The position numbers and the translations under genes were made by a program. From NCBI GenBank assembly GCA_018711945.1, contig DVHP01000129.1, positions 1 through 37,291 on the forward strand: a stretch of DNA of 37,291 nucleotides, in the 5' to 3' direction. The notes under the pieces are model-generated. The model was not told the origin of the DNA, did no database searches, and saw only the letters and a list, made by a program, of their open reading frames with translations. This document shows positions 1 through 37,291 of this stretch, piece by piece; within the stretch, counting starts at the first letter, position 1; every line of letters starts with the position of its first letter. Source of the DNA: Candidatus Ventrenecus avicola. GTDB taxonomy: Bacteria > Bacillota_I > Bacilli_A > RF39 > UBA660.

Positions 1-789
1 AACAAATATATTAAATTTGATGTGTTTAAAAAAGAAGCAGAACGTTTAGGCGCTGACTATATGGCTACAGGTCATTATGCACGTCTAGAAAATGGAAAAC
101 TACTACGAGGCAAAGACTTAAATAAAGATCAAACCTACTTTTTAGCGCAATTAACCCCAAACCAATTAAAAGATGTTTTATTTCCAGTTGGCGAATACAC
201 CAAAGAAGAAGTGAGAAAAATAGCCAAAGAAGCTGGTATTAACGTTGCAGAGAAAAAAGATTCTACTGGTATTTGTTTTATTGGAGAAAGAAATTTTCAA
301 AAATTTATCAAAAACTATTTAAAACCAAACCCTGGAGACATCATCGACATCGAAACTAAGAAAAAAATCGGCACTCATACAGGGCTTATGAACTATACAA
401 TTGGTCAACGAAGAAATGTTGGACTTTCCGGATTCCAAGAACGTCATTATGTCTGTGGAAAAAGTGTGAAGAAAAATGAGCTTTATGTAGCGTTTGGTGA
501 AGATAGCAAATATTTAATAAGCGATTCCTGTTTGCTAGAGCAAGTAAATTTAATCAGCGCGACTCACCCAACGTTTTGTACTGCGAAATTCCGTTATCGC
601 GGAGAAGACTATCCAATCCAAATAGAATACTTAGAAAACAATGAAGCCAAAGTGAGCTACCCAGAAGGTGTAAAATCTGTTACTCCTGGCCAATTCTGCG
701 TTTTCTATCTTGGGGAAGAATGTCTTGGAAGTGGCATCATTAAAGAAGTATACAAAAACAATGAACGTCTCTGGTATTTAAGCGATTAA
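1..789 (+). CDS. mnmA: tRNA-uridine 2-sulfurtransferase MnmA, 5'-truncated by the window edge
   Basis: MnmA adenylates and thiolates U34 of tRNA-Lys, -Glu and -Gln using sulfur relayed from a cysteine desulfurase. The reading frame is open from base 1, so the gene starts outside the window; about 100 N-terminal residues, including the SGGxDS pyrophosphatase loop, are missing. The remaining 262 codons hold family hallmarks: GADYMATGHYAR, KDQTYFLAQL, the second catalytic cysteine in DSTGICFIGERNF, and the C-terminal beta-barrel part ending in GSGII. The start ATG at 22 is internal and should not be used. A terminator hairpin follows directly. The identification is secure; only the 5' end is unknown. 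Confidence 0.95.
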   Translation, partial: NKYIKFDVFKKEAERLGADYMATGHYARLENGKLLRGKDLNKDQTYFLAQLTPNQLKDVLFPVGEYTKEEVRKIAKEAGINVAEKKDSTGICFIGERNFQKFIKNYLKPNPGDIIDIETKKKIGTHTGLMNYTIGQRRNVGLSGFQERHYVCGKSVKKNELYVAFGEDSKYLISDSCLLEQVNLISATHPTFCTAKFRYRGEDYPIQIEYLENNEAKVSYPEGVKSVTPGQFCVFYLGEECLGSGIIKEVYKNNERLWYLSD

Positions 790-803
790 AAACCTCTAAG
801 CGA

Positions 804-832
804 TCTAGTCTCAAAATGACTAGACTTTTTTC
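804..832 (+). terminator. Intrinsic terminator after mnmA
   Basis: Seven-base-pair stem (804-810 with 818-824, arms TCTAGTC/GACTAGA), 7-nt loop, then a run of T residues. It lies 15 nt after the mnmA stop. Confidence 0.85.
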
Positions 833-851
833 TATTTCTCTTGACTAATAC

Positions 852-881
852 TTGACATAAAAGTGTTAAGTGCATTATAAT
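852..881 (+). promoter_or_regulatory. Strong sigma-A-type promoter of the HTH gene
   Basis: Perfect -35 TTGACA (852-857) and perfect -10 TATAAT (876-881) separated by 18 nt. The start codon at 913 is preceded by a purine-rich GAGGGTAGGG ribosome-binding site. Confidence 0.85.
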
Positions 882-912
882 TAGAATGTAAATTAAAGAG
901 GGTAGGGATAAC

Positions 913-1701
913 ATGAATAAATTAAACGAATTATTGCAAGAATTAGGAATTTCTAAAGTCCGTTTAGCAAAGTATTTAGGAGTGTCAAGACAAATGGTCT
1001 ATAACTATTTAGAACTTGACGATATTAGCAAATGGCCAAAAGAAAAAAAATTACTATTATATAAATTATTTGACATTCAAGATAGCAAAGAATTAGAGAA
1101 TATTGAAGTATCCACTGACTATTTAATGAGCGTTGAAAATCGCTTAAATCAAGGATTAAAAGCTAGTATGGGAGAAGAAAGTTATCTAGATATTAAAAAC
1201 TTAAATAGAGAATCCCAAACACTTCTTTCAGATATTGTAAATTTAATGAAAGAAAAACTTAGCGACGAACGCAAAAAAGAAGAAAATTATTATGCATTCT
1301 TATATCTATATCATATGCTTCAATCAATGTCTAATGTTCCTGAAATCAAGTATATTTTTGGCTATATGTCAAAAATCACAGGCTTTACGGATCCAGACGA
1401 CTTTAAATTTAATGAAGATAAACAATTCATTTTTGAAAGTATTTTGTTTTCCGCCTTAACACTTTATAACAATGGGGGAGCATCTCGTAGCAAATTAGCT
1501 GAGTCTCATCGCCGCTTTGCCCAAGAAATTGAGCAAAAAAAAGAAGAAAAATTAGGCAGAACTCAACAATTATTTTCTATTAAAGATCAAGCCTTAAAAG
1601 AACTTGGATATACAGAACTAAATACACAAAATGCTGAGGAAGTCATCGAAAAGATTGCTGAAATCGAATCACGTGGTTCAATCATTGTAAATGAGGATTA
1701 A
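913..1701 (+). CDS. XRE-like helix-turn-helix regulator
   Basis: 262-residue protein with an N-terminal helix-turn-helix at about residues 8-35 (LGISKVRLAKYLGVSRQMVY), like Cro/CI-type DNA-binding domains. The rest is predicted helical and charged, with no enzymatic motif I recognise; the C-terminal 60 residues could be a coiled oligomerisation segment. It is transcribed alone, from a near-consensus promoter and between two terminators, so it is probably a free-standing regulator. Its targets cannot be read from the sequence. A DNA-binding role is well supported; the signal it senses is unknown. Confidence 0.75.
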   Translation: MNKLNELLQELGISKVRLAKYLGVSRQMVYNYLELDDISKWPKEKKLLLYKLFDIQDSKELENIEVSTDYLMSVENRLNQGLKASMGEESYLDIKNLNRESQTLLSDIVNLMKEKLSDERKKEENYYAFLYLYHMLQSMSNVPEIKYIFGYMSKITGFTDPDDFKFNEDKQFIFESILFSALTLYNNGGASRSKLAESHRRFAQEIEQKKEEKLGRTQQLFSIKDQALKELGYTELNTQNAEEVIEKIAEIESRGSIIVNED

Positions 1702-1713
1702 AAAAATAGACAA

Positions 1714-1753
1714 CTCCCCTATCAATACGAATTTTGAAGTAGGGGAGCTTTTT
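1714..1753 (+). terminator. Intrinsic terminator after the HTH gene
   Basis: CTCCCCTA (1714-1721) pairs perfectly with TAGGGGAG (1740-1747), with a long loop that can itself pair weakly (TCAA/TTGA). A T-rich tract (1749-1755) follows. Confidence 0.85.
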
Positions 1754-1787
1754 TTGATTCTTTACCTTTCATATATGATCTCTCTAA

Positions 1788-1835
1788 TTTGCATCGAAAT
1801 ATTTTTAAATGACCAGTTGTTCATCTCGATGCAAA
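1788..1835. repeat. Perfect 10-bp inverted repeat between convergent genes
   Basis: TTTGCATCGA at 1788-1797 is the exact reverse complement of TCGATGCAAA at 1826-1835, with 28 nt between. No T-run follows on either strand, so it does not look like a terminator. It could be a protein-binding site or an RNA hairpin in a 3' region. Confidence 0.5.
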
Positions 1836-1885
1836 ATAAAATATACAGACACCCATAGTTAATGAAAAACTTATCAATAAATCAA

Positions 1886-2080
1886 TTAAAAAAAAATAAG
1901 AAATGATAGCCATGCAGAAATAAATGCCAATAAAATACCAAATAATAAACAATATATGAAATCGTAAAAGAAATAAATAATCAAAAAATATAACAATAAA
2001 ACAAACATATAATATATAAATATAATCTCGCTTTGCTTTAAAATATTTATCCCATAATAGATATTATGTAAACTAAGCAA
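1886..2080 (-). pseudogene. Hydrophobic C-terminal part of a probably frameshifted membrane protein
   Basis: A 64-codon frame rich in Phe, Ile, Leu and Tyr with two likely membrane segments. Its only start is a TTG without a ribosome-binding site inside the preceding gene. Reading through one extra T in the seven-T homopolymer near 2083-2089 would fuse it in frame to the upstream gene, giving a protein of about 212 residues with four or so membrane segments. I therefore treat it as the displaced C-terminus of the 2047-2529 gene, not as an independent gene. A separate small membrane protein remains possible. Confidence 0.5.
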
Positions 2081-2529
2081 AAAAAGAACAATGAATCCAT
2101 GCTAGAATTTATAAGCCAATTAATAATCCAACCAACAAATATTAACAAAATAATACCCACAATCCTATTATTTTCTGACAACACATAAGTTAAAACACTA
2201 ACAATCAAAGCAATTAAGGATAATCCTATAGATAATACATTTATTCTAGAACTCGATTCATATCTATTTTGTTCTATGTAAATACTTTTTAAATATCTTA
2301 ATTCTAATGGAGATAAAACCAATGTGTTTTGAGTTTTCTTTTTTGTTTTTAGATTTATAGTTTTTCTGTATGCTTGCAATTCTTTTACAACTTCTGTTAA
2401 TGCTTCTTTATCCTCAAACTCCTCATAAGAAAATTCTTTTCTGAAATTTAAATCATATTCTTGAAAGATGTAATCTAAAATCTTATATATTCTTCCGTGA
2501 TTAAACTGTAGCTTTTCAAATTTAAACAT
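2047..2529 (-). CDS. Hypothetical membrane protein, probably frameshifted at its 3' end
   Basis: About 100 charged, soluble N-terminal residues are followed by two hydrophobic segments near residues 97-117 and 124-141. I do not recognise a family. The start at 2529 (protein begins MFKFEKLQF) is chosen because GGAG lies 8 nt upstream; a GTG three codons earlier abuts the GGAG and is too close. The frame stops shortly after a poly-T tract, where a second hydrophobic frame continues. This suggests an indel in the homopolymer, either real or a sequencing or assembly error. It lies 40 nt downstream of the ZIP gene on the same strand and may be co-transcribed with it. Confidence 0.55.
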   Translation of the reverse strand: MFKFEKLQFNHGRIYKILDYIFQEYDLNFRKEFSYEEFEDKEALTEVVKELQAYRKTINLKTKKKTQNTLVLSPLELRYLKSIYIEQNRYESSSRINVLSIGLSLIALIVSVLTYVLSENNRIVGIILLIFVGWIINWLINSSMDSLFFFCLVYIISIMG

Positions 2530-2569
2530 ACTTCTCACTCCTTGTATGTGTAATTATAACAAAAAAAAA

Positions 2570-3325
2570 TTAAAATACAAAATGGTTAATTAAGAGAAGC
2601 ACTATCCCTACTCCACTCCCAATCAAAATAAACTTATTTTCATAATACTTTAAGGCCTTAGGTAACAACTCATGAATCGATAAAGTAATCATAATTCCTG
2701 CCACAAAAATTAAGATAAAACTAATCATGGTATCTGTGATAAGGTTTCTTAAAAAAATAAAGGCTAGGATTGCCCCAAGAGGTTCTGCAAGACCAGATAG
2801 AAGTGTTTTTTTGATTGCCTCTTTCTTAGAACCAGTAGCATAATAAATTGGTACTGCAATACTAATTCCCTCTGGAATGTTATGAAGCATAATTGCAATA
2901 CTAATTTTGATTCCTAGTTCTAAATTCTGATAACTACTTAAAAAAGTTACGATTCCTTCTGGGAAATTATGGAGCATTAATGCAAGCATAGATAAAATAC
3001 CTAAACGATATAAAGAAGCATCATGACTCCCCTTCTCTTCTATTTTTTTATTAATAAAATAAATAGATATGACTCCAATCATAAAAGCAAGTATTGCCAA
3101 AAATACTCCTTTAGCTAATTTAAATTCCGTTAAAATAGCGAAACTAGCATCAGGAATTAATTCCGTAATAGAAATACCTATCATAATGGTTAAAGAAAAA
3201 CTTAAACAAAAGGTAATAAATTTATTAATATTTTCCCTTTTCCATTTAAAAAAAATTACAAAAGAACCCAAAGCAGTAGATAATCCAGCAATACTAGAAA
3301 TTATAATAGGAATTAAAAAATCCAT
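2570..3325 (-). CDS. ZIP-family divalent metal transporter
   Basis: 251-residue integral membrane protein of the ZIP family, which imports Zn2+ or other divalent metals into the cytoplasm. The binuclear metal-site signatures are both present: HNFPEG at about residues 119-124 (TM4) and HNIPEG at about 148-153 (TM5). There are around eight hydrophobic segments. The start ATG at 3325 has GGGTGA just upstream; a GTG four codons earlier is the alternative. It resembles ZupT-like bacterial ZIPs, but substrate preference cannot be read from sequence. The hypothetical membrane protein follows downstream. Confidence 0.88.
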   Translation of the reverse strand: MDFLIPIIISSIAGLSTALGSFVIFFKWKRENINKFITFCLSFSLTIMIGISITELIPDASFAILTEFKLAKGVFLAILAFMIGVISIYFINKKIEEKGSHDASLYRLGILSMLALMLHNFPEGIVTFLSSYQNLELGIKISIAIMLHNIPEGISIAVPIYYATGSKKEAIKKTLLSGLAEPLGAILAFIFLRNLITDTMISFILIFVAGIMITLSIHELLPKALKYYENKFILIGSGVGIVLLLINHFVF

Positions 3326-3373
3326 AGAATCACCCACAAAATTCTATGAATCAACTATACAAAATAGAACGAT

Positions 3374-4378
3374 TTAATACTTTCTAGTCTCTTGTTTTTG
3401 TTTGGCCCGTAGATAATCTAAATAATCTTGTTCTGATATTATACTAGCCCGTAATAAATCTTCCATAGAGCATGAATAAATATCATTCGCATCCATATTC
3501 TCTAGAATCGCAGTTGTCCCTCCAGAAAAATACCAATGTTCTAATTCCTTATTTTGAAATGGTTCCCTTTTTATTTTATCAATTTTGGCATAAAGCTGTA
3601 AATCTTGAGATAATGTCGGATATTGAGTAAGATGTTCCGTAAAAAAATGTTTTTGAGGATCATGATTTGCATTATCCCAAGTAATATAAAAGAAATCAGA
3701 ATAATCAAAAATACGACTAGAATATAAAGAATGGAATCGATTAGTCTTCTTTTCTCTTTGCAGTTGTTTTTTAAAATACTTGTACTCTAAAAATAATCCT
3801 CTAATCTGTTTATAAGATTTTAATTCATTTAATAATTGAGGATAAATATAATTATAATAGTTCATAGAATTATAGTTACTAGGAAGAGAAAGTTCACGTA
3901 AAAGATTCATAAAATGATCGTTTAAAAAGCTCTTTCTCTGAATAATGGAGTATAAAAAGGTAGAGTTGCCAAGAAGACCATCTAATAGAAAATGTGCAAT
4001 GCGCTCAAATTCTAAAGCATCTTTTACTTCAATACTTTGTTTAGCTTCCCCTTTCTCTTTAAAAAGATTATGATAAACCCTGTTATGACGTTCCAGCGCT
4101 AAATCAGAAATGCTGATTCCTGGGCTTTTAAAAATACATTCATAAAACTTAAGTTCATAGGTATGATTTGCCCTTTCCCGAACCCTGGTAATATAAATAT
4201 CACAATCTTGTGCTTTTTCTGCATCAATTTTTGCAGATTCTAACACCTCTTCTCGTGTCATGTTCATGGTAAGTAAATCAATATCAGAAATGTCAGCATA
4301 TGGCGTATGAACATCATCCAGAAAAAGAGTATCTGCTTTTTTATGATAATTCACAACAAGAAAATATTTAGATTTCAT
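3374..4378 (-). CDS. Uncharacterised 334-residue soluble protein
   Basis: I do not recognise a family. The protein has no signal peptide or membrane segment. It opens with a beta-rich stretch (YFLVVNYHKKADTLFLDD) and is then mostly helical, with many Tyr, Phe, Lys and Glu residues and a lysine/arginine-rich tail. The start has a clear GGGGTGA ribosome-binding site 6 nt upstream and its own promoter (4403-4431). It ends 48 nt before the ZIP gene start on the same strand, so the two may form a transcription unit. No catalytic motif is evident. Confidence 0.65.
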   Translation of the reverse strand: MKSKYFLVVNYHKKADTLFLDDVHTPYADISDIDLLTMNMTREEVLESAKIDAEKAQDCDIYITRVRERANHTYELKFYECIFKSPGISISDLALERHNRVYHNLFKEKGEAKQSIEVKDALEFERIAHFLLDGLLGNSTFLYSIIQRKSFLNDHFMNLLRELSLPSNYNSMNYYNYIYPQLLNELKSYKQIRGLFLEYKYFKKQLQREKKTNRFHSLYSSRIFDYSDFFYITWDNANHDPQKHFFTEHLTQYPTLSQDLQLYAKIDKIKREPFQNKELEHWYFSGGTTAILENMDANDIYSCSMEDLLRASIISEQDYLDYLRAKQKQETRKY

Positions 4379-4402
4379 TATAACTCACCCCGTATATAAG
4401 GT

Positions 4403-4431
4403 ATTTTACACAATATACCAAACATTGGCAA
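4403..4431 (-). promoter_or_regulatory. Sigma-A-type promoter of the 334-residue protein
   Basis: On the minus strand: -35 TTGCCA (4431-4426), 17-nt spacer, -10 TAAAAT (4408-4403). A short palindrome (AACATT-GGC-AATGTT, 4421-4435) overlaps the -35 box and could be an operator. Confidence 0.6.
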
Positions 4432-4450
4432 TGTTTTTTTCTATTTCTTT

Positions 4451-4479
4451 GTATGGTTCTAGTCATTTTAACCATAATA
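4451..4479 (+). promoter_or_regulatory. Candidate sigma-G-type (forespore) promoter
   Basis: GTATG (4451-4455) and CATAATA (4473-4479) separated by 17 nt fit the Bacillus sigma-G consensus (GnATR, 17-18 nt, CATnnTA). The same bases can be read as a weaker sigma-A promoter (TTGTAT, 18 nt, CATAAT). The predicted start falls very close to the ribosome-binding site at 4485-4491, giving a short leader. Confidence 0.4.
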
Positions 4480-4498
4480 CTAATGGGAGGGAAAAATA

Positions 4499-4606
4499 AT
4501 GAAAAAGAATAAACAAGAAAATCGTTCTAATTCTAGACAAAACAATCAAAAGAGACAAAATTCTAGAAAAGAAGAACAAAAAAAAGAAAACAATAGAAAT
4601 TGTTAG
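4499..4606 (+). CDS. 35-aa Asn/Gln/Lys/Arg-rich small protein, possible spore-associated protein
   Basis: A complete small gene: GGGAGGG ribosome-binding site 7 nt upstream, ATG, 35 codons, TAG, then a strong terminator 3 nt later. The product (MKKNKQENRSNSRQN...NNRNC) is almost wholly Asn, Gln, Lys, Arg, Glu and Ser, with one C-terminal Cys and no hydrophobic core, so it should be disordered and basic. Such composition recalls small acid-soluble or coat-associated spore proteins, and the promoter resembles a sigma-G site. I find no diagnostic SASP motif, so that link is inference. The gene itself is well supported by its signals. Confidence 0.6.
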   Translation: MKKNKQENRSNSRQNNQKRQNSRKEEQKKENNRNC

Positions 4607-4609
4607 TTT

Positions 4610-4643
4610 AAAAAAGAATGATGGTTGTATATCATTCTTTTTT
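4610..4643. terminator. Bidirectional terminator between small ORF and xerD-like gene
   Basis: AAAAAAGAATGAT (4610-4622) pairs with ATCATTCTTTTTT (4631-4643) around an 8-nt loop. A/T tracts on both sides make it work in either direction; it overlaps the 3' end of the xerD-like gene. Confidence 0.88.
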
Positions 4644-5522
4644 ACTTCTTGGATGACTACTAAGATACTCTTCTTTCTCTCGTTCTTTAGAAACGTGCGT
4701 GTAAATTTGAGTGGTAGAAATATCACTATGGCCTAAAAGCTCTTGAATTACTCTTAAATCAGCTCCACCATTTAATAAATGAGTGGCAAAAGAATGTCTT
4801 AAAACATGAGGACTAATTTGTTTAGAAATCCCTGTAGTGATACAAATATTTTTTAATATTTTAAAGAAGCCTTGCCTAGAAATAGGAGTACCACGATTAT
4901 TTAAAAAGAGTTCTTGGTAATTTTTTCCTTTTTTTACTAACATAGGCCGATACTGGTTCAAATAAAGTTGCAAATACTTTTTACTTGTTTCATTAAAAGG
5001 AATAATTCTTTCCTTACTGCCCTTTCCTTCTACTCTAACAAAATCATTATCAAAATCCACATTAGTATAACGAAGACTTAAAAGCTCACTAACTCGCATT
5101 CCTGTAGCATATAAAAGCTCTAACATTGCCTTTGTTCGATAATCATAAGCCGTATTCAAAGGAATATTAAGAAGTTTATCTACTTCCTCATACGTTAAGT
5201 ATTCGGGGATTTTTTTAATAAGTCTCGGCATTGGAATTCCCTCACACGGATTATAATTTGTATAACCTTCATCGATGCAAAATAAATAAAAACTATTTAA
5301 AACAGTCAAATAATGTGCTTTTGTAGTTTCAGTTTTCTCTTGTTTACCCAAAAACTCTTCAATATCATTTTGCTTAATTTCAAAAATAGATTTTCCCTTT
5401 ATAAAATCCAAAAATATTTCTAAATTTTCTTCATAAGATTTTATAGTATTAGGACTTAATTTTCTTTCATATTGCAAAGTATTCAAATATTTTTTTATTT
5501 CTTCAGGATACTCTTTCTTCAT
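4632..5522 (-). CDS. xerD: XerD/XerC-type tyrosine recombinase
   Basis: 296-residue site-specific recombinase of the XerC/D type, expected to resolve chromosome dimers at dif. A SAM-like N-terminal core-binding domain spans about residues 6-85 and the catalytic domain about 108-285. All active-site residues are visible: R143 (ATGMRVSELL), K167 (GKGSK), H239 and R242 (HVLRHSFATH), H265 (LLGHSD) and nucleophile Y274 (TQIYTHV). Length is normal for Xer proteins. It is divergent from rarA with overlapping promoters. Single-recombinase systems or paralogues cannot be excluded, so the xerD rather than xerC symbol is tentative; nothing mobile is next to it. Confidence 0.85.
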   Translation of the reverse strand: MKKEYPEEIKKYLNTLQYERKLSPNTIKSYEENLEIFLDFIKGKSIFEIKQNDIEEFLGKQEKTETTKAHYLTVLNSFYLFCIDEGYTNYNPCEGIPMPRLIKKIPEYLTYEEVDKLLNIPLNTAYDYRTKAMLELLYATGMRVSELLSLRYTNVDFDNDFVRVEGKGSKERIIPFNETSKKYLQLYLNQYRPMLVKKGKNYQELFLNNRGTPISRQGFFKILKNICITTGISKQISPHVLRHSFATHLLNGGADLRVIQELLGHSDISTTQIYTHVSKEREKEEYLSSHPRSKKE

Positions 5523-5537
5523 ATACTCACCAAAACT

Positions 5538-5588
5538 AGTATAAACAGATTCAAAAAAATTGTCAAACGATAGTTTGTTTGATATAAT
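5538..5588. promoter_or_regulatory. Overlapping divergent promoters for xerD-like gene and rarA
   Basis: Plus strand (rarA): TTGTCA (5560-5565), 17 nt, TATAAT (5583-5588). Minus strand (xerD): TTGACA (5566-5561), 17 nt, TATACT (5543-5538). The two -35 boxes occupy the same bases on opposite strands. A palindrome, CAAAC-GATA-GTTTG, sits at 5564-5577 in the rarA spacer. Confidence 0.75.
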
Positions 5589-5603
5589 GTTTCTGGTGAT
5601 TCT

Positions 5604-6803
5604 ATGGAAAATTTAGCCAATATCATGCGACCTACCAAACTAGATGAAATTATTGGTCAAAGCCATCTAGTCGGACCAGATAAAGTAATTACAAACCTAG
5701 TAAACCATAACCATTTATGTTCTATGATTTTATATGGTCGCCCTGGAACAGGAAAAACATCAATTGCAAATGCTATCGTTGGCGAATCAAAAAAGCCTTA
5801 TCGCTTCCTAAACGCAACTATCAATAACAAAAGCGATTTTGATATAGCGATTGAAGAAGCAAAAATGCACGGAGATATGATTTTAATTATTGATGAAATT
5901 CATCGAATGAACAAGGATAAGCAAGACCTCCTCCTACCCCATATCGAGTCAGGCCTTATTACCTTAATTGGTCTAACAACTTCAAATCCGTACCATAAAA
6001 TTAACCCGGCTATCCGCAGTCGTGTACAAATATTTGAATTAAAAGATTTAACGAGTGAAGATATTATAATTGGCCTAAAAAGAGCAAGCGAAAAACTACC
6101 AGATATCACTGTGGATGAAGATGCGTATACCTTTATCGCAAACTCATCAAGTGGCGATGTTAGAAGTTCTATGAATTTATTAGAAACTGCTTATTATGCA
6201 TCAAAAGATTATCATATTACACTAGAGCTTTTAAAAAAAATTCATTCAAAACCAGTTTTCTTTCACGATAAAAACGAAGATGGACACTATGATGTATTGT
6301 CAGCTTTTCAAAAATCAATTCGTGGTAGCGATGTAGATGCCTCTCTCCATTACTTAGCAAGGCTCATTGAAGCCGGAGATTTAGATAGTATCTATAGAAG
6401 AATGAGCGTAATTGCCTACGAAGATATCGGCCTTGCAAATCCATCCATTGGCCCTAAAGTCATGGCAGCGATTTCCGCAAGTGAACTAGTAGGTCTTCCA
6501 GAAGCAAGAATTCCCCTAGGAACTATTGTCACAGAGATGGCTTTATCTCCAAAATCGAATTCAGCACATACGGCCCTAGATGAAGCATTAAATGATTTAC
6601 ATAAAGGAAATACAGGTAATGTTCCAAATCATATCAAAACAAATTCAAAAGATTACCTATATCCACATAACTATCCAAATTCTTATGTAAAGCAAGAATA
6701 TATGCCTGCGAACTTAAAAGGCAAAAAATATTACCATCCACGTAATAACAAATACGAAAATAATTTAAACAAATTATGGCAAGAAATGAGGAATGACAAA
6801 TGA
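5604..6803 (+). CDS. rarA: Replication-associated recombination ATPase RarA (MgsA family)
   Basis: 399-residue AAA+ ATPase of the RarA/MgsA/WRNIP1 family, which acts on stalled replication forks. Visible elements: N-terminal RPTKLDEIIGQSHLVGP motif, Walker A GRPGTGKT (residues 45-52), Walker B with DEIH (97-100), sensor region LIGLTTSNP, arginine-finger region INPAIRSR, and the C-terminal MgsA tetramerisation part (IYRRMSVIAYEDIGLANP, NDLHKG). Length is close to the usual 420. It shares 4 bp (ATGA) with the next gene, indicating translational coupling. In Bacillus, rarA also lies beside tcdA, as here. Confidence 0.95.
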   Translation: MENLANIMRPTKLDEIIGQSHLVGPDKVITNLVNHNHLCSMILYGRPGTGKTSIANAIVGESKKPYRFLNATINNKSDFDIAIEEAKMHGDMILIIDEIHRMNKDKQDLLLPHIESGLITLIGLTTSNPYHKINPAIRSRVQIFELKDLTSEDIIIGLKRASEKLPDITVDEDAYTFIANSSSGDVRSSMNLLETAYYASKDYHITLELLKKIHSKPVFFHDKNEDGHYDVLSAFQKSIRGSDVDASLHYLARLIEAGDLDSIYRRMSVIAYEDIGLANPSIGPKVMAAISASELVGLPEARIPLGTIVTEMALSPKSNSAHTALDEALNDLHKGNTGNVPNHIKTNSKDYLYPHNYPNSYVKQEYMPANLKGKKYYHPRNNKYENNLNKLWQEMRNDK

Positions 6804-7768
6804 AAATAACTTGTATTGGCTCTGGTGCTTTTAGCCTAGCCATCGTAAATTTATTAAAAGAAAAAATAGAAAATCAAATTTATGTTTGGTCTCACGATGA
6901 AAAATGGATTCAAACAAGTATCAAAAAGAAAAAAATAACGATAGAAGATATAGAAATGCCTATAAGTGATAATATCCATCTTACTGCTAGCTATGAAGAA
7001 GCCTTAACAGATACAGATGCCATTTTTATCCTAGTAAGTAGTAAATTCTTTGTCGATGTGACAAACGAACTTCAGTATTATCCACTTAAAAAGACACCAA
7101 TCTACATTGGAACAAAAGGAACACTGGATGTTTCTCCATATTTTCTAACAACGTATGCAAAGAAAACTTTAAAAGGCAAACATATTAATTATATTGCTGG
7201 TCCAAATATGGCAAAAGACTTGCTTCAAAATAGCCCTTGTGTTCTTTCTTTAACAACGAGAAAGAAAAGCGACTTTATTCTTTTAAAATTATTACTTCCT
7301 GAATTCGTAAATATAGAAAAAATAGAAGAACCAAACGTTCTAGAAATCTCTAGCGTATTAAAAAATATCTATGCAATTGGAGCAGGAATCATTTATGAGA
7401 AATATCCGTATTCTTCCACTCTTCTTTCCTACTCGGCAGAAAGTTACAAAGAATTGTCTAATTTACTATATCAAAAATTTGATTTTGAAGATACAGAACT
7501 GTGTGCGGGAATTACAGGAGACTTTTTTCTAACAACTTCCATGTTGGAATCAAGAAACTTTATGTATGGTAGAAAAAGAAGCATCAGCGCAAATGAAGGC
7601 TCAAAATACTTAAAGAAGAATACCGTGGAAGGCTATGAAAACATTGATAATATTATCTTGTATTTGGGTAGTCAAATAAAAAAATATCCAATATTAGAAG
7701 CAATTTATCTCATTTTATATAAAAACGAAAATGTAGAGATCCTATATAATATTTGTTTCAAAAAATAA
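6800..7768 (+). CDS. NAD(P)-dependent glycerol-3-phosphate dehydrogenase-like protein, divergent GpsA
   Basis: 322-residue protein with GpsA architecture: N-terminal Rossmann motif (CIGSGAFSLAI, residues 4-14) and C-terminal helical catalytic domain. GpsA reduces dihydroxyacetone phosphate to sn-glycerol-3-phosphate. Several family blocks are recognisable but altered: AGPNMAKDL (usually SGPSFAxE), SSVLKNIYAIGAGI with the catalytic lysine, and AGITGDFFLTTSMLESRNFMYG (usually AGLGDLxLTC...SRN). A second or specialised paralogue is possible. It is translationally coupled to rarA. Its product would feed phospholipid synthesis and the TagD step encoded at 21.2 kb, though no direct link is shown. 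Confidence 0.8.
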   Translation: MKITCIGSGAFSLAIVNLLKEKIENQIYVWSHDEKWIQTSIKKKKITIEDIEMPISDNIHLTASYEEALTDTDAIFILVSSKFFVDVTNELQYYPLKKTPIYIGTKGTLDVSPYFLTTYAKKTLKGKHINYIAGPNMAKDLLQNSPCVLSLTTRKKSDFILLKLLLPEFVNIEKIEEPNVLEISSVLKNIYAIGAGIIYEKYPYSSTLLSYSAESYKELSNLLYQKFDFEDTELCAGITGDFFLTTSMLESRNFMYGRKRSISANEGSKYLKKNTVEGYENIDNIILYLGSQIKKYPILEAIYLILYKNENVEILYNICFKK

Positions 7769-7798
7769 AGAATAAGAGCGAGTTTCTTATTCTTTTTC
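7761..7798. terminator. Bidirectional terminator between gpsA-like gene and tcdA
   Basis: AAAGAATAAG (7767-7776) pairs with CTTATTCTTT (7786-7795) around a 9-nt loop, flanked by A-rich and T-rich tracts. It serves the convergent gpsA-like gene and tcdA, whose stop lies within it. Confidence 0.8.
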
Positions 7799-8467
7799 AG
7801 TTTTTATAATGTCTCGAATCACAAAAGAAGCAAGCAAACTTCCAGCACTCATAGGAGTCATACACAAGGTTCCCAATTTTCTTTGCTTTTTAGGAGTTTC
7901 CCTACTCCATACCACTTTTGTCTGAAGTGCTTTAAAATCCCCTTTTAATAACGTTCTTATTTTCTTTGCTAAAGGATCATTATACGTTTTCTTTAATGTA
8001 GTAATTTCTAACATTTCAGGACACATCCGATTTGCAGTTCCCATGCAAGAAATCAATTTTACATGATAAAGAGCACAAGCCTTCATGAGTTCTACTTTTA
8101 CTAGTGTATCATCACAAGCATCCAAAATATAATCATATTCCGTAACAAATTCCTTCGTAATATCGTTCTCACAAAGTTTTTTGTCCAAACAAGTAATCTT
8201 AGCCTCAGGATTAATTTTCAACGCTCTAAGGGCCACAATTTGAGCTTTATTTTTATTTAATGAATCTATTGTTGCATAAATTTGACGATTGAAATTACTA
8301 TTCTCAAAAGTATCAAAATCGATTACCGTAATAAACTTTATTCCACTTCTTACTAAAGCTTCAAAAGTATAACCCCCTACTCCACCAAGGCCAATTAATA
8401 AAACCTTGGCATTCGCTATCTTTCTAAAATTCTCTTCACCAATATAATCTATAATTCTTTCATTCAT
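7787..8467 (-). CDS. tcdA: tRNA threonylcarbamoyladenosine dehydratase TcdA
   Basis: 226-residue E1/ThiF-like enzyme that uses ATP to cyclise t6A37 of ANN-decoding tRNAs to ct6A. It shows the nucleotide loop GLGGVGGY (residues 27-34), the acidic D-F-D plus NFNRQ motif near 48-61, the DACDD motif near 103-107, and the tail region typical of CsdL/YrvM (KVVWSRETPKKQRKLGT). The start at 8467 is chosen because GGGAG precedes it; the longer open frame runs back into the upstream RNA gene. It converges on the gpsA-like gene and is close to rarA, as in Bacillus. Confidence 0.92.
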   Translation of the reverse strand: MNERIIDYIGEENFRKIANAKVLLIGLGGVGGYTFEALVRSGIKFITVIDFDTFENSNFNRQIYATIDSLNKNKAQIVALRALKINPEAKITCLDKKLCENDITKEFVTEYDYILDACDDTLVKVELMKACALYHVKLISCMGTANRMCPEMLEITTLKKTYNDPLAKKIRTLLKGDFKALQTKVVWSRETPKKQRKLGTLCMTPMSAGSLLASFVIRDIIKTEKE

Positions 8468-8482
8468 AATAATTACTCCCAC

Positions 8483-8661
8483 AAAAAAACCAAAGTTAAG
8501 CAAGTGTGATAAAAAGCCCGCTCGCTCGCAGGTGGGCATCTCATCTATATTTTAGGATCCTAATACACTTAATGGATTAGTATTCTACACCATATAGAGT
8601 TCTGACTCCCAATCATCACCATAGTCGGTTTTTATGAAACTAACTTATCCTTTGGTACTTT
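8483..8661 (-). ncRNA. ssrS: Probable 6S RNA (RNA polymerase-binding regulator)
   Basis: About 179 nt, not coding on either strand, between tcdA and the next gene. On the minus strand the ends pair: ACCAAAG (8656-8650) with CTTTGGT (8495-8489), plus TAAG with CTTA, followed at once by seven Ts that would end transcription. The middle can form a long interrupted rod (TGGG...CCCA, CTATAT...ATATAG) with an apical hairpin (CTAAT...ATTAG). A short GC-rich hairpin (CCTGC-GAGCGA-GCGGG) lies in the 3' strand of an otherwise open central bubble. That is the 6S RNA plan. Bacillus subtilis 6S-1 also lies directly upstream of tcdA (yrvM). The call rests on architecture and synteny, not on a covariance-model score. 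Confidence 0.65.
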
Positions 8662-8667
8662 AATGAT

Positions 8668-8673
8668 ATCATA
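8668..8673 (-). promoter_or_regulatory. -10 element of the 6S-like RNA
   Basis: TATGAT on the minus strand, 7 nt before the predicted 5' end. The matching -35 is weak (TTTCTA at 18-nt spacing). Confidence 0.45.
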
Positions 8674-8761
8674 AAATAGACAAATACACAATAGAAATTA
8701 TACATTTCTGTAAAGAAACAGAAAATCTAAATCTTGCTTTAAATAGCTTTTTAATAATCAG

Positions 8762-9661
8762 TTATTTTTTATATTGTAAAATCAGTTGCTCGTATTTTCC
8801 TTCAAAACAACTAACATAATAATCAATCTCCTCATTAGTTGCTTCTAATAAAGAAAATTTTCCTCCTAAATTTTTTAAAACACATATTAGCTTCTTACTA
8901 TCGTCTCTAACCAAAAAGAAATCAATAATATCAGGATTGTCTTTTACACGATAGAAAGTTTGGATCAATACTTCACTTCGTTCATAGGCAGTAAACAAAT
9001 TTCTTCCTAAATAACTTAAGTAAAAGTCTGTATCATGAAATCTCTTTATCTTTTTTGTGCTATTAATTAAAGTTTGAATTAGAGATATTTTATAGTAAAG
9101 CTGTGAATAATCAAATGGTTCCAAAAAATTTTGATTATGAATATAGTTTTCTTTTCGAAAATCTTCATTTATATGCTTAATAGCTTCATCGGCATATATT
9201 TTTTCTTTATAGCCTATTAAAGTATCTGCTAAAGTTAGGCATTGTTTAAAGGAAAAATCAGAAGTAATTGGATAAAAGCCATTTGTAGAACACCCGATTT
9301 TTACACGCGAAAAATCATATCCTTTCGTAGCATCTGCTTTATAAATTACATCATTCAATTTAAATAAAACATAACAATGAAGGTTAGGATCGGCCTTAAT
9401 CCAAGCTTCAACGCCTATCAACGAAAGCAACTCGATAAAAAGATGACACCAAGTACTGCAGATAATATCAGTCTTATTAATTTGTTCTATATTCAATTTT
9501 GATTGATATATTCTCATTTTTTCTTCTTTAGAAACATAAAAATACTGCCAATCATAGCTAAAAATAATACAAGTTTTTAAGTATATCCAACGAACCTTAG
9601 TAAATAAATCCCATTCAGGATGTAAAGCTAACGTTGTGAGAATTTCTTCTTTTAAATTCAT
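8762..9661 (-). CDS. Transglutaminase-fold (papain-like) protein, function unknown
   Basis: 299-residue soluble protein. The central part looks like a transglutaminase-core fold: Cys68 or Cys72 in IICSTWCHLFIELLSLIGVEAW, His95 in LHCYVLF, Asp110 in YKADATKGYDF. These give the Cys-His-Asp order and spacing of that superfamily. The flanks match nothing I know and there is no signal peptide, so it probably acts in the cytoplasm as a protease, amidase or cross-linking-type enzyme. The start at 9661 has GGAGGGG seven bases upstream. It stands alone between the 6S-like RNA and herA, with an extended -10 (TGATAGAAT) in front. Confidence 0.55.
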   Translation of the reverse strand: MNLKEEILTTLALHPEWDLFTKVRWIYLKTCIIFSYDWQYFYVSKEEKMRIYQSKLNIEQINKTDIICSTWCHLFIELLSLIGVEAWIKADPNLHCYVLFKLNDVIYKADATKGYDFSRVKIGCSTNGFYPITSDFSFKQCLTLADTLIGYKEKIYADEAIKHINEDFRKENYIHNQNFLEPFDYSQLYYKISLIQTLINSTKKIKRFHDTDFYLSYLGRNLFTAYERSEVLIQTFYRVKDNPDIIDFFLVRDDSKKLICVLKNLGGKFSLLEATNEEIDYYVSCFEGKYEQLILQYKK

Positions 9662-9711
9662 GGAAATCCCCTCCAATAAAGGCTATTCTATCACATTTTT
9701 CATAAAAGAAA

Positions 9712-9738
9712 AAGAAAAACTATGCTTTCGCATAGCTT
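9712..9738 (-). terminator. Intrinsic terminator of herA-like gene
   Basis: On the minus strand CTATGC (9735-9730), GAAA tetraloop, GCATAG (9725-9720), then a T-rich run. The stop codon of the herA-like gene overlaps its first arm. Confidence 0.85.
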
Positions 9739-11674
9739 ATATAGTCGCACTAGCAGGCATTTCTATATTAGTTGGTGCCGGCATCATTTCTGTGCTTGTT
9801 GGCATAACAGGCTGCCCCATCATTCCTCCATTCATCGGAATAGTATCATTAGGCATCATAGGCTCTCCACCACCAGTATTTGGCATACTAGGCGGCGTAT
9901 TGGGTTGTGCATTTTGTATAACCGGAGTAGTCCAGCAACCAGAAACATCACAGTTAGAGGAATATGGAGGTGGATCTGGCATATTCATTTTAACAATCAT
10001 TGGTATTTTAAATGCACTTCCGAATGCTACACAAGTACCAGGCTGTAACGTTTTTTGTTTCTCAATAACGTCTTGACTAATATTTGGAAGCATCTCTTCA
10101 ATATACTTCAAATCCTTTGGGTGAGTCATCTTAAAGATTAAGAAATTCGATATCTGAGCAATAACCGTATCACTAATCTCTACTGGCCGTTGAGAAATTA
10201 CACCCAAAATAGCCCCGTATTTACGTCCTTCCTTCGCAATTCTATCAAAAATATTATAACCAAGCAAGAACGTATCATTATCTTTTTGAATATAACGGTG
10301 TGCTTCCTCTAAAATTAAATGCATTGGCATCGAAGCACGATTTTTCAAAGTCTTAGTATAATCAAATAAAATTCTACATACAATCTTTACGATAACCTTA
10401 GCATAAACGTCATCTACATCTTCTAAGTTAATATTAATAATTTGAGCTTTCTTACCATTCATATTTACTAACGTTTTGACAAAATCTTCACTAGTTACAT
10501 ATCCAGGATTCGTAAAATAAGTACCCACTTTAGTATTTAAAATACTAGATAAACGAACCTTTATCATAATCGCGTCATCATAGACTTTACTGTTGTTTTG
10601 AAATCCTTCACTAATTAAAGTAAATTCCAAAGCTTTTGAAAAATCTAACATCGAATAAGAATAAATAGCTGGTTCTTTTGTTTCTTCTAATTCATCATCT
10701 ACATGTTTTAAAATATAATCCGTAATTAATACAGACTCTCCAAAATTACCGTTGGAATCGATTTCAAAACATTCAGAGAAACTTCTAGAATAACCGAGTC
10801 CAGCAATTCTAGAGTCAAAGTTAAAGTCTGGTGTATGACATACTTCAATAATAGTAAATATTTCATTCTTCTTATGAGCGGTTGTCTGATTACTAAACAA
10901 AATAGCCAAAAGAGCTTTTGCAATCAAATGGTTCTTATAACGTTCACTCTCTTCATTATTTTGACTAAAGATTTTAGCCAGTCTAATAGTTCTTTCAATA
11001 ATTGGTAACTGACTATGACTACTCGCTTGTAAAAGTAAAGCCATGTCATCTAATTTTAATAAAGAAACAGGTATTTGAAGAGGAAAATCAGTTGCTTCTT
11101 GTTGATTAGAAGTAATAAATTTATAACAATACTTTGGATTATACTTACTAATATCTCTTAAAGCATTTTTATACTCTCCATAAGCATCAAACAAGAAAAG
11201 ATTAGCATTCTCATTTACAACATCTTTATCACCAAAAACATTTTGGATAATTCTAGAAATACCATGTGTTTTACCAGCACCAGAGTTACCACAAATAAAG
11301 AAGTGATTAGAAAAGAACGAATTAATCCTTGGATAAACCGTATAATTCTTATAAATTGCACTAACACCTAATTCAAAAGACTTATTGTCTTTTGTACCAA
11401 TCAGTTCTTTTAATTCCGCTTCGTTAATAATTCGAATCTTACTAGAAAGAAGTGGTTTTCTAATAACACCATTAACATACCTTCCATCAATATACTCACC
11501 TAAAAAACGAATTTTAATAATATCCGGATTAATTTCTGAAATCTCTCCTAAAATTCTCTGATTTGGTGCTTCAAATATAACATGGACGTTCATAAAATCC
11601 ATAGATTCATCATTTTTTAAAGTATTCTCTAAGTGTGCAACACTTTCACTAATAAAAATAATTTTACCAAACAT
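9737..11674 (-). CDS. HerA-type ATPase (DUF87 / FtsK-HerA superfamily)
   Basis: 645-residue HerA-like motor ATPase. An N-terminal HAS-barrel-like beta domain (about residues 1-100) precedes the ATPase core, with Walker A GNSGAGKT (129-136), Walker B LILEEAH (453-459), the RKYG arginine-finger region and VISQRP motif. Archaeal HerA pairs with the nuclease NurA, and bacterial HerAs occur with Sir2 or nuclease partners in defence islands; no such partner is adjacent here. The last 80 or so residues form an unusual Pro/Met/Asn/Thr-rich low-complexity tail. The start at 11674 is chosen over an ATG six bases earlier because GAGGG is 7 nt upstream. The cellular role is uncertain. Confidence 0.82.
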   Translation of the reverse strand: MFGKIIFISESVAHLENTLKNDESMDFMNVHVIFEAPNQRILGEISEINPDIIKIRFLGEYIDGRYVNGVIRKPLLSSKIRIINEAELKELIGTKDNKSFELGVSAIYKNYTVYPRINSFFSNHFFICGNSGAGKTHGISRIIQNVFGDKDVVNENANLFLFDAYGEYKNALRDISKYNPKYCYKFITSNQQEATDFPLQIPVSLLKLDDMALLLQASSHSQLPIIERTIRLAKIFSQNNEESERYKNHLIAKALLAILFSNQTTAHKKNEIFTIIEVCHTPDFNFDSRIAGLGYSRSFSECFEIDSNGNFGESVLITDYILKHVDDELEETKEPAIYSYSMLDFSKALEFTLISEGFQNNSKVYDDAIMIKVRLSSILNTKVGTYFTNPGYVTSEDFVKTLVNMNGKKAQIININLEDVDDVYAKVIVKIVCRILFDYTKTLKNRASMPMHLILEEAHRYIQKDNDTFLLGYNIFDRIAKEGRKYGAILGVISQRPVEISDTVIAQISNFLIFKMTHPKDLKYIEEMLPNISQDVIEKQKTLQPGTCVAFGSAFKIPMIVKMNMPDPPPYSSNCDVSGCWTTPVIQNAQPNTPPSMPNTGGGEPMMPNDTIPMNGGMMGQPVMPTSTEMMPAPTNIEMPASATI

Positions 11675-11697
11675 AATCATACCCTCTTAATGATAAA

Positions 11698-11703
11698 ATT
11701 ATA
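11698..11703 (-). promoter_or_regulatory. Extended -10 element of herA-like gene
   Basis: TGCTATAAT on the minus strand, a TGn extension with a perfect -10. There is no good -35. It follows directly after the gpr terminator. Confidence 0.5.
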
Positions 11704-11714
11704 GCAAGAAAACA

Positions 11715-11738
11715 TAAAAAAATCTAGATATTTCTAGA
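11715..11738 (-). terminator. Intrinsic terminator of gpr-like gene
   Basis: TCTAGA-AATA-TCTAGA hairpin (11738-11723 on the minus strand) followed by seven Ts, 3 nt past the gpr-like stop. Confidence 0.8.
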
Positions 11739-11741
11739 CTT

Positions 11742-12467
11742 TTAAGCGAAAATGATTCGATTGATCGCATGGGATACTAAATTACTAATAATTTCAAGAT
11801 CATTGACAATCGTGTGTTTACAAAAAAAGGAATCATGAGTCCTTAGTAAAGCCGGATATCCAATGGACAACACGGGAATATGAAACGTTTCAAATGTAAT
11901 TTCTTTATTACTCCGTAGTTGATCAGCAAAAACAATTCCACAATCATTGATTTCTAAAGACATATCCAAATATTTTTCTTCCTTCGTAATAAAACTATCA
12001 ATTAAAACGATCACGTCTGGCTTTAAATATCCGACAACCATTTCAATAAGTCGAAAAGAAGAAATTCCCGTTTTAGAAGTCGTTTCAGGCGTAAATAAAG
12101 CCACTTTCGGAATCGTTAAAAAATCATTATATTGATTGGTTGCAACAAGACGTTCTAATACTTTAGAGCCAAAAGAATCACCAATAATAGAAGAATTACC
12201 AAGCCCAATAATTAAAATTGTTCCGCCTTTATGATATTTTCTTAAAAATGTTTTAAATGTCTTAGTAAATACTTTTTCTAAAACAAGGGAATCTTGATAC
12301 AGGACTGTCGCATCAAAAGAAAGGGTAAAATGATCTCCCTTGCGAATATCTTTTTCATCCTCTTTAATTTTATAATGTTTAATTTCAACATTTCTTTCTT
12401 TTTTAGTTGCAATAAGTTCCTCTGAATCTAAAGATTTCCCAGCATCTAGTAAAAAATTTTGTTTCAT
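11742..12467 (-). CDS. gpr: Divergent, shortened germination protease (GPR, peptidase family A25)
   Basis: GPR degrades small acid-soluble proteins during spore germination. This 241-residue protein keeps the GPR core: IIGLGNSSIIGDSFGSKVLE (usual VGLGN...TPDALGP), SKTGISS (usual GxTGIE), KPDVIVLIDSF (usual KPDxVIAIDAL) and FHIPVLSIGYP (usual LGIPVIAIGVP). The two catalytic aspartates of the family correspond to D97 and D157. Bacillus GPR is about 370 residues; here the N-terminal propeptide region is reduced and the PGSGVGN segment is replaced (ADQLRSNK). Start 12467 follows GGTGAGG. It lies downstream of the STAS-like gene. Family membership is fairly secure; activity is uncertain. Confidence 0.78.
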   Translation of the reverse strand: MKQNFLLDAGKSLDSEELIATKKERNVEIKHYKIKEDEKDIRKGDHFTLSFDATVLYQDSLVLEKVFTKTFKTFLRKYHKGGTILIIGLGNSSIIGDSFGSKVLERLVATNQYNDFLTIPKVALFTPETTSKTGISSFRLIEMVVGYLKPDVIVLIDSFITKEEKYLDMSLEINDCGIVFADQLRSNKEITFETFHIPVLSIGYPALLRTHDSFFCKHTIVNDLEIISNLVSHAINRIIFA

Positions 12468-12482
12468 ACGCCTCACCATACT

Positions 12483-12512
12483 TAGTATGGTTTTATCAAT
12501 AAAAATTTATGA
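12483..12512 (-). promoter_or_regulatory. Possible sigma-G-like promoter of gpr
   Basis: On the minus strand TCATA (12512-12508), 18 nt, CATACTA (12489-12483): a perfect match to CATnnTA and 4 of 5 to GnATR. The -10 also forms half of a hairpin (CCATAC-TAA-GTATGG) next to the ribosome-binding site. The leader would be only about 10 nt, which weakens the call. Confidence 0.3.
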
Positions 12513-12513
12513 A

Positions 12514-12741
12514 TTATTTAATTAAAAAATCGCCAGAAAATGTTTTAGTAAAATCCTGTTTCATTTGATTTAAATAAAACCGATTATGAAAGATATGATG
12601 GTGATTATTTATAACAACTCGATCCACACCATAGTCCTCCACAACCCGAAAAATTCTAGCCTTTAATAAATGATACTCTTCTAATGATAATCCATCTGCT
12701 ATATCAATATATAATGTTTCATTTTGATAATACATATCCAT
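12514..12741 (-). CDS. 75-aa small protein, possibly a STAS-like fold
   Basis: Short gene with a good start (AAGGTGA, 4 nt, ATG). The pattern beta (TLYIDIADGL), helix (SLEEYHLLKARIFRVVEDY), beta (VDRVVINN) resembles the first half of SpoIIAA-type STAS domains, including the Leu-rich helix followed by a V-hydrophobic-N strand. The conserved phosphorylatable DSSG motif is absent (HNRF instead), as is the second half of the domain. It lies 46 nt upstream of gpr on the same strand and may be co-transcribed. The fold assignment is my inference from pattern only; the function is unknown. Confidence 0.5.
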   Translation of the reverse strand: MDMYYQNETLYIDIADGLSLEEYHLLKARIFRVVEDYGVDRVVINNHHHIFHNRFYLNQMKQDFTKTFSGDFLIK

Positions 12742-12780
12742 ATAATCACCTTCGAGTATAATTTAACAAAAATTTGACAC

Positions 12781-12826
12781 AAAAAAAATGCTTTCGACAA
12801 AATATGTCATTTTATCCGAAAACATT
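12781..12826 (-). terminator. Intrinsic terminator of the rpsU-yqeY unit
   Basis: On the minus strand AATGTTTTCG (12826-12817) pairs with CGAAAGCATT (12796-12787) with one G-U pair, and an eight-base T-run follows. It overlaps the yqeY stop codon. Confidence 0.82.
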
Positions 12827-13268
12827 ATTGTAATCTTGCTTTCACTTTAGAACTTACAACACTCATATCTGCTTGGGTACCAATTTTAGAAGTAAGTTCC
12901 TTCATAACTCGTCCCATATCTTTGATACTTTGTGGTTGTATTTCATCAAATACTTGATTAATAATTTCTTCAATTTGTTCCTCGCTTAATTCTTCTGGCA
13001 AATACTTCTTTAAAAGTTCAATTTCTTTCTCTAAATTTTCTACTTCATCTGTTTTGCCAAACTTTTGAAATTCTTCCATAGAATCTTTTCTTTGCTTTAC
13101 ATTTCTTTTAATAACAACCATAACTTCGTCATCTGTTAACTCTTTTTTTAATTGAATTCCTTCCAATTGTAATGCACTCTTAAGCATTCTAAGTACAGAT
13201 AAAGAAAACTTATCCTGGCTTTTCATAGCCGCCTTCATATCATTTGCAATTCTTTCATTTAAACTCAT
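12825..13268 (-). CDS. yqeY: YqeY family protein (GatB/YqeY domain)
   Basis: 147-residue, mostly helical protein of the YqeY family, related to the tail domain of the GatB amidotransferase subunit and thought to act on tRNA or tRNA complexes; its exact role is not established. It shows the typical N-terminus LNERIANDMKAAMKSQDKFS, the LRMLKSALQ helix, KRNVKQRKDS, and the C-terminal domain with IKDMGRVMKELTSKIGTQAD. Length is normal. It lies 50 nt downstream of rpsU on the same strand, the same pairing as in many Firmicutes, and ends in a terminator. Confidence 0.92.
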   Translation of the reverse strand: MSLNERIANDMKAAMKSQDKFSLSVLRMLKSALQLEGIQLKKELTDDEVMVVIKRNVKQRKDSMEEFQKFGKTDEVENLEKEIELLKKYLPEELSEEQIEEIINQVFDEIQPQSIKDMGRVMKELTSKIGTQADMSVVSSKVKARLQ

Positions 13269-13318
13269 ATTATCCCTCTTTCTATAATTTTATAAATAAA
13301 AAGAATACATATAGTATC

Positions 13319-13510
13319 CTAATAATTACGATGTTTACGAGAATTACGAATATTTTTCTTTTTTTCTTCTCTTCTCTTTACTCCTGGTTTTTCATAATGT
13401 TTTCTTTTTTTAAATTCAGAAGGGACACCACTTTTAGCAACCACTACTTTAAATCTTCTTAAAGCCTTATCAATATCGCCATCTTTTACGATTACTTTAT
13501 TAGAATTCAT
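13319..13510 (-). CDS. rpsU: 30S ribosomal protein S21
   Basis: 63-residue basic protein with the S21 signature: VIVKDGDIDKALRRFKVVV at the N-terminus, SGVPSEFKKRKHYEKPGVKRR, and a Lys/Arg-rich tail. S21 sits on the 30S platform near the anti-Shine-Dalgarno region. The ribosome-binding site is GGGAGGGG, 8 nt upstream. It has its own promoter and precedes yqeY. No anomaly is seen. Confidence 0.96.
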   Translation of the reverse strand: MNSNKVIVKDGDIDKALRRFKVVVAKSGVPSEFKKRKHYEKPGVKRREEKKKNIRNSRKHRNY

Positions 13511-13546
13511 AACTATTTCCCCTCCCTTCGTGCTTTTCTATAAATG

Positions 13547-13575
13547 ATTATAGCACCACTTTTGTGGAACCTCAA
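13547..13575 (-). promoter_or_regulatory. Promoter of rpsU-yqeY
   Basis: On the minus strand TTGAGG (13575-13570), 17 nt, TATAAT (13552-13547). A CCAC-AAAA-GTGG inverted repeat lies in the spacer. Confidence 0.65.
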
Positions 13576-13595
13576 GCAAAAACGCAAAATAAATC

Positions 13596-13615
13596 GAAAA
13601 AATCACGATTTTTTC
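13596..13615 (-). terminator. Possible terminator downstream of frr
   Basis: GAAAAAATC and GATTTTTTC form a perfect 9-bp inverted repeat (13596-13604 and 13607-13615). A smaller AAGAG/CTCTT hairpin followed by Ts lies at 13632-13650. Neither is a textbook terminator, but together they separate frr from the rpsU promoter. Confidence 0.4.
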
Positions 13616-13648
13616 ATATATTTTTACCATATCAAAAAAAGAGAACTC

Positions 13649-14176
13649 TTAAATTTCCATAAGTTCTGCTTCTTTTTCTTTTCCTTTTTCATCAACAATT
13701 TTATTATATTTTTGAATAAGTTCTTGAACATCTTCTAATTCTAATTTTTCTTCGTCTTCAGGTAATCCCATTTTTTTAATCTCGTTATTCGCGTCTTGCC
13801 TGATATTTCTTAAAGCAACTTTTGCATCCTCACACAAAGCTTTCGCTTGTTTCACATATTCTCTTCTTCGTTCTTCTGTAAGTTCTGGCATTGGCAAAAG
13901 AATCACTTCTCCGTTATTAATTGGAGCGATTCCTAAATTTGCTTCATTAATTGCCTTTTCAATATCCTTTAAAGAACTTCTGTCAAACGGCTTTACCATT
14001 AATTGTTTCGCATCTGGAACTGTAATATTTGCTACACTTTGAATAGGGGTTGGTGTTCCATAATAAGACACCATTACTTTACTAAGAAGTGCCGGATTTG
14101 CTCGACCTGCACGAATCGTCACTAATCTACTTTCTAAATTTTCAATTGCTTTTTGCATTTTTTGTTCTGTATTCAT
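13649..14176 (-). CDS. frr: Ribosome recycling factor
   Basis: 175-residue RRF, slightly shorter than the usual 185. With EF-G it splits post-termination 70S ribosomes. It has the family core MQKAIENLESRLVTIRAGRANPALL, YYGTPTPIQSVANITVPD, KPFDRSSLKDIEKAI and RREYVKQAK. Start ATG at 14176 has GAAGGA 5 nt upstream. It lies 13 nt downstream of the CYTC-containing thioredoxin-fold gene, so it is probably the last gene of that operon. In most bacteria frr follows pyrH; here pyrH is not adjacent. Confidence 0.96.
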   Translation of the reverse strand: MNTEQKMQKAIENLESRLVTIRAGRANPALLSKVMVSYYGTPTPIQSVANITVPDAKQLMVKPFDRSSLKDIEKAINEANLGIAPINNGEVILLPMPELTEERRREYVKQAKALCEDAKVALRNIRQDANNEIKKMGLPEDEEKLELEDVQELIQKYNKIVDEKGKEKEAELMEI

Positions 14177-14189
14177 AATATCCTTCTTT

Positions 14190-14759
14190 CTATATTTTAT
14201 TTTCTTCTAAATTATTTCGCTCTAAAAACTCATAAATTTCATTTGCTTCTTGACTACCAACTAATTCATCTTGCAAATCTCCATTTTCAAAATACATCAC
14301 ATAGGGTGTATATTGCATGTTTTGCTGCAAGTCCTCATGAATTGCAACAAACTCCAAGTAATCTTCATTTGTCGAGTCATAGAAACTGCGATTAATATAA
14401 TATATGGAAATATTATACTTAGTAAGTTCCGTTTTGAGTAAAGGAACGTACTTTTTGCAGGTATAACAGTTTTCTCGCATCGATAATAATAAAAAACTTT
14501 CTTGTGCTTCAATCTTCTCTAAAACCTCTTTCAAATTTACCTCTACAAAAGGAAAATAATCTAAACTTGTAGAATGTTCTGATCGAGAAATACTAGTATT
14601 TGGGTTAGGCTGTTTTTTTAAAAAACGCATGGCAATTTGATCACCAAACGCCAAAAATAGTAAAATAAGAAGAAAAAGCACACAGTAAAGAGCATCTCTT
14701 CCTTTCTCACTTAAAATAATTTTATCTTTTCCATTAATTCGGTTAATTTTCTTCGGCAT
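14190..14759 (-). CDS. Membrane-anchored thioredoxin-fold protein with CxxC
   Basis: 189-residue protein with a basic N-terminus, one membrane segment at about residues 23-40 and an extracytoplasmic thioredoxin-like domain from about 75. The redox pair is Cys98-Tyr-Thr-Cys101 (ENCYTCKKYVPLLK), followed further on by YTPYVMYFENGD, which supplies the cis-proline. This predicts a thiol oxidoreductase on the outer face of the membrane. It overlaps the preceding thioredoxin-fold gene by 17 bp, and frr follows 13 nt later. The pair lies between tsf and frr, where pyrH is normally found. The substrate is unknown. Confidence 0.7.
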   Translation of the reverse strand: MPKKINRINGKDKIILSEKGRDALYCVLFLLILLFLAFGDQIAMRFLKKQPNPNTSISRSEHSTSLDYFPFVEVNLKEVLEKIEAQESFLLLSMRENCYTCKKYVPLLKTELTKYNISIYYINRSFYDSTNEDYLEFVAIHEDLQQNMQYTPYVMYFENGDLQDELVGSQEANEIYEFLERNNLEENKI

Positions 14760-15375
14760 CGGTCACATCTCCTAGATAACTTTCCATCATGACTCCCAAC
14801 TCTACCATCTTCTTTTGACGTACGTCTTGTGTCCAATAATCAGCAACAGTCACATCACCGCTAACAATGGCAGTTTCGTCATCATACATTGTAACAACTC
14901 CATCTTTAATCATAATCATAGAAGGTGCATACAAGTCAATTTCACCTGTATCCAAAACAGGAAGATATGCTTCTAACAATCGGACGATATTATTATAGTA
15001 ATAATTGTCATTGGTACGATCATTTAAAAAATTATAATACCAAATTTCTTCAATCCCATAACGTTTTGCCACTTCATTTAAAATATCAGCATAAGCATGA
15101 CTCCACTCATTATCCGGAAAAGCAAAAAAAACAATCCCACTACCTGTATTCATCAGTTCTAATACTTCTTTTGCTGTTTTATAAACATATAAATTATCGC
15201 TAGTAATACCAAATTCTTGAGTAAAGCTTTCTTGATCAGTCAATTTACGAATTGGTGCATTAAAATTCTTTGTTCCAAGGTAAATAAATGCAGCAAACAG
15301 AAAAATAAAACTAATAGTATAAAACACTTTTTGATACCAAGGCATTGGAGGCTTTTCCTTAATTTTAATCATCAT
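14743..15375 (-). CDS. Membrane-anchored thioredoxin-fold protein lacking the redox cysteines
   Basis: 210-residue protein with one membrane segment at about residues 16-33 and an outer domain. The domain resembles a thioredoxin fold (GIVFFAFPDNEWSHAYADILNEVA, then APSMIMIKDGVVTMYDDE with the expected Pro-Ser strand). The position of CxxC is taken by N-E-W-S and the protein has no cysteine, so it should be redox-inactive, perhaps a binding or scaffolding partner of the CYTC protein whose gene overlaps it. The start at 15375 follows GGGAG by 6 nt. It has its own promoter after the tsf terminator. Confidence 0.6.
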   Translation of the reverse strand: MMIKIKEKPPMPWYQKVFYTISFIFLFAAFIYLGTKNFNAPIRKLTDQESFTQEFGITSDNLYVYKTAKEVLELMNTGSGIVFFAFPDNEWSHAYADILNEVAKRYGIEEIWYYNFLNDRTNDNYYYNNIVRLLEAYLPVLDTGEIDLYAPSMIMIKDGVVTMYDDETAIVSGDVTVADYWTQDVRQKKMVELGVMMESYLGDVTDAEEN

Positions 15376-15393
15376 GAATCACTCCCTGATATG

Positions 15394-15402
15394 ATTATAA
15401 CA
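15394..15402 (-). promoter_or_regulatory. Extended -10 promoter of the thioredoxin-fold/frr operon
   Basis: TGTTATAAT on the minus strand (15402-15394), a TGn-extended perfect -10 without a clear -35. It lies 13 nt past the T-run of the tsf terminator. Confidence 0.55.
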
Positions 15403-15415
15403 GTTCTAGCCTAAG

Positions 15416-15444
15416 AAAAAAAGACACTTTGTTTAAAAAGTGTC
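15416..15444 (-). terminator. Intrinsic terminator of rpsB-tsf
   Basis: GACACTTT (15444-15437 on the minus strand) pairs with AAAGTGTC (15430-15423), with a 6-nt loop and seven Ts. Confidence 0.9.
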
Positions 15445-15450
15445 AAATTT

Positions 15451-16326
15451 TTAATTTCCTTTTACTTGGCTCATAACTTCAGCAGCAAAATCATCATTTC
15501 TTTTTTCCATACCTTCGCCAACTTCGTAACGAATAGCACGAACAACTTCGCCACCATGATTTTTAACATAATCACCAACAGATACATTGTTATCTTTAAT
15601 AAATGTTTGTTCTACTAAACATACTTCTTTATAGAATTTTTTCATTCTACCTTCAACCATCTTTTCAGCAATATCTTGAGGTTTTCCTTCATTCATAGCA
15701 AGTTCTTTTTGAATTTCTCTTTCTTTTTCTAGAACATCCTCAGGAATATCACTAACAAAAGTGTATTCTGGACGCATTGCTGCTTGTTGCATTGCAACAT
15801 CTTTTGCAACACTTTCGTCAGCACCTTTTAAAACTACTAAACTAGCAATTTTACCACCCATGTGTAAGTAAGAACCAAACACTTCATCAGCATTTAAAGA
15901 AACAATTTCAAAACGTCTTAAAGATAATTTTTCACCAATTTTAGCAATTTTAGCAACAATTAAATCTTTAATCGTACCTTCTTCACATGGAACTTCTTCA
16001 GCTTCTTCAATTGTTTTTGCATCACTTTTTAATAAAGCTTCGCCAATTGTATCAATCATACTCTTAAATTCTTCATTTTTGCTAACAAAGTCAGTCTCAG
16101 AATTCACTTCTAAAATAACAGCTTTTGTTCCATCAACATAGATATTTGCTAGTCCTTCTGCTGCAATTCTACTTTCTTTCTTATTTGCTTTTGAAATACC
16201 TTTTTCTCTTAGGTAATCTTCAGCTGCAGTCATGTCTCCATTCGTTTCAGTCAATGCTTTTTTACAGTCCAACATTCCTGCACCTGTTTTTTCTCTTAAC
16301 TCTTTTACCATTTGAGCTGTTACCAT
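15451..16326 (-). CDS. tsf: Translation elongation factor Ts
   Basis: 291-residue EF-Ts, the nucleotide exchange factor of EF-Tu. The N-terminal UBA-like domain (VKELREKTGAGMLDCKKAL) and the TDFVSKNEEF block, which carries the Asp-Phe pair that enters EF-Tu, are present. Two core subdomains follow and the tail has the expected VGDYVKNHGGEVVRAIRYEVGEG. Length is normal. It lies 19 nt downstream of rpsB in the same operon and ends before a terminator, so it is not co-transcribed with frr by default. Confidence 0.97.
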   Translation of the reverse strand: MVTAQMVKELREKTGAGMLDCKKALTETNGDMTAAEDYLREKGISKANKKESRIAAEGLANIYVDGTKAVILEVNSETDFVSKNEEFKSMIDTIGEALLKSDAKTIEEAEEVPCEEGTIKDLIVAKIAKIGEKLSLRRFEIVSLNADEVFGSYLHMGGKIASLVVLKGADESVAKDVAMQQAAMRPEYTFVSDIPEDVLEKEREIQKELAMNEGKPQDIAEKMVEGRMKKFYKEVCLVEQTFIKDNNVSVGDYVKNHGGEVVRAIRYEVGEGMEKRNDDFAAEVMSQVKGN

Positions 16327-16345
16327 ATTATCGCCTCTTTCTTAA

Positions 16346-17323
16346 TTATTTAGATAAAACTTCAATAAGTTCATCTTTTTTCATAGTAGAGTATCCTTTA
16401 ATACTCTTTTCTTTTGCAACTGCTTTTAACTCTGTTAAAGTCATTTTACTATAATCAGTTTCTTCTTTCTTTGCAGGCTTTTCTTCTTGCTTAGGTTCTT
16501 CTTTTTCTTCGACTTCTACAATTTTTTCTACTTTTTCAATCTTAGTTTCTTTCTTTTCTTCTTTTGCTACTTCCTTTTTTGATTCTTTTTTAGAAACTTT
16601 TTCTTGAGCTTTATCTTCTTCAGTAGTGTAATCTACTAATTCAAGATTATTTACTTCACAAATTGCATTAGTAAGCGCACCTAGAACCACCTTAATAGAA
16701 CGAACAGCATCATCGTTACCAGGAATGACATAGTCAACATCATCTGGATCACAATTTGTATCAATAAGTCCAAAAACTGGAATATTTAACTTCTTTGCTT
16801 CTCTAATTGCGTTTTCTTCTTTTTTAGAATCCACGATGATCATTGCTTGTGGTAACTTCTTCATACCACGAATACCTTCTAACAAACGATTTAATTTTTC
16901 GTATTCCTTCTTTAATTTAATTACTTCTTTTTTAGGTAATACGTTGAACACTCCGTCTGCTTCCATTTTCTCAATTTCTTCCAAACGATTTACACGTCTA
17001 CGAATAGTACGGAAATTAGTAAGTGTTCCACCAAGCCAACGTTCCGTTACATAGTAAGAATTACTTCTAGTTGCTTCTTCTTTGCATACTTCACCAGCTT
17101 GTTTTTTGGTTCCTACATATAGGAATGTTCCACCATTTTCTGCAATAGACTTCATTGCTTCATAAGCAGTTTCCATTCCTTCTACAGTTTTATCTAGATC
17201 AATAATGTAAATATCATCTCTTGATCCAAAAATATAAGGTTTCATCTTTGGATTCCATCTTTTTGTTTGGTGTCCAAAATGAACTCCAGCTTCTAATAAA
17301 ATACTCTTAGAAACTACGGCCAT
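16346..17323 (-). CDS. rpsB: 30S ribosomal protein S2 with a C-terminal Rho_N/SAP-like extension
   Basis: 325-residue S2, against about 225-260 in most bacteria. Residues 1-235 are a normal S2 core ([69 protein letters not shown]). A Lys/Glu/Val-rich linker of about 55 residues follows, then a 35-residue C-terminal module ([20 protein letters not shown]...KKDELIEVL) that matches the pattern of Rho N-terminal or SAP-type helix-extended-helix nucleic-acid-binding motifs. It is the first gene of the rpsB-tsf operon, behind a leader of over 100 nt. The extension is likely surface-exposed on the 30S subunit; its role is unknown. Confidence 0.95.
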
Positions 17324-17438
17324 AAAAACATCCTCCTTCGTTATACTTCTGGCTGGATCTATTCACATACTTCACTCTACGCCGAGAGCACTCGAAATAC
17401 ATAATCCCCAGTCCATGTTTATTTGCTTTTACAAAGCC
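17324..17438 (-). promoter_or_regulatory. Structured rpsB leader, candidate S2 autoregulatory element
   Basis: The roughly 115-nt 5' untranslated region can pair GGACTGG near 17413 with CCAGCC near 17350 and contains further hairpins (CGAGTGCTCTCG). The AAGGAGG ribosome-binding site lies at its end. Firmicutes rpsB leaders are known to bind S2 and repress translation. That this one does so is inference. Confidence 0.45.
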
Positions 17439-17444
17439 AAGTAT

Positions 17445-17473
17445 ATTTTATCAAAAGAATGAGAAAAGAACAA
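17445..17473 (-). promoter_or_regulatory. Promoter of rpsB-tsf
   Basis: On the minus strand TTGTTC (17473-17468), 17 nt, TAAAAT (17450-17445). It lies 42 nt past the toxN stop, with no clear terminator between. Confidence 0.6.
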
Positions 17474-17514
17474 GCAATAATAAAGACTTTTTTATGATAA
17501 AATACCCTAAATTT

Positions 17515-17996
17515 CTATATTTCAACCATTTCTTTATTATATTCCAAACACTTTTCTTCTAAAACTAAATAATTACAACATCGATTTTTTACACGGAACG
17601 ATAATTTATCTTCCTTATATAGATGATAAAGCAATAGTGATTTTTTATAAACCTCTTCCTTATGCTTATTAAGCCATCTTAATTGATTTTTTAATAATTC
17701 ATATCTAAAATATTCGCCCATATCATCAGGCACTTTATTTAACGGAATCTCTTGATAGTTAGCAGGTGTAACAGGGATCATATTATTAAAGTTTATTGCC
17801 CCTAGCACTCCATGATCAATCTTCATAAAATCAATGGTATCATTCATCCTTCTATGTTTTGTTTTTGGGCTAGATAAAGGCGCAAAATAGTCAATATCAT
17901 GAACTCGAAACAAAATACCAATAAAAGGTCGAAGTTTCTTTACTGTGAGTTAATCGTTACAAATTTAATTTTAGTATATTGTGTGAACTGTAACAA
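17515..17996 (-). pseudogene. toxN: ToxN/AbiQ-family type III toxin gene, broken near its 5' end
   Basis: Family toxins are endoribonucleases held inactive by a repeat RNA. The long frame reads KKLRPFIGILFRVHDIDYFA, PLSSPKTKHR, GAINFNNMIPV, a helical region and RCCNYLVLEEK, all ToxN/AbiQ hallmarks. It is open only from about 17940, where an in-frame TAA lies just upstream; the first TTG is at 17913, with no ribosome-binding site. Just upstream, in another frame, lies KFVTINSQ, the expected start of the protein, with AGGTGA and a TTG at 17996 before it. About 15-18 residues that normally join these pieces, including catalytic Tyr and Lys positions, are missing. A deletion of roughly 50 bp with frame loss explains this; the toxin is probably dead. 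Confidence 0.78.
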
Positions 17997-18069
17997 AATA
18001 TTCACCTGCCTTTTCATTAGTAGATTGTATAAGAAAAGATAAGGATATTTTGTCGATTTCTGTCACAAC

Positions 18070-18098
18070 AAAAAAAGATTAGAGTTTGCTCTCTAATC
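18070..18098 (-). terminator. Terminator between antitoxin RNA and toxN
   Basis: GATTAGAG (18098-18091 on the minus strand), 6-nt loop, CTCTAATC (18084-18077), then seven Ts. In type III loci such a leaky terminator sets the ratio of antitoxin RNA to toxin mRNA. Confidence 0.88.
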
Positions 18099-18109
18099 CT
18101 GCATTTTTC

Positions 18110-18184
18110 ACTGCCATATATAGGGCTGGCTTCACCCACTTTTTTTACTGCCATTTCTAGGGGCTGGCTTCACCCCACTTTTTT
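18110..18184 (-). repeat. Two contiguous 37-38-nt antitoxin repeats
   Basis: Unit 1 is 18184-18147 (38 nt) and unit 2 is 18146-18110 (37 nt) on the minus strand. They differ only in the lengths of the A-run and G/C arms and in the A/T-rich linker. The units abut with no spacer. Confidence 0.9.
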
Positions 18185-18211
18185 AAACTTTACAATTTCT
18201 TGTACATCCAT

Positions 18212-18240
18212 AATCTAACATAAAAATATTAATTTGTCCA
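18212..18240 (-). promoter_or_regulatory. Promoter of the ToxI-like RNA
   Basis: On the minus strand TGGACA (18240-18235), 17 nt, TAGATT (18217-18212). The start would fall near 18205, about 20 nt before the first repeat. Confidence 0.6.
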
Positions 18241-18252
18241 TTATTTTTTACA

Positions 18253-18372
18253 CTATTTTATATAATGAGAATCTCTTTCCATTTCTTCATCAGCTCTTTT
18301 AGCGAGCTTTAAAGCAGAAAAAGTAAATGTTAAAAAGAAGCCTAATAAAATGAATCCAATAACAAAAAACAT
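18253..18372 (-). CDS. 39-aa single-pass membrane protein
   Basis: A complete small gene with a strong GAAGGGGG ribosome-binding site 8 nt before the ATG and a TAG stop. The product begins MFFVIGFILLGFFLTFTF, a clear membrane helix (about residues 2-21), then a short charged tail (KLAKRADEEMERDSHYIK). It lies between the antitoxin promoter and the ATPase remnant, same strand. It could be a type I-like toxin, a small regulator of a membrane protein, or a remnant. I know no family for it; the reading frame and its signals are the only support. Confidence 0.55.
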   Translation of the reverse strand: MFFVIGFILLGFFLTFTFSALKLAKRADEEMERDSHYIK

Positions 18373-18401
18373 ATATCGTTTCCCCCTTCGATATATGTAT
18401 A

Positions 18402-18672
18402 TTATTCATTTTTTAAAATATCACAACAAATTCGACAAAATAGGATAAAATTTTCTAAAACTAAAAATCTAATTTCTCCAGCTCCTAATTTTATCTCAAT
18501 AACACCTACTTTATCATTTTGTTTTCAAAATGCAATCTACTTCAAAATCATTCTTATCTCTATAATAGGATAAAGTTGCGTCTATTATATCCGCATAAAC
18601 CTTTAAATCACTCATATATAAATTTTTAAATAGGTTGTTTATTGAAAAATAATTCTTGCCTATAGATTAAAA
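18402..18672 (-). pseudogene. Frameshifted 3' remnant of a DUF4143-type AAA ATPase
   Basis: Minus-strand translation from about 18665 gives NNLFKNLYMSDLKVYADIID, LSYYRDKNDFEVDCIL, then a stop. In the next frame, directly after, comes DKVGVIEIKLGAGEI. Joined, these match the C-terminal DUF4143 domain of AAA ATPases (LFExLxxRDLxxYA, YYRDxxGxEVD, xIEIKLG). One extra base near 18516 breaks the frame, and the ATPase N-terminus, several hundred residues, is absent. Such ATPases are common accessory genes with poorly known function. This is debris from a lost gene; nothing here should be functional. Confidence 0.7.
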
Positions 18673-18784
18673 TGATTAATGATATAATTGAGTCTAAAAA
18701 AGATAAATTCAATTAAATAGCAGATTAATCATCTTAGCATAATGTTTATACCGCGTATTATTTTAATATAGCTAATTTATTATT
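18673..18784. other. AT-rich gap before the capsule operon end
   Basis: I see no gene, repeat or convincing terminator here. It separates the ATPase remnant from the 3' end of the flippase gene. Confidence 0.4.
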
Positions 18785-20194
18785 TTATCTTTTTATTAAA
18801 CCAACTAATTGTTTAAAAGATTTTCTGTTAAATACTATGACATATACAACGACTATCATAAAATTTAAAATATTTATAGGTGGTATATTAATATAATATA
18901 GTAAACATGTAATTATAAAAATCAAAATTACTCTTAGCGAAAATAAGAAGTTTATTTTAATTCTTACATATTTTTGAACATCTATATATCTGTATACTGC
19001 CATAATAAAATATGCAAATAAAGTTGACAAGCAGGCAGCATATAAACCAATAGTTTTAATTAATGATAAATTAAATATTAAATTGATTATTGCAGAAACA
19101 ATAGTAGTATTCATTATCTTTTTTGTTTCTTTTTTTGCAATATATATGCCACCAATTAAATTTATTAAAATGTTAAACATGTTCGCAAATAATAATATAG
19201 GTATGTAAAAATAGGATTCAATATAATTACTTCCTACAATATAATTATAAACTAGAGGTAAAGTGGCAATTATTATTACAGAAACTGTTGAAAACAAGTC
19301 TAACATTTTATTAATTATAGTTGTAAAAAAGATATCTTTATCATTATCATTATCATTTATATGCATTGAGGCACTTTCTTGCCACGACATATTAAAAATT
19401 GAAAAAATACTATTAATTATGTTGGAGAATTTACAAGATATGGTATATATCCCATTCATAGCCGTTCCTAAGATAAATGTGATAATACTTCTGTCACTAA
19501 CATTAACTATCCACCATGATAAAGAATTTGGAATCATTGGTAAAGAATATTTCAAGTATTCTAAAATTCTTTTTTTACTTAAAAATCGTAGCTCTATCAT
19601 GTTAAATATTTTATTTTTTAACGCAATATACATAGAACATAAAACATTGGCAATACAAGTTGATACTAAAATACTACTTGCCCCCATCTTAAATATTATT
19701 ATGAAAATAACATTTAAAATTAAGGTTGTTATTCCAGTAATGACACAAGCAATAGAGTATTCCTTGTTTTTTCCTAATCCACGTGATATTTGAAGTAAAA
19801 TATTTGAAAACATTATTGCAATCACTGTAAATAAAAGTAGCCAAAAATATTTTATCGAAACAAAAAAACCAATCAATATATAAATAAAAGAAACAACAAC
19901 TGCAACACAAAAAACAGTAATAACAATATTAGTTATAACTATTTTTTTTCCATCAACATTATCTTTGTTTTTTCGTTCATCAATTAGAAACCGAAAAACA
20001 GCACTATCAAATCTAAGAATTAAAACAGGAACGAACAAGCTAACATATGTTTGAATTAAATCTATTAAGCCATAATCATCTGCATTTAAGAAATGCGTAT
20101 ACAAAGGTATGAGTAAAAATGTGATAAATTGAGTAGTAAACTTTCCTAAAAACAAGATGAATGTATTTATAGCGAATTCTTTATTTCTATTCAT
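18785..20194 (-). CDS. Wzx-type polysaccharide flippase
   Basis: 469-residue polytopic protein of the MOP superfamily (polysaccharide biosynthesis protein), with 12-14 membrane segments. It opens with FAINTFILFLGKFTTQFITFLLIPLYTHFLNADDYGLIDL, whose hydrophobic start and (F/L)xxxDYGxxDL motif are typical of Wzx. It should flip lipid-linked repeat units across the membrane. It is the last gene of the capsule operon and overlaps the acyltransferase gene by 4 bp. Base composition is markedly AT-rich. Which subfamily substrate it uses cannot be told from sequence. Confidence 0.88.
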   Translation of the reverse strand: MNRNKEFAINTFILFLGKFTTQFITFLLIPLYTHFLNADDYGLIDLIQTYVSLFVPVLILRFDSAVFRFLIDERKNKDNVDGKKIVITNIVITVFCVAVVVSFIYILIGFFVSIKYFWLLLFTVIAIMFSNILLQISRGLGKNKEYSIACVITGITTLILNVIFIIIFKMGASSILVSTCIANVLCSMYIALKNKIFNMIELRFLSKKRILEYLKYSLPMIPNSLSWWIVNVSDRSIITFILGTAMNGIYTISCKFSNIINSIFSIFNMSWQESASMHINDNDNDKDIFFTTIINKMLDLFSTVSVIIIATLPLVYNYIVGSNYIESYFYIPILLFANMFNILINLIGGIYIAKKETKKIMNTTIVSAIINLIFNLSLIKTIGLYAACLSTLFAYFIMAVYRYIDVQKYVRIKINFLFSLRVILIFIITCLLYYINIPPINILNFMIVVVYVIVFNRKSFKQLVGLIKR

Positions 20195-21177
20195 ATAGCC
20201 ATGTCCCTTTCTTTATCTATATTTAAGCCAAGGAATTTGAGATTAATCTTGTTTGATTTAAAGCACTTTGCTATACATAATACAATCAATATCTCAAAAA
20301 TAAATACAAATATACCTGATAGCTGATAAATTAAAGAGGAAACGTTCAAAATTTTGCGTAAACATATTCTAAAAAATAAATGTGTACACATTATAAATAG
20401 AGTATTATTAGAGATTATCTTTATTAAGCGATTCTCTTTCGTACAAGACAAAGCTAATAAAAACAATATACACTCAGCTGCAGAAAAAAGGATATACACT
20501 ATAATATTATTTATATCATTTCCATTTATAGATATTGGATTGCCTTGATTTATCGTTCCATAAACAATTAATGTCAAAATAAATAAAATGAATGAAATTA
20601 TTGCCGTTTTATTATTTTTATGAAGACTTACTTTTGTAAAAACATTTTTTAATAAATATCCTAAGCAACAATAATTATATAATAAGATACACTTATTTAA
20701 CCCAAAATATCTTAAGGTATCATTATAAAAAAAGAAAATACTGATTATAATGCTAACGATTAAAGTTACCCAAATTTTATCTTTAAATAACCGTAATAAG
20801 ATGCTCATTAAATTCATGACGATATAATAACAAGGTAAAAACCATAATACTGAATTCCATAAATCCAATTTTCCGTCAAAATAAAATATATCTAATAAAA
20901 TGCTTACTGGTTTATTGTCTAAAATAATCACTAGAATGGAAGATACAAGGTAATAAAAAATATATGGTATAATGATTCGTTTAAAAAGTTTAGTAAATGA
21001 ATTTTGTTTAAAAAGTATGCCAGAAATCAAGAAAAAAATTGGTACATGAAAAGAATACAACATTATTCTTAAGATATGCTCTTCTTTTAAAAAATGAGCA
21101 ATCACTATAAAAAAGATTGATAAGGCCTTAGCCCAATCTATATAATCTAACCTCTTATTTGTGATTGTTTTTTTCAT
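20191..21177 (-). CDS. Acyltransferase family 3 membrane protein
   Basis: 328-residue integral membrane protein with about ten hydrophobic segments. The N-terminal KRLDYIDWAKALSIFFIVIAHF and FHVPIFFLISGILFK motifs identify the acyltransferase-3/fucose-4-O-acetylase-like family. Members transfer acetyl or other acyl groups to sugars on either side of the membrane. Here it probably O-acylates the capsule repeat unit. It overlaps the tagD gene by 23 bp and the flippase by 4 bp, so it is part of the same translationally coupled chain. Confidence 0.85.
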   Translation of the reverse strand: MKKTITNKRLDYIDWAKALSIFFIVIAHFLKEEHILRIMLYSFHVPIFFLISGILFKQNSFTKLFKRIIIPYIFYYLVSSILVIILDNKPVSILLDIFYFDGKLDLWNSVLWFLPCYYIVMNLMSILLRLFKDKIWVTLIVSIIISIFFFYNDTLRYFGLNKCILLYNYCCLGYLLKNVFTKVSLHKNNKTAIISFILFILTLIVYGTINQGNPISINGNDINNIIVYILFSAAECILFLLALSCTKENRLIKIISNNTLFIMCTHLFFRICLRKILNVSSLIYQLSGIFVFIFEILIVLCIAKCFKSNKINLKFLGLNIDKERDMAI

Positions 21178-21598
21178 GAATTTTCTCCCTTAACAAAGTA
21201 GAAGATATTCCATCAGTGTGGGGTAAATATACAACGTCAACATTAATTTTCTTTAATTCGTTCTCAATTGTATTCCATTTTTCTGTATTTTTCCAATCAT
21301 CGCCAACAAACATTACATCTATATCATTAATTTTTGCAGCCTCAATTTTTCCTTCAATAGTATATGAATTTTGCGGAATTGCTCTATCTACATATTTAAT
21401 AGCCTCTACAATTTGAATCCTCTCCGAAAAAGGAATTATAGGTTTCTTATTTTTATTTTGTTCTACCACTTCATCAGTAGATACCCCAACAATTAATTCA
21501 TCACATAATTTTTTGGCGTTTTTAAAAATATTCAAATGGCCTATATGAAACATATCATATACTCCTGCTGTATAACCTCTTCTATAATTTTTCATCAT
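21155..21598 (-). CDS. tagD: Glycerol-3-phosphate cytidylyltransferase
   Basis: 147-residue nucleotidyltransferase that makes CDP-glycerol from CTP and sn-glycerol-3-phosphate. It has the HxGH signature (FHIGHLNIFKNAK, HIGH at residues 18-21), the IVGVSTDEVVE strand, PFSERIQIVEAIKYVD, FVGDDWK and the ISSTLLREKI motif. Length is close to the 129-132 residues of TagD/TarD. It overlaps the CDP-glycerol:polyol transferase gene by 17 bp, so substrate maker and user are adjacent. A related cytidylyltransferase substrate (ethanolamine or ribitol phosphate) is possible but less likely. Confidence 0.88.
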   Translation of the reverse strand: MMKNYRRGYTAGVYDMFHIGHLNIFKNAKKLCDELIVGVSTDEVVEQNKNKKPIIPFSERIQIVEAIKYVDRAIPQNSYTIEGKIEAAKINDIDVMFVGDDWKNTEKWNTIENELKKINVDVVYLPHTDGISSTLLREKIHEKNNHK

Positions 21599-22781
21599 TA
21601 CACTCTCTTTCTACTACCTCAGCAACCATTTTACTAGCATTTCCAGTTTCAAATAATTGAATTCTATTTTTAAATTTTAAACAATTTATCTTATATTCTT
21701 TATGAGGAAAATTTTCTAACAAATTTGCAAGTTCTTTTTCATTTTCTGCTTGAGGAAATGGAAGTTCCTCTAACGAAAAATATAAGTTTCTTTCTTTTTT
21801 AAAATACTCTTTTTTATCTTTGGTAAATAGTATACATGGCCCTCCTTTAATTAACATATCGAAACAACATCCTGAATAATCAGTAATTAAAAAATCGCAT
21901 ATCGAAATTAGTTCCTGCATATCTGGATAGTCAGTAACATTTATTATGTTTTTGTTATCAATACTATAATTTGATATGGGATGAAATCTAATCAACAAAT
22001 TATACTGATCATGCAGATAATGTAATAATTTTTCGTAATTAATATATGTATCAATTTCATTTAAATTTTTTCTAAAAGTTGGAGCGTATAATACAATTTT
22101 TTTTGATGGATCAATATTATACTTATTGCACAAATTTTCTTTGATACTAGTCATTTTTTTTGTATTAAAAAATATATCACATCTAGGTGTTCCACAATTT
22201 AATATTTTACCATCATACCAGAAAGAATTTCGATATATATTTGTACTAAATTCACAACCAGATATAATTAAGTCAATCATTTTTGAATCAGCTTTACATG
22301 TTTTTATATATTGAGGATTTAAAGACTCTTCAGCATCTTTTTCTATTTTTTTAAGTCTTAAAGAACTATGCCATGTTTGAATATAATATTGTTTATTTCG
22401 CTTTCTGGTTCCGTAAACAAATCTAGAATTATTTATCCATACTTTGGCAGTGCTTAGATGATATAAATAATTAATAGAGTTCATTTTAGTATAATGTATA
22501 TCAGGAGGTAAAGAATTCTTGTATTTTTCTGTTGTTGCCCAATATATTTTTAAATTGTTATTTCTTTTAAGTAGTTCCTCAGCAATGTATTTCCCATTAT
22601 CACTATAGCCTTTTCCTGAATAGCTAATTATTACGATTTTATGATTATCTATAAATCTTAATGAAAATATCATCATAAAAAAACTATTATATAATCCTAT
22701 TAAATTAAGCTTTATAAAACTAAGAAAATTAAAAATTAGTGGATACTTGGACAATTTTCTTTTTAATTTTACTAAAAACAT
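21582..22781 (-). CDS. CDP-glycerol:polymer glycerophosphotransferase
   Basis: 399-residue member of the TagB/TagF (Glyphos_transf) family, which transfers phosphoglycerol from CDP-glycerol. Motifs: YYIQTWHSSLRLKKIEKD (usual QTWHGxPLK), NCGTPRCDIFF (usual GxPRND), IVLYAPTFRK, the ITDYSG motif near residue 297 followed by CCFDMLIKGGPCILF. It is shorter than the bifunctional TagF and lacks a long N-terminal extension, so it more likely adds phosphoglycerol to a capsule unit than polymerises a teichoic acid. It sits between the GT2 and tagD genes in the capsule operon. Confidence 0.88.
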   Translation of the reverse strand: MFLVKLKRKLSKYPLIFNFLSFIKLNLIGLYNSFFMMIFSLRFIDNHKIVIISYSGKGYSDNGKYIAEELLKRNNNLKIYWATTEKYKNSLPPDIHYTKMNSINYLYHLSTAKVWINNSRFVYGTRKRNKQYYIQTWHSSLRLKKIEKDAEESLNPQYIKTCKADSKMIDLIISGCEFSTNIYRNSFWYDGKILNCGTPRCDIFFNTKKMTSIKENLCNKYNIDPSKKIVLYAPTFRKNLNEIDTYINYEKLLHYLHDQYNLLIRFHPISNYSIDNKNIINVTDYPDMQELISICDFLITDYSGCCFDMLIKGGPCILFTKDKKEYFKKERNLYFSLEELPFPQAENEKELANLLENFPHKEYKINCLKFKNRIQLFETGNASKMVAEVVERECNDEKL

Positions 22782-22795
22782 ACTTCTATTCTCCT

Positions 22796-23764
22796 TTAAA
22801 TTTTTATTAATCCTTTATTTTTCAAAAAATTATATATTTTTAAAATGTATATCCCTGTTTTTTTACCAAAAGTATTAAATAGACGATTACATAGTCTTAC
22901 TTTGTTATTTTCGGAATAATTCAATAAATCTTCTAATGCATATATTTTACTTTTTAATTCTTTATCGCAATTATACTTATTTATTAACATTAAAAGAATC
23001 ACGTAATGATATGCAAGATAATTATAATATGCTATTTTAAATTGTTCCTTCTCATATTCATAATGATACCAATAATATAAAATATTGTATAAATCCAGAA
23101 TGTTTTTTTTACCAATTTTATTTGTGATTGATCCTTTTCTCTGCTGGCGATAAACATAGATATCCTGATTAATATCTTGTATGGATTGTATTTTTAAATA
23201 CAATCTTAAAGACCAATCCAAATCTTCGGATAAAATGCCTTCCTTAAAAAAAAGTTTATTATCTATAACAATTTTTCTACGTACAATCTTATCGCAAGCA
23301 GAGACAGAAATTGTACCATCTCGAATCTTTTTCCTTAAAATATTAGCAATACTTCCTTTATACTGATTATGATTAGAAAAATATACATATTTATTTTTAT
23401 TTTCATAATAATAGATCCATTTATATTGCGTAACATCGCAATTTAATTTTTCAATAACATCATTTAACTTTATATCTTTCGAAATAAAATCATCACTGTC
23501 TACAAACATTAAAAATTCGCCTTCTGCATGCATTATTCCAGTATTTCTTGCACCAGATAGTCCTTTGTTTTCCTGATGAAACACTTTAATCTCATTATAC
23601 TCATTGGCATATTTATTACATATTTTTCCACTGCTATCTGTGGAACCATCATTAACCAGTATTATTTCATAATTCTCTAGATTCTTCTCTAAAATACTAT
23701 TCAAACAATTATCTAAATATTTTTCAACGTTGTAAACTGGTATTATAATACTTAATTTTTTCAC
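22796..23764 (-). CDS. Family 2 glycosyltransferase
   Basis: 322-residue GT-A fold glycosyltransferase. The N-terminus KLSIIIPVYNVEKYLDNCL, the VNDGSTDSSGKIC nucleotide-binding loop, ENKGLSGARNTGI and the metal-binding DSDD motif (FVDSDDFIS) are all classic GT2. The start is taken as GTG at 23764 because AAGGAGG lies 8 nt upstream; an ATG seven codons earlier lies upstream of that site. The C-terminal half is helical without membrane segments. It overlaps the polymerase gene by 41 bp. Donor and acceptor sugars are unknown. Confidence 0.88.
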   Translation of the reverse strand: MKKLSIIIPVYNVEKYLDNCLNSILEKNLENYEIILVNDGSTDSSGKICNKYANEYNEIKVFHQENKGLSGARNTGIMHAEGEFLMFVDSDDFISKDIKLNDVIEKLNCDVTQYKWIYYYENKNKYVYFSNHNQYKGSIANILRKKIRDGTISVSACDKIVRRKIVIDNKLFFKEGILSEDLDWSLRLYLKIQSIQDINQDIYVYRQQRKGSITNKIGKKNILDLYNILYYWYHYEYEKEQFKIAYYNYLAYHYVILLMLINKYNCDKELKSKIYALEDLLNYSENNKVRLCNRLFNTFGKKTGIYILKIYNFLKNKGLIKI

Positions 23765-24932
23765 CTTTCTTGCCTCCTTCTTCATAACAAGCTAATCCCA
23801 TGCATAAAGTTAATGCCATTGAAGGTAAACCAACTCCGCCAAAACTGTAAAGTATTGTATTCATATTAACATACAGCAAAATTAATAACAAATTGATATG
23901 TAACTTATTTTTGTTTGAATTACTTTTAAAGAAAGCTCGTAATAAGATTATTAAATAAATAATTAGAGCTATATATCCATAACGAAATGCAAAATCTACC
24001 AGCGAATTATGTGTGTTTGAGTTTGCAAATCCAGCTTCTCTTAAAACAGAAGAAATAGAATCAAACCCATAGCCAAATATTGGCGAACCTTGTAAATAAT
24101 TAAGTGCATATATTATCATTTCGCTTCTTCCATGACTACCTTGATCTAGTCGTAAAAAAGGTATATTCTCTATATTCTTAAAAAACATTATTGCTGCAAT
24201 TATTACTATTGAAACTAATAGCCCTTTTTTTATTATATTTTTATTAGAATACTTAATAAAAATATAATAAATCAAGCATATTACAAGACTAAGCATTGTT
24301 CCTCTAGAACCACTTACTATTATACCAGATAATGAAAGTAAAAAAATTAATAACAGTGCTATTTTATTAGATTTTTTTCTTTTTATTCTAAATATCAATG
24401 CACATGGTAGAGCAGATATAATCGAGAAAAAATTAGAATCAAAGTATATGGAGCCGCTTCGATTTCCTTCCAACGAATATCCTAAAAATCCATTGTTAAA
24501 GTAAAGGATTATTCCGAATATAATAATAGGGATAATTAGAATTAAATACAGTCTTATAAAATTATCAGAGAATTTTTGATTGTTTCTAAAATATATGGGT
24601 AATACTAAAAATAAAGTTATTGTATTTATTATATATAATAAAACTATAAAAATACTACTAAAAGAAGCATAATCAAAAAACAATAATGATAATAATGTAC
24701 TTAAAATCATGATAATAAACAAAGGAATTATAACTAAATTATGCTTTAAATTATTTGTAAACTCTTTCATATAGGCTTTATTTTTCAAAATGATAGCTGT
24801 TGCAAGAAACAATAAAGCAAAAAGAATTGCTTGAGTATATGTGTAATACGAATATAAATGATTTTCATATGCCAATAAAGAAATTAACAATATTAAATAT
24901 AGTAGTGCATTAACAATTTTAGACTCTCTCAT
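23724..24932 (-). CDS. Wzy-type O-antigen/capsule polymerase
   Basis: 402-residue polytopic membrane protein with 11-12 predicted segments and an outer loop around GSHGRSEMIIYALNYLQGSP, followed by IFGYGFDSI and NTHNSLVDFAFRYG. These are the O-antigen ligase/polymerase (Wzy_C) signature residues. In a Wzx/Wzy system it joins lipid-linked repeat units on the outer face. The start ATG at 24932 has AGGG 5 nt upstream and overlaps the end of the GT4 gene by 14 bp. Wzy proteins vary greatly, so the assignment rests on topology, the GxGxxS loop and gene context. Confidence 0.82.
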   Translation of the reverse strand: MRESKIVNALLYLILLISLLAYENHLYSYYTYTQAILFALLFLATAIILKNKAYMKEFTNNLKHNLVIIPLFIIMILSTLLSLLFFDYASFSSIFIVLLYIINTITLFLVLPIYFRNNQKFSDNFIRLYLILIIPIIIFGIILYFNNGFLGYSLEGNRSGSIYFDSNFFSIISALPCALIFRIKRKKSNKIALLLIFLLSLSGIIVSGSRGTMLSLVICLIYYIFIKYSNKNIIKKGLLVSIVIIAAIMFFKNIENIPFLRLDQGSHGRSEMIIYALNYLQGSPIFGYGFDSISSVLREAGFANSNTHNSLVDFAFRYGYIALIIYLIILLRAFFKSNSNKNKLHINLLLILLYVNMNTILYSFGGVGLPSMALTLCMGLACYEEGGKKGEKIKYYNTSLQR

Positions 24933-26034
24933 AAATACCCTCAATTTTATTCATAATAGATTTTAAAGCAAATTTTTTCGACATACCCAGTGATTTCTTC
25001 GACATATATTCATATAAATCTTTATTAGAATAAATTTGTACTATTTTTTCTTTCATATTGTCAATATCATTTATACTAACTAAATATCCATTCTCACCAT
25101 CTTTTACAATATCTTTGTGACCCCTGTTATTAGTTGCTACAACAGGTAACTCACATCTATTGGCTTCAATAAGGTTTAAGCCTAACCCTTCTCTAATACT
25201 TGTTGAAATTGCTAAATCAGATGCTCTAAGAATATTAGGAATATCGTTTCTAAACCCAAGAAAATGAATGTTTGAAGTTAATAGTTCGTTCTTTACTATT
25301 TTTTGATAATATCCATTTCGCTCATCTTTTCCTACAATTAATAAATGAATATTGTTAAATTCTTTACATATTTTCTTCATAACTTTAATAATCATAACTT
25401 GATTCTTATTTTTATCTAATCTAGCACTATATACTAAAACAAAATCATCTTTCTTTAGTCCTAAAGATTTTCTAAGTTCCAATTTTTCTTTTTCACTCAT
25501 CTTAAAATTAAATTTTTCTTCATCAATTCCTACACCAGGAACATATTCGATATCCTTACACTTCTTAAATTTCTTTTTAGCCCTCTGATAATCCTCTTGA
25601 TTAATTAAAATTAAAGTATCTGTATATTTGGATAAATACTTCTCTACAGGATAAAATAAACACCAATTAAGAAGAGGAGCTCCTTTAAAAAAATGAAAAC
25701 CATGAGCGGTATAAATCACTCTAGTACCGTTTTTTCTAGCCTTTTTAGCCGCAAGTCTTGTCACAACGCTTCCCATCGGTGTATGAGTATGAATCATATC
25801 ATAATGTTCTTTCTGAACGACTTTTCTAAGCTCTTTAATAGCCTTTAAATTATTAATTTTAAAAGGACTTCTTTCAAATGGAATAATAATTTTCTTATCA
25901 CAATAAGGAATTTCTTCAGTTCCATTCGTAGCCACATGAACAGTGTAACCTAAAGTTTTTAACTTTTTCAAATATGGTATATGAAATGCAAGAATATGTT
26001 CATCTACAGTTGCCGTAAATAATACTTTTCTCAT
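24919..26034 (-). CDS. Family 4 glycosyltransferase (EpsD-like)
   Basis: 371-residue GT-B glycosyltransferase. The N-terminal domain starts KVLFTATVDEHILAFHIPYL and contains MIHTHTPMGSVVTRLAA and VIYTAHGFHFFKG, like Bacillus EpsD. The C-terminal domain has VYSARLDKNKNQ and the retaining EGLGLNLIEA (E-x7-E-type) motif. It probably adds the second sugar to the lipid-linked primer made by the preceding priming transferase, whose gene ends 2 nt upstream. Confidence 0.9.
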   Translation of the reverse strand: MRKVLFTATVDEHILAFHIPYLKKLKTLGYTVHVATNGTEEIPYCDKKIIIPFERSPFKINNLKAIKELRKVVQKEHYDMIHTHTPMGSVVTRLAAKKARKNGTRVIYTAHGFHFFKGAPLLNWCLFYPVEKYLSKYTDTLILINQEDYQRAKKKFKKCKDIEYVPGVGIDEEKFNFKMSEKEKLELRKSLGLKKDDFVLVYSARLDKNKNQVMIIKVMKKICKEFNNIHLLIVGKDERNGYYQKIVKNELLTSNIHFLGFRNDIPNILRASDLAISTSIREGLGLNLIEANRCELPVVATNNRGHKDIVKDGENGYLVSINDIDNMKEKIVQIYSNKDLYEYMSKKSLGMSKKFALKSIMNKIEGIYERV

Positions 26035-26036
26035 TA

Positions 26037-26669
26037 TTACACTACCCCTTTATTCATTGCAGTTTTTTCTTTCTTTAATGCATCCAACTCATTCTTAATT
26101 GTCTCTTTTCCGGCATCTGCACCCTTCCCAGATAATACCGTAACAATTGTTAAAAAGACAACTTTACAATCCTCAAAGAAAGTTAAATTTTCTACATAAT
26201 GCACATCAAATTTAATCTTTTCAAATATCGTAAGACCATTTCTTCCTTTTGCTTGAGCGAGTCCCGTAATACCTGGACGAACATTGACTCTTTTTCTCTG
26301 TGTCTCGTTCATGTTCTCATAGTAATCCGTAATCCAAGGACGCGGTCCAATAAAACTCATTTCCCCTTTTAAGATGTTAAATACTTGAGGAAGTTCATCT
26401 AACGAAGTCTTTCTTAAAAAACTTCCTACTTTCGTATGTTTATCTGCACACTTAAAATCATGAACATCATTATCTACTTTCATACTTCGAAACTTAATAA
26501 GTCGAAATACCTTCCCATAACGACCAGTTCTATATTGTTTAAAAAATACAGGTCCATGATCTTCTAATTTAATAGCTATTGCAATCAATATCATTGGAAT
26601 AGCAAAAAGAACTAGTAATAAAATTGCTATCAAAACATCTAAAACTCTCTTTACAAACTTCCTATACAT
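26037..26669 (-). CDS. Undecaprenyl-phosphate sugar phosphotransferase (priming transferase)
   Basis: 210-residue bacterial sugar transferase that loads the first sugar-1-phosphate onto undecaprenyl phosphate. It has one N-terminal membrane helix (VLDVLIAILLLVLFAIPMIL), then FFKQYRTGRYGKVFRLIKFRSMK, SLDELPQVFNILKGEMSFIGPRP and RPGITGLAQ, the family's catalytic Asp-Glu and Arg-rich blocks. The start ATG at 26669 follows GGAG by 7 nt; a longer open frame upstream overlaps cpsB and is not needed. The short form without the extra membrane domains resembles EpsL or PglC. Confidence 0.92.
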   Translation of the reverse strand: MYRKFVKRVLDVLIAILLLVLFAIPMILIAIAIKLEDHGPVFFKQYRTGRYGKVFRLIKFRSMKVDNDVHDFKCADKHTKVGSFLRKTSLDELPQVFNILKGEMSFIGPRPWITDYYENMNETQRKRVNVRPGITGLAQAKGRNGLTIFEKIKFDVHYVENLTFFEDCKVVFLTIVTVLSGKGADAGKETIKNELDALKKEKTAMNKGVV

Positions 26670-26679
26670 ACAAACACTC

Positions 26680-27411
26680 CTAACAAACATCTCTATCATA
26701 CAAAATATAATCAAAATTTTCAACAAATAATTGATGAACAATTTTTTTATCTTTTACAATCTTCAAAACTTTCTTAGCAGCCTTCTTTAAATCATAAGCT
26801 TCCACGTGATGCATGTCACTTGCTAAAAACGAAATCATTCCTTTTTGTAATAATTTTTTAAGCCGTCTTTCAGCACCTTTCCCATACTTTCCAAGCAAGC
26901 TTTTATAGTTTCCCTGTAACAAAACTCCCATATCAATTAAAGACTCAAAAAAAGTAGAATCCTCAGAGATATAATGATATCTTTCTGGATGAGCAAGAAT
27001 TGGAATATATTCATGATTAATAAGTTCAAACAAAATATTCTTCACATTTAAAAGTTCATTGTTCATGGGAAGCTCTACCAAAACATAACGAGAGTGATTC
27101 AACGTCATACATTCCCCATTTTCTAAAAGTTCCAAAATATTGTCACATAGTAAAATTTCATTCCCCAAATAAAGTCGAATTGGCAAATTTCTTGTTTCCA
27201 CAAGTTCTTGCAACACTTCAAACCGAATTCTTTTATCCTTATTATTACAAGCATAGTTACTTCCATAAATATAATGGGGTGTCAAAATAATATCTGACAC
27301 CCCTTCCTCTATTGCAAGTTTCAATATTTTCATGCTCTCTGTAGCCGAACTACTACCGTCATCAATGCCAGAAAGTATATGACTATGAATATCTTTCAAA
27401 TTACTGTTCAT
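26680..27411 (-). CDS. cpsB: CpsB-type PHP-domain protein tyrosine phosphatase
   Basis: About 243-residue metal-dependent phosphatase of the PHP fold, opposing the CpsD kinase. Metal ligands are visible: DIHSHI at residues 6-11, the DDGS loop, LTPHY, AHPERY near 145 and ASDMHH near 203. Length matches Gram-positive CpsB/YwqE. The start is ambiguous: ATG at 27411, or three codons upstream at 27420; both overlap the end of cpsD and neither has a strong ribosome-binding site, which suggests translational coupling. Confidence 0.9.
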   Translation of the reverse strand: MNSNLKDIHSHILSGIDDGSSSATESMKILKLAIEEGVSDIILTPHYIYGSNYACNNKDKRIRFEVLQELVETRNLPIRLYLGNEILLCDNILELLENGECMTLNHSRYVLVELPMNNELLNVKNILFELINHEYIPILAHPERYHYISEDSTFFESLIDMGVLLQGNYKSLLGKYGKGAERRLKKLLQKGMISFLASDMHHVEAYDLKKAAKKVLKIVKDKKIVHQLFVENFDYILYDRDVC

Positions 27412-28093
27412 AGTACTCATAATATCCATAACCTTTCTTATGTTTTAACTCTACCTTATTTAAAACAACTCCAGTAAGCTCTGCATTCGCTTTTTCAAAA
27501 GCTTTCTTTACATCATTAAGCATTTCTACTTTCGTCTTCTTTGCCGAAACTACCACAATATTTGCATCAGAATATCTTGTCATAATCAAAGTATCCGATA
27601 GTCCTAAAGCCGGTGGACAATCCAAAAGGATAATATCAAACACTTGATCCAACTTTTGCAAAATCTCCCGATTTGTCTCCGAAGCTAAAAGTTCAATTGG
27701 ATTTGGTGGAGTCGGTCCCTTCGGAATCAAAGAAACATTTTCAACATCAGTTTTTACAATATATTTCGCCAAATCCCTTGGTTCATCATAATTTAAAATT
27801 AAATTAGAGTATCCTCGGCTTGAAGAATTTTTTACATGAAAAATTTTATGTTGTCTGCCTCTTCTCAAATCACAATCGATAATCAAGACCTTCTTATCTT
27901 CTTGAGCATAAGCTAACGCAAGATTAGCTAAAATAAAGCTTTTCCCATCTCCCATTTCAGCACTAGTAAGTAAAATGATTTTCATTTCAGAATCTACAGC
28001 CGAAAACTGTAAATTTGTTCGAATCGTTTTAATTGCTTCACTAAATGCAGATTTTGGCTTTACATTTACGATTAAGTCACTACTCTGGTTCAT
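27401..28093 (-). CDS. cpsD: CpsD-type bacterial tyrosine autokinase
   Basis: 230-residue BY-kinase with Walker A TSAEMGDGKS (43-52), Walker A' VLIIDCDLRRG (69-79) and Walker B IILLDCP (154-160). The C-terminus is a tyrosine cluster (YGYYEYYEQ), the autophosphorylation site that CpsB dephosphorylates. In Gram-positives the kinase is activated by the separate membrane adaptor CpsC, encoded 3 nt upstream. Together they set polymer length and coordinate export. The tyrosine tail shows that the gene is complete. Confidence 0.93.
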   Translation of the reverse strand: MNQSSDLIVNVKPKSAFSEAIKTIRTNLQFSAVDSEMKIILLTSAEMGDGKSFILANLALAYAQEDKKVLIIDCDLRRGRQHKIFHVKNSSSRGYSNLILNYDEPRDLAKYIVKTDVENVSLIPKGPTPPNPIELLASETNREILQKLDQVFDIILLDCPPALGLSDTLIMTRYSDANIVVVSAKKTKVEMLNDVKKAFEKANAELTGVVLNKVELKHKKGYGYYEYYEQ

Positions 28094-28096
28094 AAA

Positions 28097-28762
28097 TTAA
28101 CCCCTCTTTTCTACATATGGTACGTTTCCTAAAACGACCAAACCAAATTTCTCTTCAATTTCTGTACTAGATTTAATAGAAGTATCAAAATAATACATAA
28201 TAAACACAATCACACATCCAACAATAATACCAATCATTAAATATAAAACAATTTCTTTAATGATATTAACATTGTATGGACTACTTTCAACGATGGCCTC
28301 ATCAAGAACAGATACATTCTGTAAATTATAACGAGTTTTAATATCCGCCATAAATACTTCAGCAATCTTATTTGCAATCTGAGCAGCTAATTGATTACTT
28401 CGATCAGAAACAGAGATTTTAATAATATCTGTATCCGTAATTGCCGAAACACTAACCCTACTAGCTAATGTTTCTTCACTATAAGAAAGCCCTAACCCGC
28501 TAATCACTTCAGATAAAATTTTTCTACTTTTAATAATTTGTGTATATGTCTCCACCAGATTACGATTTACCTGAATATCACTATTTGTAATCTCTGTATT
28601 TTGACTCACGAGCACAATTGAAGTAGTACCATGATACATCGGTTTTTTAATCACAACCGAATAAATACAACCAACAATAAAAATAACAGCCATCACACCT
28701 AGTATAATTGTAATATGAGAAAGAAAATAAGTTCCTAATTCCTTCAAGTTGATTTCTTCCAT
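28097..28762 (-). CDS. cpsC: CpsC/Wzz-type polysaccharide co-polymerase
   Basis: 221-residue membrane adaptor with two membrane helices (about residues 18-38 and 172-195) and an outer domain between. The N-terminal helix is followed by the Wzz-like KKPMYHGTTSIVLV and the second helix is preceded by a proline-containing PYNVNIIKE. The cytoplasmic tail would bind and activate CpsD. It is the first gene of the capsule operon and follows a clear promoter. Chain-length control is inferred from the family. Confidence 0.9.
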   Translation of the reverse strand: MEEINLKELGTYFLSHITIILGVMAVIFIVGCIYSVVIKKPMYHGTTSIVLVSQNTEITNSDIQVNRNLVETYTQIIKSRKILSEVISGLGLSYSEETLASRVSVSAITDTDIIKISVSDRSNQLAAQIANKIAEVFMADIKTRYNLQNVSVLDEAIVESSPYNVNIIKEIVLYLMIGIIVGCVIVFIMYYFDTSIKSSTEIEEKFGLVVLGNVPYVEKRG

Positions 28763-28793
28763 ATAAAAACATCCCTTCTTCTACTCTAAGAAT

Positions 28794-28822
28794 AGTGTAA
28801 TAAAAAAGACTACATTTGTCAA
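28794..28822 (-). promoter_or_regulatory. Promoter of the capsule operon
   Basis: On the minus strand TTGACA (28822-28817), 17 nt, TACACT (28799-28794). Upstream and overlapping are several TGACA/TGTCA half-sites (see findings). Confidence 0.7.
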
Positions 28823-28862
28823 TGACTTTGACATTCAAAATTCTGTCATTTTCACTTACCGA

Positions 28863-29690
28863 TTACGGTAAAACCTCTTTCTTCTTTTTTCGCTTTAAAA
28901 CAAGCACTTTTCCGAGCAGTGAACTAAGAAGTCCTAAAATCAAAAAGAAAAGAGTAACGCCCAAAATACATGAGCTAAGACTAGAATAAATAGTCTTCAT
29001 CAAATTAGAAAAAGCAGTATTATAAACATAAAAATTTTGCATATCCAAAGAATTCGAAAGATAAAAGAAAAGTCCTCCATAAAGCATACCACTCGTTAAA
29101 AATGGAATTCCAAGCACATTTCTTCTCGTACCAAATTTAAGAATGAGAGAAATTAAAACAATCGTAATTCCTAAAATCAACAACATGATAGGTAGCATAT
29201 TCTTAATTTTAATAAAAGGTGTTTGAATCATGCCAAACAAGAAAGAATCCTCCATATTCTTTTGATAAGTATTTAAAATCTCATCTACAAACAAATCTAA
29301 GGAACTCTCGTCACTGACTGTTAAATGATTCTGATTTAAATAAGCAACAATATTTTCCTCCAATTGTATTTTTAATTGTTCTGTCGAAACAGCAAGAGAA
29401 CCTCCCTCATAAAAATTATGGAGATAAGTAAACAATTCCTCTCTGATCTTATCTTCAGAAATAAGTCCATCTAAAACCTCTTCCGATAAACCAGACTGCA
29501 AAATATAATAAGAAAATTCTTCCTCGGTTGTCTCATACAAATCTTTGACAAAATTACTTTTTTCAATTGCACTTATCATAAAACTTTCTTGAAATATTGT
29601 GCATTGTAGTAGCAAAATTCCTGCAAAAAGAAAAACTAGAATTGCTAATAAAAACCCGCCAACATAATAACTAATTGTTTTCATTTTCAT
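28863..29690 (-). CDS. Four-helix membrane protein of the sortase locus, function unknown
   Basis: 275-residue protein with one N-terminal membrane helix (about 7-29), an outer domain of about 130 acidic residues (EKSNFVKDLYETTEEEFSYY), then three helices (about 160-180, 190-210, 235-262) and a Lys/Arg-rich tail (KRKKKKE). I do not recognise a family. The start ATG at 29690 has AAAGGAG 6 nt upstream; it overlaps the sortase gene by 20 bp. Co-transcription with a sortase and its substrate suggests a role in that surface system. Confidence 0.65.
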   Translation of the reverse strand: MKMKTISYYVGGFLLAILVFLFAGILLLQCTIFQESFMISAIEKSNFVKDLYETTEEEFSYYILQSGLSEEVLDGLISEDKIREELFTYLHNFYEGGSLAVSTEQLKIQLEENIVAYLNQNHLTVSDESSLDLFVDEILNTYQKNMEDSFLFGMIQTPFIKIKNMLPIMLLILGITIVLISLILKFGTRRNVLGIPFLTSGMLYGGLFFYLSNSLDMQNFYVYNTAFSNLMKTIYSSLSSCILGVTLFFLILGLLSSLLGKVLVLKRKKKKEVLP

Positions 29691-30312
29691 AACCAGCTCC
29701 TTTGAGTTTTGCATATACCACATAACGCTCATTGGTTAGTCCAACGTATCCCGGAGGATAGCAAGTATAAAGCATTAACAACTCTTCTTCTGTTTTTACC
29801 GGAAGTGCTTCTTCATCAGTATTACGAATAATTTTAGATTCCGTCATTTCATAGGTATATGTTCCATAAATGGTATCCAAAATAATCTCGTCCCCAACAG
29901 ATAAATTAGGAAGAGTTCCAAAATACGCTTCATTATTATGCGCATCTAACACGATTCCTCCACCTTCTCCTGGAAAATAACTGCCAGCCAAATGTCCAAC
30001 TCCATAACGTAAAATATCTAAAGTATCACCATGATAGACTGGTAATTCCAAAGAAAGCGTTGGAATTTTAATCGTGGCCCAGACAGTCCCGTAATTCGGA
30101 TAATCCGTAAGGCGCTTTTTTACTTGATCAAAAGAAATTGTTTGATTTTCAGTCTTTACCTCAGAATAACTCAAATTACTAATCAAAGTAAAATATGGTC
30201 TTACTTGTCTTTCAACAAACAGGTAAAACAAAAAGACAAGAAAAGCCGTAAAGAAAAAGGAAACTGCGATATTCTTCGCAATTCCCTTTAAAACGTTTTG
30301 TAATCTATGCAT
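29671..30312 (-). CDS. Class D-like sortase
   Basis: 213-residue cysteine transpeptidase with an N-terminal membrane anchor (about 18-33). The catalytic residues are visible: His125 in LDAHNN, Cys184 in LYTCYPPGYVG and Arg196 in NERYVVYA. The TCYP...RYVVYA block is the class D form. It should cut a sorting signal and attach the protein to the cell wall. Its gene overlaps that of the putative substrate by 8 bp, so substrate and enzyme are made together. Confidence 0.88.
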   Translation of the reverse strand: MHRLQNVLKGIAKNIAVSFFFTAFLVFLFYLFVERQVRPYFTLISNLSYSEVKTENQTISFDQVKKRLTDYPNYGTVWATIKIPTLSLELPVYHGDTLDILRYGVGHLAGSYFPGEGGGIVLDAHNNEAYFGTLPNLSVGDEIILDTIYGTYTYEMTESKIIRNTDEEALPVKTEEELLMLYTCYPPGYVGLTNERYVVYAKLKGAGYENENN

Positions 30313-30829
30313 GTTTTCTTAGAAACATTCCTACAGCAATTGCTAATCCAACTAATGAAATAACACCAGTAATTAGAAGGACATTATTTGTACCTGTTTG
30401 TCGAATTGCTTCTTTTGTTACACGAGCAAATTCTGTTCCATCAATATTTTGAATAGAAAGAACGCCACCAGATAACACAGTTGCCTTAATTGCCGTATTA
30501 TCAGAAATGTCACTAACAAGAGCAACTAACTTATTTTTATCTGCAGTAGATAAATCATTTACATTAGTCACATTTGCATTTCTTAAAATAGCAATTGCTT
30601 CGTCTACTTTTCCTGCGATGTAATCGGCATCAGATTCACTAATCTCATTTTTAGCTAGATACTGTTCTACTAAAACTTTTTCAGTATCTCTTAAAGAAAT
30701 TTCATTGCCATTAACATCATAAGTAGCTGTTAACTTTGATGCCAATTCATCTTCTGTCATCGCATTAGCAGAAACAGAAAAACCAAACATTGCAAGTGCT
30801 ACTAATAAAAGCATGCTACATTTCTTCAT
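30305..30829 (-). CDS. Secreted protein with a sortase-type sorting signal
   Basis: 174-residue protein with a signal peptide (cleavage probably after SANA, residue 23), an acidic Asp/Asn/Ala-rich helical middle, and a C-terminal IRQTG (142-146), hydrophobic segment (about 149-169) and RKHA tail. That is the sorting-signal layout, with IRQTG in place of LPxTG. The next gene encodes a class D-like sortase, the obvious partner. The function of the exported domain is unknown. Ribosome-binding site AAAGGTGGAG supports the start. Confidence 0.75.
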   Translation of the reverse strand: MKKCSMLLLVALAMFGFSVSANAMTEDELASKLTATYDVNGNEISLRDTEKVLVEQYLAKNEISESDADYIAGKVDEAIAILRNANVTNVNDLSTADKNKLVALVSDISDNTAIKATVLSGGVLSIQNIDGTEFARVTKEAIRQTGTNNVLLITGVISLVGLAIAVGMFLRKHA

Positions 30830-30853
30830 AAACTCTCCACCTTTCTAAAGAAC

Positions 30854-30882
30854 ATTTTACTATAATATTTTTTTCTTAGCAA
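30854..30882 (-). promoter_or_regulatory. Promoter of the sortase locus
   Basis: On the minus strand TTGCTA (30882-30877), 17 nt, TAAAAT (30859-30854). It lies just at the end of the MazF/PemK-like gene. Confidence 0.6.
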
Positions 30883-31367
30883 CCTTTTTTTCTTAGATTT
30901 GACATTCCATCACATTTCTGAATAAACAGTTTTACAAGTTTCACATATTTTTCTGCAGAAACCACTCCTACATCCCCTATTTTATAAAGCAACTGACATC
31001 TTTCTACTTTTAAAGGCAATTCAATACGAACAAAAGACTCTTTTTGTAGTCCCAACTTTTTATAATGAGCAATACGAATTCGTTGATAAGAATCTTTTTG
31101 AGAAGTAATTTTTAACACATAATAATTTTTCCTATCATGTTTAATAAAATGCTCGCGGGTATCGTCCACCACCAAAACAGGTCGAGACATTGTCTCGAAT
31201 GTCACTTCCCCATCATTTACAATTAAAATAGGAATTTGACAAATCCAAACCTCACCAAATCTAGGCCTAGAAAAACTCCGAGTTTCCTCTTCTAATAAAG
31301 AGAAAGAAAAAAGGCTTGCAATCTCTTGAATTTCTTTTTGTAATTCTTCTTTTAAATATAGTTCCAT
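30876..31367 (-). CDS. MazF/PemK-fold protein without a visible antitoxin
   Basis: 163-residue protein. After about 33 helical residues it follows the PemK/MazF beta-barrel pattern: RPRFGEVWICQIPI (usual xxGDIWxxxF), SRPVLVVDD (usual RPxlVl), YYVLKITSQ (usual vxpiTs), then IRIELPLKVERCQLLYKIGDVG (usual l.....aild....vg). MazF-type toxins are endoribonucleases. No small antitoxin gene precedes it; trxA and its terminator lie upstream. The start has no good ribosome-binding site. It could be a solitary or domesticated member of the fold. Confidence 0.6.
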   Translation of the reverse strand: MELYLKEELQKEIQEIASLFSFSLLEEETRSFSRPRFGEVWICQIPILIVNDGEVTFETMSRPVLVVDDTREHFIKHDRKNYYVLKITSQKDSYQRIRIAHYKKLGLQKESFVRIELPLKVERCQLLYKIGDVGVVSAEKYVKLVKLFIQKCDGMSNLRKKGC

Positions 31368-31393
31368 AGTTAACTATTTTATAAAAAAGACAA

Positions 31394-31421
31394 GAAAAAA
31401 ACAAGTAATTTCAAACTTGTT
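31394..31421 (-). terminator. Intrinsic terminator of cvpA-trxA
   Basis: On the minus strand AACAAGT (31421-31415), 8-nt loop, ACTTGTT (31406-31400), then a T-run. It overlaps the trxA stop codon. Confidence 0.85.
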
Positions 31422-31716
31422 ATTTCAAAGAATCCATCCAACTTTCTAGTTCTTCTTTACTCATAAAGCCCACAGTTTTTCCAAGCTGCTTCCCATTATG
31501 AAACAAAATAAGGGTTGGAATAGACATTACTCCAAAAGACACTGCAAGATCCGTATGGTCTTCCGTATTCACTTTTAACACTTTAATATCATCTAATTCT
31601 TCTAGAATTGGCGCAAGAGCTTTACAAGGGCCACACCAATCGGCATAAAAATCCACCAAAACAAGACCTTCTCTAATTTCTTCTTCAAAATTTTCATTTT
31701 CTAAATGTTTTACCAT
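31420..31716 (-). CDS. trxA: Thioredoxin
   Basis: 98-residue cytoplasmic thioredoxin with the redox site WCGPCK (Cys28 and Cys31) in LVDFYADWCGPCKALAPILEEL, the cis-proline in VMSIPTLILFHNGK and a normal length. It reduces disulfides using thioredoxin reductase, which is not in this window. It lies 18 nt downstream of cvpA and ends at a terminator. Ribosome-binding site AAGGA is 7 nt upstream. Confidence 0.95.
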   Translation of the reverse strand: MVKHLENENFEEEIREGLVLVDFYADWCGPCKALAPILEELDDIKVLKVNTEDHTDLAVSFGVMSIPTLILFHNGKQLGKTVGFMSKEELESWMDSLK

Positions 31717-31734
31717 AATGAAATTCCTTTCTAT

Positions 31735-32442
31735 TTATTCATATTTTTCTAAAATGCCATCTGCGTTTGGGATTTCTAATTTTCCTCTGTTAATTAAATC
31801 CCTAACAGAATCTGCATCCACAATATTGTATTTTAATAAAATATCCAAGCTTTGTCTATTGTATTCCGCCTTATCATGAAGGTTTTGATCTTTAATACTA
31901 ATGATCTCTTCAAATGCCTGAAAATAATTTTCTGAAATCCCAGAAAGTATTGGACTAGAATTTGCAATTTTCTCAGCTACAAAACTTTCCTCTATATAAG
32001 GATTTGTCGCTGGTATTTGAGCGAGCAAAAAAAGTGCAACAAAGACAAATAAATAAGTTTCAAAAAAACCAAACAATGCTCCTAAAAGTTTTGACGGAAT
32101 TCCTAAAACAATTGTAAAATTAAGAACTTTTTCAATAACTCCAGTAACACCAATTAAAATCTGTAAAATACTCATCAATATAATGTAAACAATTACAAAT
32201 GCTAAAGCTTCATAAATGACAATATTTAAAACTGTCAACCCTTCAAAGTCGCCCGCAAAATTAAAAAACGGTAGATACGTATACATTAATTTTGATACAG
32301 GATTTTTCAAATAAAAAGCTAACACAATGACAACAATAGCCCCAATAAATGTGACAGCACTTTTGATCACACCTCTTTTAAAACCAATTACAGCCCCCAT
32401 TAATAAAATAAGTACAATAATTACATCAATTGTTAATGCCAT
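31735..32442 (-). CDS. cvpA: CvpA family membrane protein
   Basis: 235-residue membrane protein of the CvpA/colicin V production family. Four membrane segments are visible, beginning IDVIIVLILLMGAVIGFKRG with the family's G-x-x-x-G-x-x-R/K-G motif. The precise role of the family is not settled; it is linked to envelope homeostasis. ATG at 32442 is the expected start by homology, although the GGAGG lies 14 nt upstream; an in-frame ATT lies at a better distance. A long C-terminal tail (about 75 residues) is cytoplasmic or extracytoplasmic, unresolved. Confidence 0.85.
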   Translation of the reverse strand: MALTIDVIIVLILLMGAVIGFKRGVIKSAVTFIGAIVVIVLAFYLKNPVSKLMYTYLPFFNFAGDFEGLTVLNIVIYEALAFVIVYIILMSILQILIGVTGVIEKVLNFTIVLGIPSKLLGALFGFFETYLFVFVALFLLAQIPATNPYIEESFVAEKIANSSPILSGISENYFQAFEEIISIKDQNLHDKAEYNRQSLDILLKYNIVDADSVRDLINRGKLEIPNADGILEKYE

Positions 32443-32470
32443 ATTTCTAATGATTTCCTCCTTACTTAGT

Positions 32471-32499
32471 ATTATAGTATAAAAAACTAGGAAATGCAA
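32471..32499 (-). promoter_or_regulatory. Promoter of cvpA-trxA
   Basis: On the minus strand TTGCAT (32499-32494), 17 nt, perfect TATAAT (32476-32471). Confidence 0.72.
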
Positions 32500-32533
32500 A
32501 GAATTTATGATACACTAAATATGGTGATGTTTT

Positions 32534-33466
32534 ATGACAATTGTTTTTAAAGTAAGTGACAAGCTAAAATCAAAGATGGTAACCTATTATGAGGATAAAA
32601 AAAGAATGAAAACTCCTCCCTATGCCGTATTTCAAGCCGATGATGCAGATACAATTATTACATTATATGAATCAGGGAAAGTAATGTTTCAAGGTATCAG
32701 TGCAGATATTGACGCAAAAATGTGGGCCGAAATGGAAGAAAAATTAACCGGCAAAAAAATCAATATTTACGAAACCGAAAAAAAAAGAGAAAAAAGTAAA
32801 ATAGAAAGAAAAGAATGGCAATCAAAATCAACAATTGGTTCCGATGAAGTTGGTACTGGCGATTATTTTGGGCCGATTGTTGTCACCGCGTCGTTTGTCT
32901 CAAAAAATGATGCAGATTTTGTCGAGCAATTAGGAGTCCGAGATTCTAAAGTATTAACGGATGAAAAAATCAAAGAAATCGCTCCTGTTTTAATCAAGAA
33001 AATACCCTACTGCACTTATATTCTAAATAATAAAGATTACAATAAATACCAGAATATGGGTTACAATATGAACAAAATCAAAGCCATTTTACATAACAAA
33101 GTACTAGTAGAAATGAAAAAAAGATGTCCAGATTACGAAGCCATCGTTGTGGACCAATTCGTTTATCCCAAAAAATATTTTGAACATATTAAAGAAGCAA
33201 CAGAAAAAGTAACCAATATCGACTTTACTCCAAAAGCAGAAAGTTTATGTTCTTCTGTTGCAGTCTCTAGCTGTATTAGTCGTTATATTTTCTTACAAAA
33301 AATGGACGAACTAAGTAAAGAAATAGGCATGCCTCTACTAAAAGGAGCAAGTGAAAGCGTTGATAAAGAAGCAGCAAAAATCGTAAATACTTTTGGGGAA
33401 GAAAAATTAACGGAAATTGCCAAGCTAAACTTTAAAAATACAGAAAAATTACAAAAATATTTATAA
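32534..33466 (+). CDS. rnhC: Ribonuclease HIII
   Basis: 310-residue RNase HIII, which removes RNA from RNA/DNA hybrids. The TBP-like N-terminal domain (about 1-80) is the feature that separates HIII from HII. The catalytic DEVGTGDYFGP (Asp104, Glu105) follows IGS, then DSKVL, VVDQF and the C-terminal acidic positions. The start has TGGTGA 6 nt upstream. It is divergent from cvpA, as in Bacillus subtilis, where rnhC is also near the cvpA homologue. It ends at a strong terminator shared with holA. Confidence 0.94.
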   Translation: MTIVFKVSDKLKSKMVTYYEDKKRMKTPPYAVFQADDADTIITLYESGKVMFQGISADIDAKMWAEMEEKLTGKKINIYETEKKREKSKIERKEWQSKSTIGSDEVGTGDYFGPIVVTASFVSKNDADFVEQLGVRDSKVLTDEKIKEIAPVLIKKIPYCTYILNNKDYNKYQNMGYNMNKIKAILHNKVLVEMKKRCPDYEAIVVDQFVYPKKYFEHIKEATEKVTNIDFTPKAESLCSSVAVSSCISRYIFLQKMDELSKEIGMPLLKGASESVDKEAAKIVNTFGEEKLTEIAKLNFKNTEKLQKYL

Positions 33467-33503
33467 AAAAGATAGGAGGTATTGAAATCCTCCTATCTTT
33501 TTT
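33465..33503. terminator. Bidirectional terminator between rnhC and holA
   Basis: AAAAAAGATAGGAGG (33465-33479) is perfectly complementary to CCTCCTATCTTTTTT (33489-33503), with a 9-nt loop. It works in both directions for the convergent genes. Confidence 0.95.
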
Positions 33504-34440
33504 AGTACTCTAAATTCTCAACCAAAAAAGTATATAATGCTAAATTCTTATCATATTGTCCACTTTTAATTTTATAATCTATTTTGGATAATTCAATCAA
33601 ATAATCTTTTAAATCGTCTTGATGATATCCACTGGCATTCCTCATAACTTTTTGTAATTGCCAATCCTGCAATTTCAACTCGTTCATCATGTCTTTGGAT
33701 GACTTTCTTTGACGTTCTAAAATTTTATAGTAATACATTAAGCGATATTCTCGTGCAAGCATATTAAAAAGTTGAATAGCATCAATCTTTACCGAAAGAA
33801 ATTCTTCTAATAAATGAATCGATTCATTCAAATCTTTTTTTATCACTGCATCAGTAAACCTGAAAAGATTATCCGAAACATTAGAAGCAACAATCTGTCG
33901 CAAAGCCTCTATAGAAATAGACTCTCCCTTTTGAAAACATAAAGGAAATTTCTCTAATTCTTTCATTACTAAATCATAATTCCCTAAACAAGCATCTGCT
34001 AAAAATTTAACAGAAGCATCCCCTATTTTATAAGCATGTGTCTGCTTCTTGATTTCCTGCAGCAATTCATAGTTTTTAGGAGCCTTCAACTCAAAAACAG
34101 CATTCATATCATCCAACTTTTTAGTAAGATTCTTTCGTTTATCTATTGATTCATACGTTGTAAAAATTAAAGTCGTACATGGATAAGGTTGTTCCAAATA
34201 TAGAAGAAGCCGCGACTCCTCTTTCTGATTAAGCTTTTTCTTTCCAAAAATATTTGCATTTTTTACAATTAAATATTTCATTTCATCAAACAAAGAAACA
34301 TAAGATGCCTCCTCTAAAACATCTGTTAAACTGCACTCATCCATATTATAAGAAATAACAACAGAACTATTCCCAACAATTTCTTTTATTTTTTTTTCTA
34401 ATAATACTTTGGAATCTGACGTAATTAAAAGAACTTGCAT
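33502..34440 (-). CDS. holA: DNA polymerase III delta subunit
   Basis: 312-residue HolA, the clamp-loader subunit that opens the beta ring. Diagnostic pattern: N-terminal VLLITSDSKVLLEKKIKEI, SLFDEMKYLIVKNANIFG, YDLVMKELEKF in the lid domain, and the C-terminal collar helices (AIQLFNMLAREYRLMYY, YHQDDLKDYLIELSKIDYKIKSG). Length is a little shorter than the usual 330-345. It lies 56 nt downstream of comEC on the same strand, the usual Firmicutes order comEA-comEC-holA. Confidence 0.92.
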   Translation of the reverse strand: MQVLLITSDSKVLLEKKIKEIVGNSSVVISYNMDECSLTDVLEEASYVSLFDEMKYLIVKNANIFGKKKLNQKEESRLLLYLEQPYPCTTLIFTTYESIDKRKNLTKKLDDMNAVFELKAPKNYELLQEIKKQTHAYKIGDASVKFLADACLGNYDLVMKELEKFPLCFQKGESISIEALRQIVASNVSDNLFRFTDAVIKKDLNESIHLLEEFLSVKIDAIQLFNMLAREYRLMYYYKILERQRKSSKDMMNELKLQDWQLQKVMRNASGYHQDDLKDYLIELSKIDYKIKSGQYDKNLALYTFLVENLEY

Positions 34441-34496
34441 AACACCACCAGAAAAATTATATCACGATTTTCTAAAATCCGTAAAGACTAGAACAC

Positions 34497-36542
34497 TTAT
34501 TGTAGGCGAAAAGCTTTCATCCATTTATCAGTAATCTCAAACCAAATAGTCTTATCCTGACTCGTTAAAAAATAAGGAACTCCAACTTTTTCTAACGTTT
34601 CAATTGTACGAATAGAAGGATGTCCGTATAGATTATTTTCTCCAACACTGATAATAGCATAAGAAGGCTTTATCTTTTTTACAAACGCCATCGATGTACT
34701 TGTACTAGATCCATGATGAGCCACTTTCAAAACAGTACTTTGAATATTTTCATTTAAAAGTTTTTTCTCTATATTTTGCGAAATATCTCCAGTCATCAAA
34801 AAAGAGTTTCCATAAATAGAAATTTTTAAAACGAGACTGGCATCATTTTCATCATAAACCTTATCAATAGTAAAATCTTCAATTTGAAAAAATTCAGAAG
34901 AGATAGAATCCTCAACTTTTTGAGAATACTCTCCTTCAATCTCTTTCTCAAGAGCATTCTTACTATTTCGATTCATAACAATCTGAGAGACCTCCATCTG
35001 CTGTAATAAAGAAAGAGCATTTCCTGCATGATCCACATCACCATGACTTAAAACCATAATATCAATTTTAGAAATTCCCAAAGAATTAAGAAAAGTTTTA
35101 ATCGTCTCTCCTTGATCTATTCTTTGGCTCCGTACTTCCCATTCTTCTTGATGATAAGTTATTTTCCCACCAGTATCAATTAAAATCACTTCCTGTTGAT
35201 GAGAGGATATAAAAACGCTTGCGTCTCCTTGTCCTACATCCAAAAAATAGACGTAAGCATGATTTGAAAATTTCACTTGATATTTTAAAACCAAAAGAAA
35301 TATTATCAGAAAAATAAAATAAGAGACCTTTTTTTGGTAAAAGCACAACCCTAGTAACACACTATAGAAAACCCACCAAACCAAAGGTACTTTAGGAAGT
35401 ACTAACATTCCAAAAGACACACTAGCACACCAAACATTGACACATTCAAAAATAGTGATGCACCACCCTAAAAGCCATTCCATAAAAGGAAATAACAAAG
35501 AAAGAAAACAACAAGGATAAAATACAAAAGAAACAAAAGGTACAAAAAACAAATTCCATATAATAGAAAGAACATTAACACTATAAAAATTAGAAGCAGT
35601 AATAGGAAGACTTACCAAAAAACTCACAACACTAATTTGCAAACTACTTTTTAAATAATTCTTATAAAAATGCATCTGCATCAATACAAAGCTAATCAAA
35701 AAAGAATATTGAAATCCTAAATCCATAACCGCAAAAGGTTGAAAAAAAAGTACTGTACATAAAACAAATACAAAAATTTGGTTACGACTAAGCTTCAATT
35801 GAAATTTCCGATTAAATTGTTGATACGACCAAAACAAAACAGCTCTTAATACCGATGGCGTAAACCCAACCAAAAATGCATAAAACCACAAAAGGAAAAA
35901 AATTCCTATCTCCTTTTTAGAACCAAATCGCTTTAATAATTTAGAAAGAATCTTAGCAAAAAGAGTTATCTGCATTCCAGAAATAGCAAATAAGTGACTA
36001 ATACCATTTTGTCGAACCATAGAATGATCTAAAAAATCTGTATTTCCTAAAACCATCGCCAGAAGATAATCCCCATATTTTTTATGATACAAATACTGAT
36101 AAAGAGAATTTTTAAAAACATAGATTCCATGAGCCTTCTCTGTAATCTCTATAAAATCCGCATTTAGAATACGGGTAATATTTTGATAATACAAATATTC
36201 TTGATAATTAAAAGTATTAGGAATAGAATTGCTTTCCGGACTTTCCATAATTCCTTCTACCTTTACTGTTGTCCCATATCCTAAATGCTCTAAAAAATAT
36301 AATTTTTTCTCTTCTGTCTGAAAGTAATAAAATGTTTGTACTTTCTCTTGTGCTTCTACAATCATCGAGAGAAAATTACCATCTATCTTATAATCAATGA
36401 CTTTTCCCTCTATTGTAACAGTTCCTAAAGAATACTCACTTTTTCGTGGAACGAAAAAAGAAACGAAAACCACGATAAAAGTAATTAATAATATTCCGAA
36501 ATAAAACCGATTAGACTGTAATATAGCTTTCCAATTTTGCAT
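34497..36542 (-). CDS. comEC: DNA-uptake channel protein ComEC
   Basis: 681-residue polytopic protein that passes single-stranded DNA across the membrane in natural transformation. Order: N-terminal membrane helices with an OB-fold-like DUF4131 domain (about 1-170), the Competence domain beginning near HLFAISGMQITLFAKIL (about 183-400), and a metallo-beta-lactamase-like domain from about 430 (LDVGQGDASVF, SHGDVDHAGN near 499-508, VAHHGSS near 607-613, GHPS near 640). All metal-ligand motifs are present. GGAGAAG precedes the ATG. It overlaps comEA by 32 bp. Confidence 0.94.
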   Translation of the reverse strand: MQNWKAILQSNRFYFGILLITFIVVFVSFFVPRKSEYSLGTVTIEGKVIDYKIDGNFLSMIVEAQEKVQTFYYFQTEEKKLYFLEHLGYGTTVKVEGIMESPESNSIPNTFNYQEYLYYQNITRILNADFIEITEKAHGIYVFKNSLYQYLYHKKYGDYLLAMVLGNTDFLDHSMVRQNGISHLFAISGMQITLFAKILSKLLKRFGSKKEIGIFFLLWFYAFLVGFTPSVLRAVLFWSYQQFNRKFQLKLSRNQIFVFVLCTVLFFQPFAVMDLGFQYSFLISFVLMQMHFYKNYLKSSLQISVVSFLVSLPITASNFYSVNVLSIIWNLFFVPFVSFVFYPCCFLSLLFPFMEWLLGWCITIFECVNVWCASVSFGMLVLPKVPLVWWVFYSVLLGLCFYQKKVSYFIFLIIFLLVLKYQVKFSNHAYVYFLDVGQGDASVFISSHQQEVILIDTGGKITYHQEEWEVRSQRIDQGETIKTFLNSLGISKIDIMVLSHGDVDHAGNALSLLQQMEVSQIVMNRNSKNALEKEIEGEYSQKVEDSISSEFFQIEDFTIDKVYDENDASLVLKISIYGNSFLMTGDISQNIEKKLLNENIQSTVLKVAHHGSSTSTSMAFVKKIKPSYAIISVGENNLYGHPSIRTIETLEKVGVPYFLTSQDKTIWFEITDKWMKAFRLQ

Positions 36543-37143
36543 AAATAGCTTCTCCGATGCCCTTAATATACATCAATTCTTCCTTACTTGTAAAAGGGCC
36601 ACAATTTTCACGGTACTGAATAATTAAATTAGCTTTAGATTCCCCAATACCAGGAAGTAACATCAATTCTTCAACATCTGCTGTATTTAAGTTTACTAAT
36701 GTTGTAAGCTCTTCATTCAAAGAAGAATCATCATCATTTTTCTCTTCAACGATTGCTTCAGCTTTTTTTTGATTCGCTACTTCATCTTTCGTATAAATAG
36801 TGATCATCATTTCACTACTAACCACTTTACTGAGATTAATATTGCTTGTATCAGCTTCTTCCAAAAGTCCACCAGCTAAAACAATGACATCATTCACAAT
36901 ACTATTTTTAGTAACACGATATACACCAGGATTTACAACTGCACCTTTAATATCTACCGTTACAAATTCATCTTCTACTTCTTCCACAACAGTATTTGCA
37001 ACTTCTTCCTTAGGACATACATATGCTTCTTCAGCAGTGACTTCAGATATATAAAGAGTCATAAATACTGCACTAATAGAAAACAAAAAAAGAAATCCAC
37101 ATAGTATTTTTCTTTCTTTTAACCATGTAATAACTTGTTCCAT
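36511..37143 (-). CDS. comEA: Competence DNA receptor ComEA
   Basis: 210-residue membrane-anchored DNA-binding protein. One N-terminal membrane helix (about 13-31), an SLBB domain (VTVDIKGAVVNPGVYRV...INLSKVV) and a C-terminal double helix-hairpin-helix (VNLNTADVEELMLLPGIGES, SKEELMYIKGIGEAIYAKL) are all clear. It binds double-stranded DNA outside the membrane and hands it to ComEC. The ribosome-binding site is AGGAGG. In the 5' leader, AGAAGAG-AAAAA-CTCTTCT (37177-37159) forms a hairpin just before the ribosome-binding site. Confidence 0.93.
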   Translation of the reverse strand: MEQVITWLKERKILCGFLFLFSISAVFMTLYISEVTAEEAYVCPKEEVANTVVEEVEDEFVTVDIKGAVVNPGVYRVTKNSIVNDVIVLAGGLLEEADTSNINLSKVVSSEMMITIYTKDEVANQKKAEAIVEEKNDDDSSLNEELTTLVNLNTADVEELMLLPGIGESKANLIIQYRENCGPFTSKEELMYIKGIGEAIYAKLESYITV

Positions 37144-37291
37144 CTTTCCTCCTTTCTAAGAAGAGTTTTTCTCTTCTACTATAATTATTACAGGATAAAA
37201 GAAACCTTCCTTTTAAGTGAAACAAAATTGTTACAAAAAAAACAAAAACTTCAATTTCCATAATATTTTTAACTTAAAAATACAAACTGTG
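37144..37291. promoter_or_regulatory. comEA upstream region
   Basis: No gene is visible. A possible minus-strand extended -10 (TGTAATAAT) lies near 37191. The 7-bp hairpin at 37159-37177 could affect access to the ribosome-binding site. I see no ComK-box pair that I would defend. Confidence 0.35.

Follow-up and report, generated by a model that had tools for sequence, protein, structure and literature searches.

Germination protease (GPR) and the alpha/beta-type small acid-soluble proteins (SASPs) are usually treated as inseparable: the SASPs coat and protect the DNA of the spore, and at germination they are destroyed by GPR, which until late remains a zymogen. We take the structures 1c8b and 7c4x to be the GPRs of B. 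megaterium and Paenisporosarcina, both of MEROPS family A25, and Asp127 and Asp193, from mutagenesis by the Setlow group, to be the catalytic pair of the B. megaterium enzyme. In the developing spore canonical GPR, which is made as a zymogen, activates itself at low pH, and at germination it starts the breakdown of SASPs (PMC4533522). According to PMC8452069, its cleavage site in SASPs is 'EIA', and the promoter of gpr is employed as a sigma-F promoter in C. difficile; the title of a reference in that paper reports that another spore protein, YyaC, cleaves SASPs in C. acetobutylicum. Sporulation has been predicted for RF39, the lineage of Candidatus Ventrenecus avicola, in a study that covers gpr and further genes for sporulation in these orders; it considers SASPs to be essentially lost in Erysipelotrichales and beyond (PMC10868615).

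Here we describe a short A25 gene in the window, by which we mean the whole 37,291-nucleotide stretch of DNA analysed, from Candidatus Ventrenecus avicola. We read it, with a probability of about 0.6, as a gpr orthologue that was reduced once to its catalytic core, in the ancestor of a clade that lacks SASPs, and that likely acts as a forespore or germination protease on a changed substrate. No description of a SASP-independent gpr was found in the literature searched.

Results

A short member of peptidase family A25

The initial annotation described a shortened germination protease with the GPR core, and Pfam, phmmer and an AlphaFold2 model all identify the product as a 241-residue A25 homologue. 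Pfam Peptidase_A25 (PF03418) matches it with E = 6.3e-18 and 65.3 bits, above the gathering cut-off of 27.8, and phmmer aligns residues 18–208 with the GPR structures 1c8b (2e-15) and 7c4x (1e-14), while the NCBIfam GPR equivalog TIGR01441 gives 91.7 bits, below its cut-off of 120. In equivalog score, propeptide, PGSGVGN block and accompanying SASPs the protein falls short of GPR proper, yet it belongs to A25. An alternative ATG at 12479, which would give 245 residues, lies only 4 nt past a sigma-G-type -10 element; given this spacing and the ribosome binding site in front of the ATG at 12467, the 241-residue product is likelier. The features of the locus are collected in Table 1.

Table 1. 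Positions of the short gpr, its signals and its neighbours in the window.
Feature	Position	Strand	Basis or remark
Short A25 peptidase, propeptide-less, SASP-independent gpr orthologue, 241 aa	11742..12467 (ORF runs 12467 to 11742)	minus	profile, alignment, model, tree
Ribosome binding site GGTGA	12473..12477	minus	precedes ATG 12467
Sigma-G-type -10 CATACTA upstream of short gpr	12483..12489	minus	type kept in 28/30 congeneric copies
Weak -35-like TCATA, 18 nt upstream of -10	12508..12512	minus	inferred; consensus GHATR, many congeners GCATA/GTATA
Asp97 codon, equivalent of B. megaterium GPR Asp127	12177..12179	minus	phmmer alignment; invariant in 48 homologues
Asp157 codon, equivalent of B. 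megaterium GPR Asp193	11997..11999	minus	phmmer alignment; invariant in 48 homologues
FADQLRS (residues 180-186) in place of canonical PGSGVGN block	11910..11930	minus	alignment; pLDDT <50 at residues 182-185
HerA-like ATPase, Pro/Met-rich tail	9737-11680	minus	directly downstream of gpr
75-aa ORF	12514-12741	minus	directly upstream of gpr
Membrane-anchored thioredoxin-like gene	14190-14759	minus	DUF6568/PedC-like (weak match)
Membrane-anchored thioredoxin-like gene	14743-15375	minus	DUF6568/PedC-like (weak match)

Catalytic residues and fold are retained

Both catalytic aspartates, recognised at first inspection, are indeed kept, and Asp97 and Asp157 align with Asp127 and Asp193. The equivalence was counted on the phmmer alignment, where the two residues pair with 128 and 194 of the 1c8b chain; a construct offset of +1 turns these into Asp127 and Asp193 of the 370-residue protein. 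GLG, Gly100, Thr110, Gly134, Gly177 and Gly203 are likewise invariant across the 48-sequence alignment, and all 31 short forms (31/31) carry both aspartates together with the GLGN, T-G-I and I-G-x-P motifs. The immediate surroundings are changed, from TPDALGP to xGDSFGx at Asp97 and from DALA to DSFV at Asp157.

The AlphaFold2 model of the short protein (pLDDT 87.8, pTM 0.88) was compared with the PDB by Foldseek, and the only matches at E < 0.001 are three GPR chains (7c4x_A 1.5e-16, 1c8b 2e-14), with a query-normalised TM of 0.75–0.78 to GPR structures. A model that failed to superpose on GPR, or aspartates lying away from the active site, had been named as outcomes that would overturn the assignment, and neither was seen.

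The short form thus resembles GPR in its fold (Foldseek 2e-14 to 1.5e-16), its two aspartates, GLGN, the I-G-x-P strand and the C-terminal helix, and, in sister lineages, in the position of its gene between rpsT and spoIIP. Unlike GPR, it has no propeptide, autocleavage Asp, PGSGVGN or internal stretch of ∼80 aa, no SASP in the genome, and a sigma-G-type promoter instead of the sigma-F-like one of the family. YyaC/DUF1256 (PF06866) is a related compact spore protein family, which the canonical GPRs of the window's bacterial family cross-match; identity of the short protein with YyaC was rejected, since PF06866 does not match it even at E = 1 and it has the gpr locus and a clear A25 relationship.

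Propeptide, PGSGVGN block and an internal stretch are lost

In the 48-sequence alignment the propeptide is missing save ∼3 residues ahead of the autoprocessing site. The reading frame begins one residue before the equivalent of RTDLALEA, and a propeptide with the autoprocessing site R-T-D↓L-A is absent; the N-terminus, M-KQNLFLDA (M-KQNFLLDA in the window), aligns without gaps with R-T-D-L-A-L-E-A of canonical forms. At the P1 position of autoprocessing, Asp is found in 94% of the full-length set and Asn in 96% of the window's genus. The loss of most of the propeptide had been correctly noted, but the greater part of the length difference, which had gone unmentioned, comes from ∼80 internal residues that are missing after the IGxPT strand and before the last helix.

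The reported lack of the PGSGVGN block was confirmed by alignment. The block varies little or not at all among the full-length GPRs aligned; in the genus it is replaced by FADQLRSN or YADALKDN, which overlaps the sole segment of the model with pLDDT <50, and sister short forms outside the genus have PGSxLxxN at this position. These sequences show in which order the changes came, PGSGVGN being partly lost in the sister genera and fully in the window's genus, and with its loss catalysis could be impaired or changed.

Two mini-GPRs of 264–291 aa (L089 in G044 and L092 in G049) have, like the short form, lost the internal stretch, in their case independently. Unlike the short form they keep PGSG and the propeptide region, in which an R-[TF]-D-L site is present, coexist with weaker-scoring SASPs and fall outside the short clade. 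A tie between loss of the internal stretch and loss of SASPs found no support, given these two SASP-bearing lineages.

The short forms are a single, vertically inherited clade

The short form, with no other A25 gene, is present in 31 of 36 relatives in the window's genus and in the window's own genome; in G006 it is split over two contig fragments. It also occurs in G048 and G056, which represent two other genera, and diverged versions (L047–L052) are found in six named assemblies labelled as Bacilli, Tenericutes, Erysipelotrichaceae and Mycoplasma MAGs. A phylogeny of A25 peptidases, proposed at the outset as a check, places all short forms in one clade with support of 100/99 when the trait columns are excluded. 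A second, canonical GPR elsewhere was rejected, there being no other PF03418 match in the genus or the window's own genome, as was a horizontal or phage origin, given no phage match, the single clade and the gpr synteny.

In five short-form loci (L047, L048, L049, L051 and L093) the order rpsT-gpr-spoIIP-(110-aa gene) is that of the full-length gpr of the family, and lepA comes next after the 110-aa gene wherever the locus is long enough. Because these sister lineages share the locus with full-length gpr, we regard the short form as a gpr orthologue that was inherited vertically and remodelled. The window's genus retains the pair gpr-spoIIP, with rpsT elsewhere than beside it; in the window and the two relatives closest to it spoIIP, too, is no longer beside gpr. 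Its place in these three is occupied by the gene of the HerA-like ATPase; in almost every other congener the gene behind gpr is spoIIP.

No gpr was found in G043, G057 and G019. At L175 (G043:C5), in a genome 96% complete, gpr is cleanly deleted and rpsT and spoIIP are 90 bp apart; G043 retains SpoIVA, SpoVA and the small peptide described below. G057 and G019 keep spoIIP and the peptide, and gpr is not beside spoIIP.

Among close pairs dN/dS is 0.035–0.20, which indicates that the short protein is under purifying selection, and the frame is open and of the same length in 31/36 species at identities down to 55%. A truncated assembly or a pseudogene was rejected on these grounds.

No recognisable SASPs in genomes with the short form

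Every one of the 17 genomes of the window's bacterial family that have a PGSGVGN-type gpr carries SASPs (PF00269). Of 11 genomes with such a gpr in other parts of the class, 10 do, and the one that does not is 55% complete. The suggestion that the short protease might act on unusual SASPs was to be checked by co-occurrence: no recognisable alpha/beta SASP was found in any of the ∼40 short-form genomes searched (0/37 in the genus, none in G048, G056 and the six named assemblies). The SASP gene lies directly behind thiI in 9/9 SASP loci examined in the family; the thiI locus was recovered in 30 genomes of the genus, including the window's own (L114), and wherever the contig continues no SASP follows it, so that the absence is more than bin incompleteness. 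Set against the published view of SASPs as essentially lost, the clear PF00269 matches in 17 genomes of the family suggest that KEGG-orthologue annotation may miss SASPs.

Most of the genus keeps SpoIVA, SpoVA (SpoVAC/AEB) and a sigma-G-like factor; for the last, no score reaches the curated cut-off, in SASP-bearing relatives either. Sporulation is therefore probably retained, in agreement with the prediction for RF39. The sigma-G-like factor was not found in the window's own MAG (77% complete) and was found in its nearest relatives, G012 and G030. A loss of the zymogen through loss of DPA uptake found no support, SpoVA being kept in most of the genus.

The short gpr has a sigma-G-type promoter

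A sigma-G-type -10 precedes the short gpr in 28 of 30 copies in the genus (expected 1.2) and the full-length gpr of the family in 1 of 14 (Fisher P = 2.7e-8, an optimistic value because related sequences are not independent). Full-length gpr promoters in the family instead have GCAAATA-like and GGNAAAAATA-like elements, with the sigma-F -10 consensus in 4/14 (expected 0.75). By the same test, SASP genes of the family have the sigma-G-type -10 in 10 of 12 cases, and from these counts the short gpr appears to have moved to a SASP-type promoter. The initial description of the protease as unregulated is plausible in the sense that there is no zymogen, propeptide and P1 Asp both being gone, but the promoter argues that the gene is probably regulated by timing.

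A small peptide occupies the old SASP site

Behind thiI the genus has a conserved small ORF of 34–58 aa, mostly ending in [ST]GPxC[LI], with a sigma-G-type promoter in 26/28 cases. Its length across SASP-less relatives is 34–66 aa; a longer version occurs in sister short-form lineages, for example MRKHILLYYKSFDGTKCSEMDRKINECFNEYGYNMESNRRKTVTLDETSCKTGPNCLNRRQNQVKK, and versions are also present in G043, G056 and G057, which are SASP-less, SpoIVA-positive genera. Wherever both flanks are present the neighbours are thiI and ackA. The peptide family has no name in Pfam. In the window's genome the peptide is encoded behind thiI at L114:2931-3050 (G000:C72), with equivalents at L105–L133, L135, L137, L140, L141, L146 and L153–L155. 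The gene is usually divergent from a DUF1540-type gene, small, cysteine-rich and with a sigma-G-type promoter of its own (L145, minus from 1620; L135–L148), which is also found in several SASP-bearing genera, there without an adjoining peptide.

The core of the peptide aligns with the segment of SASPs around the GPR site (KYE↓IANEFGVNLG versus RYEYMNDYGYNID and KNEFFNEYGYNLN). An hhalign comparison of peptide and SASP gives 16.9, whereas permuted columns average 9.0 (SD 2.2; 3/300 as high). With the peptide profile, SASPs reach 4.9 bits on average and shuffled SASP sets 0.03 at most. Because the likeness was noticed before testing, these values, and the one for the genus peptides below, are optimistic. 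From sequence alone the homology is weak (p ∼0.01, tested after noticing): the 'EIA' of the GPR site is not literally kept (E-[YFC]-[MFC]-N), and the core is eroded in the genus. The short peptides of the genus were identified by synteny; they align with the longer family at an hhalign score of 24.5 (2/200 permutations as high), and searching permissively with a profile of the long peptide missed them, the matches at E 0.01–0.3 being at chance level. Resemblance, identical locus and promoter type together make it likely, if not proved, that the peptide is a degenerate SASP. A simple DNA-binding substitute for SASPs was rejected, since the charge of the peptide, from -4.5 to +5.6, is not conserved.

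Discussion

In this clade a spore programme seems to persist in the absence of recognisable SASPs, and yet the GPR core is held under selection with its zymogen switch stripped away. We propose that SASPs decayed in the ancestor of the clade; with no SASPs on the DNA that could be destroyed prematurely, a safeguard in zymogen form would have become superfluous, and the need for latency would have vanished. The propeptide and the SASP-fitting parts may then have been lost and expression moved to late-forespore timing, such that the short form would be made in the late forespore in a directly mature-like state, with no zymogen step. It has probably remained an endoprotease of the Asp type, now with a different substrate. 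It could use Asp97/Asp157 in the forespore or at germination to cleave something other than a classical SASP, and the best candidate would be the sigma-G-promoter peptide between thiI and ackA. A more specific version, that the SASP gene decayed to the 34–66-aa peptide, often with its [ST]GPxC end, and that a zymogen-free late-forespore GPR with a rebuilt substrate loop processes this peptide in replacement of the SASP/GPR pair, strikes us as quite unlikely in its entirety.

The substrate might instead be an unrelated protein of the forespore or of germination, the peptide at the SASP site being an independent sigma-G gene. This is doubtful but conceivable: the peptide does not need GPR in G043 and G057, which keep it without gpr, its range of charge means that DNA binding is not required, and its homology to SASPs is weak by sequence. 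On the other hand, peptide and SASP share the thiI-x-ackA locus and the promoter type, and peptide and short gpr are both confined to SASP-less relatives.

Whether the protein cleaves anything at all bears on a further reading, in which proteolysis is lost, the GPR core serves binding or scaffolding in the forespore, and the two aspartates are kept for structure or metal binding; the HybD-type fold, related to that of GPR, binds metal. The lost PGSGVGN block and autoprocessing site, the substitutions around both aspartates and the lineages in which no gpr was found would suit such a role, which we nevertheless think rather unlikely in view of the strong purifying selection and the invariance of both aspartates and the three motifs in 31 short forms. 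It is highly improbable that the gene is a relic, jobless after the loss of SASPs and eroding along with sporulation. The small genomes, the SASP loss itself, the complete loss of gpr in some relatives and the separation of spoIIP from gpr in the window and the two relatives closest to it point that way, but the dN/dS values largely refute decay, and the open, same-length frames, the conserved and newly sigma-G-type promoter and the retention of SpoIVA, SpoVA and the sigma-G-like factor also speak against it.

On our preferred reading of a reduced, SASP-independent protease, two questions become testable in this group of gut bacteria, whose small genomes retain genes for spore formation: what GPR does once SASPs are gone, and how far the protection of spore DNA can shrink. 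GPR is also an unsafe proxy for SASP-based spores in metagenome surveys.

Neighbouring genes

The 75-aa ORF directly upstream of gpr is kept in 17 of the examined loci (75–91 aa); it has no Pfam match, and its sequence pattern looks like that of a tiny STAS-like protein. The two adjacent membrane-anchored thioredoxin-like genes are conserved beside frr in the genus.

Follow-up and report, generated by a model that had tools for sequence, protein, structure and literature searches.

A type III toxin-antitoxin locus on the chromosome of Candidatus Ventrenecus avicola, with a recently broken ToxN gene and a retained pseudoknot antitoxin array

Introduction

Why does a bacterial chromosome keep an intact RNA antitoxin beside a broken toxin gene? 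This question is raised by a locus upstream of rpsB in Candidatus Ventrenecus avicola, for which a preliminary description, made from the sequence alone, had proposed a type III layout with an intact pseudoknot antitoxin and a damaged ToxN frame. It had suggested that the RNA may act against an incoming or second ToxN ("anti-addiction") or, alternatively, that the damage is recent. Protection by an antitoxin alone has been described for a protein antitoxin and, in the case of ToxI, in an escape phage. By amplifying ToxI-like repeats, a phage evades ToxIN (PMC3475682), and a toxin-free array can thus work in trans. An anti-addiction model for chromosomal antitoxins has likewise been described (PMC2654758).

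Materials and Methods

The window, i.e. the whole stretch of DNA analysed (37,291 nucleotides, contig DVHP01000129.1), comes from a 77% complete assembly of 144 contigs. Pairing within the antitoxin was assessed by aligning the last repeat together with the terminator from 22 loci; folding energies of single repeats are uninformative, since the RNA folding program used is unable to form pseudoknots. Promoter-like sites were located by a consensus scan. In total, 386 genomes of the window's bacterial family were scanned with a covariance model (last repeat plus terminator) and with PF13958, and public genomes were scanned for the repeat pattern. All arrays with no adjacent ToxN match were inspected, and those at contig ends (L238, L255, L257, L259, L260), those resting on weak or terminator-only matches (L261, L263-L267, L269) and those with toxin remnants (L254, L268) were excluded from the set of solitary arrays.

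Results

The whole locus lies on the minus strand (18240-17515), at coordinates close to those of the preliminary description. Along this strand a small membrane-protein ORF (18372-18253) is followed by a promoter-like site, two 37-39-nt repeats, a terminator, the broken toxin gene and rpsB. The promoter-like site (18212-18240) consists of TGGACA, a 17-nt spacer and TAGATT, with a TG before the second hexamer (extended -10). The scan is weak evidence by itself, with 11 such matches in the region against 6.5 expected; the site is also conserved in two sister species, G012 and G030. The intrinsic terminator (18068-18100, minus strand) separates antitoxin and toxin and has a hairpin of 10 pairs (18100-18075) and a T tail (z -4.0). 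It is conserved in sequence across most related type III loci (alignment A1).

Two further observations concern these flanking elements. The terminator sequence TTAGAGAGCNNACTCTAA is common to most type III loci of the bacterial family (alignment A1; L001-L010, L231-L253) and is kept even between different repeat classes, a conservation that exceeds the needs of a plain terminator. Many arrays of different repeat classes (e.g. L003, L007, L147) are preceded by a 5' leader, CATAAGTGATTATGTTATGC..TGCATATAATA, which the window array lacks.

Both repeats, whose cores are 88% identical, fit the H-type pseudoknot that had been proposed for them. In repeat 1 (18140-18178, minus strand) stem S1 joins GGGG (18176-18173) to CCCC (18163-18160) and stem S2 joins GCCA (18168-18165) to TGGC (18153-18150); in repeat 2 (18103-18139, minus strand) S1 joins GGG (18137-18135) to CCC (18125-18123) and S2 joins GCCA (18130-18127) to TGGC (18116-18113). 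Across the 22-locus alignment, with 21 distinct sequences, 98.4% of the cells are paired and six pairs have changed on both sides. The covariation score is 0.236 against 0.113 after shuffling, with none of 500 shuffles as high, and sliding the partner columns by one to three positions destroys the signal. Given the degree of pairing, the two-sided changes and the shuffling result, the pairing does not arise by chance. Two-sided compensatory changes are seen in both S1 and S2; the middle repeat of G012, for instance, has GCCG/CGGC where others have GCCA/TGGC. These changes in relatives back the predicted pairing and support an H-type pseudoknot fold of the repeats. No type III antitoxin family in Rfam matches the repeat sequence at gathering or loose thresholds, which agrees with the earlier suggestion of a new antitoxin variant; against novelty, the same repeat class adjoins intact ToxN in many related genomes.

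The toxin gene is split over two frames. In profile searches, the frame at 17949-17515 (minus strand), which encodes the last 144 codons of an endoribonuclease toxin of the ToxN/AbiQ family, matches PF13958 (Pfam ToxN_toxin) with 103.9 bits (cut-off 25, E 1e-29) and the PADLOC AbiQ profile with E 2e-26, and it also matches the ToxN and AbiQ structures 4ato, 7d8o, 2xd0 and 4glk. This frame is out of phase with the start. The N-terminal piece (17940-18017, minus strand) begins at ATG 18017 or, more likely, at GTG 18005. Relative to G012, one 52-bp deletion near 17945 accounts for the split and causes the N-terminal piece to run into a stop at 17940. With this deletion and the frameshift, the window copy does not encode an intact, expressed endoribonuclease toxin. 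Between the window and G012 the rest of the toxin has a dN of 0.007-0.026 and a dS of 0.06-0.12 (dN/dS about 0.1-0.2), from which it follows that the break is recent. The alternative of recent damage is thus borne out for the window itself. The locus is chromosomal and belongs to the ToxIN/AbiQ family of type III toxin-antitoxin systems, as a toxin-defective derivative rather than a working pair, and the core of the preliminary description was upheld in every test made.

Split or truncated ToxN genes also adjoin arrays in nine other genomes (G157, G113, G258, G268, G280, G300:C3, G308, G334 and G232:C16); the breakdown of a toxin beside a retained array is therefore a repeated event.

At the same site, G012 has three repeats and an open toxin frame, the latter read from two contig ends that are both open in the expected frame and share 77 identical bases but are unjoined. 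Set against G012, the window is missing a single complete repeat of 37 bp and 52 bp of the N-terminal toxin region. In G030 the toxin is reduced to a 3' stub of about 110 nt with in-frame stops, and both repeats and the terminator are intact. Of 102 array positions, two differ between the window and G030, neither of them among the 76 core bases; in the toxin stub, 13 of 108 positions differ (Fisher p 0.006). The three species thus form a series at one site, with the toxin intact (G012), broken (window) and nearly gone (G030) and the array retained. No array was found upstream of rpsB in other members of the genus whose region was readable, the stretch being short or missing in some. The dS of rpsB (0.33) and tsf (0.27) between the sisters exceeds that of the toxin remnant, so the locus was probably exchanged between them. 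Both the toxin remnant and the flanks point to recombination between the sisters in the recent past, and conservation at the window site could hence partly reflect recent exchange.

In the 386 family genomes, arrays occur in 95 and ToxN in 80. ToxN lies downstream within 700 bp in 76 of the 115 arrays and is absent in 39, about 25 of which proved to be genuine solitary arrays, with the terminator kept and varied, unrelated genes downstream. Most solitary arrays are free of any toxin remnant. Among those tested, the downstream genes encode a helix-turn-helix protein, an ABC transporter, UPF0004, a histidine phosphatase, an SRP54-type protein, a class I tRNA synthetase, a GTPase and peptidase U32. 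The pattern scan of public genomes found the window repeat class in many Bacilli draft genomes, where some arrays adjoin ToxN (two with visibly split toxins) and some do not, and added eight to ten solitary loci. The search of relatives for the same repeat beside an intact toxin, as earlier proposed, found this repeat class in such a position in many related genomes. Nine of 12 genomes with such toxin-less arrays contain no ToxN anywhere, but these genomes are incomplete. Repeats with no toxin gene nearby, which the preliminary description would have counted against a type III locus, thus do occur in part of the genomes; since these repeats are found next to intact ToxN as well, the ToxI assignment stands, and the toxin-less relatives point to antitoxin-only loci.

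Two other arrangements were seen in addition. Second arrays lie downstream of intact ToxN at L103:640-1100 and L068/L238 (G445:C9); those of L103 are framed by two nearly identical copies of a long leader, possibly a structured RNA. Ahead of the peptidase U32 gene, three repeats and a terminator are present in one species and the terminator alone in another, as if the repeats had been lost (L259 = G420:C47:248-314; L129).

Are solitary arrays maintained? Pseudoknot-forming units make up 81% of 77 solitary repeats, 85% of 157 linked repeats and 7% of shuffled ones. In 28 distinct repeats taken from solitary arrays alone, 98.5% of cells are paired and five pairs have changed on both sides; the covariation score is 0.468 against 0.188 shuffled, and none of 500 shuffles is as high. 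One solitary array, at a glycosidase locus, is present in only two of 20 related species; between these two its repeat cores are identical at a dS of about 1.5 in the adjacent gene, a pattern of maintenance that gene conversion or repeated acquisition could mimic. Three orthologous copies at another solitary locus are too close to be informative. Antitoxin has been kept without a functional cognate toxin in the window, in G030 and in the approximately 25 solitary arrays; retention of the array after toxin loss is therefore an observed state.

The window genome has a second, intact ToxN with an open frame on another contig (G000:C2:6711-7187; PF13958 4e-45; L001, L027), whose three repeats belong to another class (GGTGATTCCCACC..GGAA) and are 10-12 edits away from those of the window. 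The solitary and the resident toxin-linked class differ in every comparable genome (the window genome, G048, G453, G186, G122 and G397), so that the retained RNA does not duplicate what the resident system supplies. This non-redundancy fits immunity to non-resident toxins and, equally, relics of separate systems. Matching repeat cores adjoin toxins elsewhere: the core of window repeat 2 equals that of the repeats beside an intact ToxN in L112, which is 62% identical to the window remnant, and 18 of 64 tested cores are identical to toxin-adjacent cores in other genomes, many more being one base off. Viral contigs contained none of the exact repeats looked for; a search of them for the repeat pattern gave 14 stretches lacking a ToxN match, and a ToxN scan gave two distant relatives only (36-43% identical). 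Among plasmids no carrier of the window's exact class was found, because plasmid ToxN genes were all below 60% identity.

Discussion

The explanation that we hold to be probable is a recent loss of the toxin with retention of the antitoxin RNA, possibly as anti-addiction immunity. A 52-bp frameshifting deletion recently inactivated the toxin, leaving the promoter-like site, the two putative pseudoknot repeats and the terminator in place. From this layout we infer that the antitoxin RNA is probably still transcribed up to the terminator. With the resident precursor-cutting toxin dead, the RNA would stay in its precursor form unless an incoming ToxN with matching specificity cut it; it would bind such a toxin head-to-tail and thereby neutralise it. 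Protection requires roughly two repeats in type III systems (1.8 for antiQ, 2.5 for ToxI of Pectobacterium; PMC5086642), and the two of the window may therefore be enough. The locus would represent one stage of a family-wide series in which the toxin is intact, then broken, then gone and the array is retained, and retained arrays would most likely persist because they confer immunity against ToxN systems brought in with other DNA. The anti-addiction idea of the preliminary description is strengthened by the near-loss of the toxin in G030 and by the roughly 25 solitary arrays, but it is unproved.

Any such account has to be weighed against neutral decay. A costly ToxN would often be lost and the antitoxin would necessarily be the last to go, since a cell that lost it first would die; neutrality thus also predicts, at first, that the toxin disappears and the array stays, and all toxin-less arrays would be young remnants drifting to decay. 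Several visibly broken linked toxins, the recency of the break in the window and the patchy glycosidase-locus array, by which arrays come and go, are in line with such a scenario. It is difficult to reconcile with the solitary arrays, most of which have no toxin remnant and yet are paired as well as the linked ones, with compensatory pairs maintained. Nor would drift readily leave repeat cores unchanged at near-saturated synonymous divergence, as in one species pair, or the G030 array so much less changed than its toxin stub. We therefore consider neutral decay unlikely, albeit worth serious attention. A toxin-less array might also serve as antitoxin source for a ToxN elsewhere in the same genome, a role for which the window genome offers the intact ToxN on contig C2; this toxin comes with three repeats of a different class, the classes also differ in G048, G453, G186, G122 and G397, and nine of the 12 (incomplete) genomes checked lack ToxN altogether, all of which makes pairing in trans highly improbable. 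Least credible of all is that the toxin is not truly broken. The gap was read from a single contig of a draft genome and might reflect misassembly or a mixture of strains; alternatively, the C-terminal frame, which stays open over 144 codons and has a TTG at 17913, might yield a truncated but active toxin from a start further downstream. Against this, the gap does not coincide with a repeat, the truncated product would lack an N-terminal segment conserved in every intact relative aligned, and the deeper decay at the same site in G030 argues against an error that could in principle have occurred.

The locus shares with ToxIN/AbiQ (PF13958; 2xd0, 4ato, 4glk, 7d8o) the order of repeats, terminator and ToxN, the toxin homology and repeats of 34-38 nt with an H-type pseudoknot and an A-rich linker; it differs in its broken toxin frame, its mere two repeats and a repeat sequence that has no Rfam family. 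Like the pseudo-ToxI of phage PhiTE (PMC3475682), which suppresses ToxN in trans, the solitary arrays are toxin-free ToxI-like repeats. In contrast to PhiTE pseudo-ToxI, which is phage-encoded and selected as defence escape, they are chromosomal, have their own terminator and stand beside host genes. A chromosomal antitoxin is also found in ccd of Erwinia chrysanthemi (PMC2654758), which protects the cell from an incoming homologous toxin. There, however, an intact type II pair with a protein antitoxin is at work, whereas here the antitoxin is an RNA, often toxin-less, and protection is putative. The ToxIN/AbiQ family is known; toxin-less type III arrays as common chromosomal elements are, as far as can be told, new, since no report of such solitary or orphan arrays was found in the part of the literature that was searched.

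Searches that begin with the toxin overlook a sizeable fraction of ToxI loci (39 of the 115 arrays have no adjacent ToxN match, about 25 after strict checking). A broader reading, which we offer tentatively and rate somewhat below an even chance, is that the type III antitoxin arrays of this family are independent chromosomal RNA genes under selection, providing ToxI-only immunity that pre-empts transferred addiction or defence ToxN, with the window in transition from a toxin-antitoxin pair to an antitoxin-only locus. If the arrays do protect cells, the anti-addiction model would become directly testable with an RNA of about 40 nt, and RNA antitoxins would serve as an inherited repertoire of immunity to ToxN systems that enter the cell.
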